Assembly (NCBI GenBank): GCA_017619375.1
Contig: JAFZSL010000031.1
Location: 62,001-126,000 of the forward strand
Length of the DNA: 64,000 nucleotides
Source: Prevotella sp.
GTDB lineage: Bacteria; Bacteroidota; Bacteroidia; Bacteroidales; Bacteroidaceae
Direction of reading: 5' to 3'
Below, one piece after another: positions 1 through 64,000 of this stretch. The position numbers and the translations under genes were made by a program. The notes beneath the pieces are model-generated. The model worked only from the letters and a program-made list of their open reading frames with translations, was not told where the DNA came from and ran no database searches. How positions within the stretch are numbered: the first letter of the stretch is position 1; each line of letters opens with the position of its first letter.

Positions 1-909
1 CGCGACACTCTGCGCACCCTTGCCTTAGAACAGTCGCTGCAGCTCATCCTCGTCATCGCGAAAACCGACGACATCCCTGACTTCATCACTCACGTGGTAG
101 AAGTGAAGGACATGGTGGCCGGCAAGAAAGTCACCCTCGGGGAATACCGAGCATCCAAGAGCCACCGCCCCGCCCATGCGCTGTCGGCTGAAAAGGAACG
201 GGCCATCGAAACCCTTCCTTATAATTATAATGAAGAATATAACGCACATGAAGTAGTGCGTCTTCGCAACGTAAGCATCCGCTACGGCGAGCGCACCATC
301 CTGCGCACCCTCGACTGGGTGGTGCTCAACGGCGAGCGATGGGCTCTCAGCGGTGACAACGGCTCAGGGAAGTCAACCCTGCTCAGCCTGGTATGCGCCG
401 ACAACCCCCAGGGCTATGCCTGCGACATCACGCTGTTCGACATCCCTCGAGGCTCCGGGGAGACCATTTGGGACATCAAGCGCCACATCGGCTATGTCTC
501 TCCAGAAATGCATCGCGCCTACAAGAAGGACTTGCCCGCCATACGGATTGTGGCCAGCGGACTGAAAGACTCCGTAGGGCTCTACGTCCGCCCGTCGGAA
601 AAGGAGTATGCCATCTGCCGATGGTGGATGGACATCTTCGGCATCGGCCATCTGCACGACCGCACATTCATGAGTCTGTCCAGCGGCGAGCAACGCCTGG
701 TCCTTCTCGCCCGCGCGTTTGTCAAAGACCCCGAGTTGCTCATCCTCGACGAACCCCTCCATGGCTTGGACGACGTCAACCGCCAAATGGTGAAAGACAT
801 CATCGAGGCTTTCTGCCATCGCCGCAACAAGACGCTTGTCATGGTGACACACTACGAGGAGGAAATCCCCCCTTGCGTGACGAGACGCCTTCATCTGGAA
901 AAGAATTAA
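1..909 (+). CDS. ABC transporter ATP-binding protein, 3' part (ModF/PhrA-like, duplicated ATPase)
   Basis: The reading frame is open from the first base, so the gene starts outside the window. The first ~60 visible residues look like the tail of a first ATPase domain (ITHVVEVKDMVAGKKV). A complete second ATPase domain follows: Walker A GDNGSGKST at about 352-378, signature LSSGEQRL near 680-705, Walker B LLILDEP with D-loop near 735-770, and the switch His in MVTHYEEE near 841. Two ATPase domains in one chain without membrane segments is the layout of ModF/PhrA-type or ABC-F-like soluble ATPases. The linker tail followed by an H-loop reading VTHYEEEIP favours the ModF-like group. Its partner and substrate cannot be read from the sequence. 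The gene ends at 909, 29 bp before the next start, so co-transcription is possible. Confidence 0.8.
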   Translation, partial: RDTLRTLALEQSLQLILVIAKTDDIPDFITHVVEVKDMVAGKKVTLGEYRASKSHRPAHALSAEKERAIETLPYNYNEEYNAHEVVRLRNVSIRYGERTILRTLDWVVLNGERWALSGDNGSGKSTLLSLVCADNPQGYACDITLFDIPRGSGETIWDIKRHIGYVSPEMHRAYKKDLPAIRIVASGLKDSVGLYVRPSEKEYAICRWWMDIFGIGHLHDRTFMSLSSGEQRLVLLARAFVKDPELLILDEPLHGLDDVNRQMVKDIIEAFCHRRNKTLVMVTHYEEEIPPCVTRRLHLEKN

Positions 910-938
910 TTCATACAACGAACATATACAATCAAAAC

Positions 939-1415
939 ATGATGAAACGTATACTTTTCATTTTTACCTTCCTGGCCATCGTGGCAGGAACGTCGGCACA
1001 AGATGCATACAATGAGGCCATCCGCATGGCCAAGGAAGTAGCCGACGACACCAGCAAGCCTCTTGACGACCGCAAGGTTGCCACATTCAAGAAAGACGCC
1101 CTGTATTATTTAGGTCGTCAGGCTTACAAACTCACCCCCGACAGCTCAGTGACCATGCTTGACTACCAGGCCTTGGCACTGTTCCAGTTCATCAACCTAT
1201 TTTACGGCAGCTACAAGATGTCACCCAAGAAAGACCGTCCCGCCATCATCGAGCGTTTCAAGAGGGTAAGCCTTGCCCATCCACGTTTCAATGATCCCGA
1301 CAAGGCCTATGTGTTGGCTTACATCACCACACCCGGCTACATCACCCAATTCTCCCTTGACACCGACTGGGTGGCCGCCTACAATGACATCCGCAAGAGA
1401 ATGAGCCAGAAATAG
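939..1415 (+). CDS. small secreted protein of unknown function
   Basis: The product is about 158 residues. It begins MMKRILFIFTFLAIVAGTSAQ, a clean Sec signal peptide with an Ala-x-Ala-like cleavage site before QDAYNEA. The mature part is about 138 residues, rich in helix-forming residues and Tyr/Lys, without Cys pairs or a recognisable catalytic motif. I do not recognise the family; similar short helical secreted proteins are common in Bacteroidales. The start was chosen at the first ATG of the signal peptide (939; 942 is equally possible), since the open frame further upstream overlaps the ABC gene. A strong Rho-independent terminator follows at 1450-1497, so this gene closes the transcription unit that includes the ABC ATPase. 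Confidence 0.7.
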   Translation: MMKRILFIFTFLAIVAGTSAQDAYNEAIRMAKEVADDTSKPLDDRKVATFKKDALYYLGRQAYKLTPDSSVTMLDYQALALFQFINLFYGSYKMSPKKDRPAIIERFKRVSLAHPRFNDPDKAYVLAYITTPGYITQFSLDTDWVAAYNDIRKRMSQK

Positions 1416-1449
1416 GGCACTCGCCTTGTTTCCCACCATTTCCCCAATC

Positions 1450-1497
1450 ACCATTTCCCCACCCCATGGACGGCGTGGGGAAATGGTTTGTCTTTTT
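1450..1497 (+). terminator. Rho-independent terminator after the small secreted protein gene
   Basis: A perfect 13-bp stem (ACCATTTCCCCAC at 1450-1462 pairing with GTGGGGAAATGGT at 1475-1487) has a 12-nt loop and is followed by TTGTCTTTTT. It ends the unit 1-1415 and separates it from the promoter at 1568. Confidence 0.85.
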
Positions 1498-1567
1498 ATA
1501 TAACGAAAGTTGTTAGAAAAAAGCAGAAAAAAAACCGTGAACAGGGTGGAATATCAGGAAAAATCAT

Positions 1568-1575
1568 TATTTTTG
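1568..1575 (+). promoter_or_regulatory. Bacteroidota -7 box (TATTTTTG) for the glycosyltransferase-like gene
   Basis: TATTTTTG fits TAnnTTTG and lies only 8 bp before the ATG at 1584. Transcription from it would give a leaderless or nearly leaderless mRNA. No convincing TTTG lies 19-21 bp upstream, so this is weaker than other promoters in the window. Confidence 0.4.
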
Positions 1576-1583
1576 CATCTTGT

Positions 1584-2942
1584 ATGGAATTGAGAGTACT
1601 ACACTTCATCCCCTATGTGCCAGAAGATGCGAGTATGGCCGCATTCCTCGACAAAGTCCTCACCTTCATGGGTGAAGAGTGCGAGATTCATCTTGCCATG
1701 CTCACACCCGAACACCAATTGATTCGGATAGAAGAGCCATCACCTACGGATGTCGATCAGATGGAAGCCAATCTCAATTCCGCAAATGCCGACCATGAGG
1801 ATGCCGTCCCCACGACGGAGCCTTCAATGATGCAAAAATATCACGTCCACTGTATCGGCACGGGCAACCCCATGTATGGCAAGAACCGTCCTGTCAACCT
1901 GCTCGCTCTCCAGAAGCGCTACCTGGAACTCCTCTACTCACTGATGCCGCAAATCGTCCATGTGCATGGCAGTTACCACTTTTTCAACTCCCGCATCGCC
2001 CTATGGTCCCGCAAGCGAGGCTTCCCCGTGGTGTTCTCGCCCTATGGCGGCATGAACCCCAACTACATCGAAGCGGAGTATGGCCTACGCACATGGAAGA
2101 TGATATGCTACCAAAAGGCGATGACACGAGGCGCATCAGCCATCCTCACTTCCGACCCCAAGGAGAGCGAATACATCCAGCGCGAACGTCTGACCGACCG
2201 CGTGGAGCTGGTCTCCGACCCTCGCACCGAAGAGTACTGGGGCGAAGAGAACTACGCCAACAGTACGTTGGTGCTCTATCAGAAAGTGCTTGACAGCGAC
2301 AAGGGGCTACACATCGACCAAAAGAGCCGTGAAGCTCTTGGCGCCCTGTTGCACCTCAGTCTATGCGGGAGCACAGAGCGCCAACCATTATGCTCAGAAG
2401 ACATTCTCAACCTTCGAAGCATTACTCCCAAGCAATGGCACGACATCCACCTCTTCGCGACGGAGCAAGGCGTCTTCTCCAATATGGAAGAGGGCATTGC
2501 CAAAGCCCAACTCACCATCCCGGAGTTTCACAAGGAGGGTCACCCCACCTTTGAGTTGCGCCATCCCAAGGAGTCGAAGCCTCTTGGCACCACCCTGCTC
2601 ACTCCTAACCCGATGCTTCGACGCATGCAGGTGAACAAGCTCCGTGATTGCGACGAGCCCATACGCAACGCCTGCGTGATGCTGCTCAATCTGCGCCATC
2701 TTCTCCGTCAAGACACGGCAAGCCTCCGCCACCTGTGCGACCTCACTGCCGTTTTCCGATTCGACACGATGGACGAAGAACGTCTGGCCTATCACCTTAA
2801 GGATTTGCGACTCTATCAATTCACGCGGCGCATCTGCCAAATTCTGGGCGAGACCACCTACCTCGACGAAGGCTACATGCCCGTTCCCGCACTTGATGAC
2901 CGCGGCACGGCCGCCATAAGAGCCCACCTCATGAAATACTGA
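1584..2942 (+). CDS. glycosyltransferase-like N-terminal domain joined to an unrecognised helical C-terminal domain
   Basis: The protein has 452 residues and no signal peptide. The N-terminal ~215 residues resemble the first Rossmann domain of GT4-type glycosyltransferases: an opening MELRVLHFIPYVPEDASMAAF strand-helix, HVHG at 127-130, SPYGGMNP at 152-159 and the following YGLRTWKM helix. The second half should carry a GT4 donor-binding Rossmann fold with a Glu-rich E-x7-E motif. None is visible. Instead there are ~230 residues of mostly helical sequence (for example LRDCDEPIRNACVMLLNLRHLL). It may be an inactive or non-standard glycosyltransferase. The start at 1584 was chosen because upstream in-frame codons run through the terminator and the -7 box. 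The fbp gene follows after 23 bp, so the two may share a transcript. Confidence 0.6.
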   Translation: MELRVLHFIPYVPEDASMAAFLDKVLTFMGEECEIHLAMLTPEHQLIRIEEPSPTDVDQMEANLNSANADHEDAVPTTEPSMMQKYHVHCIGTGNPMYGKNRPVNLLALQKRYLELLYSLMPQIVHVHGSYHFFNSRIALWSRKRGFPVVFSPYGGMNPNYIEAEYGLRTWKMICYQKAMTRGASAILTSDPKESEYIQRERLTDRVELVSDPRTEEYWGEENYANSTLVLYQKVLDSDKGLHIDQKSREALGALLHLSLCGSTERQPLCSEDILNLRSITPKQWHDIHLFATEQGVFSNMEEGIAKAQLTIPEFHKEGHPTFELRHPKESKPLGTTLLTPNPMLRRMQVNKLRDCDEPIRNACVMLLNLRHLLRQDTASLRHLCDLTAVFRFDTMDEERLAYHLKDLRLYQFTRRICQILGETTYLDEGYMPVPALDDRGTAAIRAHLMKY

Positions 2943-2965
2943 CACACCACACGATACTATATACT

Positions 2966-4960
2966 ATGAGCAAGAAGACACAAGCCATCATGGAAGACCT
3001 ACGGTATCTCCAACTGCTATCACACAGGTTTCCCACCATCGCAGAGGCCAGCACTGAAATCATCAACCTGCAAGCCATCCTCCAACTCCCCAAGGGCACG
3101 GAACATTTCCTCGCCGACATCCACGGTGAGTTTGAAGCCTTCCAACACATTCTGAACAATGCCTCAGGAAACATCAAGCGCAAAGTGAACGAACTCTTCG
3201 GCAACCAGATTAGAGAGTCGGAAAAGAAAGAACTTTGCACCTTGATATACTATCCCCGCGAAAAATTAGAACTGGTGAAGGAAACGGAGGAGGACATCAA
3301 CGACTGGTATCACACCACCATTCACCACTTGGTGGAGGTCTGCCGTGACGTTTCCAGCAAATACACTCGCTCCAAGGTGAACAAGAGCCTTCCTCCGGAG
3401 TTCAGCTACATCATCCAGGAACTGTTGCATGAACGTACGGAAGACGTGGACAAGACCAACTACGTGAGCGCCATCACCGACACCATCATTTCCACGGGTA
3501 GCGCCGACGCCTTCATCGTCGCCATCTGCAACGTGATACATCGACTTGCCGTAGACCAGCTCCACATTCTTGGCGACATCTATGACCGCGGCCCAGGTGC
3601 ACATCTCATCATGGACACGATGCAGAACTACCACACCTGGGACATCCAATGGGGCAACCACGACATCCTATGGATGGGAGCCTGCGCCGGAAACGAGGCA
3701 TGCATCTGCAACGTCATTCGCCTCTCACTGCGCTACGCCAACCTTGTCACGTTAGAAGAAGGCTACGGCATCAACCTGATGCCCCTTGCCACCTTCGCCC
3801 TCGAAACCTACGGCGACGACCCATGTGAAGAGTTCATTCCCCGCACCTTGGGAGAAAACGTGATGGACGAGAAGAGCCGCATGCTCACAGCACGCATGCA
3901 TAAAGCCATATCCATCCTGCAATTCAAGACAGAGGCCATCTTGGCTTCACGGCACCCCGAATGGGGCATGGACCATCGCAACCTGCTCAGCCAGGTGGAC
4001 TACAACCGAGGAGTCATCACGCTCAACGGCATGGAATACACGCTCAGCAGCAATCATTTCCCCACCATCGACCCCGCCTCTCCCATCACGCTGACCCCTG
4101 GGGAGCGCCAATTGATGGACCGCCTGCGCCACTCTTTTACCGTAAGCGAGAAACTGCACCGGCACATCCGGCTCATCCTGCGGCACGGATGCATGTATGC
4201 CGTCATCAACAACAACCTCCTTTTCCACGCATCCGTCCCTCTCAACGCTGACGGTTCCTTCAAGGAAGTGGAACTCTACAACGGCAAGAAATTCACGGGC
4301 ATGGACCTGATGCACCATATTGGAATGCTTATCCGTTCCGCCTTTGAGTCAGACACAGACCCCGACGAGCGCCAACATGCCATCGACTATTTCCTATACC
4401 TATGGTGCGGCAAGGACTCTCCCCTCTTCGACAAGTCGAAGATGGCCACTTTCGAGCGCTATTTCCTCAAAGAGAAAGAAACGCACAAGGAAGAGAAAGG
4501 CTACTATTTCAAATTGCGCGACAACGCCAACATCTGCGACCGCATCATGGATGCCTTCGGTGTGCAAGGCCCCAACCGCCACATCATCAACGGCCATGTG
4601 CCCGTACACGTGAAGACCGGCGAAACCCCCATCAAAGCCGATGGCAAGTTGATGGTGATCGATGGTGGTTTCTCTGAAGCATACCACAAGGAGACAGGCA
4701 TCGCCGGCTACACCTTGGTGTATCACAGCCGCGGTTTCCAGCTGGTTCAACATGAACCTTTCACCTCCTCCCGCGACGCCATCCTTCGTGGCACCGACAT
4801 CCTCGGCACCACGCAAATCGTGGAAATGTCGGCGCATCGCATGCGTATGGCCGACACCGACAGGGGAGCAGAAATCAAGCTTCAAATAGCGGACTTGGAG
4901 AAACTGCTGTATGCCTACCGTCACGGCATCATCAAGGAAAGCGAAAGACGTAAGACTTAG
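2966..4960 (+). CDS. fbp: fructose-1,6-bisphosphatase, class III
   Basis: It hydrolyses fructose 1,6-bisphosphate to fructose 6-phosphate, the committed step of gluconeogenesis, in the cytoplasm. The 664-residue length matches class III FBPases of Firmicutes and Bacteroidota. Calcineurin-like metallophosphatase motifs are visible: ADIHGEFEAF near residue 50, GDIYDRGPG near 200 and WGNHDILWMGACAGN near 230. A late block INGHVPVHVKTGETPIKADG near 545 gives the conserved His and substrate loop. The family needs divalent metal and is usually under metabolite control. The only other sugar-phosphate enzyme nearby is pfkA at 25 kb, which runs the opposing reaction. A period-9 degenerate repeat begins 6 bp after the stop. 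Confidence 0.95.
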   Translation: MSKKTQAIMEDLRYLQLLSHRFPTIAEASTEIINLQAILQLPKGTEHFLADIHGEFEAFQHILNNASGNIKRKVNELFGNQIRESEKKELCTLIYYPREKLELVKETEEDINDWYHTTIHHLVEVCRDVSSKYTRSKVNKSLPPEFSYIIQELLHERTEDVDKTNYVSAITDTIISTGSADAFIVAICNVIHRLAVDQLHILGDIYDRGPGAHLIMDTMQNYHTWDIQWGNHDILWMGACAGNEACICNVIRLSLRYANLVTLEEGYGINLMPLATFALETYGDDPCEEFIPRTLGENVMDEKSRMLTARMHKAISILQFKTEAILASRHPEWGMDHRNLLSQVDYNRGVITLNGMEYTLSSNHFPTIDPASPITLTPGERQLMDRLRHSFTVSEKLHRHIRLILRHGCMYAVINNNLLFHASVPLNADGSFKEVELYNGKKFTGMDLMHHIGMLIRSAFESDTDPDERQHAIDYFLYLWCGKDSPLFDKSKMATFERYFLKEKETHKEEKGYYFKLRDNANICDRIMDAFGVQGPNRHIINGHVPVHVKTGETPIKADGKLMVIDGGFSEAYHKETGIAGYTLVYHSRGFQLVQHEPFTSSRDAILRGTDILGTTQIVEMSAHRMRMADTDRGAEIKLQIADLEKLLYAYRHGIIKESERRKT

Positions 4961-4965
4961 AAGAC

Positions 4966-5043
4966 AGGAATCGGCTAAACTGGAATAATAAGCAGGATTC
5001 AGAGTTATAGGAAGAATCTGAAGAATCGAAGGAATCTGAAAGA
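4966..5043. repeat. degenerate 9-bp tandem repeat (left block)
   Basis: About eight imperfect 9-bp units of the type ATCTGAAGG / ATCGAAGGA fill the space between the fbp stop and the convergent gene end at 5060. The same motif and period recur at 7661-7724 on the other side of the 5060-7630 gene. Confidence 0.55.
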
Positions 5044-5059
5044 TGCGGTTTGGTGCCAC

Positions 5060-7630
5060 CTACGAGGCTGGCACCTTTTCTGCCATCATTTTCCCATCCT
5101 TGACATAGACTTTCATTGCTTTTTTCTTGATTTTCAACGCCTTTTCAAATTTCCTCCCACCAAGGAAAGCATTCACCACCACATTGTTCTTGTGATTGGC
5201 AAGGTTACGTAGGACGATGACTTCATCTTCCTCTTGTGAGACTTCCACCTCTGAGCCGACGATGTGGAACCTGACCACTTGAGTCCAAGCGCTGTTCTCT
5301 TTCACGTCAAAAACAGCTTGGGAACCTTTTTCTGTTATGGTGCACCTTGGGAAAAACACAGGCGCACCGAAAGGTGTCTTGACATCCCTGAGCGTACAAT
5401 GTCCTTCCCCTGCAAAACGTGCAAGCATCAAGTAGGCGGTGCTGTCTGGGTCGAAGGCCAATACAGCATTCCACCCTTCAGCTGCAGTGAGTTGTTGGTT
5501 GAGTTTCGCCAGATTTGCCGTAGTCTCGGCATCAATGTTGGTGTAATAGAACATGGCCCTGCGGCCGACCACATCACCCTTGACCACCTTTCTGGCCACA
5601 TTGGAAAACGAGGAATAAAGTTTGGCAGTCAAAATTGAATTGTTGACATCCCTCTCCCCGAACGCCATTTTCTGACCTCCTAATGCCACTACCCCCAGCA
5701 CTTGGTCCACATTGACCCATGCTCCTTGGAAATACACCATTTTCCCTCCATCAAGCACTTGCACTCCTGTTTCATCGTAAAAACGCCGCTTAGTTTTGGT
5801 CAACTCATCCACACTTATGGCCATAAGCCCTCCTCTTTCATGAGCGATGGTGGCAGTGTCATTGGCACGCACGAGGTCGGCATAAACTACGGCGTTTCCC
5901 GGCGTGGCATAAAGTGCAAACCGGTGGTTTAGCGTGGAGTCGTTGGTGTTGACTTCGCCATTCATCACGAAGCTATTGCCATTCAATTTACAGGTACCGT
6001 TGTCAACGGGTTTGGCATTGGTGTTTTTTCCCATCACCTCATACCATCCAAGGAAATTGCCTGTGTTTTTGAATCGGTAGGGCACGACGACTTTGTTTTT
6101 GTCCACCGAATTGGCAGCCACATATCCAGTGTAGCTTTGCAGTCCCTTGCTCCAAGAGAATGTGACGAATCGGTTCTCGTTTGCCGCTCTAACGATATTT
6201 TGCGTATAGAACACCTTGGCATTTCCATACTCACGGTTGAAGTCCTCCCACTCCACCTCCTTCAAATCATCCGTAGGCATCATCTCGTGCATAAGCCATG
6301 TCATCATAACGCGATGCGCCTGGACCCCCATTCTTCTGGCCCCAACATCGGGTCTAAGCAGCCAGGCCCCGTTCTCGGTGGTGGTCTGCCTTGCCTTGAT
6401 CATCTTGTAGGCGAAATTTTCAAGCATCAGCGCCTTTGGGTCTCTCAAGAAGCATGCATTGGTGGTGTATGATGTAATCTGGTCGTAGAGGAAGAGGCTC
6501 CAGTCGTTGCCATTAGGCATGGCAAGTTCACCATCCGCGAGAGCCAACCAATAGAGCACCTTTTTCATCACGTTGTCGTTGTTGTGCATCAACGCATTAG
6601 TCTTCCACTTTTCCCTGCCGTATAGTTCCTTCTGGAACAACTTGAGTGCCAATGCGGCCTCTCCCAATTCCTGTATGACCACATTCTGATAAGAGGTGTG
6701 GAAATAGTCGTGGTTCTGGAGCGTGAAGTCATCATAGAGGTTTTGTCCTCTGTAAAGTTCCTTTATGGTTTTGCCATCGTATTCAGGGTCAATCACTTGT
6801 TCGCTGACAGCATCGTCTTTTTGGGAATGGCAATTGATGGCAAACTCCCTGAGACGCTCAAACCATCTCGATGCCAATTCATCATCGGGGAACAGCCCCA
6901 GGGTAGCAGCCAACACATCGACCTCCCATCCATTCTCCTCCGCCTTGGTATCACCAACATATCCCGTAGGAATGGATCTGCCCAATTCATAATTACATTC
7001 TGCCTTGAGGAGTTGATAGACATGCAGCTTCTGCATGTCTGAAAGGTGGTGCCATTGAAAGAAGGCGGAATAGGCGACCGACATTGCCCAAAGCGAACTT
7101 TCCCAGACAGCATCGTCAATAGACGTGCTTCCCCAATATCGGCCGTCGGCACACACCTTGAGCCGGTTGGCCTTGTGTGTACTGTAAGCAAAGACAAGGC
7201 TCTCCATCGCCATTTGTTGCAAGTCGTCCCAGGTGACCCCATCAGGCAACTCCACCCTACCCTTTCCATATTTCACGAGGAATGCACATACCATGGAAAG
7301 GTCGGCATTGGGTCTGACTCCCCTTTCGTCACTGCCCATGGTGTTCTCTCCCTTGAAACAGCCGCAAGGTTCATTGAGACTATTGGTTTCCTTGCACTCT
7401 TGAAAGACATTCTTCATATAAGAGGAGAAACGTGCCAGCATCCTCAAAAGATCTTCTTTCATCTGCGATTCTCCGACAAAGACATTGTTGACCACACCCT
7501 CCGTGGGACTTGTCACATCCGTTACAGTAGAGTCGCCAGTGACACCAGGATACGCCCAAACAGCAGCTTCCACGTCGGCAGTCCAAACGAGAGTCAAAAG
7601 GAAGAAAGTGGAAAGTAAAATCTTTTTCAT
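5060..7630 (-). CDS. large secreted protein, possible (alpha/alpha)-toroid polysaccharide lyase-like fold
   Basis: The product is 856 residues starting MKKILLSTFFLLTLVWTADVEA, a Sec signal peptide. The start at 7630 was chosen for this; the open frame upstream encodes repeat DNA. Residues ~60-420 are helix-rich with repeated Trp/Tyr-rich helices and a block NHDYFHTSYQNVVIQELGEAAL. The region around GAWLLRPDVGARRMGVQAHRV may be the end of a toroid domain. The remaining ~380 residues are beta-rich (FVTFSWSKGLQSYTGYVA). Toroid plus beta-sandwich is the plan of heparinase- and PL8-like lyases, but I cannot place a catalytic Tyr/His pair with confidence, so the activity is inference. It is followed on the other strand by fbp and preceded by a phosphatase gene 28 bp away. 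Confidence 0.5.
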   Translation of the reverse strand: MKKILLSTFFLLTLVWTADVEAAVWAYPGVTGDSTVTDVTSPTEGVVNNVFVGESQMKEDLLRMLARFSSYMKNVFQECKETNSLNEPCGCFKGENTMGSDERGVRPNADLSMVCAFLVKYGKGRVELPDGVTWDDLQQMAMESLVFAYSTHKANRLKVCADGRYWGSTSIDDAVWESSLWAMSVAYSAFFQWHHLSDMQKLHVYQLLKAECNYELGRSIPTGYVGDTKAEENGWEVDVLAATLGLFPDDELASRWFERLREFAINCHSQKDDAVSEQVIDPEYDGKTIKELYRGQNLYDDFTLQNHDYFHTSYQNVVIQELGEAALALKLFQKELYGREKWKTNALMHNNDNVMKKVLYWLALADGELAMPNGNDWSLFLYDQITSYTTNACFLRDPKALMLENFAYKMIKARQTTTENGAWLLRPDVGARRMGVQAHRVMMTWLMHEMMPTDDLKEVEWEDFNREYGNAKVFYTQNIVRAANENRFVTFSWSKGLQSYTGYVAANSVDKNKVVVPYRFKNTGNFLGWYEVMGKNTNAKPVDNGTCKLNGNSFVMNGEVNTNDSTLNHRFALYATPGNAVVYADLVRANDTATIAHERGGLMAISVDELTKTKRRFYDETGVQVLDGGKMVYFQGAWVNVDQVLGVVALGGQKMAFGERDVNNSILTAKLYSSFSNVARKVVKGDVVGRRAMFYYTNIDAETTANLAKLNQQLTAAEGWNAVLAFDPDSTAYLMLARFAGEGHCTLRDVKTPFGAPVFFPRCTITEKGSQAVFDVKENSAWTQVVRFHIVGSEVEVSQEEDEVIVLRNLANHKNNVVVNAFLGGRKFEKALKIKKKAMKVYVKDGKMMAEKVPAS

Positions 7631-7658
7631 ATCGATATGGCTTGGAGTAATGGGCCTT

Positions 7659-8447
7659 TTAATCGGTGGAATCGGTGGAATCGGAAGGATTGGAATGGTC
7701 GGAACAATCAGAAACATTGGAAGGGGCAGAAGTTATGCAATAATGTCTAAGCGCGGTGACTATCAAACTTTTGTCCGCCATAAAGGAACTATAGGCAGTT
7801 TTTACCAGGCTCCAATTTCTTGTCAGGAGAGCGATGGCGATGCATTTTTTCACGGTGGGCCAGAAAGCGTTTTTGTTGGTCTGCAAATAGTCTTTGATAA
7901 TATCATCGTCTGAGACGCCATATGATTTCAACAAGGCCATGCTGGCAATACCAGTCCTGTCCTTTCCTGCCGTGCAATGGTAGAGTGTGCACACACCCTT
8001 TTCCGCATTTTTCCTCAGGGTTTCCACCACTGCATCCAACTGCCTCCTGCTATAAGCATCGACAATGGCCTGCGTGTAAAGCTGATTGAAGTCGGGCACC
8101 ATCTCCTTGAGTTTCTCCGGATTCCTTCTCAGGTTTCGGATGATGGTCATAGGGTCCGAGCCCGTCTCATGGGTGATGCCGACAGCGGCATCCTTCAAGA
8201 TGGGAATCTGAATGTATTTCACGCCTGCAGGCAATGGGTCAGGAAACTCACTTGCCTCAATGGGTGTGCGCAAGTCGATGACACATCCCACCCGATGTTG
8301 TCCCAGAAATCGAGCACATTCCTCACTCGTGAGCACGCTAAGTTTTCCACTGCGAAGGAAGAGCCCCTCCGGCACACGCCCCTTACCGTCAAAGGTGGGA
8401 ATCCCCCCTAAGTCACGGTAGTTCAGAATTCTTCGAAAACAACTCAT
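7659..8447 (-). CDS. tyrosine-protein phosphatase (Y_phosphatase3 / DSP-like)
   Basis: The 262-residue cytoplasmic protein carries the Cys-x5-Arg phosphatase loop CTAGKDRTG (preceded by TLYH) near residue 157. It also has the N-terminal NYRDLGGIPT and FLRSGKLS blocks typical of the Y_phosphatase3 family of bacterial Tyr/Ser or phosphoinositide phosphatases. An upstream Asp acting as general acid is plausible but not pinned down. The last ~20 residues (NVSDCSDHSNPSDSTDSTD) are low complexity and come from the 9-bp repeat at 7661-7724, so the functional protein probably ends earlier. It could share a transcript with the secreted protein gene 28 bp downstream. Confidence 0.85.
   Translation of the reverse strand: MSCFRRILNYRDLGGIPTFDGKGRVPEGLFLRSGKLSVLTSEECARFLGQHRVGCVIDLRTPIEASEFPDPLPAGVKYIQIPILKDAAVGITHETGSDPMTIIRNLRRNPEKLKEMVPDFNQLYTQAIVDAYSRRQLDAVVETLRKNAEKGVCTLYHCTAGKDRTGIASMALLKSYGVSDDDIIKDYLQTNKNAFWPTVKKCIAIALLTRNWSLVKTAYSSFMADKSLIVTALRHYCITSAPSNVSDCSDHSNPSDSTDSTD
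7661..7724. repeat. degenerate 9-bp tandem repeat (right block), coding for the phosphatase tail
   Basis: Seven units with period 9 can be lined up (ATCGGTGGA, ATCGGTGGA, ATCGGAAGG, ATTGGAATG, GTCGGAACA, ATCAGAAAC, ATTGGAAGG). The block overlaps the 3' end of the tyrosine phosphatase gene and encodes its Ser/Asp/Asn-rich tail. It resembles the block at 4966-5043. Confidence 0.65.
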
Positions 8448-8555
8448 GTCATCAAAGTTGTTATGAACTTCAATAGCAAGTTACAGGCGAGACGTGAAGC
8501 CCACATCGACTTATGGCATGACAATCATAGGCAGAAAGCGCTGCCACGACGGAAA

Positions 8556-9008
8556 TCAGTCAGCATAATAGGCAGCCCAGTCCACCAAGTCCTGTCTAAC
8601 ATATCCCACCTTTCCCTTTATCTTGATTTTATACCATCCATTGGTCTTTCCAATGCACTCAAAGGAATTTTCGGGATAATCCTTATTACTATCCTCCTCG
8701 GTGATTTTGGCAACGACAGAAGTTTTTATGGAAGGGCCTTTACGCACATTGATATTGCCAGTCACCCCAGATTGTCGAACGACAAATCCTTTGCCCTTTT
8801 CCGGTGTCCACACTTCCACCCTGCCTTGTGTTTTCAAAACCTCCTCCTCCCAATCCAAAGGATTGGCAATATACGAAGTGGCAGTCTCTCTCACAAACCT
8901 TCCCATCAACTGTCCGTCGTTGGTGACCACTACCACCATCCTGTCGGACTGAGCAAACATATGGCATGCGACGAAAACGAACGCCATTATCAAAAACAAC
9001 TTTTTCAT
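8556..9008 (-). CDS. secreted bacterial SH3-domain protein
   Basis: A 150-residue product begins MKKLFLIMAFVFVACHMFAQ, a Sec signal peptide. An in-frame ATG three codons upstream at 9017 is the alternative start. The C-terminal half is a bacterial SH3 (SH3b) domain: GNINVRKGPSIKTSVVAKI, then GWYKIKIKGKVGYVRQDLVD. Such domains bind peptidoglycan or mediate envelope contacts. The N-terminal ~55 residues are short beta-like sequence. The promoter at 9047-9054 lies next to an oppositely directed one for the NAGPA-like gene, so the two genes are divergently transcribed from a 149-bp gap. Confidence 0.8.
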   Translation of the reverse strand: MKKLFLIMAFVFVACHMFAQSDRMVVVVTNDGQLMGRFVRETATSYIANPLDWEEEVLKTQGRVEVWTPEKGKGFVVRQSGVTGNINVRKGPSIKTSVVAKITEEDSNKDYPENSFECIGKTNGWYKIKIKGKVGYVRQDLVDWAAYYAD

Positions 9009-9046
9009 ATCTTTCATTTTAGATTGTTCATTTATCTTTTAGAGTA

Positions 9047-9054
9047 CAAAAATA
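9047..9054 (-). promoter_or_regulatory. -7 box for the SH3 protein gene
   Basis: On the minus strand this reads TATTTTTG, 38 bp before the start at 9008. The matching -33 region is poor (CCATA instead of CAAA on the plus strand). Confidence 0.45.
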
Positions 9055-9063
9055 CTCAATATT

Positions 9064-9094
9064 TTTGCTTTTCCATAGTTTTTAACTACTTTTG
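9064..9094 (+). promoter_or_regulatory. Bacteroidota promoter for the NAGPA-like gene
   Basis: TTTG at 9064-9067, a 19-bp spacer and TACTTTTG at 9087-9094 match the Bacteroidota consensus well. The ATG lies 62-68 bp downstream. Confidence 0.65.
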
Positions 9095-9156
9095 TTCATC
9101 AAAAGGGGGAAAAACGCTTTTGATATCCGCCCCCTTCCCCCACATTCAGTTCATCA

Positions 9157-9852
9157 ATGCCTATGAAACGAATCATCATCGCCATGGCGACCCTGCTGGG
9201 CTCATTCCCTCTTTTAGCCACGGATGTCATCCATACAAAAGACCTCACTTTCTATTATCCCAACTTTCACTCCATCGACCTTGCTCTTGGCGCCATGCCA
9301 CCAATGAGCGACTCACATGTGACATTTTGTTGCGAAGCCGCCTTCACCGGTCAGCGATTGGCATCGTTTGCACATACCAACGTGGCAGATGCCCATGTGA
9401 GCGGCGGAGTATGGCACAAAGGCTACAACTGCCGTGCAAATACAGGGGCATTCGTGTGGTATGGAGACAAATGGACGTTCATGGACAAATCGACCTTCCT
9501 GAACACGCGTCCTACATGCCGGATGGCCTTCTGCCAGTATCTCATCATTCTGAATGGAAAGCAGGCACCCATATGGGAACGCATGAGAAAAAACCGGACC
9601 CGATACCGCGCCCTTTGTGAAAAAGACGGACGCCTTTGCCTGGTGGAGTCGAAAAAGGTGGTCACTCTTGAGTATTTCACGAAATGCCTTGTGGAGAACC
9701 ATATCACCAATGCCATATACCTGGACATGGGAGCGGGATGGAACTACGCATGGTACAGAGACGACGCCGGGAAGGCAAAAGAGATTTTCCCGGAAAGCAA
9801 ACAGGCCAGCGACTACAAGTACCGCACCAACTGGGTTACTTTCTATTATTGA
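9157..9852 (+). CDS. phosphodiester glycosidase (NAGPA)-like secreted protein
   Basis: The 231-residue protein begins MPMKRIIIAMATLLGSFPLLAT, a signal peptide (start 9157 or 9163). The C-terminal half has the pattern of the NAGPA / DUF2233 fold: RYRALCEKDGRLCLVESKKVVTLEYF followed by NAIYLDMGAGWNYAWYR, where the family has an LDGG-type loop. Family members remove N-acetylglucosamine from phosphodiesters or trim glycan phosphodiesters. The substrate here is unknown. Four or five Cys in the mature part (FCC, NCRAN, TCRMAFC) suggest periplasmic disulfides. The gene stands alone between the SH3 gene (divergent) and the CDF exporter. Confidence 0.6.
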   Translation: MPMKRIIIAMATLLGSFPLLATDVIHTKDLTFYYPNFHSIDLALGAMPPMSDSHVTFCCEAAFTGQRLASFAHTNVADAHVSGGVWHKGYNCRANTGAFVWYGDKWTFMDKSTFLNTRPTCRMAFCQYLIILNGKQAPIWERMRKNRTRYRALCEKDGRLCLVESKKVVTLEYFTKCLVENHITNAIYLDMGAGWNYAWYRDDAGKAKEIFPESKQASDYKYRTNWVTFYY

Positions 9853-9966
9853 CAGCACCTTAAAGACCGCCAAACATTGTCAAATGTGTTCAAATTTGAA
9901 TATTTGAGATATTTATTAAAGTTCAAGTTATCCACTATCAGCTCCCCATGAAAAAAGTTATGAAAT

Positions 9967-9998
9967 ATTGCGTCAATTGATTTTTTATCGTATTTTTG
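9967..9998 (+). promoter_or_regulatory. promoter of the CDF exporter gene
   Basis: ATTG at 9967-9970, a 20-bp spacer and TATTTTTG at 9991-9998, with the ATG 28 bp further on. Confidence 0.65.
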
Positions 9999-10026
9999 TA
10001 AATTCAAAGCATACTTTTATCAAAGG

Positions 10027-10923
10027 ATGGAAAGGAATAAGGAAATATATCAAGTTACGCTGGTGGGTGGAGCGGCTAATGTCGTACTGCTTCTCGTCAA
10101 GTTCATAGCAGGCATTTTGGGAAACAGTGCCGCGATGTTGGCCGATGCCGTCCATTCGCTATCCGATTTCATCACCGACATCATAGTGCTGGTATTCATC
10201 CATATCAGTGGCAAACCCCAAGACAAAGACCATGACTACGGCCATGCCAAATATGAGACACTGGCCACCACCTTGATAGGCTTCGCACTGCTGTTGGTGG
10301 CGGGTGGCATCCTCTACAGCGGCGCCACGAAAATCATAGGATGGTGGAACGGCGAGACATTGACGGCCCCGGGGATGATTGCATTCTGGGTGGCTCTTTT
10401 GTCCATAGCTATCAAGGAAAGCGTCTACCGCTACACCATGGTGAAGGCCCGCAAGCTCGACTCACAGGCCCTGGAGGCTAATGCGTGGCACCATCGCAGC
10501 GACGCGCTGTCCTCCGTAGGCACTGCCATCGGCATTGGCGGCGCCATTTTCCTGGGGGCGCGTTGGACGGTACTCGACCCCTTGGCATCCATTGTCGTCG
10601 GCTTGCTCATCGTCAAGGTGTCATTCGATTTACTGGGCAACGGCATCGGCGACCTCACCGAGCAGTCGCTACCCGACAACATCGAGAAAGAGATGCTCAG
10701 CCTGGTCTCGGCACTTCCCGGTGTAGTGGAGCCACACAATCTCCGGACCAGAAGGTTGGGCAATCATTATGCCATCGAGCTCCACATCAGGATGGACGGT
10801 GACATTACGCTGCGCGAGGCTCACGACAAAGCCACCCAGGTAGAGCACCTTCTGAGAAACCGATACGGAAAGGAAACGCACGTCGCAGTGCATGTGGAGC
10901 CCAGTGGTGAACAAAAGCAATGA
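10027..10923 (+). CDS. cation diffusion facilitator family transporter
   Basis: The 298-residue inner-membrane antiporter exports a divalent metal such as Zn2+, Fe2+ or Mn2+ against protons. The two metal-site signatures of the family are present: ADAVHSLSDFITD in the second membrane helix (around residues 38-50) and NAWHHRSDALSS in the fifth (about 154-165). Six hydrophobic segments can be counted in the first ~205 residues. A cytoplasmic C-terminal domain with HNLRTRRLGNHYAIELHIRMDG follows, ending in a His-containing strand HVAVHVEPSG. The first motif HSLSD with the second HxxxD (HHRSD) does not settle the metal. A 131-bp gap to mutS2 contains no gene I can support. Confidence 0.9.
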   Translation: MERNKEIYQVTLVGGAANVVLLLVKFIAGILGNSAAMLADAVHSLSDFITDIIVLVFIHISGKPQDKDHDYGHAKYETLATTLIGFALLLVAGGILYSGATKIIGWWNGETLTAPGMIAFWVALLSIAIKESVYRYTMVKARKLDSQALEANAWHHRSDALSSVGTAIGIGGAIFLGARWTVLDPLASIVVGLLIVKVSFDLLGNGIGDLTEQSLPDNIEKEMLSLVSALPGVVEPHNLRTRRLGNHYAIELHIRMDGDITLREAHDKATQVEHLLRNRYGKETHVAVHVEPSGEQKQ

Positions 10924-11054
10924 CCATGACATCAACTTTCCAACCCACCTTCGCCTTCAACGGTACCATGCACATCATAGGAATCACAAAAATCAAAATA
11001 TCACGCCACAGATTTAAAAGACCAGGAACTTGAAAACTCGTCGGAAACATAAAT

Positions 11055-13607
11055 ATGGAAGAAACGAATAGAATGACCTACCCCGACAATTTCGAATCAA
11101 AGATTGGATTCACCGAAATTCGCCAACTTCTTATGGAACGCTGCCTTTCCACCCTTGGCAAAGACCTTGTGGTGGAGATGCAGGCCAGCACTGACGCAAA
11201 TGTGGTGAACCGCCATTTGCGTGAAGTGAGAGAATTCCGCCGCATCCAAAAGGAGAACGACGACTTCCCCTTGCAATATTTCTTCGACATGCGTCAGAGC
11301 ATCTCTCGCCTTCGCCTTGAAGGCACCCACTTGGAAGAAGGAGAATTGTTCGACCTTCGCCGCTCATTGGAGACCATCAGCAACATCGTGTCATTTCTCA
11401 GGCGCACACGTGGTGGTTCTGAAAGCGACGATGCCGAAGAAGTTGACTACGCCTACCCCACCCTCCACGAGTTGACCAATGACGTTCAGACATTCCCCAA
11501 CCTTGTCCGCGACATCGACCAAGTGTTGGACAAATACGGCAAGATACGAGACAACGCCAGCACACGCCTGCTGGAAATCCGTCGCGAACTCTCCCGTGTG
11601 GGAGGCAGCATTTCCCGCACGCTATACAACATCCTCCGTTCTGCTCAAAGCGAGGGACTGGTGGAGAAGGACGCCGCCCCCACGCTACGCGACGGCCGCC
11701 TTGTACTCCCCGTGGCCCCAGCGATGAAACGCAAGTTGAAAGGCATCGTCCATGACGAGAGTGCCACGGGTAAGACCGTGTATATCGAACCCGCAGAAGT
11801 GGTGGAAGCCAACAACCGCATCCGCGAATTGGAATCGGAAGAGCGCCGAGAGATTATCCGCATCCTCACGGAGTTGGCCAAGGTGCTACGCCCCCATGTG
11901 CCCGAAATGCTGCAATCCTACCACTTGCTTGCTGTCATCGACTTGATACGAGCCAAGTCAGAATTGGCGGCACTGACAATGGCTTACGAACCAGAAGTAC
12001 AGGACACGCCCCACATCGACTGGATACGCGCCATCCACCCCCTACTCCACTTTTCCTTGTCGCGCCAAGGCAAGAAAGTAGTGCCGCTCGACATCATGCT
12101 CACCAATGAGAAACATCTGCTCATCATCTCCGGTCCCAACGCCGGAGGCAAGTCTGTATGCCTCAAGACGGTGGGGTTGCTGCAATACATGCTCCAGTGC
12201 GGTCTTTCCATCCCTGTAGGAGAACGCTCGCGTTGCGGTATTTTCCATCGCATCATGATCGACATTGGCGACGAGCAGAGCATAGAAAACGACCTGAGTA
12301 CTTATTCCAGTCATTTGCTCAACATGAAGATGATGATGCGTCAGTCGGACGCCCACACCCTGTTGCTCATCGATGAATTCGGCACCGGCACGGAGCCCCA
12401 GATAGGCGGCGCCATCGCCGAGTCGGTGCTACGGCAATTGTGGAAGCGTAAGACATGGGGCGTGATTACCACCCACTACCAAAACCTGAAACATTTCGCC
12501 GACGACCATGAAGGTGTAGCCAATGGTGCGATGCTCTACGACCGCCACGAGATGCGGCCGCTCTTCCAACTGGAAATCGGCCGTCCGGGCAGTTCGTTTG
12601 CCATAGAAATCGCCCGCAAGACCGGCATTCCCGAGGAGGTGATTCGCGATGCGAGCGAGTTGGTGGGCAGCGATTACATCCAAAGCGACAAATACCTTCA
12701 AGACATCGTCCGCGACAAGCGTTACTGGGAAGGCAAGCGTCAAACCATCCATCAGCGTGAGAAAGAGTTGGAAAAGACCATCGCCCACTATGAAGAGGAA
12801 ATCAAACAGTTGCGCGAGAGCCGCAAGGAAATCATCGCCAAGGCCAAGCAACAAGCAGAAGACCTGCTTCGCGAGAGCAACCGTCGCATAGAGAACACCA
12901 TCCGTGAGATTCGTGAGAGCCAGGCAGCAAAGGAAGAGACTCGTCGGGTGCGAGAGTCACTGGACGACTTCAAGCAAGAAGTATCCCATCTTGATGCCGA
13001 TACGAATGACGAATTGGTGTCGAAAAAGATGCGGCAAATCCAAGAGCGACGCGAACGAAAAGAGAAGCGGCGCAAGGAAAAGGAGCAAGAAAAGGCCCAG
13101 CGTTCCTCCACCCCCACTCCTTCGTCACCATCACATCAAGCAAGAGTCATATCAGTTGGCGACACCGTTCGCATCAAAGGTCTCACCACCGTAGGCCGCG
13201 TGGAAAGCGTGGAAGGGAGGATGGCAACGGTGGTGTTTGGCGACATGCGCACCAAGCTCCGTGCGGAACGCCTTGAACATGCAGACATGCCCATGAAGGA
13301 AGCACCGACTTATGCAACAGTAGGCCGCCAGACACGGGAGACAATAGACGAACGGAAGTTGAACTTCAAGCAAGACCTGGACATCCGTGGCATGCGCGGT
13401 GACGAGGCCATCATCGCCGTCACCTATTTCATAGACGACGCCTTACTGTTGGGAATGCCCCGCGTACGCATCCTTCACGGAACCGGTTCTGGAATCTTGA
13501 GGCAGTTGGTACGCCAATACCTGGCAACGGTTCCCGGCGTGGCACATTTTCGTGACGAGCATGTGCAGTTCGGTGGTGCTGGAATCACGGTAGTCGACTT
13601 GGACTAA
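11055..13607 (+). CDS. mutS2: MutS2 ATPase/endonuclease
   Basis: The 850-residue DNA-structure-specific ATPase has been linked to suppression of homologous recombination and to ribosome rescue in other bacteria. The order is complete: N-terminal helical core, ATPase with Walker A GPNAGGKSV near residue 360 and Walker B LLLIDEFGTGTEP near 436, a long charged coiled coil (about 520-690), a KOW-like beta segment, and a C-terminal Smr nuclease domain with LDIRGMRGDEA near 775 and LHGTGSGILR near 814. It lacks the mismatch-recognition domain of MutS1. The start could also be the Met six codons later. It converges on the gene ending at 13733 with a shared hairpin between. Confidence 0.95.
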   Translation: MEETNRMTYPDNFESKIGFTEIRQLLMERCLSTLGKDLVVEMQASTDANVVNRHLREVREFRRIQKENDDFPLQYFFDMRQSISRLRLEGTHLEEGELFDLRRSLETISNIVSFLRRTRGGSESDDAEEVDYAYPTLHELTNDVQTFPNLVRDIDQVLDKYGKIRDNASTRLLEIRRELSRVGGSISRTLYNILRSAQSEGLVEKDAAPTLRDGRLVLPVAPAMKRKLKGIVHDESATGKTVYIEPAEVVEANNRIRELESEERREIIRILTELAKVLRPHVPEMLQSYHLLAVIDLIRAKSELAALTMAYEPEVQDTPHIDWIRAIHPLLHFSLSRQGKKVVPLDIMLTNEKHLLIISGPNAGGKSVCLKTVGLLQYMLQCGLSIPVGERSRCGIFHRIMIDIGDEQSIENDLSTYSSHLLNMKMMMRQSDAHTLLLIDEFGTGTEPQIGGAIAESVLRQLWKRKTWGVITTHYQNLKHFADDHEGVANGAMLYDRHEMRPLFQLEIGRPGSSFAIEIARKTGIPEEVIRDASELVGSDYIQSDKYLQDIVRDKRYWEGKRQTIHQREKELEKTIAHYEEEIKQLRESRKEIIAKAKQQAEDLLRESNRRIENTIREIRESQAAKEETRRVRESLDDFKQEVSHLDADTNDELVSKKMRQIQERRERKEKRRKEKEQEKAQRSSTPTPSSPSHQARVISVGDTVRIKGLTTVGRVESVEGRMATVVFGDMRTKLRAERLEHADMPMKEAPTYATVGRQTRETIDERKLNFKQDLDIRGMRGDEAIIAVTYFIDDALLLGMPRVRILHGTGSGILRQLVRQYLATVPGVAHFRDEHVQFGGAGITVVDLD

Positions 13608-13668
13608 AAAGATTGGAGGGAGACAAGTGGAATCCGGTCTCAACCTTGAGGACGAACATTCTTCCCAC

Positions 13669-13713
13669 AACAATGGCCCCATTGTCCTTTTAACAGGCAA
13701 TGAGGCCATTGTT
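13669..13713. terminator. hairpin between convergent mutS2 and the outer-membrane protein gene
   Basis: AACAATGGCC (13669-13678) pairs perfectly with GGCCATTGTT (13704-13713), with a weaker internal stem in between. It sits between two convergent genes and could serve both directions; T-tracts are modest. Confidence 0.6.
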
Positions 13714-13732
13714 ATTTCCTCCCTAAAAGGTA

Positions 13733-15127
13733 TTACATTTTCACATTGAAGCCAAACGAAAGGCCACCATTGGAGTTGAGCGGAATAAGTTCTTTACTCA
13801 TCTTGCCCAAGAGGCAGTCCATTCCAACGAAGAAATTGAATTTTTTGGCATGGAAATTGGCAAGGAATCCCAAGTTGGCCTGGTAGGAGTTGACCGCCAG
13901 TGCCAATGTACCGTCAAACCAATCGTTCGGTGAGATGTTCCCACTCAACCTTGCCTCGCTCCATGAATGAGGGCCGTTGATACGAGTCGACCCCAGCAGT
14001 CCTATTTTCAGCATTTGGAATGTCGGCAGCACATATTCGGCACCGACGTTGATGGTGGTGCCGATTCCAGTCACCCTTGCCCCTTTGTCGCCTTTGTCGC
14101 GCAGATTGGCGAAGTCAAGCAATTGGTCGGTATAACTGTCAGCCTGCTTGTCGAGGACGTTAGGAGAGTCTCCTCCGATGGTCACATCGTGGAATCCGTC
14201 GAATACGAAGGTTTGTTCATCGTTTTCTGCGCGGAAGTCTTTTGTCCAGACGATAGCTCCAAGGTCAAGAAGCGAAGCGCTGAGAGTCACATCATCATTC
14301 AGTTTATACACCAATCCCGCATCGACCGCGAGTCCGAACCCACTTGGTCCTCCGGCATCCAGGTCTACATCGTTGACATGTTCGCAAGTGCCAGGCTTTG
14401 AAGAATATTCCTTGGTCTTGCTGATGTATTTGAATCCATTCATGCTCACATCGGATTGTGCCTTCGCCTTCATCACCCACTGGTTGGCATCAGACAGGTC
14501 GGCCACCGCTCCGTCAATTTTCACGCTGGCATCACCCATACCCAAGAGGAGTTTGGCTTTGGCACCCACCTTCATCTTGTCGCTCACCTTCCTGGAATGG
14601 CCGAAGCTTAGTTCGGTGAAGGCCTGTGCGCTGAGGTCGATGTCGCCAATTTCATAGTGGGTGTTCTCTGCATAAGCGGCAAACTCAAACAGTTTGTAAG
14701 GTGCGGAGATGTCAGCCTGTGCCCTCACATTGAGTTCAACGGTGTTGTATCCGCCCCATTTCTTGAATCCCATGGAGAAAATCGTCTCCTTCAGTGTTCC
14801 ATTGACCTTGTTGTCGCCAGAGGCGAATCCGGATAGCGGGTTGGAAAGGTATGGGTTCATGAACGAGGTCATCTTCTTGTCGCTCCTGTCAGGATAGAGC
14901 GGGTTTTTGTGAACAAGTTCCTCCAAGCCGAAATTACCCATCATGTTGACATTGAAGTTACCCACCAGAGGGATGGAGTAATAGTTTTCCTCATTGTCGA
15001 GAGCCGGGTTGATGTCATGCCTGTAAAGGAAATTGTCGGAGAAATAGCCCGTACGTAAATCTTGAGCCGCTACGGTCCCAGCCACCATGGTGCAAAGGAC
15101 CAATGCCATGTATTTTGCTTTTTTCAT
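13733..15127 (-). CDS. DUF5723-type outer-membrane beta-barrel-like protein
   Basis: A 464-residue protein begins MKKAKYMALVLCTMVAGTVAAQ, a signal peptide with cleavage before QDLRTGYFSDNF. The mature part consists of alternating amphipathic strands rich in Gly/Asn/Asp, with repeated aromatic girdle residues and a terminal GLSFGFNVKM, as expected for an outer-membrane barrel. The opening RTGYFSDNFLYRHDINPAL followed by YSIPLVGNFNVN is the hallmark of the DUF5723 family of Bacteroidota, related by layout to PorV/FadL-type barrels. Its function is unknown. It lies 31 bp downstream of the lipoprotein gene and is almost certainly co-transcribed with it. Confidence 0.75.
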   Translation of the reverse strand: MKKAKYMALVLCTMVAGTVAAQDLRTGYFSDNFLYRHDINPALDNEENYYSIPLVGNFNVNMMGNFGLEELVHKNPLYPDRSDKKMTSFMNPYLSNPLSGFASGDNKVNGTLKETIFSMGFKKWGGYNTVELNVRAQADISAPYKLFEFAAYAENTHYEIGDIDLSAQAFTELSFGHSRKVSDKMKVGAKAKLLLGMGDASVKIDGAVADLSDANQWVMKAKAQSDVSMNGFKYISKTKEYSSKPGTCEHVNDVDLDAGGPSGFGLAVDAGLVYKLNDDVTLSASLLDLGAIVWTKDFRAENDEQTFVFDGFHDVTIGGDSPNVLDKQADSYTDQLLDFANLRDKGDKGARVTGIGTTINVGAEYVLPTFQMLKIGLLGSTRINGPHSWSEARLSGNISPNDWFDGTLALAVNSYQANLGFLANFHAKKFNFFVGMDCLLGKMSKELIPLNSNGGLSFGFNVKM

Positions 15128-15158
15128 TGTTTCTCTGATGTTTTTACATGAATGAGTG

Positions 15159-16985
15159 TCAATTCAAGTCGATGGCTACTTTTCCCGCCTTCTGCACCTT
15201 GAGGCTGTTCACCTTTACAACTTGGTTGTATGCGTTGAGCATCACACCTGAAACAGGTTTCCCCGCAGCCGACTTTGCGGACATATGCACCTTGAAAGCG
15301 ATTCCGTCAAGGGTTTTGAACACACTGTTGTCCTTCGGCCTGACATAGATGACCTCGTCGGTTGTGGCCGGGGTCTTTCCGTCCGCAGAGGCGGCGATGA
15401 CCTTCTCCACACTGACTTCCAACTTGTCATTGGGGATGGGGTTGCCATTCATGTCCAATCCATAAGCCGTGAGTGTGAGGTAGGCAGGAATGGTGTTTTC
15501 AATATTTGCCGTCACCTTGAGGAATCCTTCGATGGTTTTCACTCCGTCGACATCTTTCTCCACGAAGCTGATGTCCTTTACATGTTCGTTCCATCCTGTA
15601 TATTCATCCTTGTAGACGATGTGAGCACTCTCACCCAGCGAGATGCCTGATGCCACGGAGAGCCTGATGGTTCCCCTGTAGTCGGTGTCGAGCTTGATTT
15701 CAGAGACTTGCGTCTCATCACCTGTTCCCACAAGATCGATGAGTGCGATGCTGTCGGGCAGGTTGCGTATGACATCGCAAATGTCAGGCACCACGACAAT
15801 GGTGGTATCGGTGGAGTTGGAAGGTCTTCTCCTGACACTGATGACACTCTCGCCATTAGCCTTGTAGCTGAACTGTGGCACGTCGATTCTCTTGAGCACG
15901 TTTCCTTTGATATCCTTCGCCACGATGGCGCCCTTCATCTTGTTGGGGAAAGGCACATTGCTATAAATATTTATGTTGAGCTGCGGGTCATAGAGGTCAA
16001 GGTTGGTTTCCTCGTCCTTGAGGAACGACGGTATGTTCCTCAATGCGACACCGCCCACTTTTCCGAATTCCCTTGTTGGAGTGAAGATACCTCTTGCGGT
16101 ATCGCCTCTCATGCGACTGAGCACCGCGGTACCCTTCACGGTCAAGTCCTTTGTCGAAGACACCTTGTCGAAATCGACAGCCGACTCATAGACATCGACA
16201 TGCATGCTGAGAGCTCCATGAAACCTGAATCCCTCGCCTTGGTAATAAGACATATAACTTCCATCGTCTTTCTTTCCTGCAAGGTCGACCCCTTTGATGT
16301 CCACAGTGAATGTCAAGCCATCAGCTGGTTTGACATTATGAAGTTCCAAAACGTTGTCATTCAACTGAATGGAATCGCCTTTGTAAGCAGCCTTTCCACA
16401 TTCCACGCATTTCGGGAAAGCGAATTTCATGTTTGCGATGTTGGAAAGCGCCTGTTGGAGGTCGTTGGCAAAGGAAAGCGTGACAGTGAGTTTTCCGTTT
16501 CTCACCCCGAGTCTCTCAAGAGATTTGATTTGGTTTGTATTGAAATCATAGGTGAAGTCAAGATCAACCATCGGGGCGTCGAAAGAGATGATGTCATCGG
16601 CCTTCATCACCCTGCGTTGTCCTTGTCTGGGAGGAGCCTGGAAGTCTCCGAGGTTTATGGTGTAAGACCCTTGATAAGTTTTCGAGGGGATGTAGAACTC
16701 ATCCACCCACATATGTGCGGTGAAGGATTCATCGTCGAGGACGTTGATGTTGTACATTCCGTCTTCCGACACTTTGAGAAAGTTGTTAGTACCCAAGTCA
16801 AGCACGTCGTCGAGGCAGATTCCCTCCGTGCTGTTGTTAGACGGCAGTGTGAGATTGCTGCCCAATCCCACCGTCATGTCCACGTCTCCAAGGTCATAGT
16901 CCTTGTCCACACATCCTGTGAGAGCCACAACGGCAAAGGCGGTTGCCAAGACGGTTGCGTAACGAAATTTAAAGAAGGTTTTCAT
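15159..16985 (-). CDS. large lipoprotein of unknown function
   Basis: The 608-residue protein has a lipoprotein signal: MKTFFKFRYATVLATAFAVVALTGC, with the lipobox LTGC placing the acylated Cys at residue 25. The mature protein is beta-rich with no catalytic motif that I recognise. A pair of cysteines (FPKCVECGK) near residue 190 could form a metal knuckle or a disulfide. The gene leads the operon with the barrel-like protein downstream, so a joint role at the outer membrane is plausible (inference). A -7-like TAATTTTG lies 35 bp before the start at 17020-17027. Confidence 0.65.
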   Translation of the reverse strand: MKTFFKFRYATVLATAFAVVALTGCVDKDYDLGDVDMTVGLGSNLTLPSNNSTEGICLDDVLDLGTNNFLKVSEDGMYNINVLDDESFTAHMWVDEFYIPSKTYQGSYTINLGDFQAPPRQGQRRVMKADDIISFDAPMVDLDFTYDFNTNQIKSLERLGVRNGKLTVTLSFANDLQQALSNIANMKFAFPKCVECGKAAYKGDSIQLNDNVLELHNVKPADGLTFTVDIKGVDLAGKKDDGSYMSYYQGEGFRFHGALSMHVDVYESAVDFDKVSSTKDLTVKGTAVLSRMRGDTARGIFTPTREFGKVGGVALRNIPSFLKDEETNLDLYDPQLNINIYSNVPFPNKMKGAIVAKDIKGNVLKRIDVPQFSYKANGESVISVRRRPSNSTDTTIVVVPDICDVIRNLPDSIALIDLVGTGDETQVSEIKLDTDYRGTIRLSVASGISLGESAHIVYKDEYTGWNEHVKDISFVEKDVDGVKTIEGFLKVTANIENTIPAYLTLTAYGLDMNGNPIPNDKLEVSVEKVIAASADGKTPATTDEVIYVRPKDNSVFKTLDGIAFKVHMSAKSAAGKPVSGVMLNAYNQVVKVNSLKVQKAGKVAIDLN

Positions 16986-17019
16986 TATATGTAAAAAACG
17001 TTGTTGATTTCCAAAGATG

Positions 17020-17027
17020 CAAAATTA
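17020..17027 (-). promoter_or_regulatory. -7 box for the lipoprotein/barrel operon
   Basis: The minus strand reads TAATTTTG, 35 bp upstream of the start at 16985. I see no good -33 element at the usual spacing. Confidence 0.4.
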
Positions 17028-17153
17028 CGTGTTTTTTACAACAATGTTGTGTGAATGCAAGTTAAATAATCCAAAAAGGCATTTTTCACCCCTTTTTACC
17101 CTATGAAAGCCGGCATTGTTCCACTTCACCACCTCCAACGACATGAAACAGGA

Positions 17154-17199
17154 ACAAAAAAGACTCCGGGTGAGGCGCATTGGCACCCACCCGGAGTCT
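17154..17199 (-). terminator. Rho-independent terminator of the ATP synthase operon
   Basis: AGACTCCGGGTG (17161-17172) pairs with CACCCGGAGTCT (17188-17199) over 12 bp. On the minus strand the stem is followed by TTTTTGTT. It lies 20 bp past the atpG stop. Confidence 0.9.
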
Positions 17200-17218
17200 C
17201 TTATGGAAGTCATGCAGG

Positions 17219-18190
17219 TCAATTGTTGACCGAACCACCCACGATGTCGAGCAATTCGTTGGTGATGGCCTGCTGCCTGCTCTTGTTGTATTGCAAGTTG
17301 AGTTCGCGGAGCAATTCATCAGCATTGTCGGTAGCGGTCTGCATGGCCACCATCCTGGCAGCATGCTCGGAGGCGTTGCTGTCGAGGAGCGCTGTGTAAA
17401 GCATGAGATGTGCCATCTTGGGAATCAACACCCCCAGCACGGTGTCCATGTCGGGTTCGACGATGAAGTTGTCGTTCAGCGGCTTCACATCTTCAGCCAC
17501 CACTTCTCCTCCATGCTCCTTATGGTGCTTTTTTAGGTATTCCTGCGCCTTTTTGGTGGCAATGTTGGAAGTGAGGTCCCTTTCGTGATCTTCCTCGAGT
17601 TGCGACTCGATGTCAATAGGCAAGAATGTCTTTCTCGTGAGGATTTGGGAACCTGCGCTTTTGAAATGGTGATAGATGAGTTCCACTTTGTCGACCTCGC
17701 CCGTCCTGAATTTCTCTCCCAATTCCATGGCGATGTTGATGCAGTCAGCGGAGTTGGGTTTGTCGGCCAGTGCCGTGAAATCACCCGCCGATTGGAAGCC
17801 AAGTTTGGCCACTTTCTCAGCCACCTTTCTTCCGACAGGATAGATGATGATATGCTCCTTTCCAAGATGCTGGTATTCCGCAATCGCCTGTTGCATGAGT
17901 TTGATGACGTTGGAGTTGAATCCACCGCACAAACTACTGTTCGAGGCAAAGACCACCAATGCGATATTTTTCACCTCTCTCTGTTTCTCGTACACCGAGT
18001 TGGCTTCAGCATCCGACGCGAGAAAGGTTTTGAGAATATGCTCCAACATGCTCTCGTAGGGCAGCATCTTCTCTATCTGCACCTGTGCGTGGTGCAATTT
18101 TGAAGAGGCCACCATCTTCATTGCGCTGGTGATTTTCCTCGTGCTGTTGACCGAGGCGATGCGGTTTTTGATCTCTTTAAGTGAGGGCAT
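17219..18190 (-). CDS. atpG: ATP synthase F1 subunit gamma
   Basis: The 323-residue central-stalk subunit couples c-ring rotation to the catalytic alpha3beta3 head. It has the N-terminal coiled-coil signature SLKEIKNRIASVNSTRKITSAMKMVA and the C-terminal helix with ALLDSNASEHAARMVAMQTATDNADELLRELNLQYNKSRQ, where the family's most conserved block lies. It is somewhat longer than the ~290 residues of E. coli, with an insertion around residues 195-225 (TKKAQEYLKKHHKEHGGEVVAEDVK), as in other Bacteroidota. It is the last gene of the operon, 9 bp after atpA. Confidence 0.97.
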   Translation of the reverse strand: MPSLKEIKNRIASVNSTRKITSAMKMVASSKLHHAQVQIEKMLPYESMLEHILKTFLASDAEANSVYEKQREVKNIALVVFASNSSLCGGFNSNVIKLMQQAIAEYQHLGKEHIIIYPVGRKVAEKVAKLGFQSAGDFTALADKPNSADCINIAMELGEKFRTGEVDKVELIYHHFKSAGSQILTRKTFLPIDIESQLEEDHERDLTSNIATKKAQEYLKKHHKEHGGEVVAEDVKPLNDNFIVEPDMDTVLGVLIPKMAHLMLYTALLDSNASEHAARMVAMQTATDNADELLRELNLQYNKSRQQAITNELLDIVGGSVNN

Positions 18191-18199
18191 GGTCTACAT

Positions 18200-19783
18200 T
18201 TACTTAAATTGTCCGGCGATATCAGCCATAACAGCTTCAATGACCTTGGAGGTGTCATCATCGATGACGCCGCTTCCAAGTTTTTCAAGCACCTCTTGCT
18301 GAGAGGACCTCATCTTCTCAAGGAAGAGGTCTTGGCATCTCCTCACCTCTGTGACAGGCACGTCAGCCATGAGTCCCCTTGTTCCGCAATAGAGTATGGC
18401 GATTTGCTCACCAACGGGCATGGGGCTGTATTGCGGCTGAATAAGCAGTTGGTTGTTCTTTCGTCCCCTATCAAGAGTCATGGCCGTGACGGCGTCCATG
18501 TCACTGGAGAATTTGGAGAAGGCCTCCAACTCCCTGTATTGAGCCATATCGATTTTTAGCGTACCAGCCACCTTTTTCATACTCTTGATTTGTGCGGAAC
18601 CACCGACACGGCTCACGGAGATACCCACGTTGATGGCGGGTCTGAAGCCTTGATTGAAAAGGTCGCTCTCAAGGTAGATCTGCCCGTCGGTGATGGAGAT
18701 GACGTTGGTGGGGATGTATGCAGAAACGTCGCCAGCCTGTGTCTCGATGATGGGAAGCGCGGTGAGTGATCCTCCACCCTTGACATGGCCTTTCATGCAT
18801 TCCGGCAGGTCGTTCATGGCCTCTGCCACCTCTTGCTGGTCGTTGATTCTCGCAGCCCTTTCCAGCAATCTGCTGTGGAGGTAGAACACGTCGCCAGGAT
18901 AGGCCTCGCGCCCGGATGGTCTTCTCAGGATGAGCGACACTTCACGATAGGCTACAGCCTGTTTGGAGAGGTCGTCATATACGACAAGCGCAGACTCTCC
19001 CCTGTCCCTGAAATACTCACCAATGGCGGCTCCTGCAAAAGGAGCGTAGTATTGCATGGCAGCAGGGTCGGCCGCAGTTGCGGAGACGACGATGGTGTAT
19101 GGCATGGCGCCGTGCTCCTTGAGGTTTTGCACGAGTGCAGCCACGGTGGATGCTTTTTGTCCGATGGCGACATAGATGCAATACACGGGTTTTCCCGCCT
19201 CGTAGAAGCTCTTTTGATTGATGATGGTGTCCACGGCGATGGCGGTTTTACCCGTCTGTCGGTCACCGATGATGAGTTCTCGCTGTCCTCTTCCGATGGG
19301 GATCATGGAGTCGACGGCCTTGAGTCCTGTTTGCAGTGGCTCTTTCACCGGCTGTCTGAAGATGACGCCAGGTGCCTTTCTGTCGAGCGGCATTTCAAAG
19401 GCGTTGGAGAGGTCTATGTCTCCTTTTCCGTCAATAGCCTGTCCCAATGGGTTGATGACACGTCCGAGCATGTTGTCGTTGACGCGGATGGACGCGATGC
19501 GTTTCGTCCTTTTGGCCACCATGCCCTCCTTGATGCCGGAGGTCGTGCCCAAGAGCACGCATCCCACGTTGTCCTCCTCGAGGTTCATGACGATGGCCAT
19601 TGTGCCGTTCTCAAATTCGAGGAGTTCATTGGCCTCCGCGTTTCTAAGTCCGTAAATGCGCGCCACACCGTCGCTCACTTCGAGCACCGTTCCCACCTCG
19701 TCAAACTCCTCATTGTTGCTGATGCCTCTGAGTTGCTGCAAGAGCACTTCTGAAACTTCGCTTGGTTTTATTTTGTCAGACAT
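18200..19783 (-). CDS. atpA: ATP synthase F1 subunit alpha
   Basis: The 527-residue non-catalytic nucleotide-binding subunit has Walker [11 protein letters not shown] near residue 173 and the downstream block [31 protein letters not shown], including the Arg finger region ([12 protein letters not shown]). The start was set at the Met of [10 protein letters not shown] (19783), since the longer open frame would add 23 atypical residues. It is followed 9 bp later by atpG and preceded by atpH after 107 bp. Confidence 0.97.
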
Positions 19784-19890
19784 TGTTCGTTTACGGTTTT
19801 CTGTTGTAGTGCCAGGCAAGTGGGAGCCTTTGTGTTTTCGGGCGGTCAACACCCACCCCGTTGGCTTCCACTCTTGCCAGCCAAGTTATT

Positions 19891-20436
19891 TTACTTACAT
19901 AACTGTGCCAGGATGGTTCTCAGCTGGTTCTGGATGCTGGCGTCCAACCTGTATGTGTCATACTCGAGGATGTATCCCCCGATGATTTCGGGGTTCACCT
20001 CGGTTTGAAACTCCACAGTTCCATTAGTTCTGCTCTCCACCTTCTGCCTCATCTTCTTCTCAATGAGAGGCGTGACAGGCACGGCGGTGATGAGCCTTCC
20101 CCGCGTGATGTTGTATTGCTTTCTGTAGAGTGTGGTGTAGGAAGCAGCCATGAAATGGATGTTGCTCTCCCTGTCCTCTGAAAGCACAAGTTGTATGAAC
20201 CTCTCGGTGAGAGGCGTCACTCCTCCACCACAAGCGGTGACGAGGAGACTCTTTTTCTTGTCTTTCGCGAGCATGGGATTGTCGATCGTGAACCTGAGTT
20301 CAGGCACCTTGATGAAACTCTGTACGAGCGTGGTCATCTCTTGGTAGACCTGTTTCTCAATGTTCAGCTCGGTAGCGCTTTTCAGCAGCGCCCTTGCATA
20401 ACGTACCGATATGACACCTGTCTCCATGGCTATCAT
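19891..20436 (-). CDS. atpH: ATP synthase F1 subunit delta (OSCP)
   Basis: This 181-residue peripheral-stalk subunit ties subunit b to the top of F1. It shows the family's N-terminal helical bundle opening (SVRYARALLKSATELN) and the C-terminal signature VESRTNGTVEFQTEVNPEIIGGYILEYDTYRLDASIQNQL. Its ATG overlaps the atpF stop by 4 bp (ATGA), indicating translational coupling. Confidence 0.93.
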   Translation of the reverse strand: MIAMETGVISVRYARALLKSATELNIEKQVYQEMTTLVQSFIKVPELRFTIDNPMLAKDKKKSLLVTACGGGVTPLTERFIQLVLSEDRESNIHFMAASYTTLYRKQYNITRGRLITAVPVTPLIEKKMRQKVESRTNGTVEFQTEVNPEIIGGYILEYDTYRLDASIQNQLRTILAQLCK

Positions 20437-20933
20437 TTCTTAGCATTGTCTACAGCAACCTCATCAAGCAGTCTGTCAATGAAATCCATCTGCGCCTTGT
20501 CGGTAGAGAGTTTCTCTCTGAGCACCTTCTCGGCAATTTTCACAGAGAGCTGTGCCACCTGCGTTCTGATGTCGCTCATGGCGTTCACCCTCTCGTTCTC
20601 TGCTTCAGCCTTGGCTTCAGAGATGATACGTGCCCCATCAGCCTTGGCCTTGTCTTGAGCCTTGGCCACGATGGTGTCACGTGTGTCGGCCGCCTCCTTG
20701 AGGATGCGTGCCTGCTCTCCTCTCGCTTCTTGCAGGATGGATTCACCTTCTTGTTGTATGTTGGCGAGCTTATCGTTGGCCTCATGCGCCTTCCTGAGAC
20801 TGTCATCGATGAAAGCCTTCCTCTCCTTCACCATGTTGGTGATGACAGGGAAGCCCCACTTCCACAAGATGAACAGTACCACGAAAAAGGTGATGGTCAT
20901 CCAGAATAGCAAGCCGGTACTCGGGGTCAACAT
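20433..20933 (-). CDS. atpF: ATP synthase Fo subunit b
   Basis: The 166-residue peripheral-stalk subunit has one N-terminal membrane helix (LLFWMTITFFVVLFILWKWG) followed by a long charged coiled coil rich in Ala/Lys/Glu, as expected. It overlaps atpH by 4 bp and lies 45 bp after atpE. Confidence 0.95.
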   Translation of the reverse strand: MLTPSTGLLFWMTITFFVVLFILWKWGFPVITNMVKERKAFIDDSLRKAHEANDKLANIQQEGESILQEARGEQARILKEAADTRDTIVAKAQDKAKADGARIISEAKAEAENERVNAMSDIRTQVAQLSVKIAEKVLREKLSTDKAQMDFIDRLLDEVAVDNAKK

Positions 20934-20978
20934 ACGCTTGAACTAGATTGAGTTGTCAAGAAAGGAGTATTCTGCTGA

Positions 20979-21218
20979 TTATCCCACACAGAGGAACGCA
21001 ATCACGGCAGCGAAGAGTGCAACACCCTCGATGAGTGCTGCTGCCACGATCATGTTGGTGAAGAGTTTGTTCATGACTTCAGGCTGCCTTGCCATGGCGT
21101 CCATGGCCTGACCACCGATTCTTCCGATGCCGATGCCGGCACCGATTGCTGCGAGACCTGCACCTACTGCGGCGCCGAACTTTGCAATGCCTTCTACTGC
21201 TAATAATGTTGAAATCAT
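20979..21218 (-). CDS. atpE: ATP synthase Fo subunit c
   Basis: The 79-residue hairpin proteolipid has two membrane helices, the polar loop ARQPE and the ion-binding Glu in ALIEGVALF. The residue after the Glu is Gly, not the Ser/Thr seen in classical Na+-binding c-rings, and no helix-1 Gln ligand is evident. This favours H+ coupling (inference from known ligand sets). It is very Gly/Ala-rich in helix 1 (GAGLAAIGAGIGIG). Confidence 0.96.
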   Translation of the reverse strand: MISTLLAVEGIAKFGAAVGAGLAAIGAGIGIGRIGGQAMDAMARQPEVMNKLFTNMIVAAALIEGVALFAAVIAFLCVG

Positions 21219-21304
21219 AATTTTAAAATTTTAAGTTGTTGAAATTATTGTTTTTTGCTTGTTTCTTGATTTTAAGAGATTTAAGGACCTTAAGTCCCTG
21301 TCAC

Positions 21305-22387
21305 CTACTCATGTTCCTCCGGCACATGCCTTGCCAGTCCAATGAAGATGGCGCTGAGCATTGTGAACACCATAGCCTGGATGAAGCAGACAAGGACCTC
21401 AAGCGTAGACATGAAGACACTCATGATGACGCTGACGGCACTCATGCCCAGAAAGACGCCTACCGGTTTAGCAGCGACGAGGAAGATGATGCACACGAGT
21501 GAAATAGCGATGGCATGCCCCGCCATGATGTTTGCAAAGAGACGAATCATCAAGGCAAACGGCTTGGTGAAGATGCCCACGAACTCGATGGCAGGAATGA
21601 GCGGGAAAGCCTTGAGTGCCAATGGCACATCCGGCCAGAAGATGTCTTTCCAATAATGCTTGTTTCCGCTGAACTGCACGATGACGAAAGTACAGAGGGC
21701 GAGGAAGAATGTGACTGCGATATTGCCGGTGACGTTGCCACCTCCCGGCGGGAATGGAATGAGTCCCATGATGTTGCAGGTGAAGATGAAGAAGAAGCAG
21801 GTGAGGAGGTATGGGCAATATTTCTCATATCCCTTCCCCACTCCTGGCTTGATGATGTCTTCGACAACATACATCACCAACATCTCGATGAATCCAGTGA
21901 ATCCTCCGGGCGCCTCGTCGCTGGCCTTATGTTTCCTGTACCATCTTGCAGGTATGAGGATGCACAAGAGAAGGACGATGACACTGATGAACATGGTGGC
22001 CACAGTCTTGGTGATGGAGATGTCGAAAGGCCTTTTCTCCTCTCCTCCAACCAATTCCACGATTTTCCCCTCGTTGTCACCCTTTGTGGCGATGGCGAGT
22101 TGATGAGGGCCCATCCTGTATCCGTCGGCATCGGGTTCCTCCTCGAATTTGGAGCTGCAGAACACATGCCACCCCGTAGAGCTGTGGACTATGATGGGAA
22201 GGTGGATGATGAACGGTGTGTTTCCGAAATTGGTGACATGCCATTCATAGGAGTCCTTGATATGTTCAAGCACGATGTGCGAGATGTCAAGTTTCTCCTC
22301 TTCTCCCTCCTTCACCTCTGCTTTTTGGCAGCTTGAAGCCGTCCAAAGCAACAGTGCGAAGCATAGTAGATGTTTGATATATTTCAT
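21305..22387 (-). CDS. atpB: ATP synthase Fo subunit a with periplasmic N-terminal domain
   Basis: The 360-residue stator subunit forms the ion half-channels. The membrane part has FALMIRLFANIMAGHAIAI, which contains the essential Arg, and the last helix VCFIQAMVFTMLSAIFIGLA. An N-terminal extension of ~120 residues precedes the first core helix. It starts with a signal that looks like a lipoprotein signal (MKYIKHLLCFALLLWTASSC) and continues with a soluble acidic domain. Extended subunit a is known in Bacteroidota; whether Cys20 is acylated is not known to me. It follows the small membrane gene after 6 bp. Confidence 0.95.
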   Translation of the reverse strand: MKYIKHLLCFALLLWTASSCQKAEVKEGEEEKLDISHIVLEHIKDSYEWHVTNFGNTPFIIHLPIIVHSSTGWHVFCSSKFEEEPDADGYRMGPHQLAIATKGDNEGKIVELVGGEEKRPFDISITKTVATMFISVIVLLLCILIPARWYRKHKASDEAPGGFTGFIEMLVMYVVEDIIKPGVGKGYEKYCPYLLTCFFFIFTCNIMGLIPFPPGGGNVTGNIAVTFFLALCTFVIVQFSGNKHYWKDIFWPDVPLALKAFPLIPAIEFVGIFTKPFALMIRLFANIMAGHAIAISLVCIIFLVAAKPVGVFLGMSAVSVIMSVFMSTLEVLVCFIQAMVFTMLSAIFIGLARHVPEEHE

Positions 22388-22393
22388 TATTAT

Positions 22394-22666
22394 TCAATGT
22401 TTTAATATAAGAGTGACAGCAATCATCGCCAAATATAGCACGACAACGAGCGCCGCGAAATGGATGGAGGCAGTCCTGTCTTTGGAGAACAACACATAGA
22501 CTCCAACCAGCGTGAGCGAAAGCAAGAACCTGATGGCCACCATGATGAAATGGAACCTCACCAAGTTGTCGGGTGAAACGCTCTCCACCATCCTCACCCC
22601 CTTGACATATACCACCGTCAGCGTAGTGTATAGCATCACGGCGGCAAAGACCAACCAAGGGTTCAT
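22394..22666 (-). CDS. small membrane protein inside the atp operon
   Basis: The 90-residue product has three hydrophobic segments (residues ~3-20, ~38-60, ~68-88) with short charged loops. It starts in an ATGA overlap with the preceding gene and ends 6 bp before atpB, so it is translated with the operon. Position and size fit the uncharacterised genes next to atpB in Bacteroidota. An AtpI-like role in Fo assembly is possible by position only; I see no AtpI motif. Confidence 0.65.
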   Translation of the reverse strand: MNPWLVFAAVMLYTTLTVVYVKGVRMVESVSPDNLVRFHFIMVAIRFLLSLTLVGVYVLFSKDRTASIHFAALVVVLYLAMIAVTLILKH

Positions 22667-23085
22667 TCCTCTTTCAGTTGTGCTTTCGTCACCTTCACCA
22701 TGTAGACGGCATCGAGCACGTCGAGCAGGATGAAATAGGTGGCGAAGAGCAAGATGAACGGCATCATCTGCCTGCCTCGCTGTCCTGTGAGTGCCATGTA
22801 AGCGGCAATGATGGCGACTGCCGACAGAAGTCTGGCGGTGGCATAGACCAAGAACGCCCTCATGGCGTTATTTCCGCCGTTGCCTTCCACTTTCTTGAGC
22901 AGCAAGGTGAACCAAATGGAAAAAAGCATGGAGAACAGCACGCCAATGGCGATATGTTCAGCTTTTACTTGCAGTAACCATGTCTGCATGGCGAAGAGCG
23001 TCATCAATGTAATGCCCGCCATGAGCCATATGGCCCTTTTCCAGTATGCCTTGTGGCATGTTCCGGCCCTGCCGACCTTTCTCAT
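22663..23085 (-). CDS. membrane protein between atpC and atpB (AtpI position)
   Basis: The 140-residue product has four hydrophobic helices (about residues 17-37, 43-64, 77-98 and 106-130) and a charged C-terminus KVTKAQLKEE. The start at 23085 gives a 4-bp ATGA overlap with atpC; an ATG at 23100 is the longer alternative. Four helices and this operon place make it a candidate functional equivalent of AtpI, which helps assemble the c-ring. Sequence support is weak. Confidence 0.6.
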   Translation of the reverse strand: MRKVGRAGTCHKAYWKRAIWLMAGITLMTLFAMQTWLLQVKAEHIAIGVLFSMLFSIWFTLLLKKVEGNGGNNAMRAFLVYATARLLSAVAIIAAYMALTGQRGRQMMPFILLFATYFILLDVLDAVYMVKVTKAQLKEE

Positions 23086-23329
23086 AGCACCTCCACGCAA
23101 AGGCTCACTTTGTTTTTCTGCACCTCGACGAACCCGCCATTGATGGAGAGTTGGTGCCTGCCTTCCGCATCGTCATACTCCACGGTGCCTTTCTGCAAGG
23201 CAGAGATGATGGGAGCGTGATTGTTGAGAATCTCGAAATTTCCAAGAATCCCGGGCACTTTCACACTTTCCACCTCCCCGTCGAAGGCGATGCTTTCCGG
23301 CGAAACGATCCTGAGTCTTAGCATGGCCA

Positions 23330-23330
<1 letters not shown>
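23082..23330 (-). CDS. atpC: ATP synthase F1 subunit epsilon
   Basis: The 82-residue rotor subunit contains only the N-terminal beta-sandwich (LRIVSPESIAFDGEVESVKVPGILGNFEILNNHAPIISALQKG). The C-terminal helical hairpin that inhibits ATP hydrolysis in E. coli (total ~138 residues) is absent, as in other Bacteroidota. Its ATG overlaps the atpD stop (TAATG). MLRL two codons later is an alternative start. Confidence 0.95.
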
Positions 23331-24859
<1,529 letters not shown>

Positions 24860-24915
24860 CTATAGTGTTTAGATATTAAATTTAATTCCAAGTGAGCGGT
24901 CTTCCTTGTATTCGG

Positions 24916-24946
24916 CAAATATAGCCATTTTTTCTCAAAGCGCAAG
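24916..24946 (-). promoter_or_regulatory. promoter of the ATP synthase operon
   Basis: The minus strand reads CTTG, 19 bp, then TATATTTG (24923 to 24916), about 60 bp before the atpD start. Confidence 0.55.
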
Positions 24947-24998
24947 CAATCGTGGCAGAATTTTTCATTTTTCCCCCTCATTTGCTCACAGGCATGGC

Positions 24999-25976
24999 TC
25001 ATATGCTCAGCTCGTCGAGTACTTTGATGAGTTTCTTGTCAAAAGGTTTGTCGCTTCTGATAGCCTCCACAAGCGGGACGTACACGATTTCATTGTTTCG
25101 CACGCCCACCATGATGTTTCTCTGTCCCTGGATGATGGCCTCGATAGCTCCCACTCCCGTCCTACTGGCCAGGATGCGGTCATGAGCGGTGGGCCTGCCT
25201 CCCCTTTGGAGGTGTCCGAGGATGGTGACGCGCACGTCGAAGTTGGGGAACTCCTTCCTTACGCGGTCGGCATAGTAGAGTGCGCCGCATTTGGGACTCT
25301 CCGAGACGATGACGATGCAACTTTTCTTCGATTTTCTGATGCCCCTTTCCATGAACCTTGCCAATTGGTCGACTCCTGTCGACTCTTCTGGAATGATGGC
25401 CGCCTCCGCACCACAAGCGATGGCGCTGTTCTGTGCCAGGAAGCCGGCGTCGCGTCCCATCACTTCCACGAAGAAGATTCGTTCATGGCTTTGAGCGGTG
25501 TCCCTGATGCGGTCCACACAGTCCATGATGGTGTTCATCGTGGTGTCGTATCCTATGGTGGAGTCGGTACCATAGAGGTCGTTGTCGATGGTTCCAGGCA
25601 GTCCTATGCAGCACACATCGAATTCCCTTGCAAATTCCATGGCTCCGGTAAGCGAGCCGTTTCCACCAATGACGACGAGCGCATCAATGTTGTGCTTCAC
25701 CATGTTGTCGTATGCTTTCTGCTTTCCTTCCTCAGTGAGGAAATCCTTGCTTCTTGCCGTCTTGAGGATGGTGCCACCCGACATGATGATTCCACTGACA
25801 TTCTCCGTGGTGAAAGGTCTGATTTCATCGTTGATGAGTCCATCATATCCACGATAGACACCCATAATCTTGAAACCGTTGCAGATGCCGGCCCTGGTGA
25901 CGGCACGTATTGCGGCATTCATCCCCGGAGCATCTCCGCCCGAGGTAAGCACTCCAATTGTTTTGATTTTTGCCAT
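24999..25976 (-). CDS. pfkA: 6-phosphofructokinase, ATP-type
   Basis: It phosphorylates fructose 6-phosphate in glycolysis. At 325 residues it has the usual bacterial length. Landmarks are [18 protein letters not shown] at the N-terminus, [10 protein letters not shown] near residue 103, [21 protein letters not shown] near 125 and [10 protein letters not shown] near 165. The Gly in the second position after the GG pair marks ATP rather than pyrophosphate use, by comparison with E. coli Gly104. The neighbouring position is Asn where E. coli has Asp103. No promoter box is obvious in the short gap to nhaD; the gene may have its own leader from 25977 on. Confidence 0.95.
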
Positions 25977-26079
25977 AATAACAGTGGTATTATTATTGTA
26001 AGGTTACAATAAATGTGATTTTTTAACTCTTGTCAGCACGGCATGGGTGGGTCGCCCAAGCGATGGATGCAGCCGAAAC

Positions 26080-27474
26080 TCAAGCCATGAGGTAGGCGAT
26101 GAGCCACAGTGATACTAATCCGACCAGCCCTCCTGCGAGAGCCTTCAGTCCAACGTTCTTGAAATACCATAGCACGGGTATGCGCTCCATCTTGAGCATG
26201 GCAATGCCGCTCATGGAGCCCACGGCGAGAATGTTACCGCCCACTGCAGAGCAATAGGCCACCACCTTCCAATAGGATCCGTTGGTAGCGAACGCATTGG
26301 CGTAGTCGTCGCCCAAGATGGTGTTCTCCACAGGATAGAGGGAGCAGAAACTCAAAGCGGTGGCGAAATTGTCGAGCACGCTGCTGACCAATCCTGTCAC
26401 CACGCCCATCAGCCAAATGCTATGCACATACTCGTCACATCTGTAAGCGAGCCATCTGACCGCTCCCGTCTCCTCGACGACAGCCACGGCGAGCATCATG
26501 CCCATGACGAAGAGCATCATCTGCAGCACGCCATATTGCAGTACCCTTGGCATCCTCCTCTCAATCATCTTGTCCACATTCATCAGTTTGTGGTTGAAGA
26601 TTTCATTGACAATCCACAGCACCGACAATACGCATAGCGCTCCAAGGAAAGGACTCAGTTTGGTGATGTTATGGAAAGTGGGAATGAACCACAATCCACC
26701 AATGCCCACCAGTAGCATGAGCAAGCGTTGCCATACATTGAGGTTGGTGTCGTCGCCTCTGTAAGGCAGTGGTTTCCATGCGATGTCCACCCTTTCCGGC
26801 AACATCCTTCCCAGCAGGAATGTGGGCACCACCCATGCGATGAGGCAAGGCAAAAGGAGGTACATGGAGAAGTTGGTTGCCGTGATGGCACCGATGTTCC
26901 ACAGGAATACACCCGTGGGTGCCCCAATGACGGTGAGCGCCCCTCCCACATTGGCGGCGATGACCACGGCACTGCCATAGATGATGCGGAGTCTCCTTCC
27001 TGATACGAGGTTGCGCACAACGACGAGCATGAGAGCCGTGGTGGTAAGGTTGTCGAGGTTGGCTGATATGACAAAGGTGAGGGTCCCCACCGACCACAGC
27101 AGTTTCCTGCTCTTGCGTGTCCTCACCAATGGTGTGAGGAAATCGAAACAGCCGTTGTTGTTGAGGATTTCAACGATGGTCATGGTAGCGAGGAGGAAGA
27201 GCACGATTTCCGCGGCACTTCCCACGTACTTGAGGAAGATGTTTTGAGCAATGTATTGCTTGACCGCAGTACTTGTAGCGATAGCTCCGTTGAGGAAATC
27301 GACATAATCACCCTGATGCTCACTCATGACGAAATCAGTGCCATAACAGATGTACAAAACCCATCCTATCGTGCCTGCGAAAATGGCCACAGCCGCCTTG
27401 TTGATGTTGGTCAACTGTTCGGTGGCGATCAACACGAGGCTTACGAGAAATATGGCAACGATGATAAGTGTCAT
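26080..27474 (-). CDS. nhaD: NhaD-type Na+/H+ antiporter
   Basis: The 464-residue inner-membrane protein of the ion transporter superfamily exports Na+ (and Li+) in exchange for protons. Twelve or so hydrophobic segments are visible. Conserved charged positions lie inside helices: SANLDNLTTTALMLVVVRNLV near residue 138 and VSSVLDNFATALSFCSLYP near 360, the two inverted half-repeats of the family. It fits with the proton-type ATP synthase nearby in running Na+ homeostasis. Its own promoter lies at 27513-27544. Confidence 0.9.
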   Translation of the reverse strand: MTLIIVAIFLVSLVLIATEQLTNINKAAVAIFAGTIGWVLYICYGTDFVMSEHQGDYVDFLNGAIATSTAVKQYIAQNIFLKYVGSAAEIVLFLLATMTIVEILNNNGCFDFLTPLVRTRKSRKLLWSVGTLTFVISANLDNLTTTALMLVVVRNLVSGRRLRIIYGSAVVIAANVGGALTVIGAPTGVFLWNIGAITATNFSMYLLLPCLIAWVVPTFLLGRMLPERVDIAWKPLPYRGDDTNLNVWQRLLMLLVGIGGLWFIPTFHNITKLSPFLGALCVLSVLWIVNEIFNHKLMNVDKMIERRMPRVLQYGVLQMMLFVMGMMLAVAVVEETGAVRWLAYRCDEYVHSIWLMGVVTGLVSSVLDNFATALSFCSLYPVENTILGDDYANAFATNGSYWKVVAYCSAVGGNILAVGSMSGIAMLKMERIPVLWYFKNVGLKALAGGLVGLVSLWLIAYLMA

Positions 27475-27512
27475 ATATGTTTGTTTTTCACTATTAAACT
27501 ACTCCCAGAATG

Positions 27513-27544
27513 CAAAGTTAGGCAAAAACTTGCCAACTAACAAG
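27513..27544 (-). promoter_or_regulatory. promoter of nhaD
   Basis: The minus strand reads CTTG (27544-27541), 20 bp, then TAACTTTG (27520-27513), 39 bp before the ATG. Confidence 0.55.
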
Positions 27545-27572
27545 TTTTTTTCACTTTTTCTAAGAGGCGAAA

Positions 27573-27590
27573 GGAGAAAACAGGAGGATA
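27573..27590. repeat. intergenic GGAGA-AACAGGAGG element (copy 1)
   Basis: GGAGAAAACAGGAGG resembles the longer copies at 45131-45155 and 54033-54057. It lies just outside a gene end. Confidence 0.35.
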
Positions 27591-27607
27591 TGGTAGGTGA
27601 TGGGGTT

Positions 27608-28285
27608 CTAAAGAAGGGCTGAAGCAAGGTCTCTCCACAAGTTATCTTGGGGTATGGGAGCCTCTACGGATATGAGTTGGTGTGATACGGGATGCTCAAA
27701 CTCCACCTTTCTCGCCATGAGGGAGATGCTGCCATCGGGGTTAGAACGTCTTGCACCATATTTGAGGTCACCCTTGATGGGACACCCTATGGCGGCGAGC
27801 TGGCATCTGATTTGATGGTGTCTTCCGGTAAGCAGTTCCACTTCGAGGAGCACATACCTGTCAGAGGCAGCGATGGTCTGATAGTTGAGCACGGCCTTTT
27901 TCGCTCCAGGTTTCTCCTTGTTGTGCATGTAACTTTTGTTCTGCTTTTCGTTGCGTGTCATCCACCCCTCTATGGTGCCACTCACCGGGTTTGGGCGTTG
28001 TTGGGTGATGGCCCAATAGGTCTTGTGCACCTTCCCTTCCTTGAACATGTCGTTGAGCCTGGTGAGCGCCTTGCTGGTTTTGGCGAAAACGACGACACCG
28101 GAAACCGGCCGGTCCAAACGATGTACGACCCCGAGGAAGACATTGCCGGGTTTGGCATACCTTCGCTTGATGTCATCTTTCACTTTCTCTGAAAGAGGCG
28201 TGTCGCCTGTCTTGTCGCCCTGCACGATCTCACCGCTTTCCTTGTTGACGATGATGATGTGGTTGTCTTCGTATAGGATGGTCAT
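27608..28285 (-). CDS. RluA-family RNA pseudouridine synthase
   Basis: The 225-residue enzyme converts uridine to pseudouridine in rRNA or tRNA. The catalytic motif HRLDRPVSGVVVFAKT (Asp of HRLD) lies near residue 47, followed by KTYWAI, LLTGRHHQIRCQLAAIGCPIKGDLKYG and a C-terminal HPVSHQLISVEAPIP. It lacks the N-terminal S4 domain of RluC/RluD, so it resembles short RluA/TruC-like members. The start at 28285 (MTILYEDNHIIIVNK) was chosen because upstream codons overlap fabG on the same strand. The gap to fabG is 74 bp. The target base is not predictable here. Confidence 0.88.
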   Translation of the reverse strand: MTILYEDNHIIIVNKESGEIVQGDKTGDTPLSEKVKDDIKRRYAKPGNVFLGVVHRLDRPVSGVVVFAKTSKALTRLNDMFKEGKVHKTYWAITQQRPNPVSGTIEGWMTRNEKQNKSYMHNKEKPGAKKAVLNYQTIAASDRYVLLEVELLTGRHHQIRCQLAAIGCPIKGDLKYGARRSNPDGSISLMARKVEFEHPVSHQLISVEAPIPQDNLWRDLASALL

Positions 28286-28359
28286 ATGTGGATGCTTGTA
28301 TGAAATGTTTCGAGGTTCGCCCCTGCCATCCGGCAAAGAGCGAACCTCGAGTGTTGGTG

Positions 28360-29106
28360 TCACATGTTCATTCCGCCATCCACCTGGATGACCTGCCCTG
28401 TGACATATGAAGACAGGTCGCTTGCGAGGAAAGTGGCCACGTTGGCGATGTCGTCCACAGTGCCACCCCTTCTGAGGGGGATTTTTGCTATCCATTCCTT
28501 GCGTATGTCTTCAGGGAGTTGTGCCGTCATGGCCGTTTCGATGAATCCCGGGGCGATGGCGTTTGCCCTGACGCCCCTGCTGCCCATCTCCTGTCCGATG
28601 CTCTTGGCGAGAGCGATGAGTCCAGCCTTTGATGCAGCGTAATTGCATTGGCCGGCATTTCCATGGACGCCAACGACGGAAGACATGTTGATGATGGACC
28701 CGCCACGCTGCCTCATCATGATGGGCGTACAGGCATGTATGAAATTGAATGCCGACTTGAGGTTGACGTTGATGACAGCATCCCATTGCTGTTCTGTCAT
28801 CCTGAGCATCAATCCGTCCTTGGTGATGCCGGCATTGTTGACAAGGATGTCTATCCTACCGAAATCTGCTTGAATCTGTTTCACCACTTCCTCTGTCTGT
28901 GCATAGTCGGCAGCGTTGCTGGCATAGCCTTTTGCCTTTACTCCCTTGGCAGCAATCTCCGCCTCGGTGGCCTTTCCGTTTTCATCGATGACGAGGTCGG
29001 TGAAGGCGATGTCAGCACCCTCTTCCGCAAATTTCAACGCGATAGCCTTTCCAATACCGCGTGCCGCACCCGTGATGAGCGCGGTCTTTCCTTTCAATAA
29101 ATCCAT
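28360..29106 (-). CDS. fabG: 3-oxoacyl-[acyl-carrier-protein] reductase
   Basis: The NADPH-dependent reduction of 3-oxoacyl-ACP belongs to fatty acid elongation. The 248-residue short-chain dehydrogenase shows the cofactor loop TGAARGIGKA near residue 12, NNAG near 89, catalytic Ser in IINMSSVVG and YAASKAG near 154-160, and the FabG-type end SYVTGQVIQVDGGMNM. Length and motifs match FabG closely. The gene starts 20 bp after the TetR-family regulator and is probably in one operon with it, which hints that the regulator senses a fatty acid-related signal (inference). Confidence 0.92.
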   Translation of the reverse strand: MDLLKGKTALITGAARGIGKAIALKFAEEGADIAFTDLVIDENGKATEAEIAAKGVKAKGYASNAADYAQTEEVVKQIQADFGRIDILVNNAGITKDGLMLRMTEQQWDAVINVNLKSAFNFIHACTPIMMRQRGGSIINMSSVVGVHGNAGQCNYAASKAGLIALAKSIGQEMGSRGVRANAIAPGFIETAMTAQLPEDIRKEWIAKIPLRRGGTVDDIANVATFLASDLSSYVTGQVIQVDGGMNM

Positions 29107-29126
29107 AGAATAAATAAGTTAAAACG

Positions 29127-29720
29127 TTATTTTCCTGTACTTTTTCCCAAGGCACCATACACCACCTTGGCGACAAGCGGCTTGCTGGTCTCCTCTGTAA
29201 GCCCATGGCCCAGCCTTCCGTAAATGTAAGGCACCTCAAGCCCCTTGATGCAATAATGGGTGATGTCGGCTACGAGTTCCACATTCTCGATGTCAAACTC
29301 CCCGTCAGCCTTGCCGTCGGCATAGACTTTTCTGAACAACTCGATTTCATCCTCATCGAAATTTTTCCTGATTTTCTCCACCGTCCAGATGTTTCTGAAG
29401 AATTCCGCCCTGAGGTTTCCATTCCTGACGACGGTCTCCTTGATCATGTTGAGGTGGGTGTAGATGAGTTCGATGATTTTGTCTTGTGGTTTGATTTTCT
29501 TTGCCGCCACTTCGTCGAGTTTATCTGAAAGCCTCTCCAATTCGGATGCAATGACAGCGGAATAGATGTCCTCCTTTGTCTTAAAATAGGTGTAAATGGT
29601 CCTCCTGCCTTTGCCTGAAGCCACGGCGATGTCGTTCATCGTCGTGTTCTCTAATCCTTGCTTGGCAAAAAGTTTCCTGGCCACATCGACAATTGTCTGC
29701 CTTGTTTTTGAAATAGACAT
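29127..29720 (-). CDS. TetR-family transcriptional regulator
   Basis: The 197-residue protein has an N-terminal helix-turn-helix: TRQTIVDVARKLFAKQGLENTT, then MNDIAVASGKGRRTIYTYFKTKEDIYSAVI, the TetR signature. The C-terminal ligand domain is not recognisable. Its promoter (29768-29799) lies 48 bp upstream, and fabG follows at 20 bp. TetR proteins next to fatty acid genes often sense acyl-CoA or fatty acids, but no operator palindrome was found by eye. Confidence 0.9.
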   Translation of the reverse strand: MSISKTRQTIVDVARKLFAKQGLENTTMNDIAVASGKGRRTIYTYFKTKEDIYSAVIASELERLSDKLDEVAAKKIKPQDKIIELIYTHLNMIKETVVRNGNLRAEFFRNIWTVEKIRKNFDEDEIELFRKVYADGKADGEFDIENVELVADITHYCIKGLEVPYIYGRLGHGLTEETSKPLVAKVVYGALGKSTGK

Positions 29721-29767
29721 ATTCTAACTGTTTTCGGCACGATATTGCACAGTGCCCTTTGCGTGTG

Positions 29768-29799
29768 CAAAAATAATGTATTTATTTCAAACCGACAAA
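29768..29799 (-). promoter_or_regulatory. promoter of the tetR-fabG operon
   Basis: The minus strand reads TTTG (29799-29796), 20 bp, TATTTTTG (29775-29768). This is an exact consensus match, 48 bp before the start. Confidence 0.7.
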
Positions 29800-29809
29800 T
29801 TTTTTACAC

Positions 29810-29839
29810 AAAAAAAAGCCACATCTTGAAGATGCGACT
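29810..29839 (-). terminator. terminator of the SRP RNA - tRNA-Thr transcript
   Basis: A 9-bp stem (with G-U pairs) with loop TTCAA, spanning 29817-29839, is followed on the minus strand by a run of eight T. It begins 6 bp past the tRNA 3' end. Confidence 0.8.
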
Positions 29840-29844
29840 TCTTG

Positions 29845-29918
29845 AGCCTCTTGTCGGATTCGAACCAACGACCCCGAGATTACAAATCACGTGCTCTGGC
29901 CAACTGAGCTAAAGAGGC
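29845..29918 (-). tRNA. tRNA-Thr (anticodon TGT)
   Basis: A 74-nt cloverleaf has acceptor GCCTCTT pairing with AAGAGGC, D-arm GCTCAGTTGGCCAGAGC, and an anticodon loop TTTGTAA with TGT in the centre (reads ACA and other ACN codons). The T-arm contains GGTTCGAATCC. The CCA end is not encoded. The discriminator base is U. Its 5' end lies 4 nt after the SRP RNA 3' arm, so both are on one transcript. Confidence 0.97.
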
Positions 29919-29922
29919 GGGT

Positions 29923-30017
29923 GGGCAAGCTACTTGCATCGCGCCGCTCAACCTACTGCCTTTGCTACATTCCTGTCCTGGAGGATTCGCAGGGAGCTGG
30001 CCGTGCAAGACTTGCCC
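29923..30017 (-). ncRNA. ffs: 4.5S / SRP RNA, bacterial small form
   Basis: The RNA of the signal recognition particle binds Ffh and targets nascent membrane proteins. The universally conserved domain IV is readable on the minus strand at 29981-29963: CCAGG, then stem ACA, tetraloop GGAA, stem TGT, then AGCA. That is the 5'-CAGG / 3'-AGCA symmetric loop that Ffh recognises. The ends pair: GGGCAAG (30017-30011) with CTTGCCC (29929-29923), then TTGCA with TGCAA, and GCTC with GAGC further in. Length is about 95 nt, close to the ~100 nt of the small bacterial form. The promoter at 30030-30061 puts the start about 7 nt before the first paired base. tRNA-Thr follows after 4 nt. Identification is by motif and structure, and it is well supported. 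Confidence 0.9.
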
Positions 30018-30029
30018 GTTTTGCGGCTG

Positions 30030-30061
30030 CAAAGGTAGCAACAATTCCCTTCACTGCCAAA
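30030..30061 (-). promoter_or_regulatory. promoter of the SRP RNA - tRNA-Thr unit
   Basis: The minus strand reads TTTG (30061-30058), 20 bp, TACCTTTG (30037-30030), followed by CAGCCGC. The same TACCTTTGCAGCCGC string occurs at the Ca2+ ATPase promoter. Confidence 0.75.
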
Positions 30062-30099
30062 GCACCAATGCGTATTTAAGGTTTTTTAACAACCTCTTG

Positions 30100-30413
30100 T
30101 CAGCATCTCTCAAAGCATTGTCTGTACTTGATTTCAGATTTTCCGTCAAGCACATACCAATTACTGCTGCCTAACCAACTAACGATATTGCCAACAGTTT
30201 CACAAAAGTCGTCCGCCCCTTGATTATCAGTAAAGCCAAATCCTGTGGTATATCCACTGGCACTGATGCTGTCAGCCCAAGCACCAAGTCAGATGTTCAA
30301 CAACAATGCCAGGGTGTTGATGACTTTTTGCTTCAAGTTCAATGACTTTCCTTGTTGTTATTAGCTTTTCATTAAGTACGTCACTTATACGGTTAGGGAA
30401 ACAGCTGTGTCGG
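30100..30413 (-). pseudogene. decayed coding relic, two reading frames, unknown origin
   Basis: Two overlapping frames on the minus strand look like coding sequence that has lost its frame. The first (30413-30275) runs in phase with the upstream peptidase's stop codon and reads RISDVLNEKLITTRKVIELE and more until a TGA at 30272-30274. The second (30288-30103) reads LGAWADSISASGYTTGFGFT onward and ends FERC-stop at 30100-30102. Joined by a one-base shift they would give ~100 residues. No start codon is seen in the first part. I do not recognise the family. The region otherwise holds no gene. Coding character is judged by eye only. Confidence 0.45.
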
Positions 30414-30415
30414 TA

Positions 30416-33400
30416 TCATCTCATCACTTTCCTGCCTCCAATGATATAAATGCCCTTGGGGAGATTCTTCAAATCAGTTAAACCACCCACGCAAACGCCC
30501 ATGACATTGTATATCTCGCCATTCGAAGGCGTAGTCGTCGCTCTCAAGTTCTCTATGCCGTCGGGCAATGCTGGTGCAATGATGCGAATGGCACTTCCTT
30601 CCACCCTCACTCCGGCGAGACAGGCCCTGAATGCAGGCAAGGTCGTGTCCTCATCGACGTAAACGAAGCGGTCGCCTTCCAACACATAAACATCCTTGAC
30701 GATGGTTTTCACGGAATTGGTGGTGATGTCGAAGCCATCCACCTTGCTCACCATGTCCTTGGCGAATCCTGCTTTCAGGGTGGTGTTCTTCTTACCTTCG
30801 AAAAGCAATTCCTTGCCCGACAGTTGGGCGTCAGGTGCAATAATATAGGTGGTGTTCGCCTTGATTTCGCTGGCATAGTCGAGGGTCATTTGGTCGCCCT
30901 CCACTGCCACGATTTCCATCAGCCAGAACTTGGCGTTACCAGTGGCCTCTCCGTCCTCGCCTTGCTGGTGCCAGGTGGCCGAAGCCCCATCGACAGAGAT
31001 GGCTATAGGTGCGAAGGGCAAGGTCAACGTGGACCATTTCCCCACATCCTCGGCATTGAACGCCCTGATGTATTTAGGCACCACGGTAGCCGTAACGTCT
31101 TCCGGCACATAGAAATCATATCTGTCGTCCATCGTGATTGTTCCACCTTTGTTCTCGTAGTTCACCACGTTCTTTCCCATAAGCCCCTTCGGCACGGACT
31201 TATCGAGTAAATATACCGTGTTGGGGTTCTCGTTAGGTTGGGCATTGCTGGTGTATGCCACTTTCAAGTTGATGGCCAATGCGTCATCAGGCACCACGAA
31301 GTTGGATTCCGCCTTCTTCGTTTTCATCGACCCGTCAGCCACCCAGTAAATGGCACCTTTCAGCAACATCAACGCAGGAGTTTCCTCGATGGTTTTCAAT
31401 ACATTTCCTTCAAAACCCTTGACAACCACCTTGTAAGACTTGTCGAAGGCACTGGGTTTGAACTGCATGCCCAAGGTGACATAGTCGCCTGAAGGGATGC
31501 TGACGATTTTGTTTTCTGACATCTCCTCCCCTTGTTCGTTGACGAGATTGACACCAACGAAGTGGCGGTACTCTCCCACCCCATTGTTGGCTACAGTGAC
31601 GTTGCAAATCACCTTGTCGCCGACGATGGCAGTCCCCTCGTCGTCGAGATTGAGGAAATCCACCCTGCACTGCAGTTGTGCACCTTCGTTGTATGCGTTG
31701 GTGTAGAAGAACTGGTCTTCATAGCTATCGACAGAGAGAAAATAAACCTCGTTGTCAAGGTCGATGCTATGGTCATTGTCCACATAAATGGCTATGTCGC
31801 GTGTGGAATTGGGCTCTATGGCGGCAGGTTCCATCGCCACCTCTTCAATCGCCCCCTTGCTGTTGTATTTCCTCAGGTAGAAGAAGCCATCAAACCACTC
31901 ATCGCCATTGGTAAGCCTGACGACAACGTTTGAGCCACTCCTTCTCACTCTCGTCACTTTGAAATCCCCCTTTGGCACAGGTTGGAGCGTGAGGGTGTCG
32001 CCCTGGATTTGTGCGTCGATGTAATTGACATCGGCATTCCTGGCCATCTTCGGCACTCCTCCTCCATTCTCCCAGAACATGGTCTTGAGCTTGTAATGCC
32101 CATTTTCGATGCCCTTGCCCAACTTGATGGTCAACTCCGTGTCGTCTGGATAACCCGGCCATAGTTCGACGTTGGTGCTGCCGACAGTCTTCACTATGTT
32201 TCCTTCATCATCGAAGAGCGCCAAACCTACTTTGTATTTATTATACCAATTGTTTCCGTCATAAAACACTGGGATGTCAACAACGATGTTGGTGAAGTCA
32301 ACTCCCACGCTGTCCCTGACATACTCCCTGCCATACTTCAAACTGGAGCGTGAGAATGCAACGATGGGGACATCTGGAGCCACGAATTCATCCTCACCCT
32401 CTCGTGTGATGCCAATGATGGCCGACTGCAAAACTGAGAAACGCAAGGAAGTGGAACTTCCCCCCGTTCCGTTGGCACTGGCATCGAGCACGGATATGCG
32501 GAAATAGTCGTCGCCATCTCCTCCCCATCCCCAGTTGATGTGGTAGTATCCATTTCCATCATATCCATCGCAAACGAAAGCATGGCCTTCCATCGCCATG
32601 GTATAGCCGGTATAAAGGACGGGGCGGTTGTGCTTCAGCTCGTTGATAAGGATGCTGTCCCATTGCTCGATGGTGTATCCATACCTCGTGACGTTGTGAA
32701 TGGTATTGGGGAGGTTGAAATAGCGTGGAAGCAGGTAACCGAGATAGTCTGTATTGGCACCCGAACTGTTTGGCGTGTAGTCCATCTGCACGGCTTGACC
32801 ACAATAGAGCATGAGTTTGGCCACGGCATCCCTCTGCTCCTGCGTCGCATTGCGCCCATATACATCGAGCATATTGTCCCAATCGAAAGTCGTGGGTGCA
32901 AGTTTAGGCATGTTCACTTTATGCGTATAAGTCGTATAGGCGTCAATGGCATTGGTGGAGTCTGCCGGACAGCGGTGGTAGTTGAGCACTTGCGCCATGG
33001 CAGTAGCCACACAGCCCGTGGGACATCTGACAGCATTCACGGAAGGGCACATCTCGTTGAAAGGCCATGTCTGGTCCCATTTTGTCTTGATGAGCGGCTT
33101 GATCACGTCGGTTGGCCTGCCGACCGGCATCTTGTTGGTGAGTTGGTAATCCACCACCTGCTCAATGGCTTCCTCGTAATACTGCAACCACCATTTCATG
33201 TTTTCCGGCATGTGTTCAACATCCAAAGAGCCATGGTCGGAATAGGCAAGCACCGGAACTGTACGGTCGTCGCCGGAAAGGATGACATACCCTTTGTCAT
33301 TGCCATAATTGCAGACATACAACGCGGGGTGGCCTGGTTTTCCTTTCAAATCACTTTGATAGGTGATTACCACATTCTCATTGCGATTTCCAAATTGCTC

Positions 33401-33511
33401 TTTGGCAAATAGTTTCGCCTTTTGCAAAGCAACTGCTTTCGTCACTGGGTTGGCCATGACAACACATGACACAACGGCCATCACGATGACGGCAAGATAT
33501 CTTCTCATCAT
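30416..33511 (-). CDS. C10-family (streptopain-like) cysteine peptidase, secreted
   Basis: The 1031-residue protein begins MMRRYLAVIVMAVVSCVVMANP (signal peptide). The start at 33511 was chosen for this and for the promoter 28 bp upstream, which rules out the longer frame. A propeptide of ~130 residues contains the Spi-type pattern GYVILSGDDRTVPVLAYSDHG. The peptidase domain has nucleophile Cys167 in CPTGCVATAMAQVLNYH and His310 in GHAFVCDGYDGNGYYHINWGWGG. A long beta-rich region of ~600 residues follows, ending in a C-terminal module IYNVMG...LPKGIYIIGGRKVMR. That module resembles the end of the 1251-residue protein at 56-60 kb and may be a type IX secretion-type sorting signal (inference). 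Confidence 0.9.
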   Translation of the reverse strand: MMRRYLAVIVMAVVSCVVMANPVTKAVALQKAKLFAKEQFGNRNENVVITYQSDLKGKPGHPALYVCNYGNDKGYVILSGDDRTVPVLAYSDHGSLDVEHMPENMKWWLQYYEEAIEQVVDYQLTNKMPVGRPTDVIKPLIKTKWDQTWPFNEMCPSVNAVRCPTGCVATAMAQVLNYHRCPADSTNAIDAYTTYTHKVNMPKLAPTTFDWDNMLDVYGRNATQEQRDAVAKLMLYCGQAVQMDYTPNSSGANTDYLGYLLPRYFNLPNTIHNVTRYGYTIEQWDSILINELKHNRPVLYTGYTMAMEGHAFVCDGYDGNGYYHINWGWGGDGDDYFRISVLDASANGTGGSSTSLRFSVLQSAIIGITREGEDEFVAPDVPIVAFSRSSLKYGREYVRDSVGVDFTNIVVDIPVFYDGNNWYNKYKVGLALFDDEGNIVKTVGSTNVELWPGYPDDTELTIKLGKGIENGHYKLKTMFWENGGGVPKMARNADVNYIDAQIQGDTLTLQPVPKGDFKVTRVRRSGSNVVVRLTNGDEWFDGFFYLRKYNSKGAIEEVAMEPAAIEPNSTRDIAIYVDNDHSIDLDNEVYFLSVDSYEDQFFYTNAYNEGAQLQCRVDFLNLDDEGTAIVGDKVICNVTVANNGVGEYRHFVGVNLVNEQGEEMSENKIVSIPSGDYVTLGMQFKPSAFDKSYKVVVKGFEGNVLKTIEETPALMLLKGAIYWVADGSMKTKKAESNFVVPDDALAINLKVAYTSNAQPNENPNTVYLLDKSVPKGLMGKNVVNYENKGGTITMDDRYDFYVPEDVTATVVPKYIRAFNAEDVGKWSTLTLPFAPIAISVDGASATWHQQGEDGEATGNAKFWLMEIVAVEGDQMTLDYASEIKANTTYIIAPDAQLSGKELLFEGKKNTTLKAGFAKDMVSKVDGFDITTNSVKTIVKDVYVLEGDRFVYVDEDTTLPAFRACLAGVRVEGSAIRIIAPALPDGIENLRATTTPSNGEIYNVMGVCVGGLTDLKNLPKGIYIIGGRKVMR

Positions 33512-33538
33512 ATTATATTGTAAATCATTTTCTGTTTG

Positions 33539-33570
33539 CAAAGATACGAACATTTTGGGAAAAGGACAAA
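33539..33570 (-). promoter_or_regulatory. promoter of the C10 peptidase gene
   Basis: The minus strand reads TTTG (33570-33567), 20 bp, TATCTTTG (33546-33539), 28 bp before the start. Confidence 0.75.
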
Positions 33571-33686
33571 AATAGTATATTAAAATTGGAAGCAATAACC
33601 CTGTATGCATTATTCCAATTGACATCCTCTATTGTGCATGAAAGTTCTCCACGAGCCATCATGCGCCACAGGGATTTCATTTCTTA

Positions 33687-36600
33687 CTATCGTGCTTGAT
33701 GGCACTTCTTCACCATCCTGATGAATTCTCCTATCCAAAGGACAAAGGAGGTGGAGGAAATGATGAGGACCCAGTCCATCACCTTGATGCCGCCATCGGC
33801 AACGTTGAACATGCTTTGAAGTCCAGGAATCTGAGTCATCAAGATTTGTCCGAACAAGATGACGGAAGCGATGACGATGAACCACCTCGTGTTATTCCAG
33901 GAAATATCCTTGAAGGCGGAATCAGAAGTCATGAAAGCCTTGGCATTGAACATGTTCCAGAACTGTAGCATCACAAAGATGGTGAAAAAGAGTCCAAGTT
34001 CATATTCGGAGAGTCCATCATTGTCATCCCATCGAAAATGGCCACTGAAGACATCTGTCAACGTGTTGACATCCGCACGGAGGAAGAACACATATATTCC
34101 GAGGAGGAGAATGGTGAAAATGATACCTGTTCCAAGGATGCCACTCCACATTCCCTTGAGGATGTGCTCGTTGACAGAGCGTGGCTTTTCGTCCATCACC
34201 GTCTTCGAAGGAGGCAGGGAAGCCAATGCCAATGCTGCGAAAGTATCCATGATGAGGTTCACCCAAAGCATCTGGGTGACCGTCAATGGTGACTCCGTGC
34301 CAATAAACGCCCCGATGAGGACGACGAGGCAAGCCGCCACATTGACCGTCATCTGAAAGAGGATGAACCGCTTGATGTTCTTGTATAGCGAGCGTCCCCA
34401 CATCACCGCATTGGCAATGGTGCTGAACGAATTGTCAAGGATGGTCATGTCGCTTGCCTCCTTGGCGACAGCAGTGCCGTCCCCCATGGAAAGCCCGACA
34501 TTGGCAATGTTCAAGGCAGGGGCGTCATTCGTTCCATCCCCTGTGACGGCAACGACGTAGTCAAGTTCCTTCAATATCCTGACCACACGTTCCTTATCGT
34601 TGGGACGGGCGCGTGAGATGATTTTGACCTTTGGCAAACGATTCATCAACTCTTCATCCGACATGGTGGCAATGTCCGTGCCCAAGAGAATGTTCTCATC
34701 CGAGTCTTCCGGATTCCAAAGGCCAAGTTGGCGACCGATTTCCTTTGCCGTGCCAGAAGCGTCGCCAGTGACGATCTTGACCTGTATGCCGGCTTTGATG
34801 CAATCCTCTATGGCGGCATGGACATCCACACGGACAGGGTCCTTGATGCCCACAATGCCCATCATGCACAAATCATCGATGTTGAGCTTGCCCTCAGAGA
34901 ACACATTCTCATCATCATTCCCATCCAACTCCTTACAGGCAAAGGCAAGGGTTCGATTGGCATGATTCTGATAGTCTGTCAACTTGGCATTGTAGTCCTC
35001 CACTTCCTCTTGGGAAAGCCTGCACATGCCCATGATGATGTCAGGTGCGCCCTTCACATAAACCACTCGCTTGCCAATGACTGTAGAATCAACGACGGTA
35101 GCCATGTACTTCAACTCCGTTGTGAACTGCAAGCGTTCGATGGCAGGGAGTGATTCCCGAATGTCAAGGTAATTCACCCCATGGTCATGCAACCACAAGA
35201 GCAAGGCGCCCTCCGTAGGGTTGCCGATGGCTTTGATTTTTTTGGATTCAGCAAAGTCAAGATTCGCAGTTGTGTTGACAGCGATGCATTCTTTCAAAAG
35301 TGAGGACATCTTGTCTTTACCAAGCCTTTGGTTTTCCAATCCAGGGAAAGCTGTGGCGACAACTTTCATCTGATTCTGGGTCAAAGTGCCCGTCTTGTCC
35401 GAACATATGACCGAGACAGCACCCATCGTCTCGCATGAATGCATGGTACGTGGAAGCGTGTTCTGGTTCATCAGTCGCTTCATGCTGAAGGCAAGACTCA
35501 GTGTCACCGCCATGGGCAAGCCTTCCGGAACGGCAACGACAATCAGGGTCACCGCAATCATGATGGAGTCGAGTGCATGCTGGACAAGTCCTGACCAGTC
35601 CGTGTCCTCCGTGGTACCGAATGCAAAATAGAGGAATATGCCTATGATGGGCAGGACCATGAAGGCTATCACCTGTGACAACTCAATGCTATCTTCATTA
35701 TCCTCATTCTTTTTCCTATCCAGTCTCAAAGACACCAATGCCGCTATCACAAATGAGCCAAAGAGGCAAACGGTCAAGGCGCCAAAGTTGGAAGAAGGCA
35801 GCATCAAGGCATATCTGACAAGCCTTCCAAGAACGATAAGCACAGCCAATGCATAGCTTGTCTTGGTGATGAGTTTTGCAAGTTGGTCCAACTTCTCACT
35901 CAGCGGTGTGGCCTCGCCGTCCTGCACCTGCGCGGACTCAAACACCTTGCCACATGCCGTGGCGTCCCCCACGGCAAAGACCTTCGCCACGCAATCGCCC
36001 TCCATGACATTACACCCTTTCATGATGTGGTTGGAGGGGTAAGTCGCATCCTTGACGAATTCTTCAGGATTGCTGGTCTTTGCACACAAGGGTTCCCCTG
36101 TCAAGGAAGACTCATCCATGGTCAGGTTCATGCTTTCAAGCAACTCCGCATCGGCAGGGACCTCCTCGCCAGCTTCCAAAATGATAATATCCCCTACGAC
36201 AACATCCCTTCGAGGCACCTGACAAACATTATTGTTTCTGACCACCTTCACCAGGGTGTCGTCATTGACCTCATTCAAGCTTTTGAAAGTTTTCTCGTTT
36301 TGCGCTTCCAGTATATGCGTCACGGTAGTGGCCAAGAGAACGGCAGCAGCAATTCCTATCAGTTCCAAATAGGGTTCCCACCCTTCCACACCTCCAAACG
36401 TCCCATTGTAGAAGGCGATGAAGCCTGAGAGCAAAAGGACAAAGAGCAGGATGGCGAAAAGTGAATCTATATGAAACGTTTTCTTCTTCGCATCCCATTC
36501 ACCGCCAAGGTATGCCACAAGATATGTCAATGCGAACAAAACGAGCGTGAGGACCGGTGCAACCCAAAGGCCTTCCTTGTTGCACCCCAGGAGAGGGAAG

Positions 36601-36830
36601 ATGATAGTTGCAAGAGTGGCGATGACGAATATGACCAAGTCCACCTGGAGCACCCAGAAATGCATGCAGTCCTTGATTTTCTGCCATATGGATTCCTCTT
36701 TTGGAGGAGTCAGCACATTGACTCCATGACGTGCACGGCTTTCGAGCACCTGGGCGTCGGTCAAGCCGGAATAATGTTGATGACGGGTTTCTTTTGAAAC
36801 CTTGGGTTCTGCAGATATCTTCTTTTTCAA
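33687..36830 (-). CDS. calcium-transporting P-type ATPase (P2B/PMCA-like)
   Basis: The 1047-residue inner-membrane pump exports Ca2+ (or a related cation) using ATP. Visible in order: N-terminal cytoplasmic segment with HYSGLTDAQVLESRARHGVNVL, an actuator loop with DESSLTGEP near residue 240, the conserved helix-4 block VVAVPEGLPMAVTLSLAFS near 428, phosphorylation motif ICSDKTGTLTQNQ near 477, and hinge VTGDGTNDAPAL near 763. Six C-terminal membrane segments follow (MLWVNLIMDTFAALALASLPP). The PEGLP motif and overall length place it with Ca2+ pumps. It is preceded by a promoter at 36959-36988 with a ~125-nt leader. Confidence 0.92.
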   Translation of the reverse strand: MKKKISAEPKVSKETRHQHYSGLTDAQVLESRARHGVNVLTPPKEESIWQKIKDCMHFWVLQVDLVIFVIATLATIIFPLLGCNKEGLWVAPVLTLVLFALTYLVAYLGGEWDAKKKTFHIDSLFAILLFVLLLSGFIAFYNGTFGGVEGWEPYLELIGIAAAVLLATTVTHILEAQNEKTFKSLNEVNDDTLVKVVRNNNVCQVPRRDVVVGDIIILEAGEEVPADAELLESMNLTMDESSLTGEPLCAKTSNPEEFVKDATYPSNHIMKGCNVMEGDCVAKVFAVGDATACGKVFESAQVQDGEATPLSEKLDQLAKLITKTSYALAVLIVLGRLVRYALMLPSSNFGALTVCLFGSFVIAALVSLRLDRKKNEDNEDSIELSQVIAFMVLPIIGIFLYFAFGTTEDTDWSGLVQHALDSIMIAVTLIVVAVPEGLPMAVTLSLAFSMKRLMNQNTLPRTMHSCETMGAVSVICSDKTGTLTQNQMKVVATAFPGLENQRLGKDKMSSLLKECIAVNTTANLDFAESKKIKAIGNPTEGALLLWLHDHGVNYLDIRESLPAIERLQFTTELKYMATVVDSTVIGKRVVYVKGAPDIIMGMCRLSQEEVEDYNAKLTDYQNHANRTLAFACKELDGNDDENVFSEGKLNIDDLCMMGIVGIKDPVRVDVHAAIEDCIKAGIQVKIVTGDASGTAKEIGRQLGLWNPEDSDENILLGTDIATMSDEELMNRLPKVKIISRARPNDKERVVRILKELDYVVAVTGDGTNDAPALNIANVGLSMGDGTAVAKEASDMTILDNSFSTIANAVMWGRSLYKNIKRFILFQMTVNVAACLVVLIGAFIGTESPLTVTQMLWVNLIMDTFAALALASLPPSKTVMDEKPRSVNEHILKGMWSGILGTGIIFTILLLGIYVFFLRADVNTLTDVFSGHFRWDDNDGLSEYELGLFFTIFVMLQFWNMFNAKAFMTSDSAFKDISWNNTRWFIVIASVILFGQILMTQIPGLQSMFNVADGGIKVMDWVLIISSTSFVLWIGEFIRMVKKCHQAR

Positions 36831-36958
36831 ACTAATACCATTTTTCCTATTTGATTCACATGCCAGGTTGGCGGTTTTCCATCACCAACCGACACGCGTT
36901 GCAGTCTGCAGTGAACCCCATGAAGGATTTTCCTGCACAACTGCAAAGAAAGCGGCTG

Positions 36959-36988
36959 CAAAGGTATTAAATTATTACAAGAAACAAG
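36959..36988 (-). promoter_or_regulatory. promoter of the Ca2+ ATPase gene, with long leader
   Basis: The minus strand reads CTTG, 18 bp, TACCTTTG (36966-36959), then CAGCCGC. The ATG is ~130 bp further; the leader has no assigned structure. Confidence 0.5.
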
Positions 36989-37005
36989 AATTTCCGGTAC
37001 TCTTT

Positions 37006-38067
37006 TCACTCGTACACCTTGATTTCCTGCTTTCCGGTGAGAGCACGGTAGGCGTTGTGAGCCAATGCGGTGAGTTCGTCCTCACCCGGATAGACGAAGA
37101 CAGGAGCAAGGTATTGGAGGCGACGGGTCAGTTCGCCACTCACATAACTGCTTTGCGACATGGCTCCGGTAAGCAGAACGGCATCCACATGTCCGCATGT
37201 GACCGGAGCGAGCGACCCCAGGTATCTTGCCACACTATAGAGCATGGCATCGAGGATTAGTTTGGCATGTTCATCCCCCTCCTTGATGCGTTTTTCCACA
37301 ATTCTGACATCGTTGGTGCCAAGGTGTGCTGTCAGTCCGCTATGCCCGTTGACCTTGCGCAGCATCTCTTTTTCCGTGTATTTTCCGCTATAGCAAAGTT
37401 GTATGAGTTGCACCGACGGCAACGTACCAGCCCTGGAGGGACTGAAAGGCCCGTCTCCGCTGAGTGCGTCGCTGCAAGCAATCGCCCGTCCATGGTGGTG
37501 CATGGCAAATGAGATGCCACTGCCCAAGTGACAAACGATGAGGTCCTGCTCCTCATATTTCACCCCGTGCTCAAGACAATATCTTTTCGCTATCTCTCTT
37601 TGGTTGAGTGCGTGCCAGATGGTTTGGTGCGGCATCTCAGGCAGTCCGCTGATCCTGGCGACATCTTCCAATTCATCCACCACTCCCGGGTCCACGGTGA
37701 ATGCACGACAGCCAGGTATTTCCTTTGCAATGCTGAGGGCGATGAGCGAACCAAGGTTGCACGCATGATGCAACCTCGGGTGCATGGTGTCCTCTATGAC
37801 CTTCTCGTTGAGTTCATACACCCCGCTCTCAATGGGTTTCACCAGTCCTCCCCTTCCCACGACGACGTCGAAGTCCATGCCGAAGCCCTGACGTTGCAGT
37901 TCCTCAATCAATTTCTCCTTCCTATAGTCAAACTCGTCCATGATGAATGGATAACGACACAATTCCTCATAGGGATGGTTGATGCAAGCATGCATCACGA
38001 TTTCCTCATCGATAAAGACCCCCACCTTGGTGGAAATCATTCCAGGATTGATAGCCAGTATTTTCAT
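37006..38067 (-). CDS. buk: butyrate kinase
   Basis: It catalyses butyryl phosphate + ADP to butyrate + ATP, the last step of one butyrate route; related enzymes act on branched-chain acyl phosphates. The 353-residue ASKHA-fold protein begins MKILAINPGMISTKVGVF, has GRGGLVKPIESGVYELN near residue 70, CHLGSGISFAMHHHGRAI near 185 and TCGHVDAVLLTGAMSQS near 298. This is a full-length Buk. The usual partner ptb (phosphotransbutyrylase) is not adjacent; upstream lies xseA. Branched-chain fatty acid kinase is the alternative. The promoter is at 38127-38158. Confidence 0.9.
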   Translation of the reverse strand: MKILAINPGMISTKVGVFIDEEIVMHACINHPYEELCRYPFIMDEFDYRKEKLIEELQRQGFGMDFDVVVGRGGLVKPIESGVYELNEKVIEDTMHPRLHHACNLGSLIALSIAKEIPGCRAFTVDPGVVDELEDVARISGLPEMPHQTIWHALNQREIAKRYCLEHGVKYEEQDLIVCHLGSGISFAMHHHGRAIACSDALSGDGPFSPSRAGTLPSVQLIQLCYSGKYTEKEMLRKVNGHSGLTAHLGTNDVRIVEKRIKEGDEHAKLILDAMLYSVARYLGSLAPVTCGHVDAVLLTGAMSQSSYVSGELTRRLQYLAPVFVYPGEDELTALAHNAYRALTGKQEIKVYE

Positions 38068-38126
38068 AATAATATAGCTTAGGCAAACAAAAATGTTGTG
38101 TTTTCAGAATGATTACATATTTTTTG

Positions 38127-38158
38127 CAAAAATATGAAAAAAGGAAGAAAGATGCAAA
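38127..38158 (-). promoter_or_regulatory. promoter of buk
   Basis: The minus strand reads TTTG (38158-38155), 20 bp, TATTTTTG (38134-38127). It is an exact consensus match and gives a ~55-nt leader. Confidence 0.7.
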
Positions 38159-38232
38159 TGATTCGAGCAAAAAAAATAGCGTCCGACCCTATACAGCCAC
38201 TTTTTCATCCACATTTCACCTTCCGGCGGCAT

Positions 38233-39546
38233 TCACGAGGTCACCACGGAAATAGCCATGCCATCTTTCAACCGTGTCTCCATGCGGTCGCCCGGCTCCA
38301 AATCCGCTATGCTACGCACCGCTTTTCCCTCCTTGAGGGTGATGCTGTATCCCCTCTCCAGAATTCTCTTGGGGTCCACAGCCTCCATCCGTTGTTCCAG
38401 CAATTGCAGCCGATGCCGTTCGTTGGCAAGCAAGGTCGCCACATTGTTGGCCACCCGACTCTCCCATCTCTCCACTACCGCTTTTCCACGCTCCACCCTC
38501 ATCCTCACAAGGGTTTCCATACGACTTTGGCACGCGTCGATTCTCCCCGTCTGCTTCGCCTTGACCAATGCGAAGAGTGTAGGGATGCGTACGGAAAGGT
38601 GTTTGAAGCGCATTTGCTCTTGTTGCATCCTCCCTTCCACCACGTTCAAGATGCGCGCCCCGGCTTGCTCAATACGCAGGTCCACCTGATGAAGCCTGTC
38701 GATGAGTAAAGCGGCAGCGGCGGTGGGTGTCTTCACCCTGACATTGGATACCATGTCGAGCACGCTCTCGTCACGGTCGTGTCCTATGGCCGTGATGACA
38801 GGCAGGGGGAAGTTGACCACATTGCAGGCAAGGTCGTAAGTGTCGAAACCAGAAAGGTCGCTGGTGGCCCCTCCTCCTCTTGTGATGACCACGCAGTCGA
38901 ATTCCTCTACCCGCCTGTTCACTTGGTCGAGGGCGGCGATGACGCTCCTTTCCACCCCCTCTCCCTGCATGACGGCAGCGAACAACGAGGTGTGGAATTG
39001 GTAACCAAACTCATTTCCCTCAAGGTGGTTGCAGAAATCCCCATATCCAGCAGCCGTTTCGCTGGATATGACGGCGATGCGTTGGGTGAACATGGGAAGG
39101 GACAATGAGCGATTGGCATCAAACATCCCCTCCTCCTTCAGTTGGGCGATGATGCGCTGCCTTTTTAGGAGCATGTCTCCGAGAGTGAACGACGGGTCGA
39201 TGTCGCTCACAATCCATGAGAAGCCATAGTTCACATGAAATTGAGGTGACACCTTGAGCAGCACCTTCATCCCCACGGCGAGTCGCTTCCCCGCCACCCT
39301 GTTGAAATGGGCGTTCACCACCGACCATTTGCTTCGCCAGCATACGGCGGAAGCACGTGCCACCGGCGTGTTTCCCGTTGCATCTTTCTCTATGAGTTCG
39401 AGGTAGCAATGCCCGGTCCGCTCGTTCAGTCCGGCAATCTCCGCCTCCACCCAAAAGGAATTCTGGCCCATGCAAGTCTCTATCAATTCACTCACCAGGC
39501 CGTTCAACTCAAGGAGAGTCATTCTCTTCCCCTCCGGCATGCTCAT
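38233..39546 (-). CDS. xseA: exodeoxyribonuclease VII large subunit
   Basis: It degrades single-stranded DNA from both ends with the small subunit XseB. The 437-residue protein has the N-terminal OB-fold (LTLLELNGLVSELIET-type start, then FWVEAEIAGLNERTGHCYLELIEK), the catalytic domain with VISSETAAGYGDF near 158 and the diagnostic VVITRGGGATSDLSGFDTYDLA near 222, and GHDRDESVLDMVSNVRVKTPTAAA near 258. A long coiled coil follows. The ATG overlaps the upstream protease stop by 4 bp (ATGA), so the two are translationally coupled. No xseB is found directly downstream; only 165 bp separate it from buk. Confidence 0.94.
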   Translation of the reverse strand: MSMPEGKRMTLLELNGLVSELIETCMGQNSFWVEAEIAGLNERTGHCYLELIEKDATGNTPVARASAVCWRSKWSVVNAHFNRVAGKRLAVGMKVLLKVSPQFHVNYGFSWIVSDIDPSFTLGDMLLKRQRIIAQLKEEGMFDANRSLSLPMFTQRIAVISSETAAGYGDFCNHLEGNEFGYQFHTSLFAAVMQGEGVERSVIAALDQVNRRVEEFDCVVITRGGGATSDLSGFDTYDLACNVVNFPLPVITAIGHDRDESVLDMVSNVRVKTPTAAAALLIDRLHQVDLRIEQAGARILNVVEGRMQQEQMRFKHLSVRIPTLFALVKAKQTGRIDACQSRMETLVRMRVERGKAVVERWESRVANNVATLLANERHRLQLLEQRMEAVDPKRILERGYSITLKEGKAVRSIADLEPGDRMETRLKDGMAISVVTS

Positions 39547-40952
39547 TGTCCTTTCAAGATATGATATGCCTTCATGAAGTCGGGGATGCCGTATCCGTAT
39601 ACATTGTTGGGTGTCTCATAGTTGTCTCCACTACGTCTAACGGCATCCATCACTTCGTGTGCGGTCTTTTCCGGAGCCGACTGCCACAGGCTCGCCACCA
39701 TGCCTGCCGTGATGGGGCAAGCAAACGACGTGCCCATGTCACTGTTGGGAGTACCCCTGCCGCCGACAGTGGCTGCAGCGCTTCCAAGGGCCATCACATC
39801 AGGCTTCACCCTTCCGTCATCAGAAGGTCCCAGGGATGAGAACACGGCATTGACCCTTTTACGTGTCACCGCCCCAACGGCGAGGATGTCGTGAGAATCA
39901 GCGGGGAAATTCACCTTTTTCCAAGTATCATTGCCGTCGTTTCCAGCACTGTTCACATGGATGATGCCTTTCGAAGACAAGCGTGAGGAGGTGCGGGAGA
40001 TAAGCGAGTGTTTTCCATCCAACTCAAAGTACTTGTGGTCGAGCTCATGATTGTCGAAATCCTGGTAACCGAGGGAACTGCTGATGATGTCCACGCCAAT
40101 GGAGTCGGCATATTCGGCTGCTGCCGCCCAATAATCCTCCTCCACTGGAAACTCCGTATAGTTGTCTTCTGTCCTGAAGAGATAGTAATCAGCATCGGGA
40201 GCCGTTCCTACGAACGCCCCCTTCACATCGAGTGCCATGGTTGAGAGCACACGCGTGCCATGGTCGTGCTCAATGAAGATGCTTTCCGTCTTGAAAGCGA
40301 CGAAATCCTTCGTTCCCAGGATGTGCACGTCTTTCATGGCGGGGATGACATCCACGTTCATAAACCCACCGTCGAACACCGCGATGGTGATGCCTTTGCC
40401 TCTGAACCCCATCTGGTGTAGTTCACGTCCATTCAACAAATCAATGTTGACGGCCGCCCTTCCATATTCATCCTCCCCGTCCTTATAGGGGTCCAATTCC
40501 TTACGGGAGAAGACCCTTGTCGATGGCGTGATGGAATCAGGCGACATGAACACGCACTCCATCTTTTCCACGAAAGGCATCTGCACAAGGGGAGCCGTAT
40601 CAAGCATGTCGTGCACCTTGACCAGCACCGTGTTGTTCCATTTGCTCACACAGACGATTTCCATCTTTGGCGTTTGGGCGATCTGCTTGAGGTAAATGGG
40701 TGACAACGGCAAGTCGGTGGAGTCGATGGGCAGCCCTTGGCGCGCCCTCCTCTGCACCGCCTTCTCAGATAAGAATTCCAGAGGTTTGGACACGGAGAAA
40801 GGTGTTCCTTGCTTGTCGGTGAGAGTCACTCGAAAAAGATATGTCTTTCCCCCCGGGAAGGGGATTTTATCGCCATCGTCCGCATGGGCGATGACAGTGC
40901 CGATGGCCATGGCAACCACCAACATGAGCGTGCGTAAGGAGTTATAAAACAT
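39543..40952 (-). CDS. S8-family (subtilisin-like) serine peptidase, secreted
   Basis: The 469-residue protein begins MFYNSLRTLMLVVAMAIGTVIAHA (signal peptide). The catalytic triad is readable: Asp in GITIAVFDGGFMNVD, His in EHDHGTRVLSTMALD, and Ser in SDMGTSFACPITAGMVASLW, with the oxyanion Asn in HVNSAGNDGND. The usual DSG around Asp is DGG here. A ~150-residue N-terminal segment after the signal may be a propeptide. There is no C-terminal sorting module. It is translationally coupled to xseA, an unusual pairing. A TATTTTTG box lies at 41099-41092, ~140 bp upstream. Confidence 0.9.
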   Translation of the reverse strand: MFYNSLRTLMLVVAMAIGTVIAHADDGDKIPFPGGKTYLFRVTLTDKQGTPFSVSKPLEFLSEKAVQRRARQGLPIDSTDLPLSPIYLKQIAQTPKMEIVCVSKWNNTVLVKVHDMLDTAPLVQMPFVEKMECVFMSPDSITPSTRVFSRKELDPYKDGEDEYGRAAVNIDLLNGRELHQMGFRGKGITIAVFDGGFMNVDVIPAMKDVHILGTKDFVAFKTESIFIEHDHGTRVLSTMALDVKGAFVGTAPDADYYLFRTEDNYTEFPVEEDYWAAAAEYADSIGVDIISSSLGYQDFDNHELDHKYFELDGKHSLISRTSSRLSSKGIIHVNSAGNDGNDTWKKVNFPADSHDILAVGAVTRKRVNAVFSSLGPSDDGRVKPDVMALGSAAATVGGRGTPNSDMGTSFACPITAGMVASLWQSAPEKTAHEVMDAVRRSGDNYETPNNVYGYGIPDFMKAYHILKGQ

Positions 40953-41091
40953 ATTATCTTAAAAATTTAATTAATCAATCAAACATCAAGGGTCATCCTG
41001 TCTTTTCTCGTCACGGCAATCCTCCTTTCTTTTGGGCATCGCTCATCAGGCTTGACGAGAAACAGGATACACCACAAGTAGAAATCGCATA

Positions 41092-41099
41092 CAAAAATA
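41092..41099 (-). promoter_or_regulatory. possible -7 box for the S8 protease - xseA unit
   Basis: TATTTTTG on the minus strand with no clear -33 partner; the leader would be ~135 nt. Confidence 0.35.
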
Positions 41100-41173
41100 G
41101 ATGTTTTTTCGGACATGGCCACGATAAAAGGGAAAAAAAAGCGAGAAAGGGTAGCAAAATGGGAAAATATGCT

Positions 41174-41181
41174 TAATTTTG
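41174..41181 (+). promoter_or_regulatory. -7 box for the MATE operon
   Basis: TAATTTTG, 28 bp before the ATG at 41210; the -33 position is not TTTG. Confidence 0.45.
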
Positions 41182-41209
41182 CAATTTGTAACCAAGAGAC
41201 GAAACCTTT

Positions 41210-42577
41210 ATGGACAACAAACGAGCCACGTTGGAATTAGGAACCAAACCAGTCGGCAAACTGTTGATGCAGTATGCCTTCCCCGCCATCGTGGCAATGA
41301 CAGCCTCGTCACTATATAATATGGTGGACAGCATATTCATCGGCCAGGGTGTCGGTGCGCTGGCCATTTCCGGACTTGCCGTCACCTTTCCGTTCATGAA
41401 TCTCTCCGCAGCCTTCGGGGCGGCTGTCGGCGTGGGGTCTTCCACCATGATATCCGTCCGCCTGGGCCAGAAGGACTACCGCACGGCATTGAACATCTTT
41501 GGCAACTGTTTGAGCCTGAACGTCATCATCGGCGTGTTGTTCGCCATCCTTACGCTCCCTTTCCTCGACCCCATCCTCATGTTCTTCGGCGCCAGCGAGC
41601 AGACCCTTCCATACGCCCGTGAGTATATGGAAATCATCCTTCTTGGTAACGTCATCACCCATATTTACCTCGGGCAGAATGCCATATTACGTTCAGCGAG
41701 CAAACCCCGCCAGGCGATGTATGCCACCATTTTTACCGTGGTGCTCAACACGCTGCTCGACCCTCTCTTCATCTATGTCTTCGGGATGGGCATCCGGGGA
41801 GCCGCCATCGCCACCATCCTTGCCCAGCTTCTGGCACTCTGCTGGCAGTTCCGTTTGTTCTCCAACAAGTCGGAAATCATCCATTTCGAGCGAGGCATCT
41901 ACCGCCTGAAGAGCAACCTCGTAGAGAACATTGTCAGCATCGGCATGTCGCCTTTCCTCATGCACGCCGCATCCTGCTTGATCGTCATCGTGTTCAACAA
42001 GAGCCTTTATGCCTATGGCGGCGACCTTGCCGTGGGTGCCTACGGCATCGTCAACCGCATCTCCTTCCTCTTCTTCATGGTGATTTTCGGTTTGAATCAA
42101 GGCATGCAACCCATCGCCGGCTACAACTATGGTGCCATGCATTTCGACCGCATGCTCAAGGTGTATCGTTACACCATCATCTGCGCCACCATCGTGTCCA
42201 CTGCGGGATGGGCGGTAAGCGAATTCATGCCCTATTACTGCTCCCGCCTTTTCACGACAGACGATGCCCTCATCCGATTAGCTGAGCGAGGCCTGATACT
42301 GGCCAATGCCGCCCTTCCCATCGTAGGCTACCAGATTGTCACCACCAATTTCTTCCAAAGCATCGGCAAGGCCAAAGTGAGCATCTTCCTATCCCTATCG
42401 AGGCAGTTGCTTTTCCTCCTTCCCCTGCTTTTGGTCCTCCCTCGATTCCTCAATCTCGACGGTGTGTGGCTTTCGTTCTCCGTAGCCGACTCCATCTCCG
42501 CCATCGTGGCCTTCGCCATCATGTGGAAATACATCCGCCATTTCAAGAAGCAACAAGAACTAAAATCCAATGGATAA
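41210..42577 (+). CDS. MATE-family multidrug/cation efflux transporter
   Basis: The 455-residue inner-membrane antiporter has twelve hydrophobic segments in two homologous halves. The first half has LMQYAFPAIVAMTASSLYNMVDSIFIGQGVG; the second has YGIVNRISFLFFMVIFGLNQGMQPIAGYNYGA, the MATE-specific block. Family members export drugs or metabolites using Na+ or H+. The substrate is unknown. It opens a cluster of five closely spaced genes: its stop overlaps the next start by 8 bp. Confidence 0.92.
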   Translation: MDNKRATLELGTKPVGKLLMQYAFPAIVAMTASSLYNMVDSIFIGQGVGALAISGLAVTFPFMNLSAAFGAAVGVGSSTMISVRLGQKDYRTALNIFGNCLSLNVIIGVLFAILTLPFLDPILMFFGASEQTLPYAREYMEIILLGNVITHIYLGQNAILRSASKPRQAMYATIFTVVLNTLLDPLFIYVFGMGIRGAAIATILAQLLALCWQFRLFSNKSEIIHFERGIYRLKSNLVENIVSIGMSPFLMHAASCLIVIVFNKSLYAYGGDLAVGAYGIVNRISFLFFMVIFGLNQGMQPIAGYNYGAMHFDRMLKVYRYTIICATIVSTAGWAVSEFMPYYCSRLFTTDDALIRLAERGLILANAALPIVGYQIVTTNFFQSIGKAKVSIFLSLSRQLLFLLPLLLVLPRFLNLDGVWLSFSVADSISAIVAFAIMWKYIRHFKKQQELKSNG

Positions 42578-43214
42578 GCAACACATCATCATCAACGTGG
42601 GCCGTCAGTTGGGTTCCGGCGGCCGTGTCATCGCCCAGCAACTCGCCAAGGAGTTCGATTGCAAATTCTATGACAGGGAACTGCTCAACCTCGCCGCCAA
42701 GGAGAGCGGTTTCAGTGAAAAGTTCTTTGAGCAGCACGACGAACACAAATTGTTTTTCAAATCGCTCTTCCACCTGCACGCCCAGCACATGAGCGACAGC
42801 AATTTCTATACCAACAAATTCTCCCAGGAGAGCCTGTTCCAATTCCAGGCGCAAGCCATCCTGAAAGCCGCCTCTGAAGGCAACTGCGTCTTCGTGGGCC
42901 GTTGCGCAGACTACATCCTTCGCGACTGCCCTGAAGCGGTCAACATCTTCATCACCGCCGACCTGGACCACCGCGTCGCCCAAGTTGCCGCCCGTCATGG
43001 TTGCGACAAGGATGCGGCTCTGAAAATCATCCACACCAAGGAGAGCGAACGTGCCTCCTACTACAATTACTACACGGGGAAGAAGTGGGGCGAGAGCCAA
43101 TCCTACGACCTTAGCGTCAACTCCACGCTCTTAGGCCTGGAAGGCACAACCCGCCTCATCACTCTATTCGTCAAGGAACGCATGGCCATGCTGAGGAAGG
43201 AGGCGGAAGGATGA
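42570..43214 (+). CDS. cytidylate kinase-like family protein
   Basis: The 214-residue P-loop protein has IINVGRQLGSGGRVIAQQLAKEF as P-loop and helix, then FYDRELLNLAAKESGF, and later FVGRCADYILRDCP and VFITADLDHRVAQV. These are the marks of the cytidylate kinase-like group (distinct from housekeeping Cmk), often encoded beside transporters in anaerobes. The substrate is not known. It overlaps both neighbours (8 bp with the MATE gene, 4 bp with the phosphoesterase). Confidence 0.85.
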   Translation: MDKQHIIINVGRQLGSGGRVIAQQLAKEFDCKFYDRELLNLAAKESGFSEKFFEQHDEHKLFFKSLFHLHAQHMSDSNFYTNKFSQESLFQFQAQAILKAASEGNCVFVGRCADYILRDCPEAVNIFITADLDHRVAQVAARHGCDKDAALKIIHTKESERASYYNYYTGKKWGESQSYDLSVNSTLLGLEGTTRLITLFVKERMAMLRKEAEG

Positions 43215-43741
43215 AGAAGATAGGCATCATCAGCGACACCCACTCCTATTGGGACCCACGCTACCTGACCTATTTCGACTCTTGCGACGAAATCTGGCAC
43301 GCTGGCGACATCTGTTCGACCGAACTGGCCGACCGCCTGTCAGAGTTCCGTCCTCTCCGTGCCGTCTGTGGCAACTGCGACGGCGGCGACCTACGGTTGA
43401 TGTTTCCCGAGGTGCTACGTTTCAAATGCGAGGAAGTCGACGTGCTGATGAAACATATTGGCGGCTACCCTGGACGCTACGACCCCAGCATCGCACGCCA
43501 GATTTACAACCACCCGCCCCAGCTCTTCATCAGCGGCCATTCGCACATCTTGAAAATCAAGTATGACAAGACCCTCGGCCTGTTGCACATCAACCCTGGA
43601 GCCGCCGGCATTCAAGGTTGGCAAAAGGAGCGGACAATGGTAAGATTGACCATCGAGGGGAATCAATTTACCGATTGCGAGGTTATCGTATTAGGAGACA
43701 AAGCACTTGGCCCGTCCACCCCAAACGGTGACATGCAGTGA
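43211..43741 (+). CDS. YfcE/MJ0936-type metallophosphoesterase
   Basis: The 176-residue protein has calcineurin-like motifs in order: GIISDTHSYW near residue 6, HAGDIC near 35, CGNCDGGD near 56, KHIGGYPGR near 83 and SGHSHILK near 110, ending with LLHINPGAA. Motif IV is slightly altered (MKHIGG instead of HG-type). Such enzymes cleave phosphodiesters, with two metal ions in the active site. It starts in an ATGA overlap. Confidence 0.88.
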   Translation: MKKIGIISDTHSYWDPRYLTYFDSCDEIWHAGDICSTELADRLSEFRPLRAVCGNCDGGDLRLMFPEVLRFKCEEVDVLMKHIGGYPGRYDPSIARQIYNHPPQLFISGHSHILKIKYDKTLGLLHINPGAAGIQGWQKERTMVRLTIEGNQFTDCEVIVLGDKALGPSTPNGDMQ

Positions 43742-43787
43742 GTCTTGTCCCAAATACATCCATCTTGAAAGACAACACCGACATATC

Positions 43788-44201
43788 ATGTTAAAGGAAA
43801 AAGTACGCATCATCGACCTGCCCAAAATCACCGACCCCCGTGGCAACCTCACCGTTGCCCAGGAGCAGATGGAGGTGCCCTTCCCCATCGCCCGCGCCTA
43901 TTGGACCTACGACGTGCCCTCCGGCGAGTGCCGAGGCGGCCATGCCCACCGACAGTTGGAGCAACTCATCATAGCCACCAGCGGTTCATTCGACGTCAAT
44001 GTCGACGATGGCGAGGAGCGCGCCACCTTCCACCTCAACCATCCTTACCAAGGCTTGTATGTCGGCCCCGGCATATGGCGAACCCTTGACGACTTCTCTT
44101 CGGGAGCCGTATGTCTCGTGCTTGCCTCACAACTCTTTGACGAGCAAGACTATATCCGAGAATACGACGAATTCCTAAAATACGTGGAATGTTTGAAATA
44201 G
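43788..44201 (+). CDS. FdtA/QdtA-like sugar 3,4-ketoisomerase (cupin)
   Basis: The 137-residue cupin has RGNLTVAQEQMEVPFPIARAYW near the N-terminus, RGGHAHRQLEQLIIATSGSFDVNVDDG with conserved His, and YQGLYVGPGIWRTLDDFSSGAVCLVLAS, the WxcM/FdtA signature. Relatives isomerise dTDP-4-keto-6-deoxyglucose to the 3-keto form for surface sugars. The start at 43788 (MLKEKVRIIDL) is preferred over an upstream in-frame Met that overlaps the phosphoesterase. It overlaps the next gene by 13 bp, the usual partner arrangement with a sugar N-acyltransferase or aminotransferase. Confidence 0.88.
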   Translation: MLKEKVRIIDLPKITDPRGNLTVAQEQMEVPFPIARAYWTYDVPSGECRGGHAHRQLEQLIIATSGSFDVNVDDGEERATFHLNHPYQGLYVGPGIWRTLDDFSSGAVCLVLASQLFDEQDYIREYDEFLKYVECLK

Positions 44202-45133
44202 AGAGATATACTCCTGCCCATAAAGAAGCGTGGGACCAGTTTGTGCACCAATCCAAAAACAGCACATTCCTGTTCCTACGTGATTACATGGACTATCACA
44301 GCGACCGTTTCGCCGACCATTCTCTCATGGCTTGGCACAAAGGCCGGCTCTACGCCGTGCTTCCCGCCAACCTCGATGGCGACACCCTGTGCAGCCACCA
44401 AGGCCTGACCTATGGAGGATGGCTGATGGGACGACACGCCACTGTGGAAGGAATGTGCACCATCTTCAAACAGATGGTCGATTTCGCACACCAGTCGGGT
44501 ATCCGCCAGATGACATACAAGGCCATTCCATGGATTTATCACACCTATCCGGCAGAAGAGGACCTTTATGCCCTTTACCACATCTGCGCCGCCCGCATCA
44601 CCAGCCGCCATGTCTCCTCTGCCATCGACCTCTGCTCGCGAATGGCTTTTACGGAATCAAGGAAATCTGGTCTTCGCAAAGCAACGGCAAGGAATCTTAA
44701 GATAGAAGAAGGTGGTCAGGAAAGGTTGGAGGATTTTTGGAAAATACTGGAAGGGAACCTATTCCAACGCCACCATGTCGCCCCCGTCCACACCTTTGAC
44801 GAGATGCGTCTGCTGATGAGCCGCTTCCCCGATCACATCCGCCTGTTTGTCGTCACCGACAACGGCAGCGTGTTGGGCGGCACATTGCTGTATCTCAGCG
44901 ACCGGGTGGTCCACACCCAATACATTTCCGCTTCGGAAGAGGGAAAAGCCGGTGGAGCGCTCGACCTTCTCTTTAACGAATTAATGTCATACGATTGGGG
45001 AACAGCGACTTATTTCGATTTCGGCAGGTCGACCATAGGCGATGGCAGCGAACTCAACAACTCCCTTCTTTTCCAAAAGGAGGGCTTTGGAGCACGCGCC
45101 ATCTGCTATGATATTTATACGATGAAATTATAG
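44189..45133 (+). CDS. FemAB/GNAT-like acyltransferase
   Basis: The 314-residue protein is a double-GNAT FemAB-like domain: TPAHKEAWDQFVHQSKNSTFLFLRDYMDYHSDRF at the N-terminus and DNGSVLGGTLLYLSDRVVHTQYISASEEGK, then LLFNELMSYDWGTATYFDFGRST near the end. These match the second GNAT core of peptidyl or sugar N-acyltransferases. Next to an FdtA-like isomerase it could add an acyl group to an amino sugar. The last gene of the cluster. Confidence 0.75.
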   Translation: MFEIERYTPAHKEAWDQFVHQSKNSTFLFLRDYMDYHSDRFADHSLMAWHKGRLYAVLPANLDGDTLCSHQGLTYGGWLMGRHATVEGMCTIFKQMVDFAHQSGIRQMTYKAIPWIYHTYPAEEDLYALYHICAARITSRHVSSAIDLCSRMAFTESRKSGLRKATARNLKIEEGGQERLEDFWKILEGNLFQRHHVAPVHTFDEMRLLMSRFPDHIRLFVVTDNGSVLGGTLLYLSDRVVHTQYISASEEGKAGGALDLLFNELMSYDWGTATYFDFGRSTIGDGSELNNSLLFQKEGFGARAICYDIYTMKL

Positions 45134-45155
45134 GAGGGAACAAGAGGCCTTAGGA
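45131..45155. repeat. intergenic TAGGAG-AACA-AGAGG element (copy 2)
   Basis: TAGGAGGGAACAAGAGGCC, then TTAGGA, aligns with 54033-54057 at about 21 of 25 positions. It overlaps the last bases of the acyltransferase gene. A 10-bp direct repeat TTAGCCTTAC occurs twice just after, at 45177-45196. Confidence 0.5.
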
Positions 45156-45192
45156 AAAAAGGAAATCCCAGGAGCCTTAGCCTTACTTAGCC

Positions 45193-46191
45193 TTACTTCA
45201 CCTCGTTTATCAATTCCTTGCCTTCCTCGAAGTCTCGTATGTTTTGGAGGGTGGTGACAGCGATGTTGTGGACGGCTTCCTGTGTGAAGAAAGCTTGATG
45301 GGAAGTGACTATGGCATTGGGCATCATCAGAAGCAGGGCCAGTTTGTCGTCATCAATCATCTTGTCAGAACGATCCTCATAGAAATAGTTGGCCTCCTCC
45401 TCATAGACATCAAGAGCGGCAGAGCCTATTTGGTGCGTGCGCAACCCATCGATGAGGTCCTCTGTCTTGATCAACTTGCCACGTCCCGTGTTGATGATCA
45501 TGACGCCATATTTCATCTTGGTGATGGACTCGTTGTTGATAAGGAATTTCGTGTCCTCCGTCAACGGGCAATGCAGGGAGATAATGTCCGCCCCTTCGTA
45601 CAATTCGTCGAGCGTCACCATCTTGACCCCATGTTCACGGGCGAACTGCTCATCGGGATAGAGGTCGTAGGCAAGGATGTTCATCCCGAAGCCTTTCAGG
45701 ATTTTGATGAGTTCCTTGGCGATTTTTCCCATTCCAATAACCCCCACTGTCTTGCCATACATGTCAAAGCCCAGCAGTCCGTTGAGTTTGAAGTTGCCCT
45801 CCCTGGTGCGGTACACCGACCGATACACCTTTCGGTTGAGCGCAAGCATCAGCGTGACGGCATATTCCGCCACGGCATGTGGCGAATAGGCAGGGACCCT
45901 GACCACTCGGATGCCATATTCGCGTGCGGCAGCTACATCCACATTGTTGAATCCAGCACACCTGAGGGCAATGAGTTTCACGCCATAAGAGGCCATCCGT
46001 TCAATCACCCTTCTGTCACACTCGGCATTGACGAAGATGCACACCGCCTCCACCCCTTGAGTGAGGGCCACGGTGTTCATGCTCAATCTTTCCTTATAAA
46101 AATGGATGTCGAAATCAAAATCCCGGTTCACTTTGCTGAAAGTGTCACGGTCATAACTCTTCGCGTCGAAGAAAGCGATTTTTGTAGCCAT
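45193..46191 (-). CDS. ldhA: D-lactate dehydrogenase (2-hydroxyacid dehydrogenase)
   Basis: It reduces pyruvate to D-lactate with NADH in fermentation. The 332-residue protein begins MATKIAFFDAKSYDRDTF, the LdhA start. It has LRCAGFNNVD near residue 77, NAD-binding GVIGMGKIAKELI near 150, ISLHCPLTEDTKFLINNES, MIINTGRGKLI and the active-site His in VTSHQAFFTQEA near 297. The start at 46191 was chosen because the longer frame overlaps the nitroreductase gene. The nitroreductase gene ends 44 bp upstream; the two may share a promoter at 46894-46924. Confidence 0.92.
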   Translation of the reverse strand: MATKIAFFDAKSYDRDTFSKVNRDFDFDIHFYKERLSMNTVALTQGVEAVCIFVNAECDRRVIERMASYGVKLIALRCAGFNNVDVAAAREYGIRVVRVPAYSPHAVAEYAVTLMLALNRKVYRSVYRTREGNFKLNGLLGFDMYGKTVGVIGMGKIAKELIKILKGFGMNILAYDLYPDEQFAREHGVKMVTLDELYEGADIISLHCPLTEDTKFLINNESITKMKYGVMIINTGRGKLIKTEDLIDGLRTHQIGSAALDVYEEEANYFYEDRSDKMIDDDKLALLLMMPNAIVTSHQAFFTQEAVHNIAVTTLQNIRDFEEGKELINEVK

Positions 46192-46235
46192 AAGTATAGT
46201 TTTTATGATATGAATATAGCTTTCAAGTAGAAAAG

Positions 46236-46856
46236 TCAATAACCCACCGGGTGGTTGAGTTCGAGGATGGTGGTGGCTGGCAAGCCAAGAGCCTTGCTGA
46301 CAGCCTCCTTGTCCATCATGGCACGAGGAACGGTTTTCAGTCCGAGAGCGGCACACATCAGACAGATGTCCTGTGAGGCATAGCCGGCATCCATGGCCCC
46401 GAAGACCTCGGACGGACGACGGAACTTGGCTTGGTCGCTCACCAAAAGGATGAATACCGGTGCCGATTTAATCGCCTCCTGCATGCCAGCGAGAGCAGGA
46501 CGGATATCCTCAGCCGTCACTTTTGTCAGTGTGAGTTTCCGAGGGTCATAGATGGACACGCCATCCTTTGTGCAGACATAAGCCACGATGTCTTGAGCAT
46601 TGATGGCCGTGGGAATGGTCAAGAGATTCTTGTCTGGGCGGTTGACGCCACATGCAGCCCAAAGGATTTGCGAGAGTTGTTGGTCGCTCACCGCCTTGTC
46701 GGCACTGTAACTCCGGTCTGAACTTCTTTTCTGCAAGGCTTCCATCAAAGTCACGGGAAGAGTCATGTCGGGTTGTGGAAGTTGTTTTACTTCTTGTGCG
46801 CACACGCCCATCCACACCAGTGAGAGCGTCGCGATGGCAAAAAGGTTCTTTTTCAT
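46236..46856 (-). CDS. secreted nitroreductase-family (SagB-like) protein
   Basis: The 206-residue protein is a small nitroreductase fold: RSSDRSYSADKAVSDQQLSQILWAACGVNRPDKNLLTIPTAINAQDIVAYV, then MDAGYASQDICLMCAALGLKTVPRAMMDKEAVSKALGLP. FMN is the expected cofactor. It starts with a signal peptide (MKKNLFAIATLSLVWMGVCAQE), unusual for a flavin enzyme but seen in Bacteroidota, so it would act in the periplasm. The substrate is unknown. It probably forms a short operon with ldhA. Confidence 0.8.
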   Translation of the reverse strand: MKKNLFAIATLSLVWMGVCAQEVKQLPQPDMTLPVTLMEALQKRSSDRSYSADKAVSDQQLSQILWAACGVNRPDKNLLTIPTAINAQDIVAYVCTKDGVSIYDPRKLTLTKVTAEDIRPALAGMQEAIKSAPVFILLVSDQAKFRRPSEVFGAMDAGYASQDICLMCAALGLKTVPRAMMDKEAVSKALGLPATTILELNHPVGY

Positions 46857-46893
46857 AAGTTTGGGAATGATTTAATGATTATCTTTGGAACTA

Positions 46894-46924
46894 CAAAAAT
46901 AGAGAAATCCAAGCAGAAAACAAA
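46894..46924 (-). promoter_or_regulatory. promoter of the nitroreductase - ldhA unit
   Basis: The minus strand reads TTTG (46924-46921), 19 bp, TATTTTTG (46901-46894), 38 bp before the start. Confidence 0.65.
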
Positions 46925-46985
46925 ACAAAATGAGATAATTTTGCTTTCTTTTCCAATGGCTACAGGAAATATCCCCAAAAAACAC

Positions 46986-46993
46986 TATCTTTG
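46986..46993 (+). promoter_or_regulatory. -7 box for the S9 peptidase gene
   Basis: TATCTTTG, with the S9 start ~95 bp downstream. The -33 region has no good match at 19-21 bp. Confidence 0.4.
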
Positions 46994-47089
46994 CGGAAAG
47001 AACAAAAACGCAGAGAAATGAATGAGAGTAATCGGGGTAATCCGAATAATAATACCACTCAGACTACTCCGACCTCTCCCCAAAAACCT

Positions 47090-49183
47090 ATGAAGCAGAT
47101 GAAAAAGCCACTCGCCCTATTGTTGCTGACGATGTCGACCCTTCCCATCTTCTGCCAAGGCACCGCCGAAGACTATGCCAGGGCCTATTCGTTGTCGGAA
47201 CAATTCAAATCCGCCAATGTTCGCCACTGGGCACATGGTGTGAAGTGGAAAGACTCCACCCATGTGTTGACCTATTGGACAGACACTGACGACGGCCCGA
47301 AGCATCATGCCTATGACGCCGACAGTCGACAGTTGTCAGTGACAGAAGCACCCAAGCGCGAAGACCCCAAGCCACAGTTTGGTCGTCGGAAGGAGCGCCA
47401 CTGGATGGAAGTTGATGAAGAGAAGTTCCCCTACCCTGTCATGTCCCCCGATGGCAAGATGGAGGCTTGGATAGAGGAATGCAATGTCGTCGTCCATCCC
47501 GCCGGCAAGCCTTACAGCGAGAAACAGGTGCTCAGCCAGGACGGCACCCCCGGGGAATATTACAGCAACCGCCTGATGTGGTCGCCCGACAGTCGTCTCC
47601 TGTTCGTGTGCAAGCGCCGTCCCGTGCAGAAACGTTACGCCTACTATGTGGAAAGTTCGCCTCACGACCAGTTGCAGCCCATCCTTCACCAACAAGAATA
47701 TGCCAAACCCGGCGACGCCCTCCCCTTCAAAACCCCTGTCATATTCGACGCCACCACCGGCAAACGCCTTGAAGCCAGCACCGAACTTTGCTCCCAGCAA
47801 TACGACCTTGGAGAATTCAAATGGACGCCCGACAGCCGCGAGGTGACGATGGAGTTTAACGAACGCGGGCACAAGGTGTACCGGGTGTTGGCCATGGATG
47901 CCGCCACCGGGGCCATGCGCACCGTAGTGGAAGAGACCGCCGAGACTTTTGTCAACTACTCCCGCCATTTCCGCCATGACTTCGCCGACGGCAGCAAGAT
48001 GCTTTGGATGAGCGAACGCGACAATTGGAACCACCTCTATCTCTACGACATCAATACAGGCAAGGTCATCCGTCAGGTCACCAAAGGAGCATGGTGCGTG
48101 CGCGAAGTGCAACATGTGGACGAGGAGAACGGCGTGGTGTTTTTCAGCGCCAGCGGCGTGGAGAAGGACGAAGACCCCTACCTTGTGCGATATTACCGCA
48201 TCGGCATCGACGGGAAGGACATGCGATGCCTCACCCCGGCGAAGGGCCAACACGAAGGCGTCTATTCCCATGACTTCCGCTATTTAGCCGACACATGGTC
48301 ACTGGTGGACCAGCCTCCCGTGACTGTCGTACGCAGCGCCGAGGACGGTCATGTGGTGGACACCCTTGAACGTGCTGACATCAGCCGACTCGTGGACAAA
48401 GGCTGGCGAGCCCCCGAGGTGTTTGTCGCCAAGGGCCGCGACGGGAAGACCGACATGTGGGGCGTCATCCAGCGCCCGGTCCATTTCGACCCCACCCGCA
48501 AATATCCGGTCATTGAATACATCTATGCAGGTCCCGGCAGCGCCTACGCACCCAAGAGTTTCACGCCATACAACTGGAACATGACACCCCTTGCCGAACT
48601 CGGTTTCATCGTCGTGCAACTTGACGCGATGGGCACCAGTTGGCGAGGCAAGCAGTTCGAGGAGGTGTGCTACAAGAACCTGAAAGATGCCGGGTTCCCC
48701 GACCGCAAGTTGTGGATACAAGCCGCTGCCACGAAATATCCCTACATGGACGCCGACAACGTGGGCATCTTCGGTGCATCCGCCGGCGGGCAAGAGAGCA
48801 CCACGGCCGTCCTGCTCCACGGCGACTTCTACAAGGCCGCCTACAGTTCCTGCGGTTGCCACGACAACCGCATGGACAAGATCTGGTGGAACGAGCAGTG
48901 GATGGGCTATCCCGTGGACTCCTCCTACGTGGAATGCAGCAACGTATACCATGCTGCCAAACTCGAGCGTCCGTTGATGCTGGTGGTGGGAGAGTTGGAC
49001 GACAACGTCGACCCCTCCAGCACCTACCAATTGGTGAATGCCCTGGTGGAAGCCAACAAGGACTTCGAGTTGGTGGTGCTCCCCGGCGTCCATCACACGA
49101 TGGGAGAGAAATATGGCGAGCATAAGCGTTTCGACTTCTTCGTCAGGCATTTGCTGGGTGTCGAACCACCCAAATGGAAATGA
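47090..49183 (+). CDS. S9-family (dipeptidyl peptidase IV-like) serine peptidase
   Basis: The 697-residue secreted peptidase has a beta-propeller domain (WSPDSRLLFV, WTPDSREVTMEF, etc., residues ~120-430) and an alpha/beta-hydrolase domain. The nucleophile is Ser in GIFGASAGGQESTTA near residue 565, the Asp in VVGELDDNVDPSSTYQ and the His in LPGVHHTMGEKYG. The signal peptide is MKKPLALLLLTMSTLPIFCQ. The start could be 47090 or 47099. An in-frame ATG at 47018 would add a low-complexity Asn/Thr stretch and is less likely. It probably cleaves X-Pro or X-Ala dipeptides (inference from fold). Confidence 0.9.
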   Translation: MKQMKKPLALLLLTMSTLPIFCQGTAEDYARAYSLSEQFKSANVRHWAHGVKWKDSTHVLTYWTDTDDGPKHHAYDADSRQLSVTEAPKREDPKPQFGRRKERHWMEVDEEKFPYPVMSPDGKMEAWIEECNVVVHPAGKPYSEKQVLSQDGTPGEYYSNRLMWSPDSRLLFVCKRRPVQKRYAYYVESSPHDQLQPILHQQEYAKPGDALPFKTPVIFDATTGKRLEASTELCSQQYDLGEFKWTPDSREVTMEFNERGHKVYRVLAMDAATGAMRTVVEETAETFVNYSRHFRHDFADGSKMLWMSERDNWNHLYLYDINTGKVIRQVTKGAWCVREVQHVDEENGVVFFSASGVEKDEDPYLVRYYRIGIDGKDMRCLTPAKGQHEGVYSHDFRYLADTWSLVDQPPVTVVRSAEDGHVVDTLERADISRLVDKGWRAPEVFVAKGRDGKTDMWGVIQRPVHFDPTRKYPVIEYIYAGPGSAYAPKSFTPYNWNMTPLAELGFIVVQLDAMGTSWRGKQFEEVCYKNLKDAGFPDRKLWIQAAATKYPYMDADNVGIFGASAGGQESTTAVLLHGDFYKAAYSSCGCHDNRMDKIWWNEQWMGYPVDSSYVECSNVYHAAKLERPLMLVVGELDDNVDPSSTYQLVNALVEANKDFELVVLPGVHHTMGEKYGEHKRFDFFVRHLLGVEPPKWK

Positions 49184-49216
49184 AAAGTTGACCTATATAA
49201 CAGAAGAACCATTTTT

Positions 49217-50593
49217 ATGAAAAAGATGAATATCCCCAAAAAGATTACACTGTTTGCAGCAAGCATGATGGCGACCCTTGCCTGGGGCCAGCCTCCCGTC
49301 GTCGATGTTGAGGGTGGGCGCATTGAAGGAATTGCTTCAGCAGCCGAAGACGTCACCGTCTTCCGAGGGGTTCCCTACGCCGCCCCTCCGGTGGGTGAAT
49401 TGCGCTGGAAACGCCCGCAGCCCGTCGTCAAATGGAAAGGCGTCAGGAAGGCCGACACCTTCAGCAATATCTGTTGGCAACCTGGCAATGCCATAGGCAC
49501 TTTCTATGGCAATGAGTTTTATTGGATGGAGCAGACCGTGCAGAGCGAGGACTGCCTCTATCTGAACATCTGGACGTCCACCGATGCTGTCGGACATCCC
49601 GAAAAGCGTCTGCCAGTGGCGTTCTGGGTGCATGGCGGTGCCTATTTCAACGGTTACGGACATGAGATTACCATGGACGGCGACGCCTGGGCACAGCGAG
49701 GAGTGATTCTCGTCACCATCAACTACCGTTTGGGCATTTTCGGCTTTCTTGCCCATCCTGAACTGTCTGCAGAAAGCCCTGATGGCACGTCAGGCAACTA
49801 TGGCACCTACGACCAGGTGGCAGCTTTGAAATGGGTGCATAACAATATCGCCCAATTCGGCGGCGACCCCGGAAACATCACTGTGATGGGTCAGAGTGCG
49901 GGCGCGGCAAGCATCAAGAACCTGGTGTCCTCCCCCTTGTCGAAAGCCATGATCAAGAATGCGGTCATACAGAGCGGTGGTGGCATCAGCACAGATTCCG
50001 GTTCCAGCAACGGCAACGACCAGGAAAAGGCTGAGTCAACAGGAAAAGGGTTCATGGACAAGTTCGGATACCATGACTTGAAAGAGATGCGTGCCGCGCC
50101 TGCAGAAGAATTGCTCAGGATATTCAAGGAGGAAGGCATGGGGCTTTTCCGGCCACATGTCGACGGTGTGTTGCTGACGGAATCATTCGACGATGCTGCC
50201 AAGAACCAGCATTTGGCAGACGCGTCGTATATGATAGGCAGCACGCTGGATGACATCCGGCCGATGGGGAAGCAGATAGACGAGTTCTGTTTCCTAAGAG
50301 ACTCGCTCGACCACCGTCCCGCATACCAGTATCTTTTCGCCCGCAAACTTCCAGGCACCCACGACGGGGCGTTCCATTCCGCAGAACTGTGGTATATGTT
50401 CCACACCTTGGACCGCAGTTGGAGGCCCATGATGCAGGCCGACTATGCACTTGCCGATGAGATGATGGATTGTTGGACTCAATTCGCGAAATACGGCAAC
50501 CCTGGAGGAAAGGACGGCGACGATTGGCCTCCTTTCACACTTGCCAATCCCTTCATCAAGATTTTCAACATCCAATATGGTATAAAAAAATGA
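49217..50593 (+). CDS. type-B carboxylesterase, secreted
   Basis: The 458-residue secreted hydrolase begins MKKMNIPKKITLFAASMMATLAWGQ (signal peptide). It has FRGVPYAAPPVGELRWKRPQP, EDCLYLNIW, WVHGGAYFNGYG (oxyanion hole) and the nucleophile Ser in VMGQSAGAASIKN near residue 222. The catalytic His is in the late GTHDGAFHSAELWYMF. At 458 residues it is a little shorter than the usual ~500. It lies 33 bp after the S9 peptidase gene and may share its transcript. Confidence 0.9.
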   Translation: MKKMNIPKKITLFAASMMATLAWGQPPVVDVEGGRIEGIASAAEDVTVFRGVPYAAPPVGELRWKRPQPVVKWKGVRKADTFSNICWQPGNAIGTFYGNEFYWMEQTVQSEDCLYLNIWTSTDAVGHPEKRLPVAFWVHGGAYFNGYGHEITMDGDAWAQRGVILVTINYRLGIFGFLAHPELSAESPDGTSGNYGTYDQVAALKWVHNNIAQFGGDPGNITVMGQSAGAASIKNLVSSPLSKAMIKNAVIQSGGGISTDSGSSNGNDQEKAESTGKGFMDKFGYHDLKEMRAAPAEELLRIFKEEGMGLFRPHVDGVLLTESFDDAAKNQHLADASYMIGSTLDDIRPMGKQIDEFCFLRDSLDHRPAYQYLFARKLPGTHDGAFHSAELWYMFHTLDRSWRPMMQADYALADEMMDCWTQFAKYGNPGGKDGDDWPPFTLANPFIKIFNIQYGIKK

Positions 50594-50805
50594 AGTCAGT
50601 TATTCATCATCAACCATAAGTCAATTTAGTGGACAGTGAGCAAGAGGACGATGCGCTTCTCCCCTCCACTCAAAGGGATGAGAACGAAACGAAAAAACCT
50701 GTCACACAAAAATTTACAAACCCCTCGAGGGTGGTAATGCCATTTGGCTCAGGGCTATTTGAACCGACTTCAAAAAAGAAAACTCAGCCATTAAATACAT
50801 TCGTT

Positions 50806-51930
50806 ATGGAAGACAAATTGATAGACAACTGTTTGAAACTGGGGTTTGGCATGATGCGACTACCCAGGGTGGAAGGCACAAAGGACATCGACTTGGAACA
50901 CACCAAGAGGATGGTGGACGCCTTCATGGAGGCTGGAGGCAAATATTTTGACACGGCCTATGTGTACGAGGGGTCGGAAGCGGCCACCAAAGCTGCCCTC
51001 TGCGACCGTTATCCGCGTGACAGCTATTATCTGGCAGACAAGCTCAATGCCTCAGACTTCGCCTGCAAGAGCGAGGAGGAGGCCAAAAACGAAATCAAGG
51101 TGAGCCTCGAACGCACCGGTGCGGGGTATTTTGACTTCTATCTCCTCCACGGCATCGACTCAGGGAACAAGGATAAATTCGATCGATACGGCATCTGGGA
51201 TTATATGAGGAAACTGAAGGAAGAAGGGTTGATCCGTCATTATGGCTTCTCCTTTCATTCCACGCCGGAACACTTGGACGAACTGCTCACCGAACATCCT
51301 GACACAGAGTTCGTTCAACTTCAAATCAACTATTCCGACTGGGAGGATCCGCTGATTGCTTCGCGCCAATGCTATGAGGTGGCCATCAAACATGGGACTC
51401 CCGTCATTGTGATGGAGCCAGTAAAGGGAGGGAAATTGGCCGACCCTCCCCAACAGGTGAAGGACATCCTGCTACATGCTGCCCCCGACGCATCCTTTGC
51501 TTCATGGGCCATCCGCTTCACCGCATCGCTGCCCAACGTGATGATGGTGCTCAGCGGGATGTCCAATATGCAACAGATGGAAGACAACTTGTCGTTCATG
51601 CGCCAGTTGACCCCCTTGAGCGATGACGAGAAAGGAGTGTTGGAAGCGGCTTGCAAGGCATTGATGCAGTTTGACGGCATCGCCTGCACCTCCTGCCACT
51701 ATTGCACTCCCGGCTGCCCCATGGACATTCACATCCCAGAAATCTTCGCTGTGATGAACGTATACAAGATGTATGGCAACTTGAAGGAGGCTCGTAATGA
51801 TTACGCTTGGCGCCCAGGGGGAGAAAAAGCATCGGCCTGCATCCAGTGTGGGCAGTGTGAAGACGCATGCCCCCAACATCTTCCCATCATCAGTTTGCTG
51901 GAAGAGGTGGTGGAGACTTTAGAGAATTGA
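50806..51930 (+). CDS. aldo/keto reductase with C-terminal 2[4Fe-4S] ferredoxin domain
   Basis: The 374-residue protein joins an AKR barrel (LGFGMMRLPRVEG at the start, then YFDTAYVYEGSEAATKAAL and FDFYLLHGIDSG) to a C-terminal ferredoxin domain with two Cys clusters: CTSCHYCTPGCPM near residue 287 and CIQCGQCEDACP near 347. This fusion is common in anaerobes and probably reduces a carbonyl with electrons from Fe-S centres. The start at 50806 (MEDKLIDNCLKLGFG) is preferred; the 59 codons of in-frame sequence upstream look non-coding. Confidence 0.88.
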   Translation: MEDKLIDNCLKLGFGMMRLPRVEGTKDIDLEHTKRMVDAFMEAGGKYFDTAYVYEGSEAATKAALCDRYPRDSYYLADKLNASDFACKSEEEAKNEIKVSLERTGAGYFDFYLLHGIDSGNKDKFDRYGIWDYMRKLKEEGLIRHYGFSFHSTPEHLDELLTEHPDTEFVQLQINYSDWEDPLIASRQCYEVAIKHGTPVIVMEPVKGGKLADPPQQVKDILLHAAPDASFASWAIRFTASLPNVMMVLSGMSNMQQMEDNLSFMRQLTPLSDDEKGVLEAACKALMQFDGIACTSCHYCTPGCPMDIHIPEIFAVMNVYKMYGNLKEARNDYAWRPGGEKASACIQCGQCEDACPQHLPIISLLEEVVETLEN

Positions 51931-52082
51931 GATAAGAGCAACACAGACCTCCGTGGCGGCCAGCACGGTTCGTCGAGCGATTTCACCGGTTTTTTCCATG
52001 CATTTGTCGTCACATTTTGGAAATTCGTCGAAGAAATCGGGCAATTCGTCGAAAATTGTTTTCCTCGACGCAGATATTGAGT

Positions 52083-52090
52083 TATTTTTG
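52083..52090 (+). promoter_or_regulatory. -7 box for the tiny secreted protein gene
   Basis: TATTTTTG, 56 bp before the ATG at 52147. The nearest TTG upstream is at 24 bp, wider than usual. Confidence 0.4.
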
Positions 52091-52146
52091 CAGTCGGAAA
52101 GGAGAAGCAATTCTCTTCACCCACCCCCAAAAAACACAAGCAAAAC

Positions 52147-52353
52147 ATGATGAGAAAATTCATTGCCATAACCCTGATTTGCATGTGCGCGGCCAATGTG
52201 TCAATCGTACAAGACAAGCAGCCCAAACCAGAGGCGCAGCCCCGCACGGAAAAAGTCGTTGCCGCCAACAAGGGCAAATCGACGAAAGACCACAAGTCGT
52301 GGGAGAAGCAAGTGAAAGAGAATGAGAAAAAATGGAGAAAGCATATCGCATAG
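52147..52353 (+). CDS. tiny secreted protein of unknown function
   Basis: The 68-residue product begins MMRKFIAITLICMCAANVSI (signal peptide-like). The mature part is a highly charged Lys/Glu/Pro-rich segment (QDKQPKPEAQPRTEKVVAAN). I do not recognise it. Small size and composition leave some doubt, but the signal peptide and upstream -7 box support it. Confidence 0.5.
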   Translation: MMRKFIAITLICMCAANVSIVQDKQPKPEAQPRTEKVVAANKGKSTKDHKSWEKQVKENEKKWRKHIA

Positions 52354-52356
52354 GTG

Positions 52357-52466
52357 AAAGATTGCATTGACAGACAGGGTAAAAGAGTTAATAAAGATAA
52401 TAAAAGATTGCGTTAGTTTATAGGTTAATAGATTGCGTTAGTAAACTTAAGGTAAAAGATTGCGTT
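52357..52466. repeat. four-copy GATTGCGTTA array
   Basis: The core AAAGATTGCGTTA (or close variants) occurs four times with the GATTGC at 52360, 52406, 52431 and 52458 (spacings 46, 25, 27 bp). The copies are all in the same orientation, in the gap before the M18 gene. The 52354-52605 gap otherwise holds no gene. Confidence 0.65.
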
Positions 52467-52482
52467 GAAAAATGAAGGAATA

Positions 52483-52500
52483 ACGCAAACGTTTCACAAG
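52483..52500. repeat. AACGCAA-CGTTTCACAA element (copy 1)
   Basis: AACGCAAACGTTTCACAA, 1 mismatch from a copy at 60869-60886. The AACGC/GCGTT arms form a small inverted repeat. Confidence 0.5.
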
Positions 52501-52605
52501 AAAAAGGTTGTATGAAAGCGGTCGCTACAGGGAAAGCCCCCGGCGACCGTTTTTCGTGCTTTTATCGTGTTTTTGCCCTTTTTTACTCAAGTATTCGTCA
52601 TTTCT

Positions 52606-52637
52606 TTTGCCAATGCGTAAGAAAAAGTGTAATTTTG
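52606..52637 (+). promoter_or_regulatory. promoter of the M18 aminopeptidase gene
   Basis: TTTG at 52606-52609, 20 bp, TAATTTTG at 52630-52637: an exact match. The ATG is 81 bp downstream. Confidence 0.7.
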
Positions 52638-52718
52638 GAGGCTGATGAAATCTTCAAGCGCCAGCCATCAGTGAAAGACAAAACATCATCTCAAATCAAA
52701 CCCATAACAATCAACGCC

Positions 52719-54017
52719 ATGGTACAAAGTCTATTGGATTTTCTCAATGCCTCCCCTGTCGGCTTTCTTGCCGTCAAGAACATAGCCAGCGAACTGGAAG
52801 AGAACGGCTATCGTCGAATCGACCCCACCCGCCCCCTCGGCAAGGTGAAAGCCGGCGACAAACTGTATGTGACAAAGAACGACTCCTCCATCTATGCCTT
52901 CATCATGGGCAGCAAACCTATGGCCGACAGCGGCTTCAAGATGATTTGCGCCCACTGCGACTCCCCCACCTTCCGCATCAAGCCCAACGCCGAGATGACC
53001 TGCGAGGGTGGCATCGTGAAACTGAACACGGAGGTGTATGGCGGCCCCATCATGTCCACCTGGTTCGACCGTCCGCTTACCATCGCCGGGCGAGTCATCG
53101 TAAGGGGCGACGACGTCTTCCATCCACAGACACTGCCACTCCACTTCAAGCGCCCGTTGCTCCAAATCAGCAACCTCGCCATCCATTTCAACCGGCAAGT
53201 GAACGACGGTGTGCAACTGAGCCGGCAAAAAGACATGCTTCCCATCCTGGGCATCATCAACAGCCGCCTCGAATTGGACCAAATGCTGATGAACCTCATC
53301 TTGGAGGAAGCCAACCAACAGATGCCCGTCAAGAAAGAAGACATCCTCGATTTCGACCTCTACCTGGCAGACGCCACCCCGGCATGCACCTTCGGCGCAC
53401 ATAATGAGTTCATCTCTTCCGGACGATTGGACGACCTCTCCATGTGCTTCGCCGGCCTGCAGGCTCTTCTCGCCTCAAAGGCAGACGCCACCACCAAGGT
53501 ATTGGCCATCTTCGACAACGAGGAGACGGGGTCGCTCACCAAACAAGGCGCTGGAAGTCCGTTCCTCGCCACCATGCTGAGACGCCTCGTCATGGCCCAA
53601 GGCGGGACGGAGGAGGCATTCAGCCAAGCGGTGGAACGCGCCTTCATGGTTTCAGCCGACAACGCCCACGCCTGGCACCCCAACTACCCGGAGAAATACG
53701 ACCCCACCAACCACCCCATGCTGGGAGGAGGACCAGTCATCAAACTCAACGCGGCACAAAAATACGCCACCGACGCCATGTCGGCCGCCATCTTCGCAGA
53801 GATATGCAGGAAAGCCGGAGTGCCTTGCCAACGGTTCGTCAACCACAGCGACGTGGCTGGCGGCAGCACGCTGGGAAACATCCTGGCCTCCTCCATCCCG
53901 TTGCGAGGCGTGGACATGGGCAATGCCATTCTCGCCATGCACAGTTGCAGGGAAACAGGCAGCACTGTCGACCATGTCTACTGCGTCAAGGCTTTTAGCC
54001 AATTTTATAAGGGATAG
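52719..54017 (+). CDS. apeB: M18-family aspartyl/broad-specificity aminopeptidase
   Basis: The 432-residue zinc aminopeptidase trims N-terminal residues from peptides in the cytoplasm. Metal ligands are visible in ICAHCDSPTFRIKP near residue 82 and FDNEETGSLTKQGAGS near 266, with the M18 block SADNAHAWHPNYPEKYDPTNHP near 315 and CRETGSTVDH at the end. The start at 52719 (MVQSLLDFLNASPVGF) matches the family start; codons upstream in frame include the promoter and are not coding. It converges on the kinase gene, with the TAGGAG element between. Confidence 0.92.
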   Translation: MVQSLLDFLNASPVGFLAVKNIASELEENGYRRIDPTRPLGKVKAGDKLYVTKNDSSIYAFIMGSKPMADSGFKMICAHCDSPTFRIKPNAEMTCEGGIVKLNTEVYGGPIMSTWFDRPLTIAGRVIVRGDDVFHPQTLPLHFKRPLLQISNLAIHFNRQVNDGVQLSRQKDMLPILGIINSRLELDQMLMNLILEEANQQMPVKKEDILDFDLYLADATPACTFGAHNEFISSGRLDDLSMCFAGLQALLASKADATTKVLAIFDNEETGSLTKQGAGSPFLATMLRRLVMAQGGTEEAFSQAVERAFMVSADNAHAWHPNYPEKYDPTNHPMLGGGPVIKLNAAQKYATDAMSAAIFAEICRKAGVPCQRFVNHSDVAGGSTLGNILASSIPLRGVDMGNAILAMHSCRETGSTVDHVYCVKAFSQFYKG

Positions 54018-54032
54018 AAAAATAGTAGGTCT

Positions 54033-54057
54033 TAGGAGAGAACAGGAGGCAATAGGA
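54033..54057. repeat. intergenic TAGGAG-AACA-GGAGG element (copy 3)
   Basis: TAGGAGAGAACAGGAGGCAATAGGA fills the gap between the convergent M18 and kinase genes. It closely resembles copy 2 at 45131-45155. Confidence 0.55.
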
Positions 54058-56274
54058 TTACTCTATGATCAAGGTAATCGTTTTGTCTCCCATGGTCATT
54101 TCGTCGCCATTGCCCAGAGACTTCACTCGGCCCATGGGCAATGGGTTCCCATTGACCTTTACCAGGTTGCTGGCATTCACGCTCTTGACGGTGACCATCG
54201 GCAGGTTGCCTACATAGGTGATAGCGAATTCGGCTTGTATCCTGCTCATATACTGCTTGGAATCCTCCATCTGGACAACGGCGGTTGATGTCTTCGCCTT
54301 GCGCCCAAAGGTGACTACACTCTCGTCCAACTCATATTTGAAGCCTTTCTTGGCGTAGCCGCCATTGCTGAAGAGATAGAATTCATCGTGGCCATCACTG
54401 ACAAGGAAAGCCTTCTTCCTGAGTTCAGGGACAAATGAGGAACCGTTCAGTATCCCTTGAGCTTCCTTGTTCCCTTGTCCGGCAGACTTTTCCAACCATT
54501 CCCTTGCCACTTCGACATCCCTCTTCACGCCGATGCCGCCAAGGTACATCTTTCCCAGTTCGCACTGTGCCTTGTCATGTCCCTGTTCCGCCACTTTCCG
54601 GAGCCAAGCGAAAGCCTTCTCCATATCCACGCCAGTGCCTTGTCCTTCCATGTACATCATGGCAAGTTGATATTGCGCATGGACATTCCCCTTTTCCGCC
54701 GACTTGGTGAACAAGTCGAGGGCATGTTTCAAGTCCTCAGGCACCACACGACCGGCAACATACATTACCCCCAAATTATACAGTGCCCCGGCGTGACCGT
54801 TATCCGCAGCTTTCTCAAACAAGGGCACAGCCTTTTCAGGTCTGCCTTCCACATTCACATACATCATGGCCAAATTGAACAGTGCGCTGGTATTATTCTG
54901 AGCAGCAGCCTTTTCATACCATTTGAACGCTTCTTTGTTGCTCTGCCTCACCCCAAAGCCATATTGATACATGAAAGCGAGGTTGTTCTGTGCGCCGGCA
55001 TGTCCCTGGTCAGCAGCCTTTCGATACCATTCAGCAGCCATGTCGTCGCTCTTTGGCAAACCTCCACGACCATTACGATACATGAACCCCAAGCTACTTT
55101 GCGCATCGGCATTGCCTTGTTTCGCTGCCTTCCGATACCATTCGACAGCCTCTCGTTCATCCGTCTCCACCCCCATTCCATTTTGCAACATGACCCCGAG
55201 GGCGTTTTGGGCAGCGGCATGGCCCTGTTCTGCTGCCTTGTAATACCAAGTCAGCGCTTCGGCATAGTCCTGCGCCATGCCGTTCTTTCCATAAAAACAG
55301 TCCTCGCCTCTGTTGAACATCTCGACAGGGTCAAGGTCACCCCCTCTCGCGTCTCCAACACCCTTGCCCAAGAACCGACGTATCTCTTCGACAGACTGAG
55401 GCCTGTCACCTTTTGACGGGCTCATCATCCATACGATCAACTTCTTCATCTGTTCGCTCAACGATGGTGGAAGCGGAATGGACTTTTCCTTTGTCGGCGA
55501 TGGGTCGGCCAGGATTTCAGATGGCTCGTTAGGATCGAACCCCGTGAGCAAGGCGTACATGGTCGCTCCCAAAGCGTAGAAGTCTGACCACGGCCCCATG
55601 TTCTTTTTCGCATTGGCCGACATTTGCTCAATTGGAGCATAGTAGGGAGAATAGACCATCATGGAAGACAGATTCGACTTCCCGTCATGGGATGTGGATG
55701 CATACTTGCTGGCACCGAAATCAATCAAGACGATATTGAAGTCATTCATATTCACCATGATGTTTTCCGGTTTGATATCCAAGTGACAAAGTGGTGGATT
55801 CTGCTTGTGTATGCAATCGAGCGTCTCGAGCATCTGTTCGAGTATGATGTCCTTCACGGTATATTCATCATAATGATGGACTTCACGGAGCAAGTCTCGT
55901 AAACTTTTGCCTTCCACATAATCCATCACAAAATAGGAGGTGCCGTTTTCCTTGAAGAAATGATAGATGGTGACGAGATGCTTGTTGTGAAGACCGGCCA
56001 AAATCCGAGCCTCTCCCTTGAACTTTTCCATTTGATAGTCAAACGAGTCTTTGGTGGCCTTCAGGGGCACCACGACGGTCTTTCCGTCTTCCCCTCTTCC
56101 GCATACGTCTTTCGCGAACAACTCCTTGATGGCGAGGTGCCTGTTGAGATGCAGGTCCTTGGCTTCGTAGGTGATGCCAAAGCCTCCTTGGCCAAGCACC
56201 TTGATGATTTCATAGGTGTCATTGTTCAACCTGGTTCCTACTTTCAATGCTGAAGGATACTTGTTGCTTTGCAT
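54058..56274 (-). CDS. Ser/Thr protein kinase with Sel1 repeats and FHA-like C-terminal domain
   Basis: The 738-residue protein has no membrane segment. An N-terminal Hanks-type kinase domain shows the Gly loop VLGQGGFGITYEAKD (26-40), Lys50 in LAIKEL, catalytic loop HLDIKPENIMV (164-174) and DFGASKY (185-191). The HRD Arg is Leu, a non-RD kinase. Residues ~318-605 hold seven or eight Sel1 repeats (YRKAADQGHAGAQNNLAFMYQ type). The last ~100 residues (VTFGRKAKTSTAVVQ, SRIQAEFAI, NGNPLPMGRVKSLGNGDEM) look like an FHA domain, which binds phospho-Thr peptides. Such kinases scaffold complexes; the substrate is unknown. Confidence 0.88.
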   Translation of the reverse strand: MQSNKYPSALKVGTRLNNDTYEIIKVLGQGGFGITYEAKDLHLNRHLAIKELFAKDVCGRGEDGKTVVVPLKATKDSFDYQMEKFKGEARILAGLHNKHLVTIYHFFKENGTSYFVMDYVEGKSLRDLLREVHHYDEYTVKDIILEQMLETLDCIHKQNPPLCHLDIKPENIMVNMNDFNIVLIDFGASKYASTSHDGKSNLSSMMVYSPYYAPIEQMSANAKKNMGPWSDFYALGATMYALLTGFDPNEPSEILADPSPTKEKSIPLPPSLSEQMKKLIVWMMSPSKGDRPQSVEEIRRFLGKGVGDARGGDLDPVEMFNRGEDCFYGKNGMAQDYAEALTWYYKAAEQGHAAAQNALGVMLQNGMGVETDEREAVEWYRKAAKQGNADAQSSLGFMYRNGRGGLPKSDDMAAEWYRKAADQGHAGAQNNLAFMYQYGFGVRQSNKEAFKWYEKAAAQNNTSALFNLAMMYVNVEGRPEKAVPLFEKAADNGHAGALYNLGVMYVAGRVVPEDLKHALDLFTKSAEKGNVHAQYQLAMMYMEGQGTGVDMEKAFAWLRKVAEQGHDKAQCELGKMYLGGIGVKRDVEVAREWLEKSAGQGNKEAQGILNGSSFVPELRKKAFLVSDGHDEFYLFSNGGYAKKGFKYELDESVVTFGRKAKTSTAVVQMEDSKQYMSRIQAEFAITYVGNLPMVTVKSVNASNLVKVNGNPLPMGRVKSLGNGDEMTMGDKTITLIIE

Positions 56275-56311
56275 GGGAGATGGTTTAAAGAGATGGATTC
56301 AAATGGATTTG

Positions 56312-56342
56312 CAAATTTAGGCAAAAAAATCGAAACATCAAG
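56312..56342 (-). promoter_or_regulatory. possible promoter of the kinase gene
   Basis: The minus strand reads CTTG, 19 bp, TAAATTTG (56319-56312), 38 bp before the ATG. Confidence 0.5.
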
Positions 56343-56494
56343 ATTACACAGAAAAAAATGCGAAACAGGGCGTGACACGCACCAGCACGACACACACCAA
56401 CATACTAAAATCACGCCATTTTCACACAGATATCAGCTACATCGACATCATAGTGGTCACAATGGACGAATTCTTAATAAAAAAAGGTTAAAAT

Positions 56495-56526
56495 ATTGGT
56501 AAAATAGGGAAGATTTCTTAATTTTG
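56495..56526 (+). promoter_or_regulatory. promoter of the 1251-residue protein gene
   Basis: ATTG at 56495-56498, 20 bp, TAATTTTG at 56519-56526. It leaves a ~145-nt leader before the ATG at 56680/56689. Confidence 0.65.
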
Positions 56527-56679
56527 CAACGAATTATGCGGATTGCGCAAAGAGCGAACTATCAGTCATTCCTAAAATGATTGTAATAAGTTCAAACGAC
56601 ACTTTGAAGGGCAGAATAAAATGGCGGGAGCACAATCCCCACCTGCCACACTCAAGAGGATCATGAGAAAACCAAAAAT

Positions 56680-59600
56680 ATGAGAATTATGAAACAAAAA
56701 TTACGCTTTTTAATGATGACGCTGCTATGCGCAGTGGTCAGCTCGGCTTGGGGGGAGACCCAATCAGTTACAATTTCTCCTTCACAAGCACTAAACAATG
56801 GAGGTGTCTCTCCAATAACAGTTACATGCGCTAAAGGAGACGGCACATCAAACCCTGCGATCAGCAGTGGTCAATTGCGTTTGTATCAGGCTGCATCTGG
56901 AAAGACAACAGGTAATACAATTTCATTTAGTTCGGCAAAGACAATAACCTCTATTGTTTTTACTTTTGCCAATAACATGACAGCAGACAATGGAGTATTT
57001 AGTGAAGGTACATACGATTCTGCAACTTCCACATGGACGGGTTCAACCAATTCTGTTACTTTAACAGTTATAGGAAATTCTTCTAGCAAAAGAATATACA
57101 TAACGAATATGGTTGTGTATTATGATGATGGGGGCGTCATCACTGTCGCCGCCCCAACATTCTCACCTAGCCCAGGGACTTACACAGAAGCTCAAACAGT
57201 GTCGATAAGTGCCGAGGATGGTGCAACAATATACTACACAACAGATGAATCGACACCGTCTTCAAGCAACGGAACAGAGTATTCCAGTGCCATCAACATC
57301 AGCGAGACAACCACCATCAAAGCTATCGCCGTCAAGGATGGTGTTTCAAGCGACGTGGCCTCTGCCACCTACACCATTGTGGCACCATATGTTGTCGAGG
57401 ATGGCATATTCAATTTTGTGGAGTATGGTTATGGAATGACACAAGACAATAGTGGATATAACGATAATCCCACAATTCTTGAGGCTGGAAATATCACCAT
57501 TAATTTGAGTGGCGGTAGTAATTCTCGTTATTATAATAATAGTGGCTCGCTTGAGCTTCGTGTCTATAAGGCATGTACGATGAAAATATCTGCTCCTGAA
57601 GGAAAAGTTATCACAAAAGTTGAGTTTGAAACAGGCACACCTCTTTCAAGAATTCTTTATGATGGTGAACCTCTCGCTACTGCACTCCCTGAAGGAACCG
57701 TACCAACCAATGGAGCTTGGGAAGGCTGTATGAATGAAGTTACATTTACTTTCTCTAACACCGTTAATATCAGCAAAATTACCGTCACATACGGAAATGC
57801 TCCGATAATCGCCCTCGACCCAAACACCCCCAATCCCATCACCATTCCTTATACAGGTACTGTTAGTTCGGAAGACAACAGAGTCTACATCATAGATAGA
57901 GGGGTTGCAGATATCGGCATACAGTTCTACGACGCAGACCAAACGACACCGTTGCAATCAGCCCCATCTTGGTTTGTTTCTGAAATAGACACCCACAGCA
58001 ACGTTTTGTATTCCATTGGCGAGAATACAGGCGAGGAGCGCACCGTCTATTTTAAAGTATGGGGAGCTGAAACACCCAATGCTACTGAGAATGACAGAAT
58101 CTACACAGACTTGGTTACAATCACCCAAGAGGCGGCTCCCATCACCATAGCAGAGGCACGTGCACAGGAAGTTGGCGACGTCGTTTTCACAAAGGGTGTG
58201 GTAACCAGCATCAGTGGCACAAACAATAAAACTGTTTACATTCAGGATGCAACTGCTGCCATTTGTGTTTATGGTTCCATTTCCACAGATTTAACTATTG
58301 GCGATGAAATAACTGTTTCAGGAACTCTGAAAAACTATAATGGACTGTTGGAAATCACTTCTCCCACTTGCAACGTAGTCTCTAATGACAACGAGGTAGA
58401 ACCTACATTGATGACCATTTCCGAAATCAATGCCAGCACCAACCAAGGCTGGTTGGTCAAGATTGAAAATGCTACAGTCTCAACTATCATCGGCAAGGAT
58501 GTAACCATCTCACAAGGGGAAAACAGCATCGTAGTTCGTTTCAACGACACTGCCGATATCACATTCGCCGTGAACGACATCATCAACCTCACTGGCAATA
58601 TCGGCTGCTACAATATCACACAGATAGCCAACCCGACAAATGTTGAAATCCAAGAAGGTGACAAATACTACGTGGCAGGCACCTGGACCAGCTGGGCAAC
58701 CAATATGATTGAGATGACCAAGAACTCAGAAGGCAAATACATCCTGACTGGCCAACAGTTGGCAGCAGAGGTAGAGTTCAAGATAGTCAAGGTAGCAGGA
58801 GAGTCATCCACATGGTACGGTGGACAGGCAGATGGCGATCAATATTGGCTTACAGCAGACAATCATACAGACATTCAGTTGGTTAATGGTGCAAACTTCT
58901 ATATGCCCATCGCAGGCACATGGACCTTCACCGTGGATCCGAACAATGGAAGCCCGAAACTCACCGTTGAAGGCAGCTGGCCAGAGCCAGACTACTTCTT
59001 GGTAGGTACTTTCAACAACTGGACAACAAGCGATGATTACAAGTTGACCAAAGACGAGACGACAGGCAAATATACCATTTCTGCGGCCATAGCTCAAGGA
59101 GAAACGTTCAAGATTATAGACAGCGATGGCATATGGTATGGAGCCGTCAGCAATGGTGACTTCTATGTGGAGGCAAACTTTGTCGGCACAGAGCTCTCCT
59201 TGGCTTCACCTGGTAACAACTACTATATGAACCTTTCGAATACTGCAAATTGGAGTATTGTATTCGACCCGGCCAATATGCAACTTGTCCTCAGCAATTA
59301 TGTCTTGCCCGATCCGAACGCCTCGTATGTCTATCAAAAGGTGACAAAAACTGAAGACTTGACCTCTGGCAAATACCTGATCGTGTACGAGGATGCCAGC
59401 GTGGCATTTGACGGAAGTTTGACAACATTGGATGCCGGAAACAACACCCAAGACGTGGTCATTACGGTCTTCGACAAGATATATATGAAAGATGCCATCT
59501 ATTTCAACATCGACCCAACAGCTGGCACCATCCAAAGCGCATCGGGAAAATATATTGGTGTTTCATCGAATAGCAACGGGTTGAAAACATCTGACGACCC

Positions 59601-60435
59601 AGAAGCTTACACAAATAGTTTTGCTATTGACGAAGATGGCAACGCTGTCATATCAGCAGTATTTAATGGAAGTACAATGACTTTGCTCTTTAACAAAAGT
59701 ACAGGTGACGGCAACTTCCGCTTCCGTTACTACAAGGCCATAAATAATACTAATGTTCCCATCCAACTCTACAAGCAAGTGGTAGAAGAGCCTTACACGG
59801 TCACCATTCAATCTCAGGCCACAGATGGTACAGATTATTATGCCACCATGGCCGACATTGGTGCAGGATATTTCGAGGTGCCAGAGGGCGTGGAAGTAAA
59901 GACAGTGAATGTCATCAATGGCAAGCTGAACTATCCTACCACCTTCACCAAGGGTGATGTGATTACCGGCCAAGGTGCATACCTCGTTGTAGCTTCAGCC
60001 GCCGAATCGTACACCTTCCCCACGGTATTGGAAGGAACAACGACCTTGCCTGACAACGACCTCAAGAGTAGTGGCAAAGGTAATCTCAGCGCAACCGCCA
60101 TGGCAGCCGCAAACGACGGCAACTTCAAGTTCTACAAGTTGTCCTTGCGCAATGGCAAGATTGGTTTCTATTGGGGTGCTGCTGATGGTGCCGCATTCGA
60201 GTACACCAAGAAGCAACAGGCTTATCTCGTGGTGGCACAGCCAGAGACAGGTAATTCCGAGTTAGCATCCGCATACTTCTTCGATGGTGATGCCACGGGC
60301 ATCTACAGCGTGAACGCTGAGATCGAGGATACGGAAGCCGAGGGCGTCTATAGCCTCTCCGGCGTTCGTATGGACGGCAAGGCTCTACCCAAGGGCGTCT
60401 ATATCGTGAATGGTAAAAAGAAGGTCATCAAATAA
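56680..60435 (+). CDS. large multidomain secreted protein (CHB_HEX_C, OB-like and SusE/F-like repeats, C-terminal sorting-like module)
   Basis: The 1251-residue protein has a signal peptide (MKQKLRFLMMTLLCAVVSSAWG; the start may be 56689). A chitobiase C-terminal-like domain spans ~157-234 (APTFSPSPGTYTEAQTVSIS, then TIYYTTDESTPSS). An OB-fold-like DUF5689-type region spans ~487-650 (GVVTSISGTNNKTVYIQD). Two SusE/F-type starch-binding-like repeats follow at ~662-765 and ~770-870 (YYVAGTWTSW, YFLVGTFNNW). Further beta domains lead to a C-terminal module GVYSLSGVRMDGKALPKGVY. It is likely a surface glycan-binding protein. The base composition is more A+T-rich than neighbours at the 5' end. The peptide gene at 60457 follows by 21 bp. 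Confidence 0.75.
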   Translation: MRIMKQKLRFLMMTLLCAVVSSAWGETQSVTISPSQALNNGGVSPITVTCAKGDGTSNPAISSGQLRLYQAASGKTTGNTISFSSAKTITSIVFTFANNMTADNGVFSEGTYDSATSTWTGSTNSVTLTVIGNSSSKRIYITNMVVYYDDGGVITVAAPTFSPSPGTYTEAQTVSISAEDGATIYYTTDESTPSSSNGTEYSSAINISETTTIKAIAVKDGVSSDVASATYTIVAPYVVEDGIFNFVEYGYGMTQDNSGYNDNPTILEAGNITINLSGGSNSRYYNNSGSLELRVYKACTMKISAPEGKVITKVEFETGTPLSRILYDGEPLATALPEGTVPTNGAWEGCMNEVTFTFSNTVNISKITVTYGNAPIIALDPNTPNPITIPYTGTVSSEDNRVYIIDRGVADIGIQFYDADQTTPLQSAPSWFVSEIDTHSNVLYSIGENTGEERTVYFKVWGAETPNATENDRIYTDLVTITQEAAPITIAEARAQEVGDVVFTKGVVTSISGTNNKTVYIQDATAAICVYGSISTDLTIGDEITVSGTLKNYNGLLEITSPTCNVVSNDNEVEPTLMTISEINASTNQGWLVKIENATVSTIIGKDVTISQGENSIVVRFNDTADITFAVNDIINLTGNIGCYNITQIANPTNVEIQEGDKYYVAGTWTSWATNMIEMTKNSEGKYILTGQQLAAEVEFKIVKVAGESSTWYGGQADGDQYWLTADNHTDIQLVNGANFYMPIAGTWTFTVDPNNGSPKLTVEGSWPEPDYFLVGTFNNWTTSDDYKLTKDETTGKYTISAAIAQGETFKIIDSDGIWYGAVSNGDFYVEANFVGTELSLASPGNNYYMNLSNTANWSIVFDPANMQLVLSNYVLPDPNASYVYQKVTKTEDLTSGKYLIVYEDASVAFDGSLTTLDAGNNTQDVVITVFDKIYMKDAIYFNIDPTAGTIQSASGKYIGVSSNSNGLKTSDDPEAYTNSFAIDEDGNAVISAVFNGSTMTLLFNKSTGDGNFRFRYYKAINNTNVPIQLYKQVVEEPYTVTIQSQATDGTDYYATMADIGAGYFEVPEGVEVKTVNVINGKLNYPTTFTKGDVITGQGAYLVVASAAESYTFPTVLEGTTTLPDNDLKSSGKGNLSATAMAAANDGNFKFYKLSLRNGKIGFYWGAADGAAFEYTKKQQAYLVVAQPETGNSELASAYFFDGDATGIYSVNAEIEDTEAEGVYSLSGVRMDGKALPKGVYIVNGKKKVIK

Positions 60436-60440
60436 AGAGA

Positions 60441-60446
60441 AGGAGG
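60441..60446 (+). promoter_or_regulatory. strong Shine-Dalgarno site AGGAGG
   Basis: A perfect AGGAGG lies 10 bp before the ATG at 60457. Most genes in this window lack one, so it suggests strong, independent translation of the peptide. Confidence 0.7.
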
Positions 60447-60456
60447 AAAGAAGAAT

Positions 60457-60627
60457 ATGAAAAAGTATGTTTGCCCCGTGACAGAAATCATTGCGCTCTC
60501 TGCCGAGCCTATCATGGATCTCGGCTACAGCGAAGGCCAAGGAGAAGGAGAGTTTGGCAACCGCAATACGTTCGAGGAGGACGTGAGTGCAGAATACAAC
60601 AATTCCAAGTCACTCTGGGATGACTAA
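60457..60627 (+). CDS. 56-residue peptide gene with conserved-looking N-terminal segment
   Basis: The peptide begins MKKYVCPVTEIIALSAEPIM and continues with a Gly/Glu-rich stretch (DLGYSEGQGEGEFGN) and an acidic Asn/Ser tail ending KSLWDD. It has 56 residues. The N-terminus is short, basic and mildly hydrophobic, not a full signal peptide; the rest is strongly acidic. I recall similar short peptides (MKK-Y-x-P-x-T/S-E-x...) in Bacteroidales, but no function is established to my knowledge. It is tightly linked to the large secreted gene (21 bp) with its own strong ribosome-binding site and is followed by a strong hairpin at 60651-60683. Codon phase is consistent throughout. Confidence 0.7.
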   Translation: MKKYVCPVTEIIALSAEPIMDLGYSEGQGEGEFGNRNTFEEDVSAEYNNSKSLWDD

Positions 60628-60650
60628 CACCCTACGCGGGATATGATAAG

Positions 60651-60683
60651 ACGGCGGCCGTGGTTCCTTACCACGGCCGTCGT
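60651..60683 (+). terminator. strong hairpin after the peptide gene
   Basis: ACGGCGGCCGTGGT (60651-60664) pairs with ACCACGGCCGTCGT (60670-60683) with one mismatch over 14 bp and a TCCTT loop. The T-tract is poor (CGTTATGA), so it may stop transcription or protect the 3' end. Confidence 0.65.
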
Positions 60684-60732
60684 TATGAATGGTGCGGCTG
60701 TAGGGAGTGACACATAATACCAACTTGTCAAA

Positions 60733-60773
60733 GACCCCACCCCTGCCCCTCCTCGAGGGGAGGGGATATGCGC
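60733..60773. repeat. GC-rich intergenic element (copy 1)
   Basis: ACCCCACCCCTGCCCCTCC, then TCGAGGGGAGGGGATATGCGCA. The same ends recur at 61350-61420. The 60684-61552 stretch is gene-free and consists of repeats. Confidence 0.6.
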
Positions 60774-60868
60774 AAGGCTGTATCTGTCTAAACGACAATA
60801 AATTAAAAAACGCTTCGCTTAAGAAAAGAAATAAAAAGTTTGAAAAATACTTGTTGATAAAGAAAAAA

Positions 60869-60886
60869 ACGCAAGCGTTTCACAAA
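60869..60886. repeat. AACGCAA-CGTTTCACAA element (copy 2)
   Basis: AACGCAAGCGTTTCACAA, one mismatch from 52483-52500. AACGC and GCGTT form a 5-bp inverted repeat around AA. Confidence 0.5.
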
Positions 60887-61052
60887 AAGGAAGAAAAAAA
60901 AGGTGCGAACAAAAGTTGCCCTGTACTGATTTTGGTTGACAGTTTTGTTTGTCAAAAACTAAGTTGGTTTACACTTCAACTTGACCGTGTGTTCACCTTT
61001 TTCACCCTTTTTTGAGAGTGCCTTGGCACTTTTTCCATCTTCATTTTTGGAT

Positions 61053-61114
61053 AAATCGCTCTCGCTCGGCAAACTGAAAACAAGCTTTCGTCTGCTCTCG
61101 CTTAATCGCGATTT
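61053..61114. repeat. 62-bp stem-loop unit A of a tandem pair
   Basis: It begins AAATCGC and ends GCGATTT (perfect inverted ends), with an interior CTCGCTCGGC...GTCTGCTCTCGCTTAATC shared with unit B. The unit looks like a REP/REPIN-type element. Confidence 0.65.
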
Positions 61115-61126
61115 TGAGCTACTCTC

Positions 61127-61189
61127 AAAGTTGCTCACGCTCGGCAGAATTCAAGCAAGCTTGGTCTGCTCTCGCTTAATCGCAACTTT
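61127..61189. repeat. 63-bp stem-loop unit B of the tandem pair
   Basis: It begins AAAGTTGC and ends GCAACTTT, again perfectly complementary. The end arms differ from unit A but keep pairing, a compensatory pattern. The interior (ACGCTCGGC...GTCTGCTCTCGCTTAATC) matches unit A. Confidence 0.65.
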
Positions 61190-61297
61190 CCTCCTTTTTA
61201 TATCTTTTTCCTCCTTTTTTAATCTTCTTCTTTTATTGCTATCATTAACATCTTGTGAATCAAAGGTATAAGAGATGTGTATAAAGGATTAGCATTC

Positions 61298-61315
61298 AAG
61301 GGGAGGGGCAGGGTT
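61298..61315. repeat. GC-rich intergenic element, partial inverted copy (copy 2)
   Basis: AAGGGGAGGGGCAGGGTT is the reverse complement of the CCCTGCCCCTCC part of copy 1. Confidence 0.4.
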
Positions 61316-61349
61316 AGAGTCTGTAACTTATTGATTTCCAAATATGATT

Positions 61350-61420
61350 CACCCCACCCCCTTCCCCTTTCGGGCGGGCACAAGACCCGCCCCTACTGGG
61401 GGGGGAGGGGAGATGCGCAC
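61350..61420. repeat. GC-rich intergenic element with an inserted hairpin (copy 3)
   Basis: It starts ACCCCACCCCCTTCCCC as copy 1 does and ends GGGGAGATGCGCA like copy 1, but is split by an inserted inverted repeat GGGCGGG...CCCGCCC. The region 61421-61552 shows two AAGTGGGG direct repeats and nothing else. Confidence 0.55.
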
Positions 61421-61552
61421 CACTTTTTGCACTCAGCATCATAAGTGGGGACACCCGGCATTCTAAGTGGGGTGCATGATGCAAAACGGGGTGACTGTGG
61501 GACTATGTTTGACACATATCCGTTCCCTAAGGAAAAATCTTTTTGGGAAAGG

Positions 61553-61582
61553 CTTGCAATTGGCGTTTTTTTGCTACTTTTG
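61553..61582 (+). promoter_or_regulatory. promoter of pyrH
   Basis: CTTG at 61553-61556, 18 bp, TACTTTTG at 61575-61582, with an ~80-nt leader to the ATG. Confidence 0.5.
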
Positions 61583-61669
61583 CAAAAAGAAAAACATCAA
61601 ATATCCATTCAACGTTTATTTACCACGAATAAATCATAACTATTTTTATAACCACAAAAATCAAATCTT

Positions 61670-62380
61670 ATGGCACGATTCAAGAGAATATTGTTGAAGC
61701 TCAGCGGCGAGAGCCTCATGGGTAAACAGGGATACGGCATCGACCCGGAACGTTTGGCCGACTATGCACGGCAAGTGAAGGAAATCCATGACATGGGTGT
61801 TCAAATAGGCATCGTCATCGGCGGCGGCAACATCTTCCGTGGTTTGTCAGGCGCGACGAAGGGTTTCGACCGCGTGAAGGGCGACCAGATGGGTATGCTC
61901 GCCACGGCAATCAATTCCCTGGCACTCTCCTCAGCTCTCACCACAGAGGGCGTGGCCAACAAGGTGTTGACCGCCATCCGCATGGAACCCATCGGTGAGT
62001 TCTACTCCAAATGGAAGGCCATTGAAGAGATGGAGGCCGGAAAGGTGTGTATCTTCTCCGGTGGAACGGGACAACCTTACTTCACCACCGACACGGGTTC
62101 TTCGCTGCGCGGCGTGGAAATCGAAGCCGACGTGATGCTCAAGGGCACGAGGGTGGATGGCATCTACACCGCCGACCCGGAAAAAGACCCGACCGCAGTG
62201 AAGTTCGATGACATCACTTACGACGAGATCCTCGAGCGCGGTCTTAAGATCATGGACCTCTCCGCCGTCGTCATGTGCAACGACAACAACCTCCCCATCT
62301 ATGTCTTCAACATGGATGTCGTGGGCAACCTCAAGAAAGTCATCGAGGGCGAACCCATCGGAACGTATGTGCACAGCTAA
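61670..62380 (+). CDS. pyrH: UMP kinase
   Basis: It phosphorylates UMP to UDP in pyrimidine nucleotide synthesis, as a homohexamer of the amino acid kinase fold. At 236 residues it matches the family. It has RILLKLSGESLMG at the start, GIVIGGGNIFRGLSG near residue 47, DQMGMLATAINSLALSSAL near 66 and FSGGTGQPYFTTDTGSSLRG near 128, ending VIEGEPIGTYVHS. It appears to be transcribed alone, with a strong hairpin at 62522-62553 between it and the convergent gene. Confidence 0.96.
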   Translation: MARFKRILLKLSGESLMGKQGYGIDPERLADYARQVKEIHDMGVQIGIVIGGGNIFRGLSGATKGFDRVKGDQMGMLATAINSLALSSALTTEGVANKVLTAIRMEPIGEFYSKWKAIEEMEAGKVCIFSGGTGQPYFTTDTGSSLRGVEIEADVMLKGTRVDGIYTADPEKDPTAVKFDDITYDEILERGLKIMDLSAVVMCNDNNLPIYVFNMDVVGNLKKVIEGEPIGTYVHS

Positions 62381-62521
62381 CAAGTTTTTTATCACGAATA
62401 CCGAAGGTATCGCGAGCGAAAGCGAGAACGAAGTGGCAATTAGAGAAATACATGCGCAGCTGACGAGAATGTTCAGGCGGAAACGCGACAAGGATGTTAA
62501 GAAGTCGACAAAGATTACAAA

Positions 62522-62553
62522 CAAGGGGGTGTGCCGAAAAGCACACCCCCTTG
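62522..62553. terminator. hairpin between convergent pyrH and lipid-binding lipoprotein gene
   Basis: A perfect 13-bp stem (core AAGGGGGTGTGC / GCACACCCCCTT) with loop CGAAAA. It sits between two convergent genes; neither side has a long T-run. Confidence 0.75.
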
Positions 62554-62579
62554 AAATATGGTTCTGATTCTGTTATGTA

Positions 62580-63161
62580 TCAGTCGTTCTCTACGAGGCC
62601 GGAGTAGCGGATGCCGCTGACCTTGTACTTGGCATAGCCGTCATCGGGATACCATGGGTCGTTGGTGTACTTCACATAGAAGACGATGGAGTCGGCCGGT
62701 GAACCGTTGTTCTGTCTTCCCGCACCCTTGAGGATCTTTCCCTGCTCGACAGTGATGCCATAGACATCAGACTTGTAACTGTTGAGGGCAGCGTGGTTCT
62801 CTGCATTGCTGGAAGAGAAGGTAAGAGCATTCTGGTCGATGTTCACCACACTCTTGATGGCATAGTTGGGATAGGCTTTGTTGCCATAAGTTGAAGCCAC
62901 ATCGAATGCCCCGAGGTCATCAATCCACATTTGTGTAGGCGAATTGCTTGCAGTGTTGTAGGTAAGGAAGAGCACTCTTCCCACACCAAAGTAATCTTCT
63001 CCACCACTGATGGGATTACCGCTGTCATCCACGGCATCGATGGTGACATACCATTGTCCAGCCATGCTCTCTGTAGCGGTGCCTCCAATGTCTTCTTTGT
63101 CGCAAGAGGTAATTGTCAAGCCAAGCAACAATGTTGCTGCAAAATATAATATTTTCTTCAT
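62580..63161 (-). CDS. BT_2262-like lipid-binding lipoprotein
   Basis: The 193-residue lipoprotein has a lipobox in MKKILYFAATLLLGLTITSCDK. The mature part (AGQWYVTIDAVDDSGNP, then RVLFLTYNTASNSPTQMWIDDLG, then DSIVFYVKYTNDPWYPDDGYAKYKVSGIRYSG) matches the calycin-like lipid-binding family found beside SusCD-type genes in Bacteroidota. It is the last gene of the minus-strand unit, after the DUF5012 gene (17 bp). Its ligand is not known. Confidence 0.8.
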   Translation of the reverse strand: MKKILYFAATLLLGLTITSCDKEDIGGTATESMAGQWYVTIDAVDDSGNPISGGEDYFGVGRVLFLTYNTASNSPTQMWIDDLGAFDVASTYGNKAYPNYAIKSVVNIDQNALTFSSSNAENHAALNSYKSDVYGITVEQGKILKGAGRQNNGSPADSIVFYVKYTNDPWYPDDGYAKYKVSGIRYSGLVEND

Positions 63162-63178
63162 ATCGTATCGTTGCTAAG

Positions 63179-63868
63179 TTATTTTGTCAATGTTACATAG
63201 AACGGAGCACCGAAGTCCATCACAAAAGTGATGGTGCCTGTTGCGGGGTCGTATTTGCCATCTATGCTCTCCATGGGGTCTTCCCAATACCAGTAGCCTT
63301 GATCCACCACCTCGATGGTGTTGTCGGCATTGAGTTTGAGAGTGGCGTCAAGGAAGAAGTCATAGCCATAGGCATCATAACCGGGATAACGTCCGTAGCT
63401 GTAGAAGCCACCTGCGAGGTCGTTGATGGAATAAGTGCCGTCGCCATTGTCAGTGATGCGTATGGGAGCATTGAAATAATGCCTGGATCCATACTGGCTT
63501 TCACCGAAATATGTGCTGGCGAAGTTGTTCCTATCAACCACGGCCACCTTGCGTGAAGCAGAAGCGGAGAAACCATCAGGGTTGACCACGCTGTAGTTGA
63601 GTGTATAGAAACCAAGTTTGTTGGTATCTACGGTGCCAGAGGTGACAATCATGTCAGACACGTCCTCACCACCCATGGTAGCCGTACATCCCGGGTCTGC
63701 GAAAGCACTTCCCAACTGCGTTGTCATATTTTGGGCACCGTTGAGTTCCAAAATGGCATAATAGGTGATACGGCTCTTGCCTTCCGACTCATCATCATCA
63801 CTGCAACTGGTGAACACAGTCGGTGTTGCCAGTGCGAGCAAAGCTGCAAATAATATATTCTTTTTCAT
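63179..63868 (-). CDS. DUF5012-type immunoglobulin-like lipoprotein
   Basis: A ~229-residue lipoprotein: MKKNILFAALLALATPTVFTSC with lipobox FTSC. An immunoglobulin-like domain follows: YYAILELNGAQNMTTQLGSAFADPGCTATMGGEDVSD, then GFYTLNYSVVNPDGFSASASRKVAVVDR, the DUF5011/5012-type pattern. A Gly/Tyr-rich C-terminal domain follows. It probably sits on the cell surface next to the SusD-like protein. The start at 63868 gives the best signal; an ATG at 63877 is possible. Confidence 0.8.
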   Translation of the reverse strand: MKKNILFAALLALATPTVFTSCSDDDESEGKSRITYYAILELNGAQNMTTQLGSAFADPGCTATMGGEDVSDMIVTSGTVDTNKLGFYTLNYSVVNPDGFSASASRKVAVVDRNNFASTYFGESQYGSRHYFNAPIRITDNGDGTYSINDLAGGFYSYGRYPGYDAYGYDFFLDATLKLNADNTIEVVDQGYWYWEDPMESIDGKYDPATGTITFVMDFGAPFYVTLTK

Positions 63869-63892
63869 TTTATTCATCTTTTAGGTAATGAT

Positions 63893-64000
63893 CATTGTTG
63901 TGCCCAGAAGATAGGTTTCAGATAGTCGGCATTCTCGAATACAGGCGCGTTGCCGTTGCTCGACGTAGAAGAGGAAGCGTAAGGCCAACGCTCGATGACG
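63893..64000 (-). CDS. SusD/RagB-family lipoprotein, C-terminal end (partial)
   Basis: On the minus strand the last 35 codons read ERWPYASSSTSSNGNAPVFE, then NADYLKPIFWAQQ and stop. The ending LKPIFWAQQ with ERWPYAS is typical of SusD-like C-termini. The rest and the usual SusC partner lie outside the window. SusD proteins bind glycans at the outer membrane. It heads the unit visible here, with the DUF5012 and lipid-binding genes downstream. Confidence 0.75.

Follow-up and report, generated by a model that had tools for sequence, protein, structure and literature searches.

A conserved peptide gene behind type IX cargo genes in Prevotella, a candidate precursor matured in trans

In a stretch of 64,000 nucleotides from a Prevotella genome (the window; the whole genome, G000, comprises 4.26 Mb in 78 contigs), a short frame starts 21 nt past the stop of a 1251-aa frame that ends in a type IX-type tail (Table 1). 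This locus raises the question of whether such a frame is a gene and, if so, what an acidic peptide of pI 4.1 would be doing directly behind a large cargo protein.

Table 1. Features of the peptide gene and its locus (positions in the window)
Feature	Position	Strand	Basis or remark
Cargo gene, 1251 aa	56680..60435	+	Signal peptide at the N-terminus (by eye); CHB_HEX_C_1/Fn3_assoc domain; C-terminal tail of type IX type
C-terminal sorting-type tail of the cargo, ending GVYIVNGKKKVIK + stop	60250..60435	+	Tail alignment A2
AGGAGG, 10 nt 5' of the ATG	60441..60446	+	Kept in RUG13201, degraded in RGIG8039; function doubtful in Prevotella
56-residue precursor-type peptide + stop	60457..60627	+	ORF (ATG at 60457, 56 codons, TAA ending at 60627), family pairs, orthologues
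Predicted leader (residues 1-22, the end being a guess), containing Tyr4-x-x-Pro7	60457..60522	+	Y and P invariant in alignments
Ser25 codon, putative modified residue	60529..60531	+	Kept in both orthologues; +21 from Tyr4
C-terminal motif KSLWDD	60607..60624	+	W[DEGSN] within the last 16 residues in 61/84 family members
Hairpin 3' of the peptide gene, likely transcript end	60650..60684	+	15 bp, -30.2 kcal/mol

The peptide gene and its family

The frame, the AGGAGG, the 21-nt gap and the downstream hairpin, from which an earlier note on this DNA had proposed a real small gene, are all borne out by the sequence, and no T-run terminator was reported at the hairpin by a consensus scan. Calling the gene unannotatable by length was overstated, because 56 codons lie above the usual length limit of gene callers. 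The remark that most genes here are without a Shine-Dalgarno (SD) sequence agrees with the single SD-like site found among 42 window genes of at least 150 aa. As an argument for the gene, the strong ribosome-binding site carries little weight, because in Prevotella bryantii, in the reporter data given in the accessible part of PMC3155529, adding or omitting the SD left the reporter level unchanged. SD-like sites stand 5' of 2/20 family members in the own genome and of 7/32 elsewhere, being commoner before family members than before the window genes (Fisher p 0.02), and AGGAGG is no family trait. Further downstream, a direct repeat of about 20 bases (tctgctctcgcttaatcgc) was seen by eye at 61080-61190, in the AT-rich gap 5' of a pyrH-type gene.

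Two orthologues of the peptide were found, one 80% identical in RUG13201 (an uncultured Prevotellaceae MAG) and one 74% identical in RGIG8039 (a Prevotella sp. MAG from water-buffalo rumen). Compared with these two, the window peptide gene differs at first, second and third codon positions by 8/6/18 and 7/6/18, with dN/dS values of 0.24 and 0.16. Moreover, 18 close family pairs, some of which share a member, give pooled differences of 145/108/338 and a pN/pS of 0.26, with dN/dS between 0.09 and 0.34 in the 17 pairs where it is computable. The check suggested in the earlier note, conservation of the frame and a bias toward third positions, was run in this way; the frame is conserved and the bias is present, so that its proposal stands. 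A random frame is ruled out by the orthologues and the codon-position bias, and a read-through or frameshift extension of the cargo is also ruled out, because the gap between cargo and peptide ranges from -11 to 128 nt. The short frame is thus shown to be a coding gene that is conserved and belongs to a large family. Both orthologous peptides stand behind the same kind of cargo (974 and 988 aa), with a tail end common with the window cargo. The downstream neighbours in RUG13201 are those of the window (the pyrH-type gene and beyond); RGIG8039 has a different neighbourhood, yet the same cargo end and peptide.

Weak relatives, in the own genome and in others, were returned by a single-sequence search, and the profile A1 gave 18 members in the own genome at E 1; three further members (C12, C63 and C15), spotted behind tails, were then added to the profiles A3 and A6, which brings the number to 21. 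With A3, members are found at E 0.001 in 120 of the 150 genomes sampled from the genus and in 58 of the 69 of good quality, and across the order (198 genomes, own included) matches occur in 4 genomes with A3 and in 7 with A6. This search misses some members, because genome G004 was scored as peptide-free at E 0.001 with A3, yet holds a divergent one. Pfam and NCBIfam matched none of 27 members at E 0.1, the solved structures gave no match to the peptide profile at E 1, and a literature search, made mostly without subscription papers, returned no description recognised as this family.

A set of 84 non-redundant peptides, drawn from 3007 short frames of the examined loci with Y-x-x-P as a selection condition, has a median length of 60 aa and a pI below 5 in 69 cases. 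Its consensus corresponds to KKxY[IV]xPx[TI]E[VI][VI]x[LV]..[LI][LM]xxS, followed by an acidic stretch and SLW[DE][DE]. The Y and the P are invariant in the alignments of 15, 27 and 32 members (A1, A3 and A6), where Y-x-x-P was no condition. In genome G073, three tandem family peptides, two of them nearly identical, follow one cargo (C128, L205:4820-5415).

Cargo genes and their link with the peptide

The window cargo ends in a tail resembling GVYIVNGKKVVVK, and the own genome holds 103 such tails at E 0.01, together with SprA, a core protein of the type IX secretion system (T9SS), at 2556 bits. SprA is present in 143/150 genomes of the genus, G010 being the only one of good quality without it. 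No tail is found in G010, whereas 68, 117 and 104 are counted in G019, G073 and G009, all three with SprA; G260, from another family, has 73. The absence of tails from the genome that lacks SprA supports them as T9SS sorting domains. The model of the type A sorting domain, TIGR04183, gives weak matches in 2/10 tails (best E 0.0054), and the window tail is unmatched. The cargo types vary, including BspA-type LRR, InlB-type repeats, Big_2, cohesin-like and pectinesterase proteins, or no Pfam family. No protease domain appears in Pfam scans of 15 cargos. Enzymes account for 1/15 cargos with a peptide and for 2 of the 10 scanned out of 76 without it, and a clean split of cargo type by peptide presence is not seen.

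Within the own genome, 12 of the 18 A1 members are found no more than about 100 nt 3' of a tail that shares their strand. Viewed from the tails, of which 91 of the 103 were examined, a family peptide comes next in 15, at -4 to 96 nt, and is missing in the other 76. Among the 29 other genomes with the strongest matches, out of 119, the best locus has a tail upstream in 25, and six of these 29 loci are A3 rows; of the remaining four, two open at the edge of their contig and the other two lack a tail. If 3% of genes are taken, as a rough assumption, to bear tails, the chance of 25 in the 27 assessable loci is about 3e-36. Also, tail-linked loci amount to 9 of the 13 fetched in G073 (17 matches), to 8/9 by profile in G019 (14 matches) and to 9/9 in G260 (15 matches). 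No strong hairpin lies between cargo and peptide in 13/15 own pairs, the exceptions, with one in between, being two pairs whose gaps measure 95-96 nt, and a hairpin of -25 kcal/mol or stronger is found 3' of the peptide in 12/15. These data show that the family peptide usually stands directly behind the cargo gene and before a hairpin.

Other partners are also found. In G010, which has neither SprA nor tails, Mfa_like_1 frames precede 2 of its 5 members, and over the 150 genomes no association between peptide and SprA is detected; a coupling to the T9SS as such is therefore ruled out. In the own genome and in G073, two partners followed by a peptide (L144:3191-5098 and L214:3938-5167) have no type IX tail and contain Dockerin_1-like stretches. 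In G204 (L184, L186 and L190), members of the head family precede frames for secreted proteins, one of them weakly Lcl_C, in a gene order unlike that of the genus of the window.

Closely similar peptides can stand behind largely unrelated passengers, as at L139/L140, with peptides 84% identical, and at L219a/L220 and L215a/b in G019. The window cargo and that of RUG13201 have 148 residues at the start and 240 at the end in common, and the middle only in part. Three cargo genes of G019 (C33 and C39; L219 and L220) carry nearly identical peptides and 3' ends with passengers that are largely unrelated, and a possible origin is an exchange of passengers by recombination. When all 528 pairs are compared, the similarity of the peptides goes with that of the passengers (Mantel r 0.27, p 0.0005), driven at least partly by orthologues, and not with that of the tails (r 0.03, p 0.37); for the 501 pairs without passenger similarity, the peptide-tail r is -0.08. 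Co-divergence of tail and peptide is thus not detected by these tests, and the idea of a 3' module rests on single pairs, because overall the peptide tracks the passenger and not the tail.

Predicted leader and candidate maturation genes

Two roles had been proposed for the peptide in the earlier note, an exported or secreted signal and a leader-type substrate. The first finds no support, since the window peptide has no hydrophobic signal sequence (a 10-residue mean of 2.0 is attained in 4/84 family members); Sec export is ruled out by the lack of a hydrophobic stretch. The second is the best-supported reading, with a maturation that is predicted from the evidence that follows. Y-x-x-P is described, in the accessible text of PMC12710340 and PMC13381572, as the motif that binds the leaders of lasso peptides and of linear polyphosphorylated peptides (LPP) to the RiPP recognition element (RRE). 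According to the latter source, the LPP-type RiPPs, reported in 2026 as restricted to Bacillota and with no known role, comprise the precursor LppA, the RRE LppB, the SpI-like LppS and the HprK-like LppK; the leader of LppA is cut after T-1 and its core Ser3 is phosphorylated by LppK (PMC13381572, accessible part).

A hydrophobic pair followed by xx-[ST] at the matching distance is found in 56/84 peptides, against 5.3 on average and 13 at most over 1000 shuffles. Because the shuffle also scatters the other conserved patterns, this shows conservation and not cleavage. A Ser stands at +20 from the Tyr in 35/84 peptides, with Ser at 9% further on. In the window peptide, a cut after residue 22, which is a guess made after seeing the sequences, would make Ser25 residue 3 of the core. 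Past Y-x-x-P, the leader consensus here is xTE[VI][VI]x[LV]..LLxxS, and the VLxHQxIxFETxxS of LPP is not found; what is common to both is, in outline, only the Ser after a hydrophobic pair.

That no maturation gene is adjacent, as the earlier note had pointed out, is true at the window locus, where our own profiles detect none in the whole window; candidates are found elsewhere, in related genomes and partly in the own genome. PqqD/RRE (PF05402) is present in 127/150 genomes of the genus and has four matches in the own one, which include the C55 locus and probably the C1 fusion described below. In the set of 69 good genomes, peptide and RRE occur together in 57, the peptide alone in 1, the RRE alone in 4 and neither in 7 (p 2.3e-6 by a Fisher test, which ignores the relatedness of the genomes); the single peptide-only case is G153. 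For all 150, the corresponding numbers are 108, 12, 19 and 11 (p 9e-4, with the same reservation). RRE and peptide thus tend to be absent together across the genus. A SprA tree was drawn for 40 genomes, namely 29 chosen positives and the 12 good ones that miss the peptide, the RRE or both, minus G018 with its incomplete SprA. On it, the label of having neither is somewhat clustered, with 33/500 shuffles as low, and needs at least 5 changes; the joint absence is therefore not one event.

Of the best-scoring RRE loci in other genomes, one per genome, 28/30 combine the RRE with a SpI-like peptidase and an HprK-like kinase, as judged with profiles built from eight loci, two of them also among the 30. 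Motifs of Ser/His/Asp type are present in 28/28 SpI-like frames and the P-loop in 27/27 HprK-like frames. The PqqD match is above the Pfam cut-off, and the NCBIfam matches to the archaeal-type signal peptidase I (best E 9e-7) and to an HprK-related kinase (E 5e-4) are both below their curated cut-offs. By eye, the cassette adjoins an RpoD-like gene in 8 of the 13 loci viewed, perhaps in nine, and no exporter gene, NTP transferase or MsbA-like transporter was recognised in these rpoD-linked cassettes. In the 400 kb of the own genome that were covered (about 9%), a separate trio was not located.

Some members do stand beside RRE genes. In the own genome (C1), two tandem Y-x-x-P members of 42 and 43 aa precede, in the same orientation, a gene for an SpI-like and RRE fusion (L340:7217-8529), and the same arrangement is found in an orthologous locus of G073. 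The N-terminus of this fusion resembles a lipoprotein signal. In G004, the divergent member, a gene for a 410-aa lipoprotein-like product and an RRE gene are found together, and opposite to them an SpI-like domain is fused to what, by eye, is an ABC-transporter-like protein. The RRE-neighbouring members of these three genomes are absent from the search profiles, and the nearest of them are short and divergent, with whole-genome E values of 0.17 with A1 and 0.0012 with A6. In the stretches around RRE genes, family peptides occur only at L283, at L296 and, about 3.7 kb off, at L288. Another own locus (L280, C55:46500-58500) holds radical-SAM-like, PqqD/RRE, NTP_transf_5 and HprK/ScmC-like genes beside capsule-export-like genes, partly by eye; it resembles a gene cluster for LPP or lasso peptides, set within a capsule locus, and has an orthologue in G073 (L281).

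Explanations and known systems

Taken together, these data make it probable that the peptide is a precursor with a leader and a core, encoded last in a type IX cargo operon and matured in trans. In such a scheme, an RRE would bind Tyr4-x-x-Pro7 in the head of the peptide, an HprK-like kinase may phosphorylate a Ser just past the leader, Ser25 or a neighbour, and an SpI-like peptidase would remove about 22 residues, leaving an acidic core ending in SLWDD that could act with the partner surface protein. One enzyme set would serve several to about twenty scattered precursors. The phosphorylation, the cut site and the surface role of the peptide are predictions from genes. In a rival explanation, which we hold to be improbable, the RRE cassette would serve other substrates, with Y-x-x-P and the joint absence due to coincidence or shared ancestry and the peptide playing some other role. 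Y-x-x-P is indeed short, the genomes with peptide or RRE alone are 12 and 19, the labels are clustered on the SprA tree, and no family peptide lies beside the cassette itself in the stretches examined, with the nearest about 3.7 kb away in one. However, the joint absence requires several changes on that tree, the motif is far above the shuffles, and members that are absent from the profiles stand beside RRE/SpI genes in two kinds of locus.

A dedicated cytosolic companion, a chaperone or pilot that stays unprocessed and would bind the new cargo, perhaps at the C-terminal tail, so that it remains competent for export, is a less unlikely rival, although we would not favour it. Small acidic chaperones are encoded beside type III effectors, and the peptide is small and acidic, has no signal sequence, stands last in the cargo operon and is strongly linked with tail-bearing cargos, some pairs keeping it while their passengers differ. 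Nonetheless, this would leave the Y-x-x-P head, the conserved Ser position and the joint absence with the RRE unexplained; also, peptide and tail similarity do not co-vary, most of the tails examined are without a peptide, and, in a genome that has neither SprA nor tails, relatives adjoin fimbrillin-like genes. Finally, it is very improbable that the peptide inhibits the secreted protein encoded upstream, or confers immunity to it, as potempins do with the KLIKK proteases. A small partner gene beside a type IX cargo has this precedent (PMC7296668, accessible part), and the peptide tracks passenger similarity, at least partly through orthologues. Against it, the scanned cargos show no protease domain, the peptide has no lipoprotein or signal sequence, and several near-identical peptides stand behind unrelated passengers.

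Returning to the precursor reading, a wider version of it, possible but doubtful, is that a single trans-acting RRE-SpI-HprK factory in Prevotella acts on scattered leader peptides, several to about twenty in number, every one of them produced along with an adhesin that the type IX system secretes. The resulting phosphorylated acidic cores would act with the adhesin in anchoring, in mineral or glycan binding or in quality control, as a genome-wide companion system of surface proteins that draws on RiPP chemistry. A related enzyme set in most sampled genomes of a major genus of gut and rumen, its candidate substrates being paired to secreted surface proteins, would open the role of such peptides to direct tests. 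It would also explain a numerous class of small acidic proteins without a Pfam or NCBIfam name and bring an unexpected partner into type IX secretion.

Among known systems, the LPP RiPPs are similar in their short precursor with a conserved Y-x-x-P N-terminus and a variable C-terminus (PMC13381572, accessible part). An RRE, an archaeal-type SpI-like peptidase and an HprK-like kinase are found in the genus, and a Ser lies near the expected cut. In contrast, the LPP systems are described there as restricted to Bacillota and with the precursor clustered with its enzymes (PMC13381572), whereas here it stands behind a type IX cargo, no exporter was recognised in the cassette, and the modification is a prediction. 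The peptide would work like an LPP precursor without being classed as one, because the rest of its leader differs and the clustering with enzymes is not shared. Lasso precursors of the phosphorylated, paeninodin-like kind also have a Y/WxxP leader bound by a discrete RRE and an HprK-like kinase (PMC13381572, accessible part), but nothing suggests a ring in the window peptide. The potempins of Tannerella forsythia likewise pair a small gene with a type IX cargo gene; as described in the accessible text of PMC7296668, they are lipoprotein inhibitors, encoded upstream and paired with proteases, in contrast to the window peptide without a lipoprotein signal. Also, PorP/SprF genes beside type B cargos are cargo-adjacent accessory genes of type IX secretion, although their products are outer-membrane barrels (PMC10202324, accessible part), whereas those of the family described here are soluble peptides of about 60 aa.
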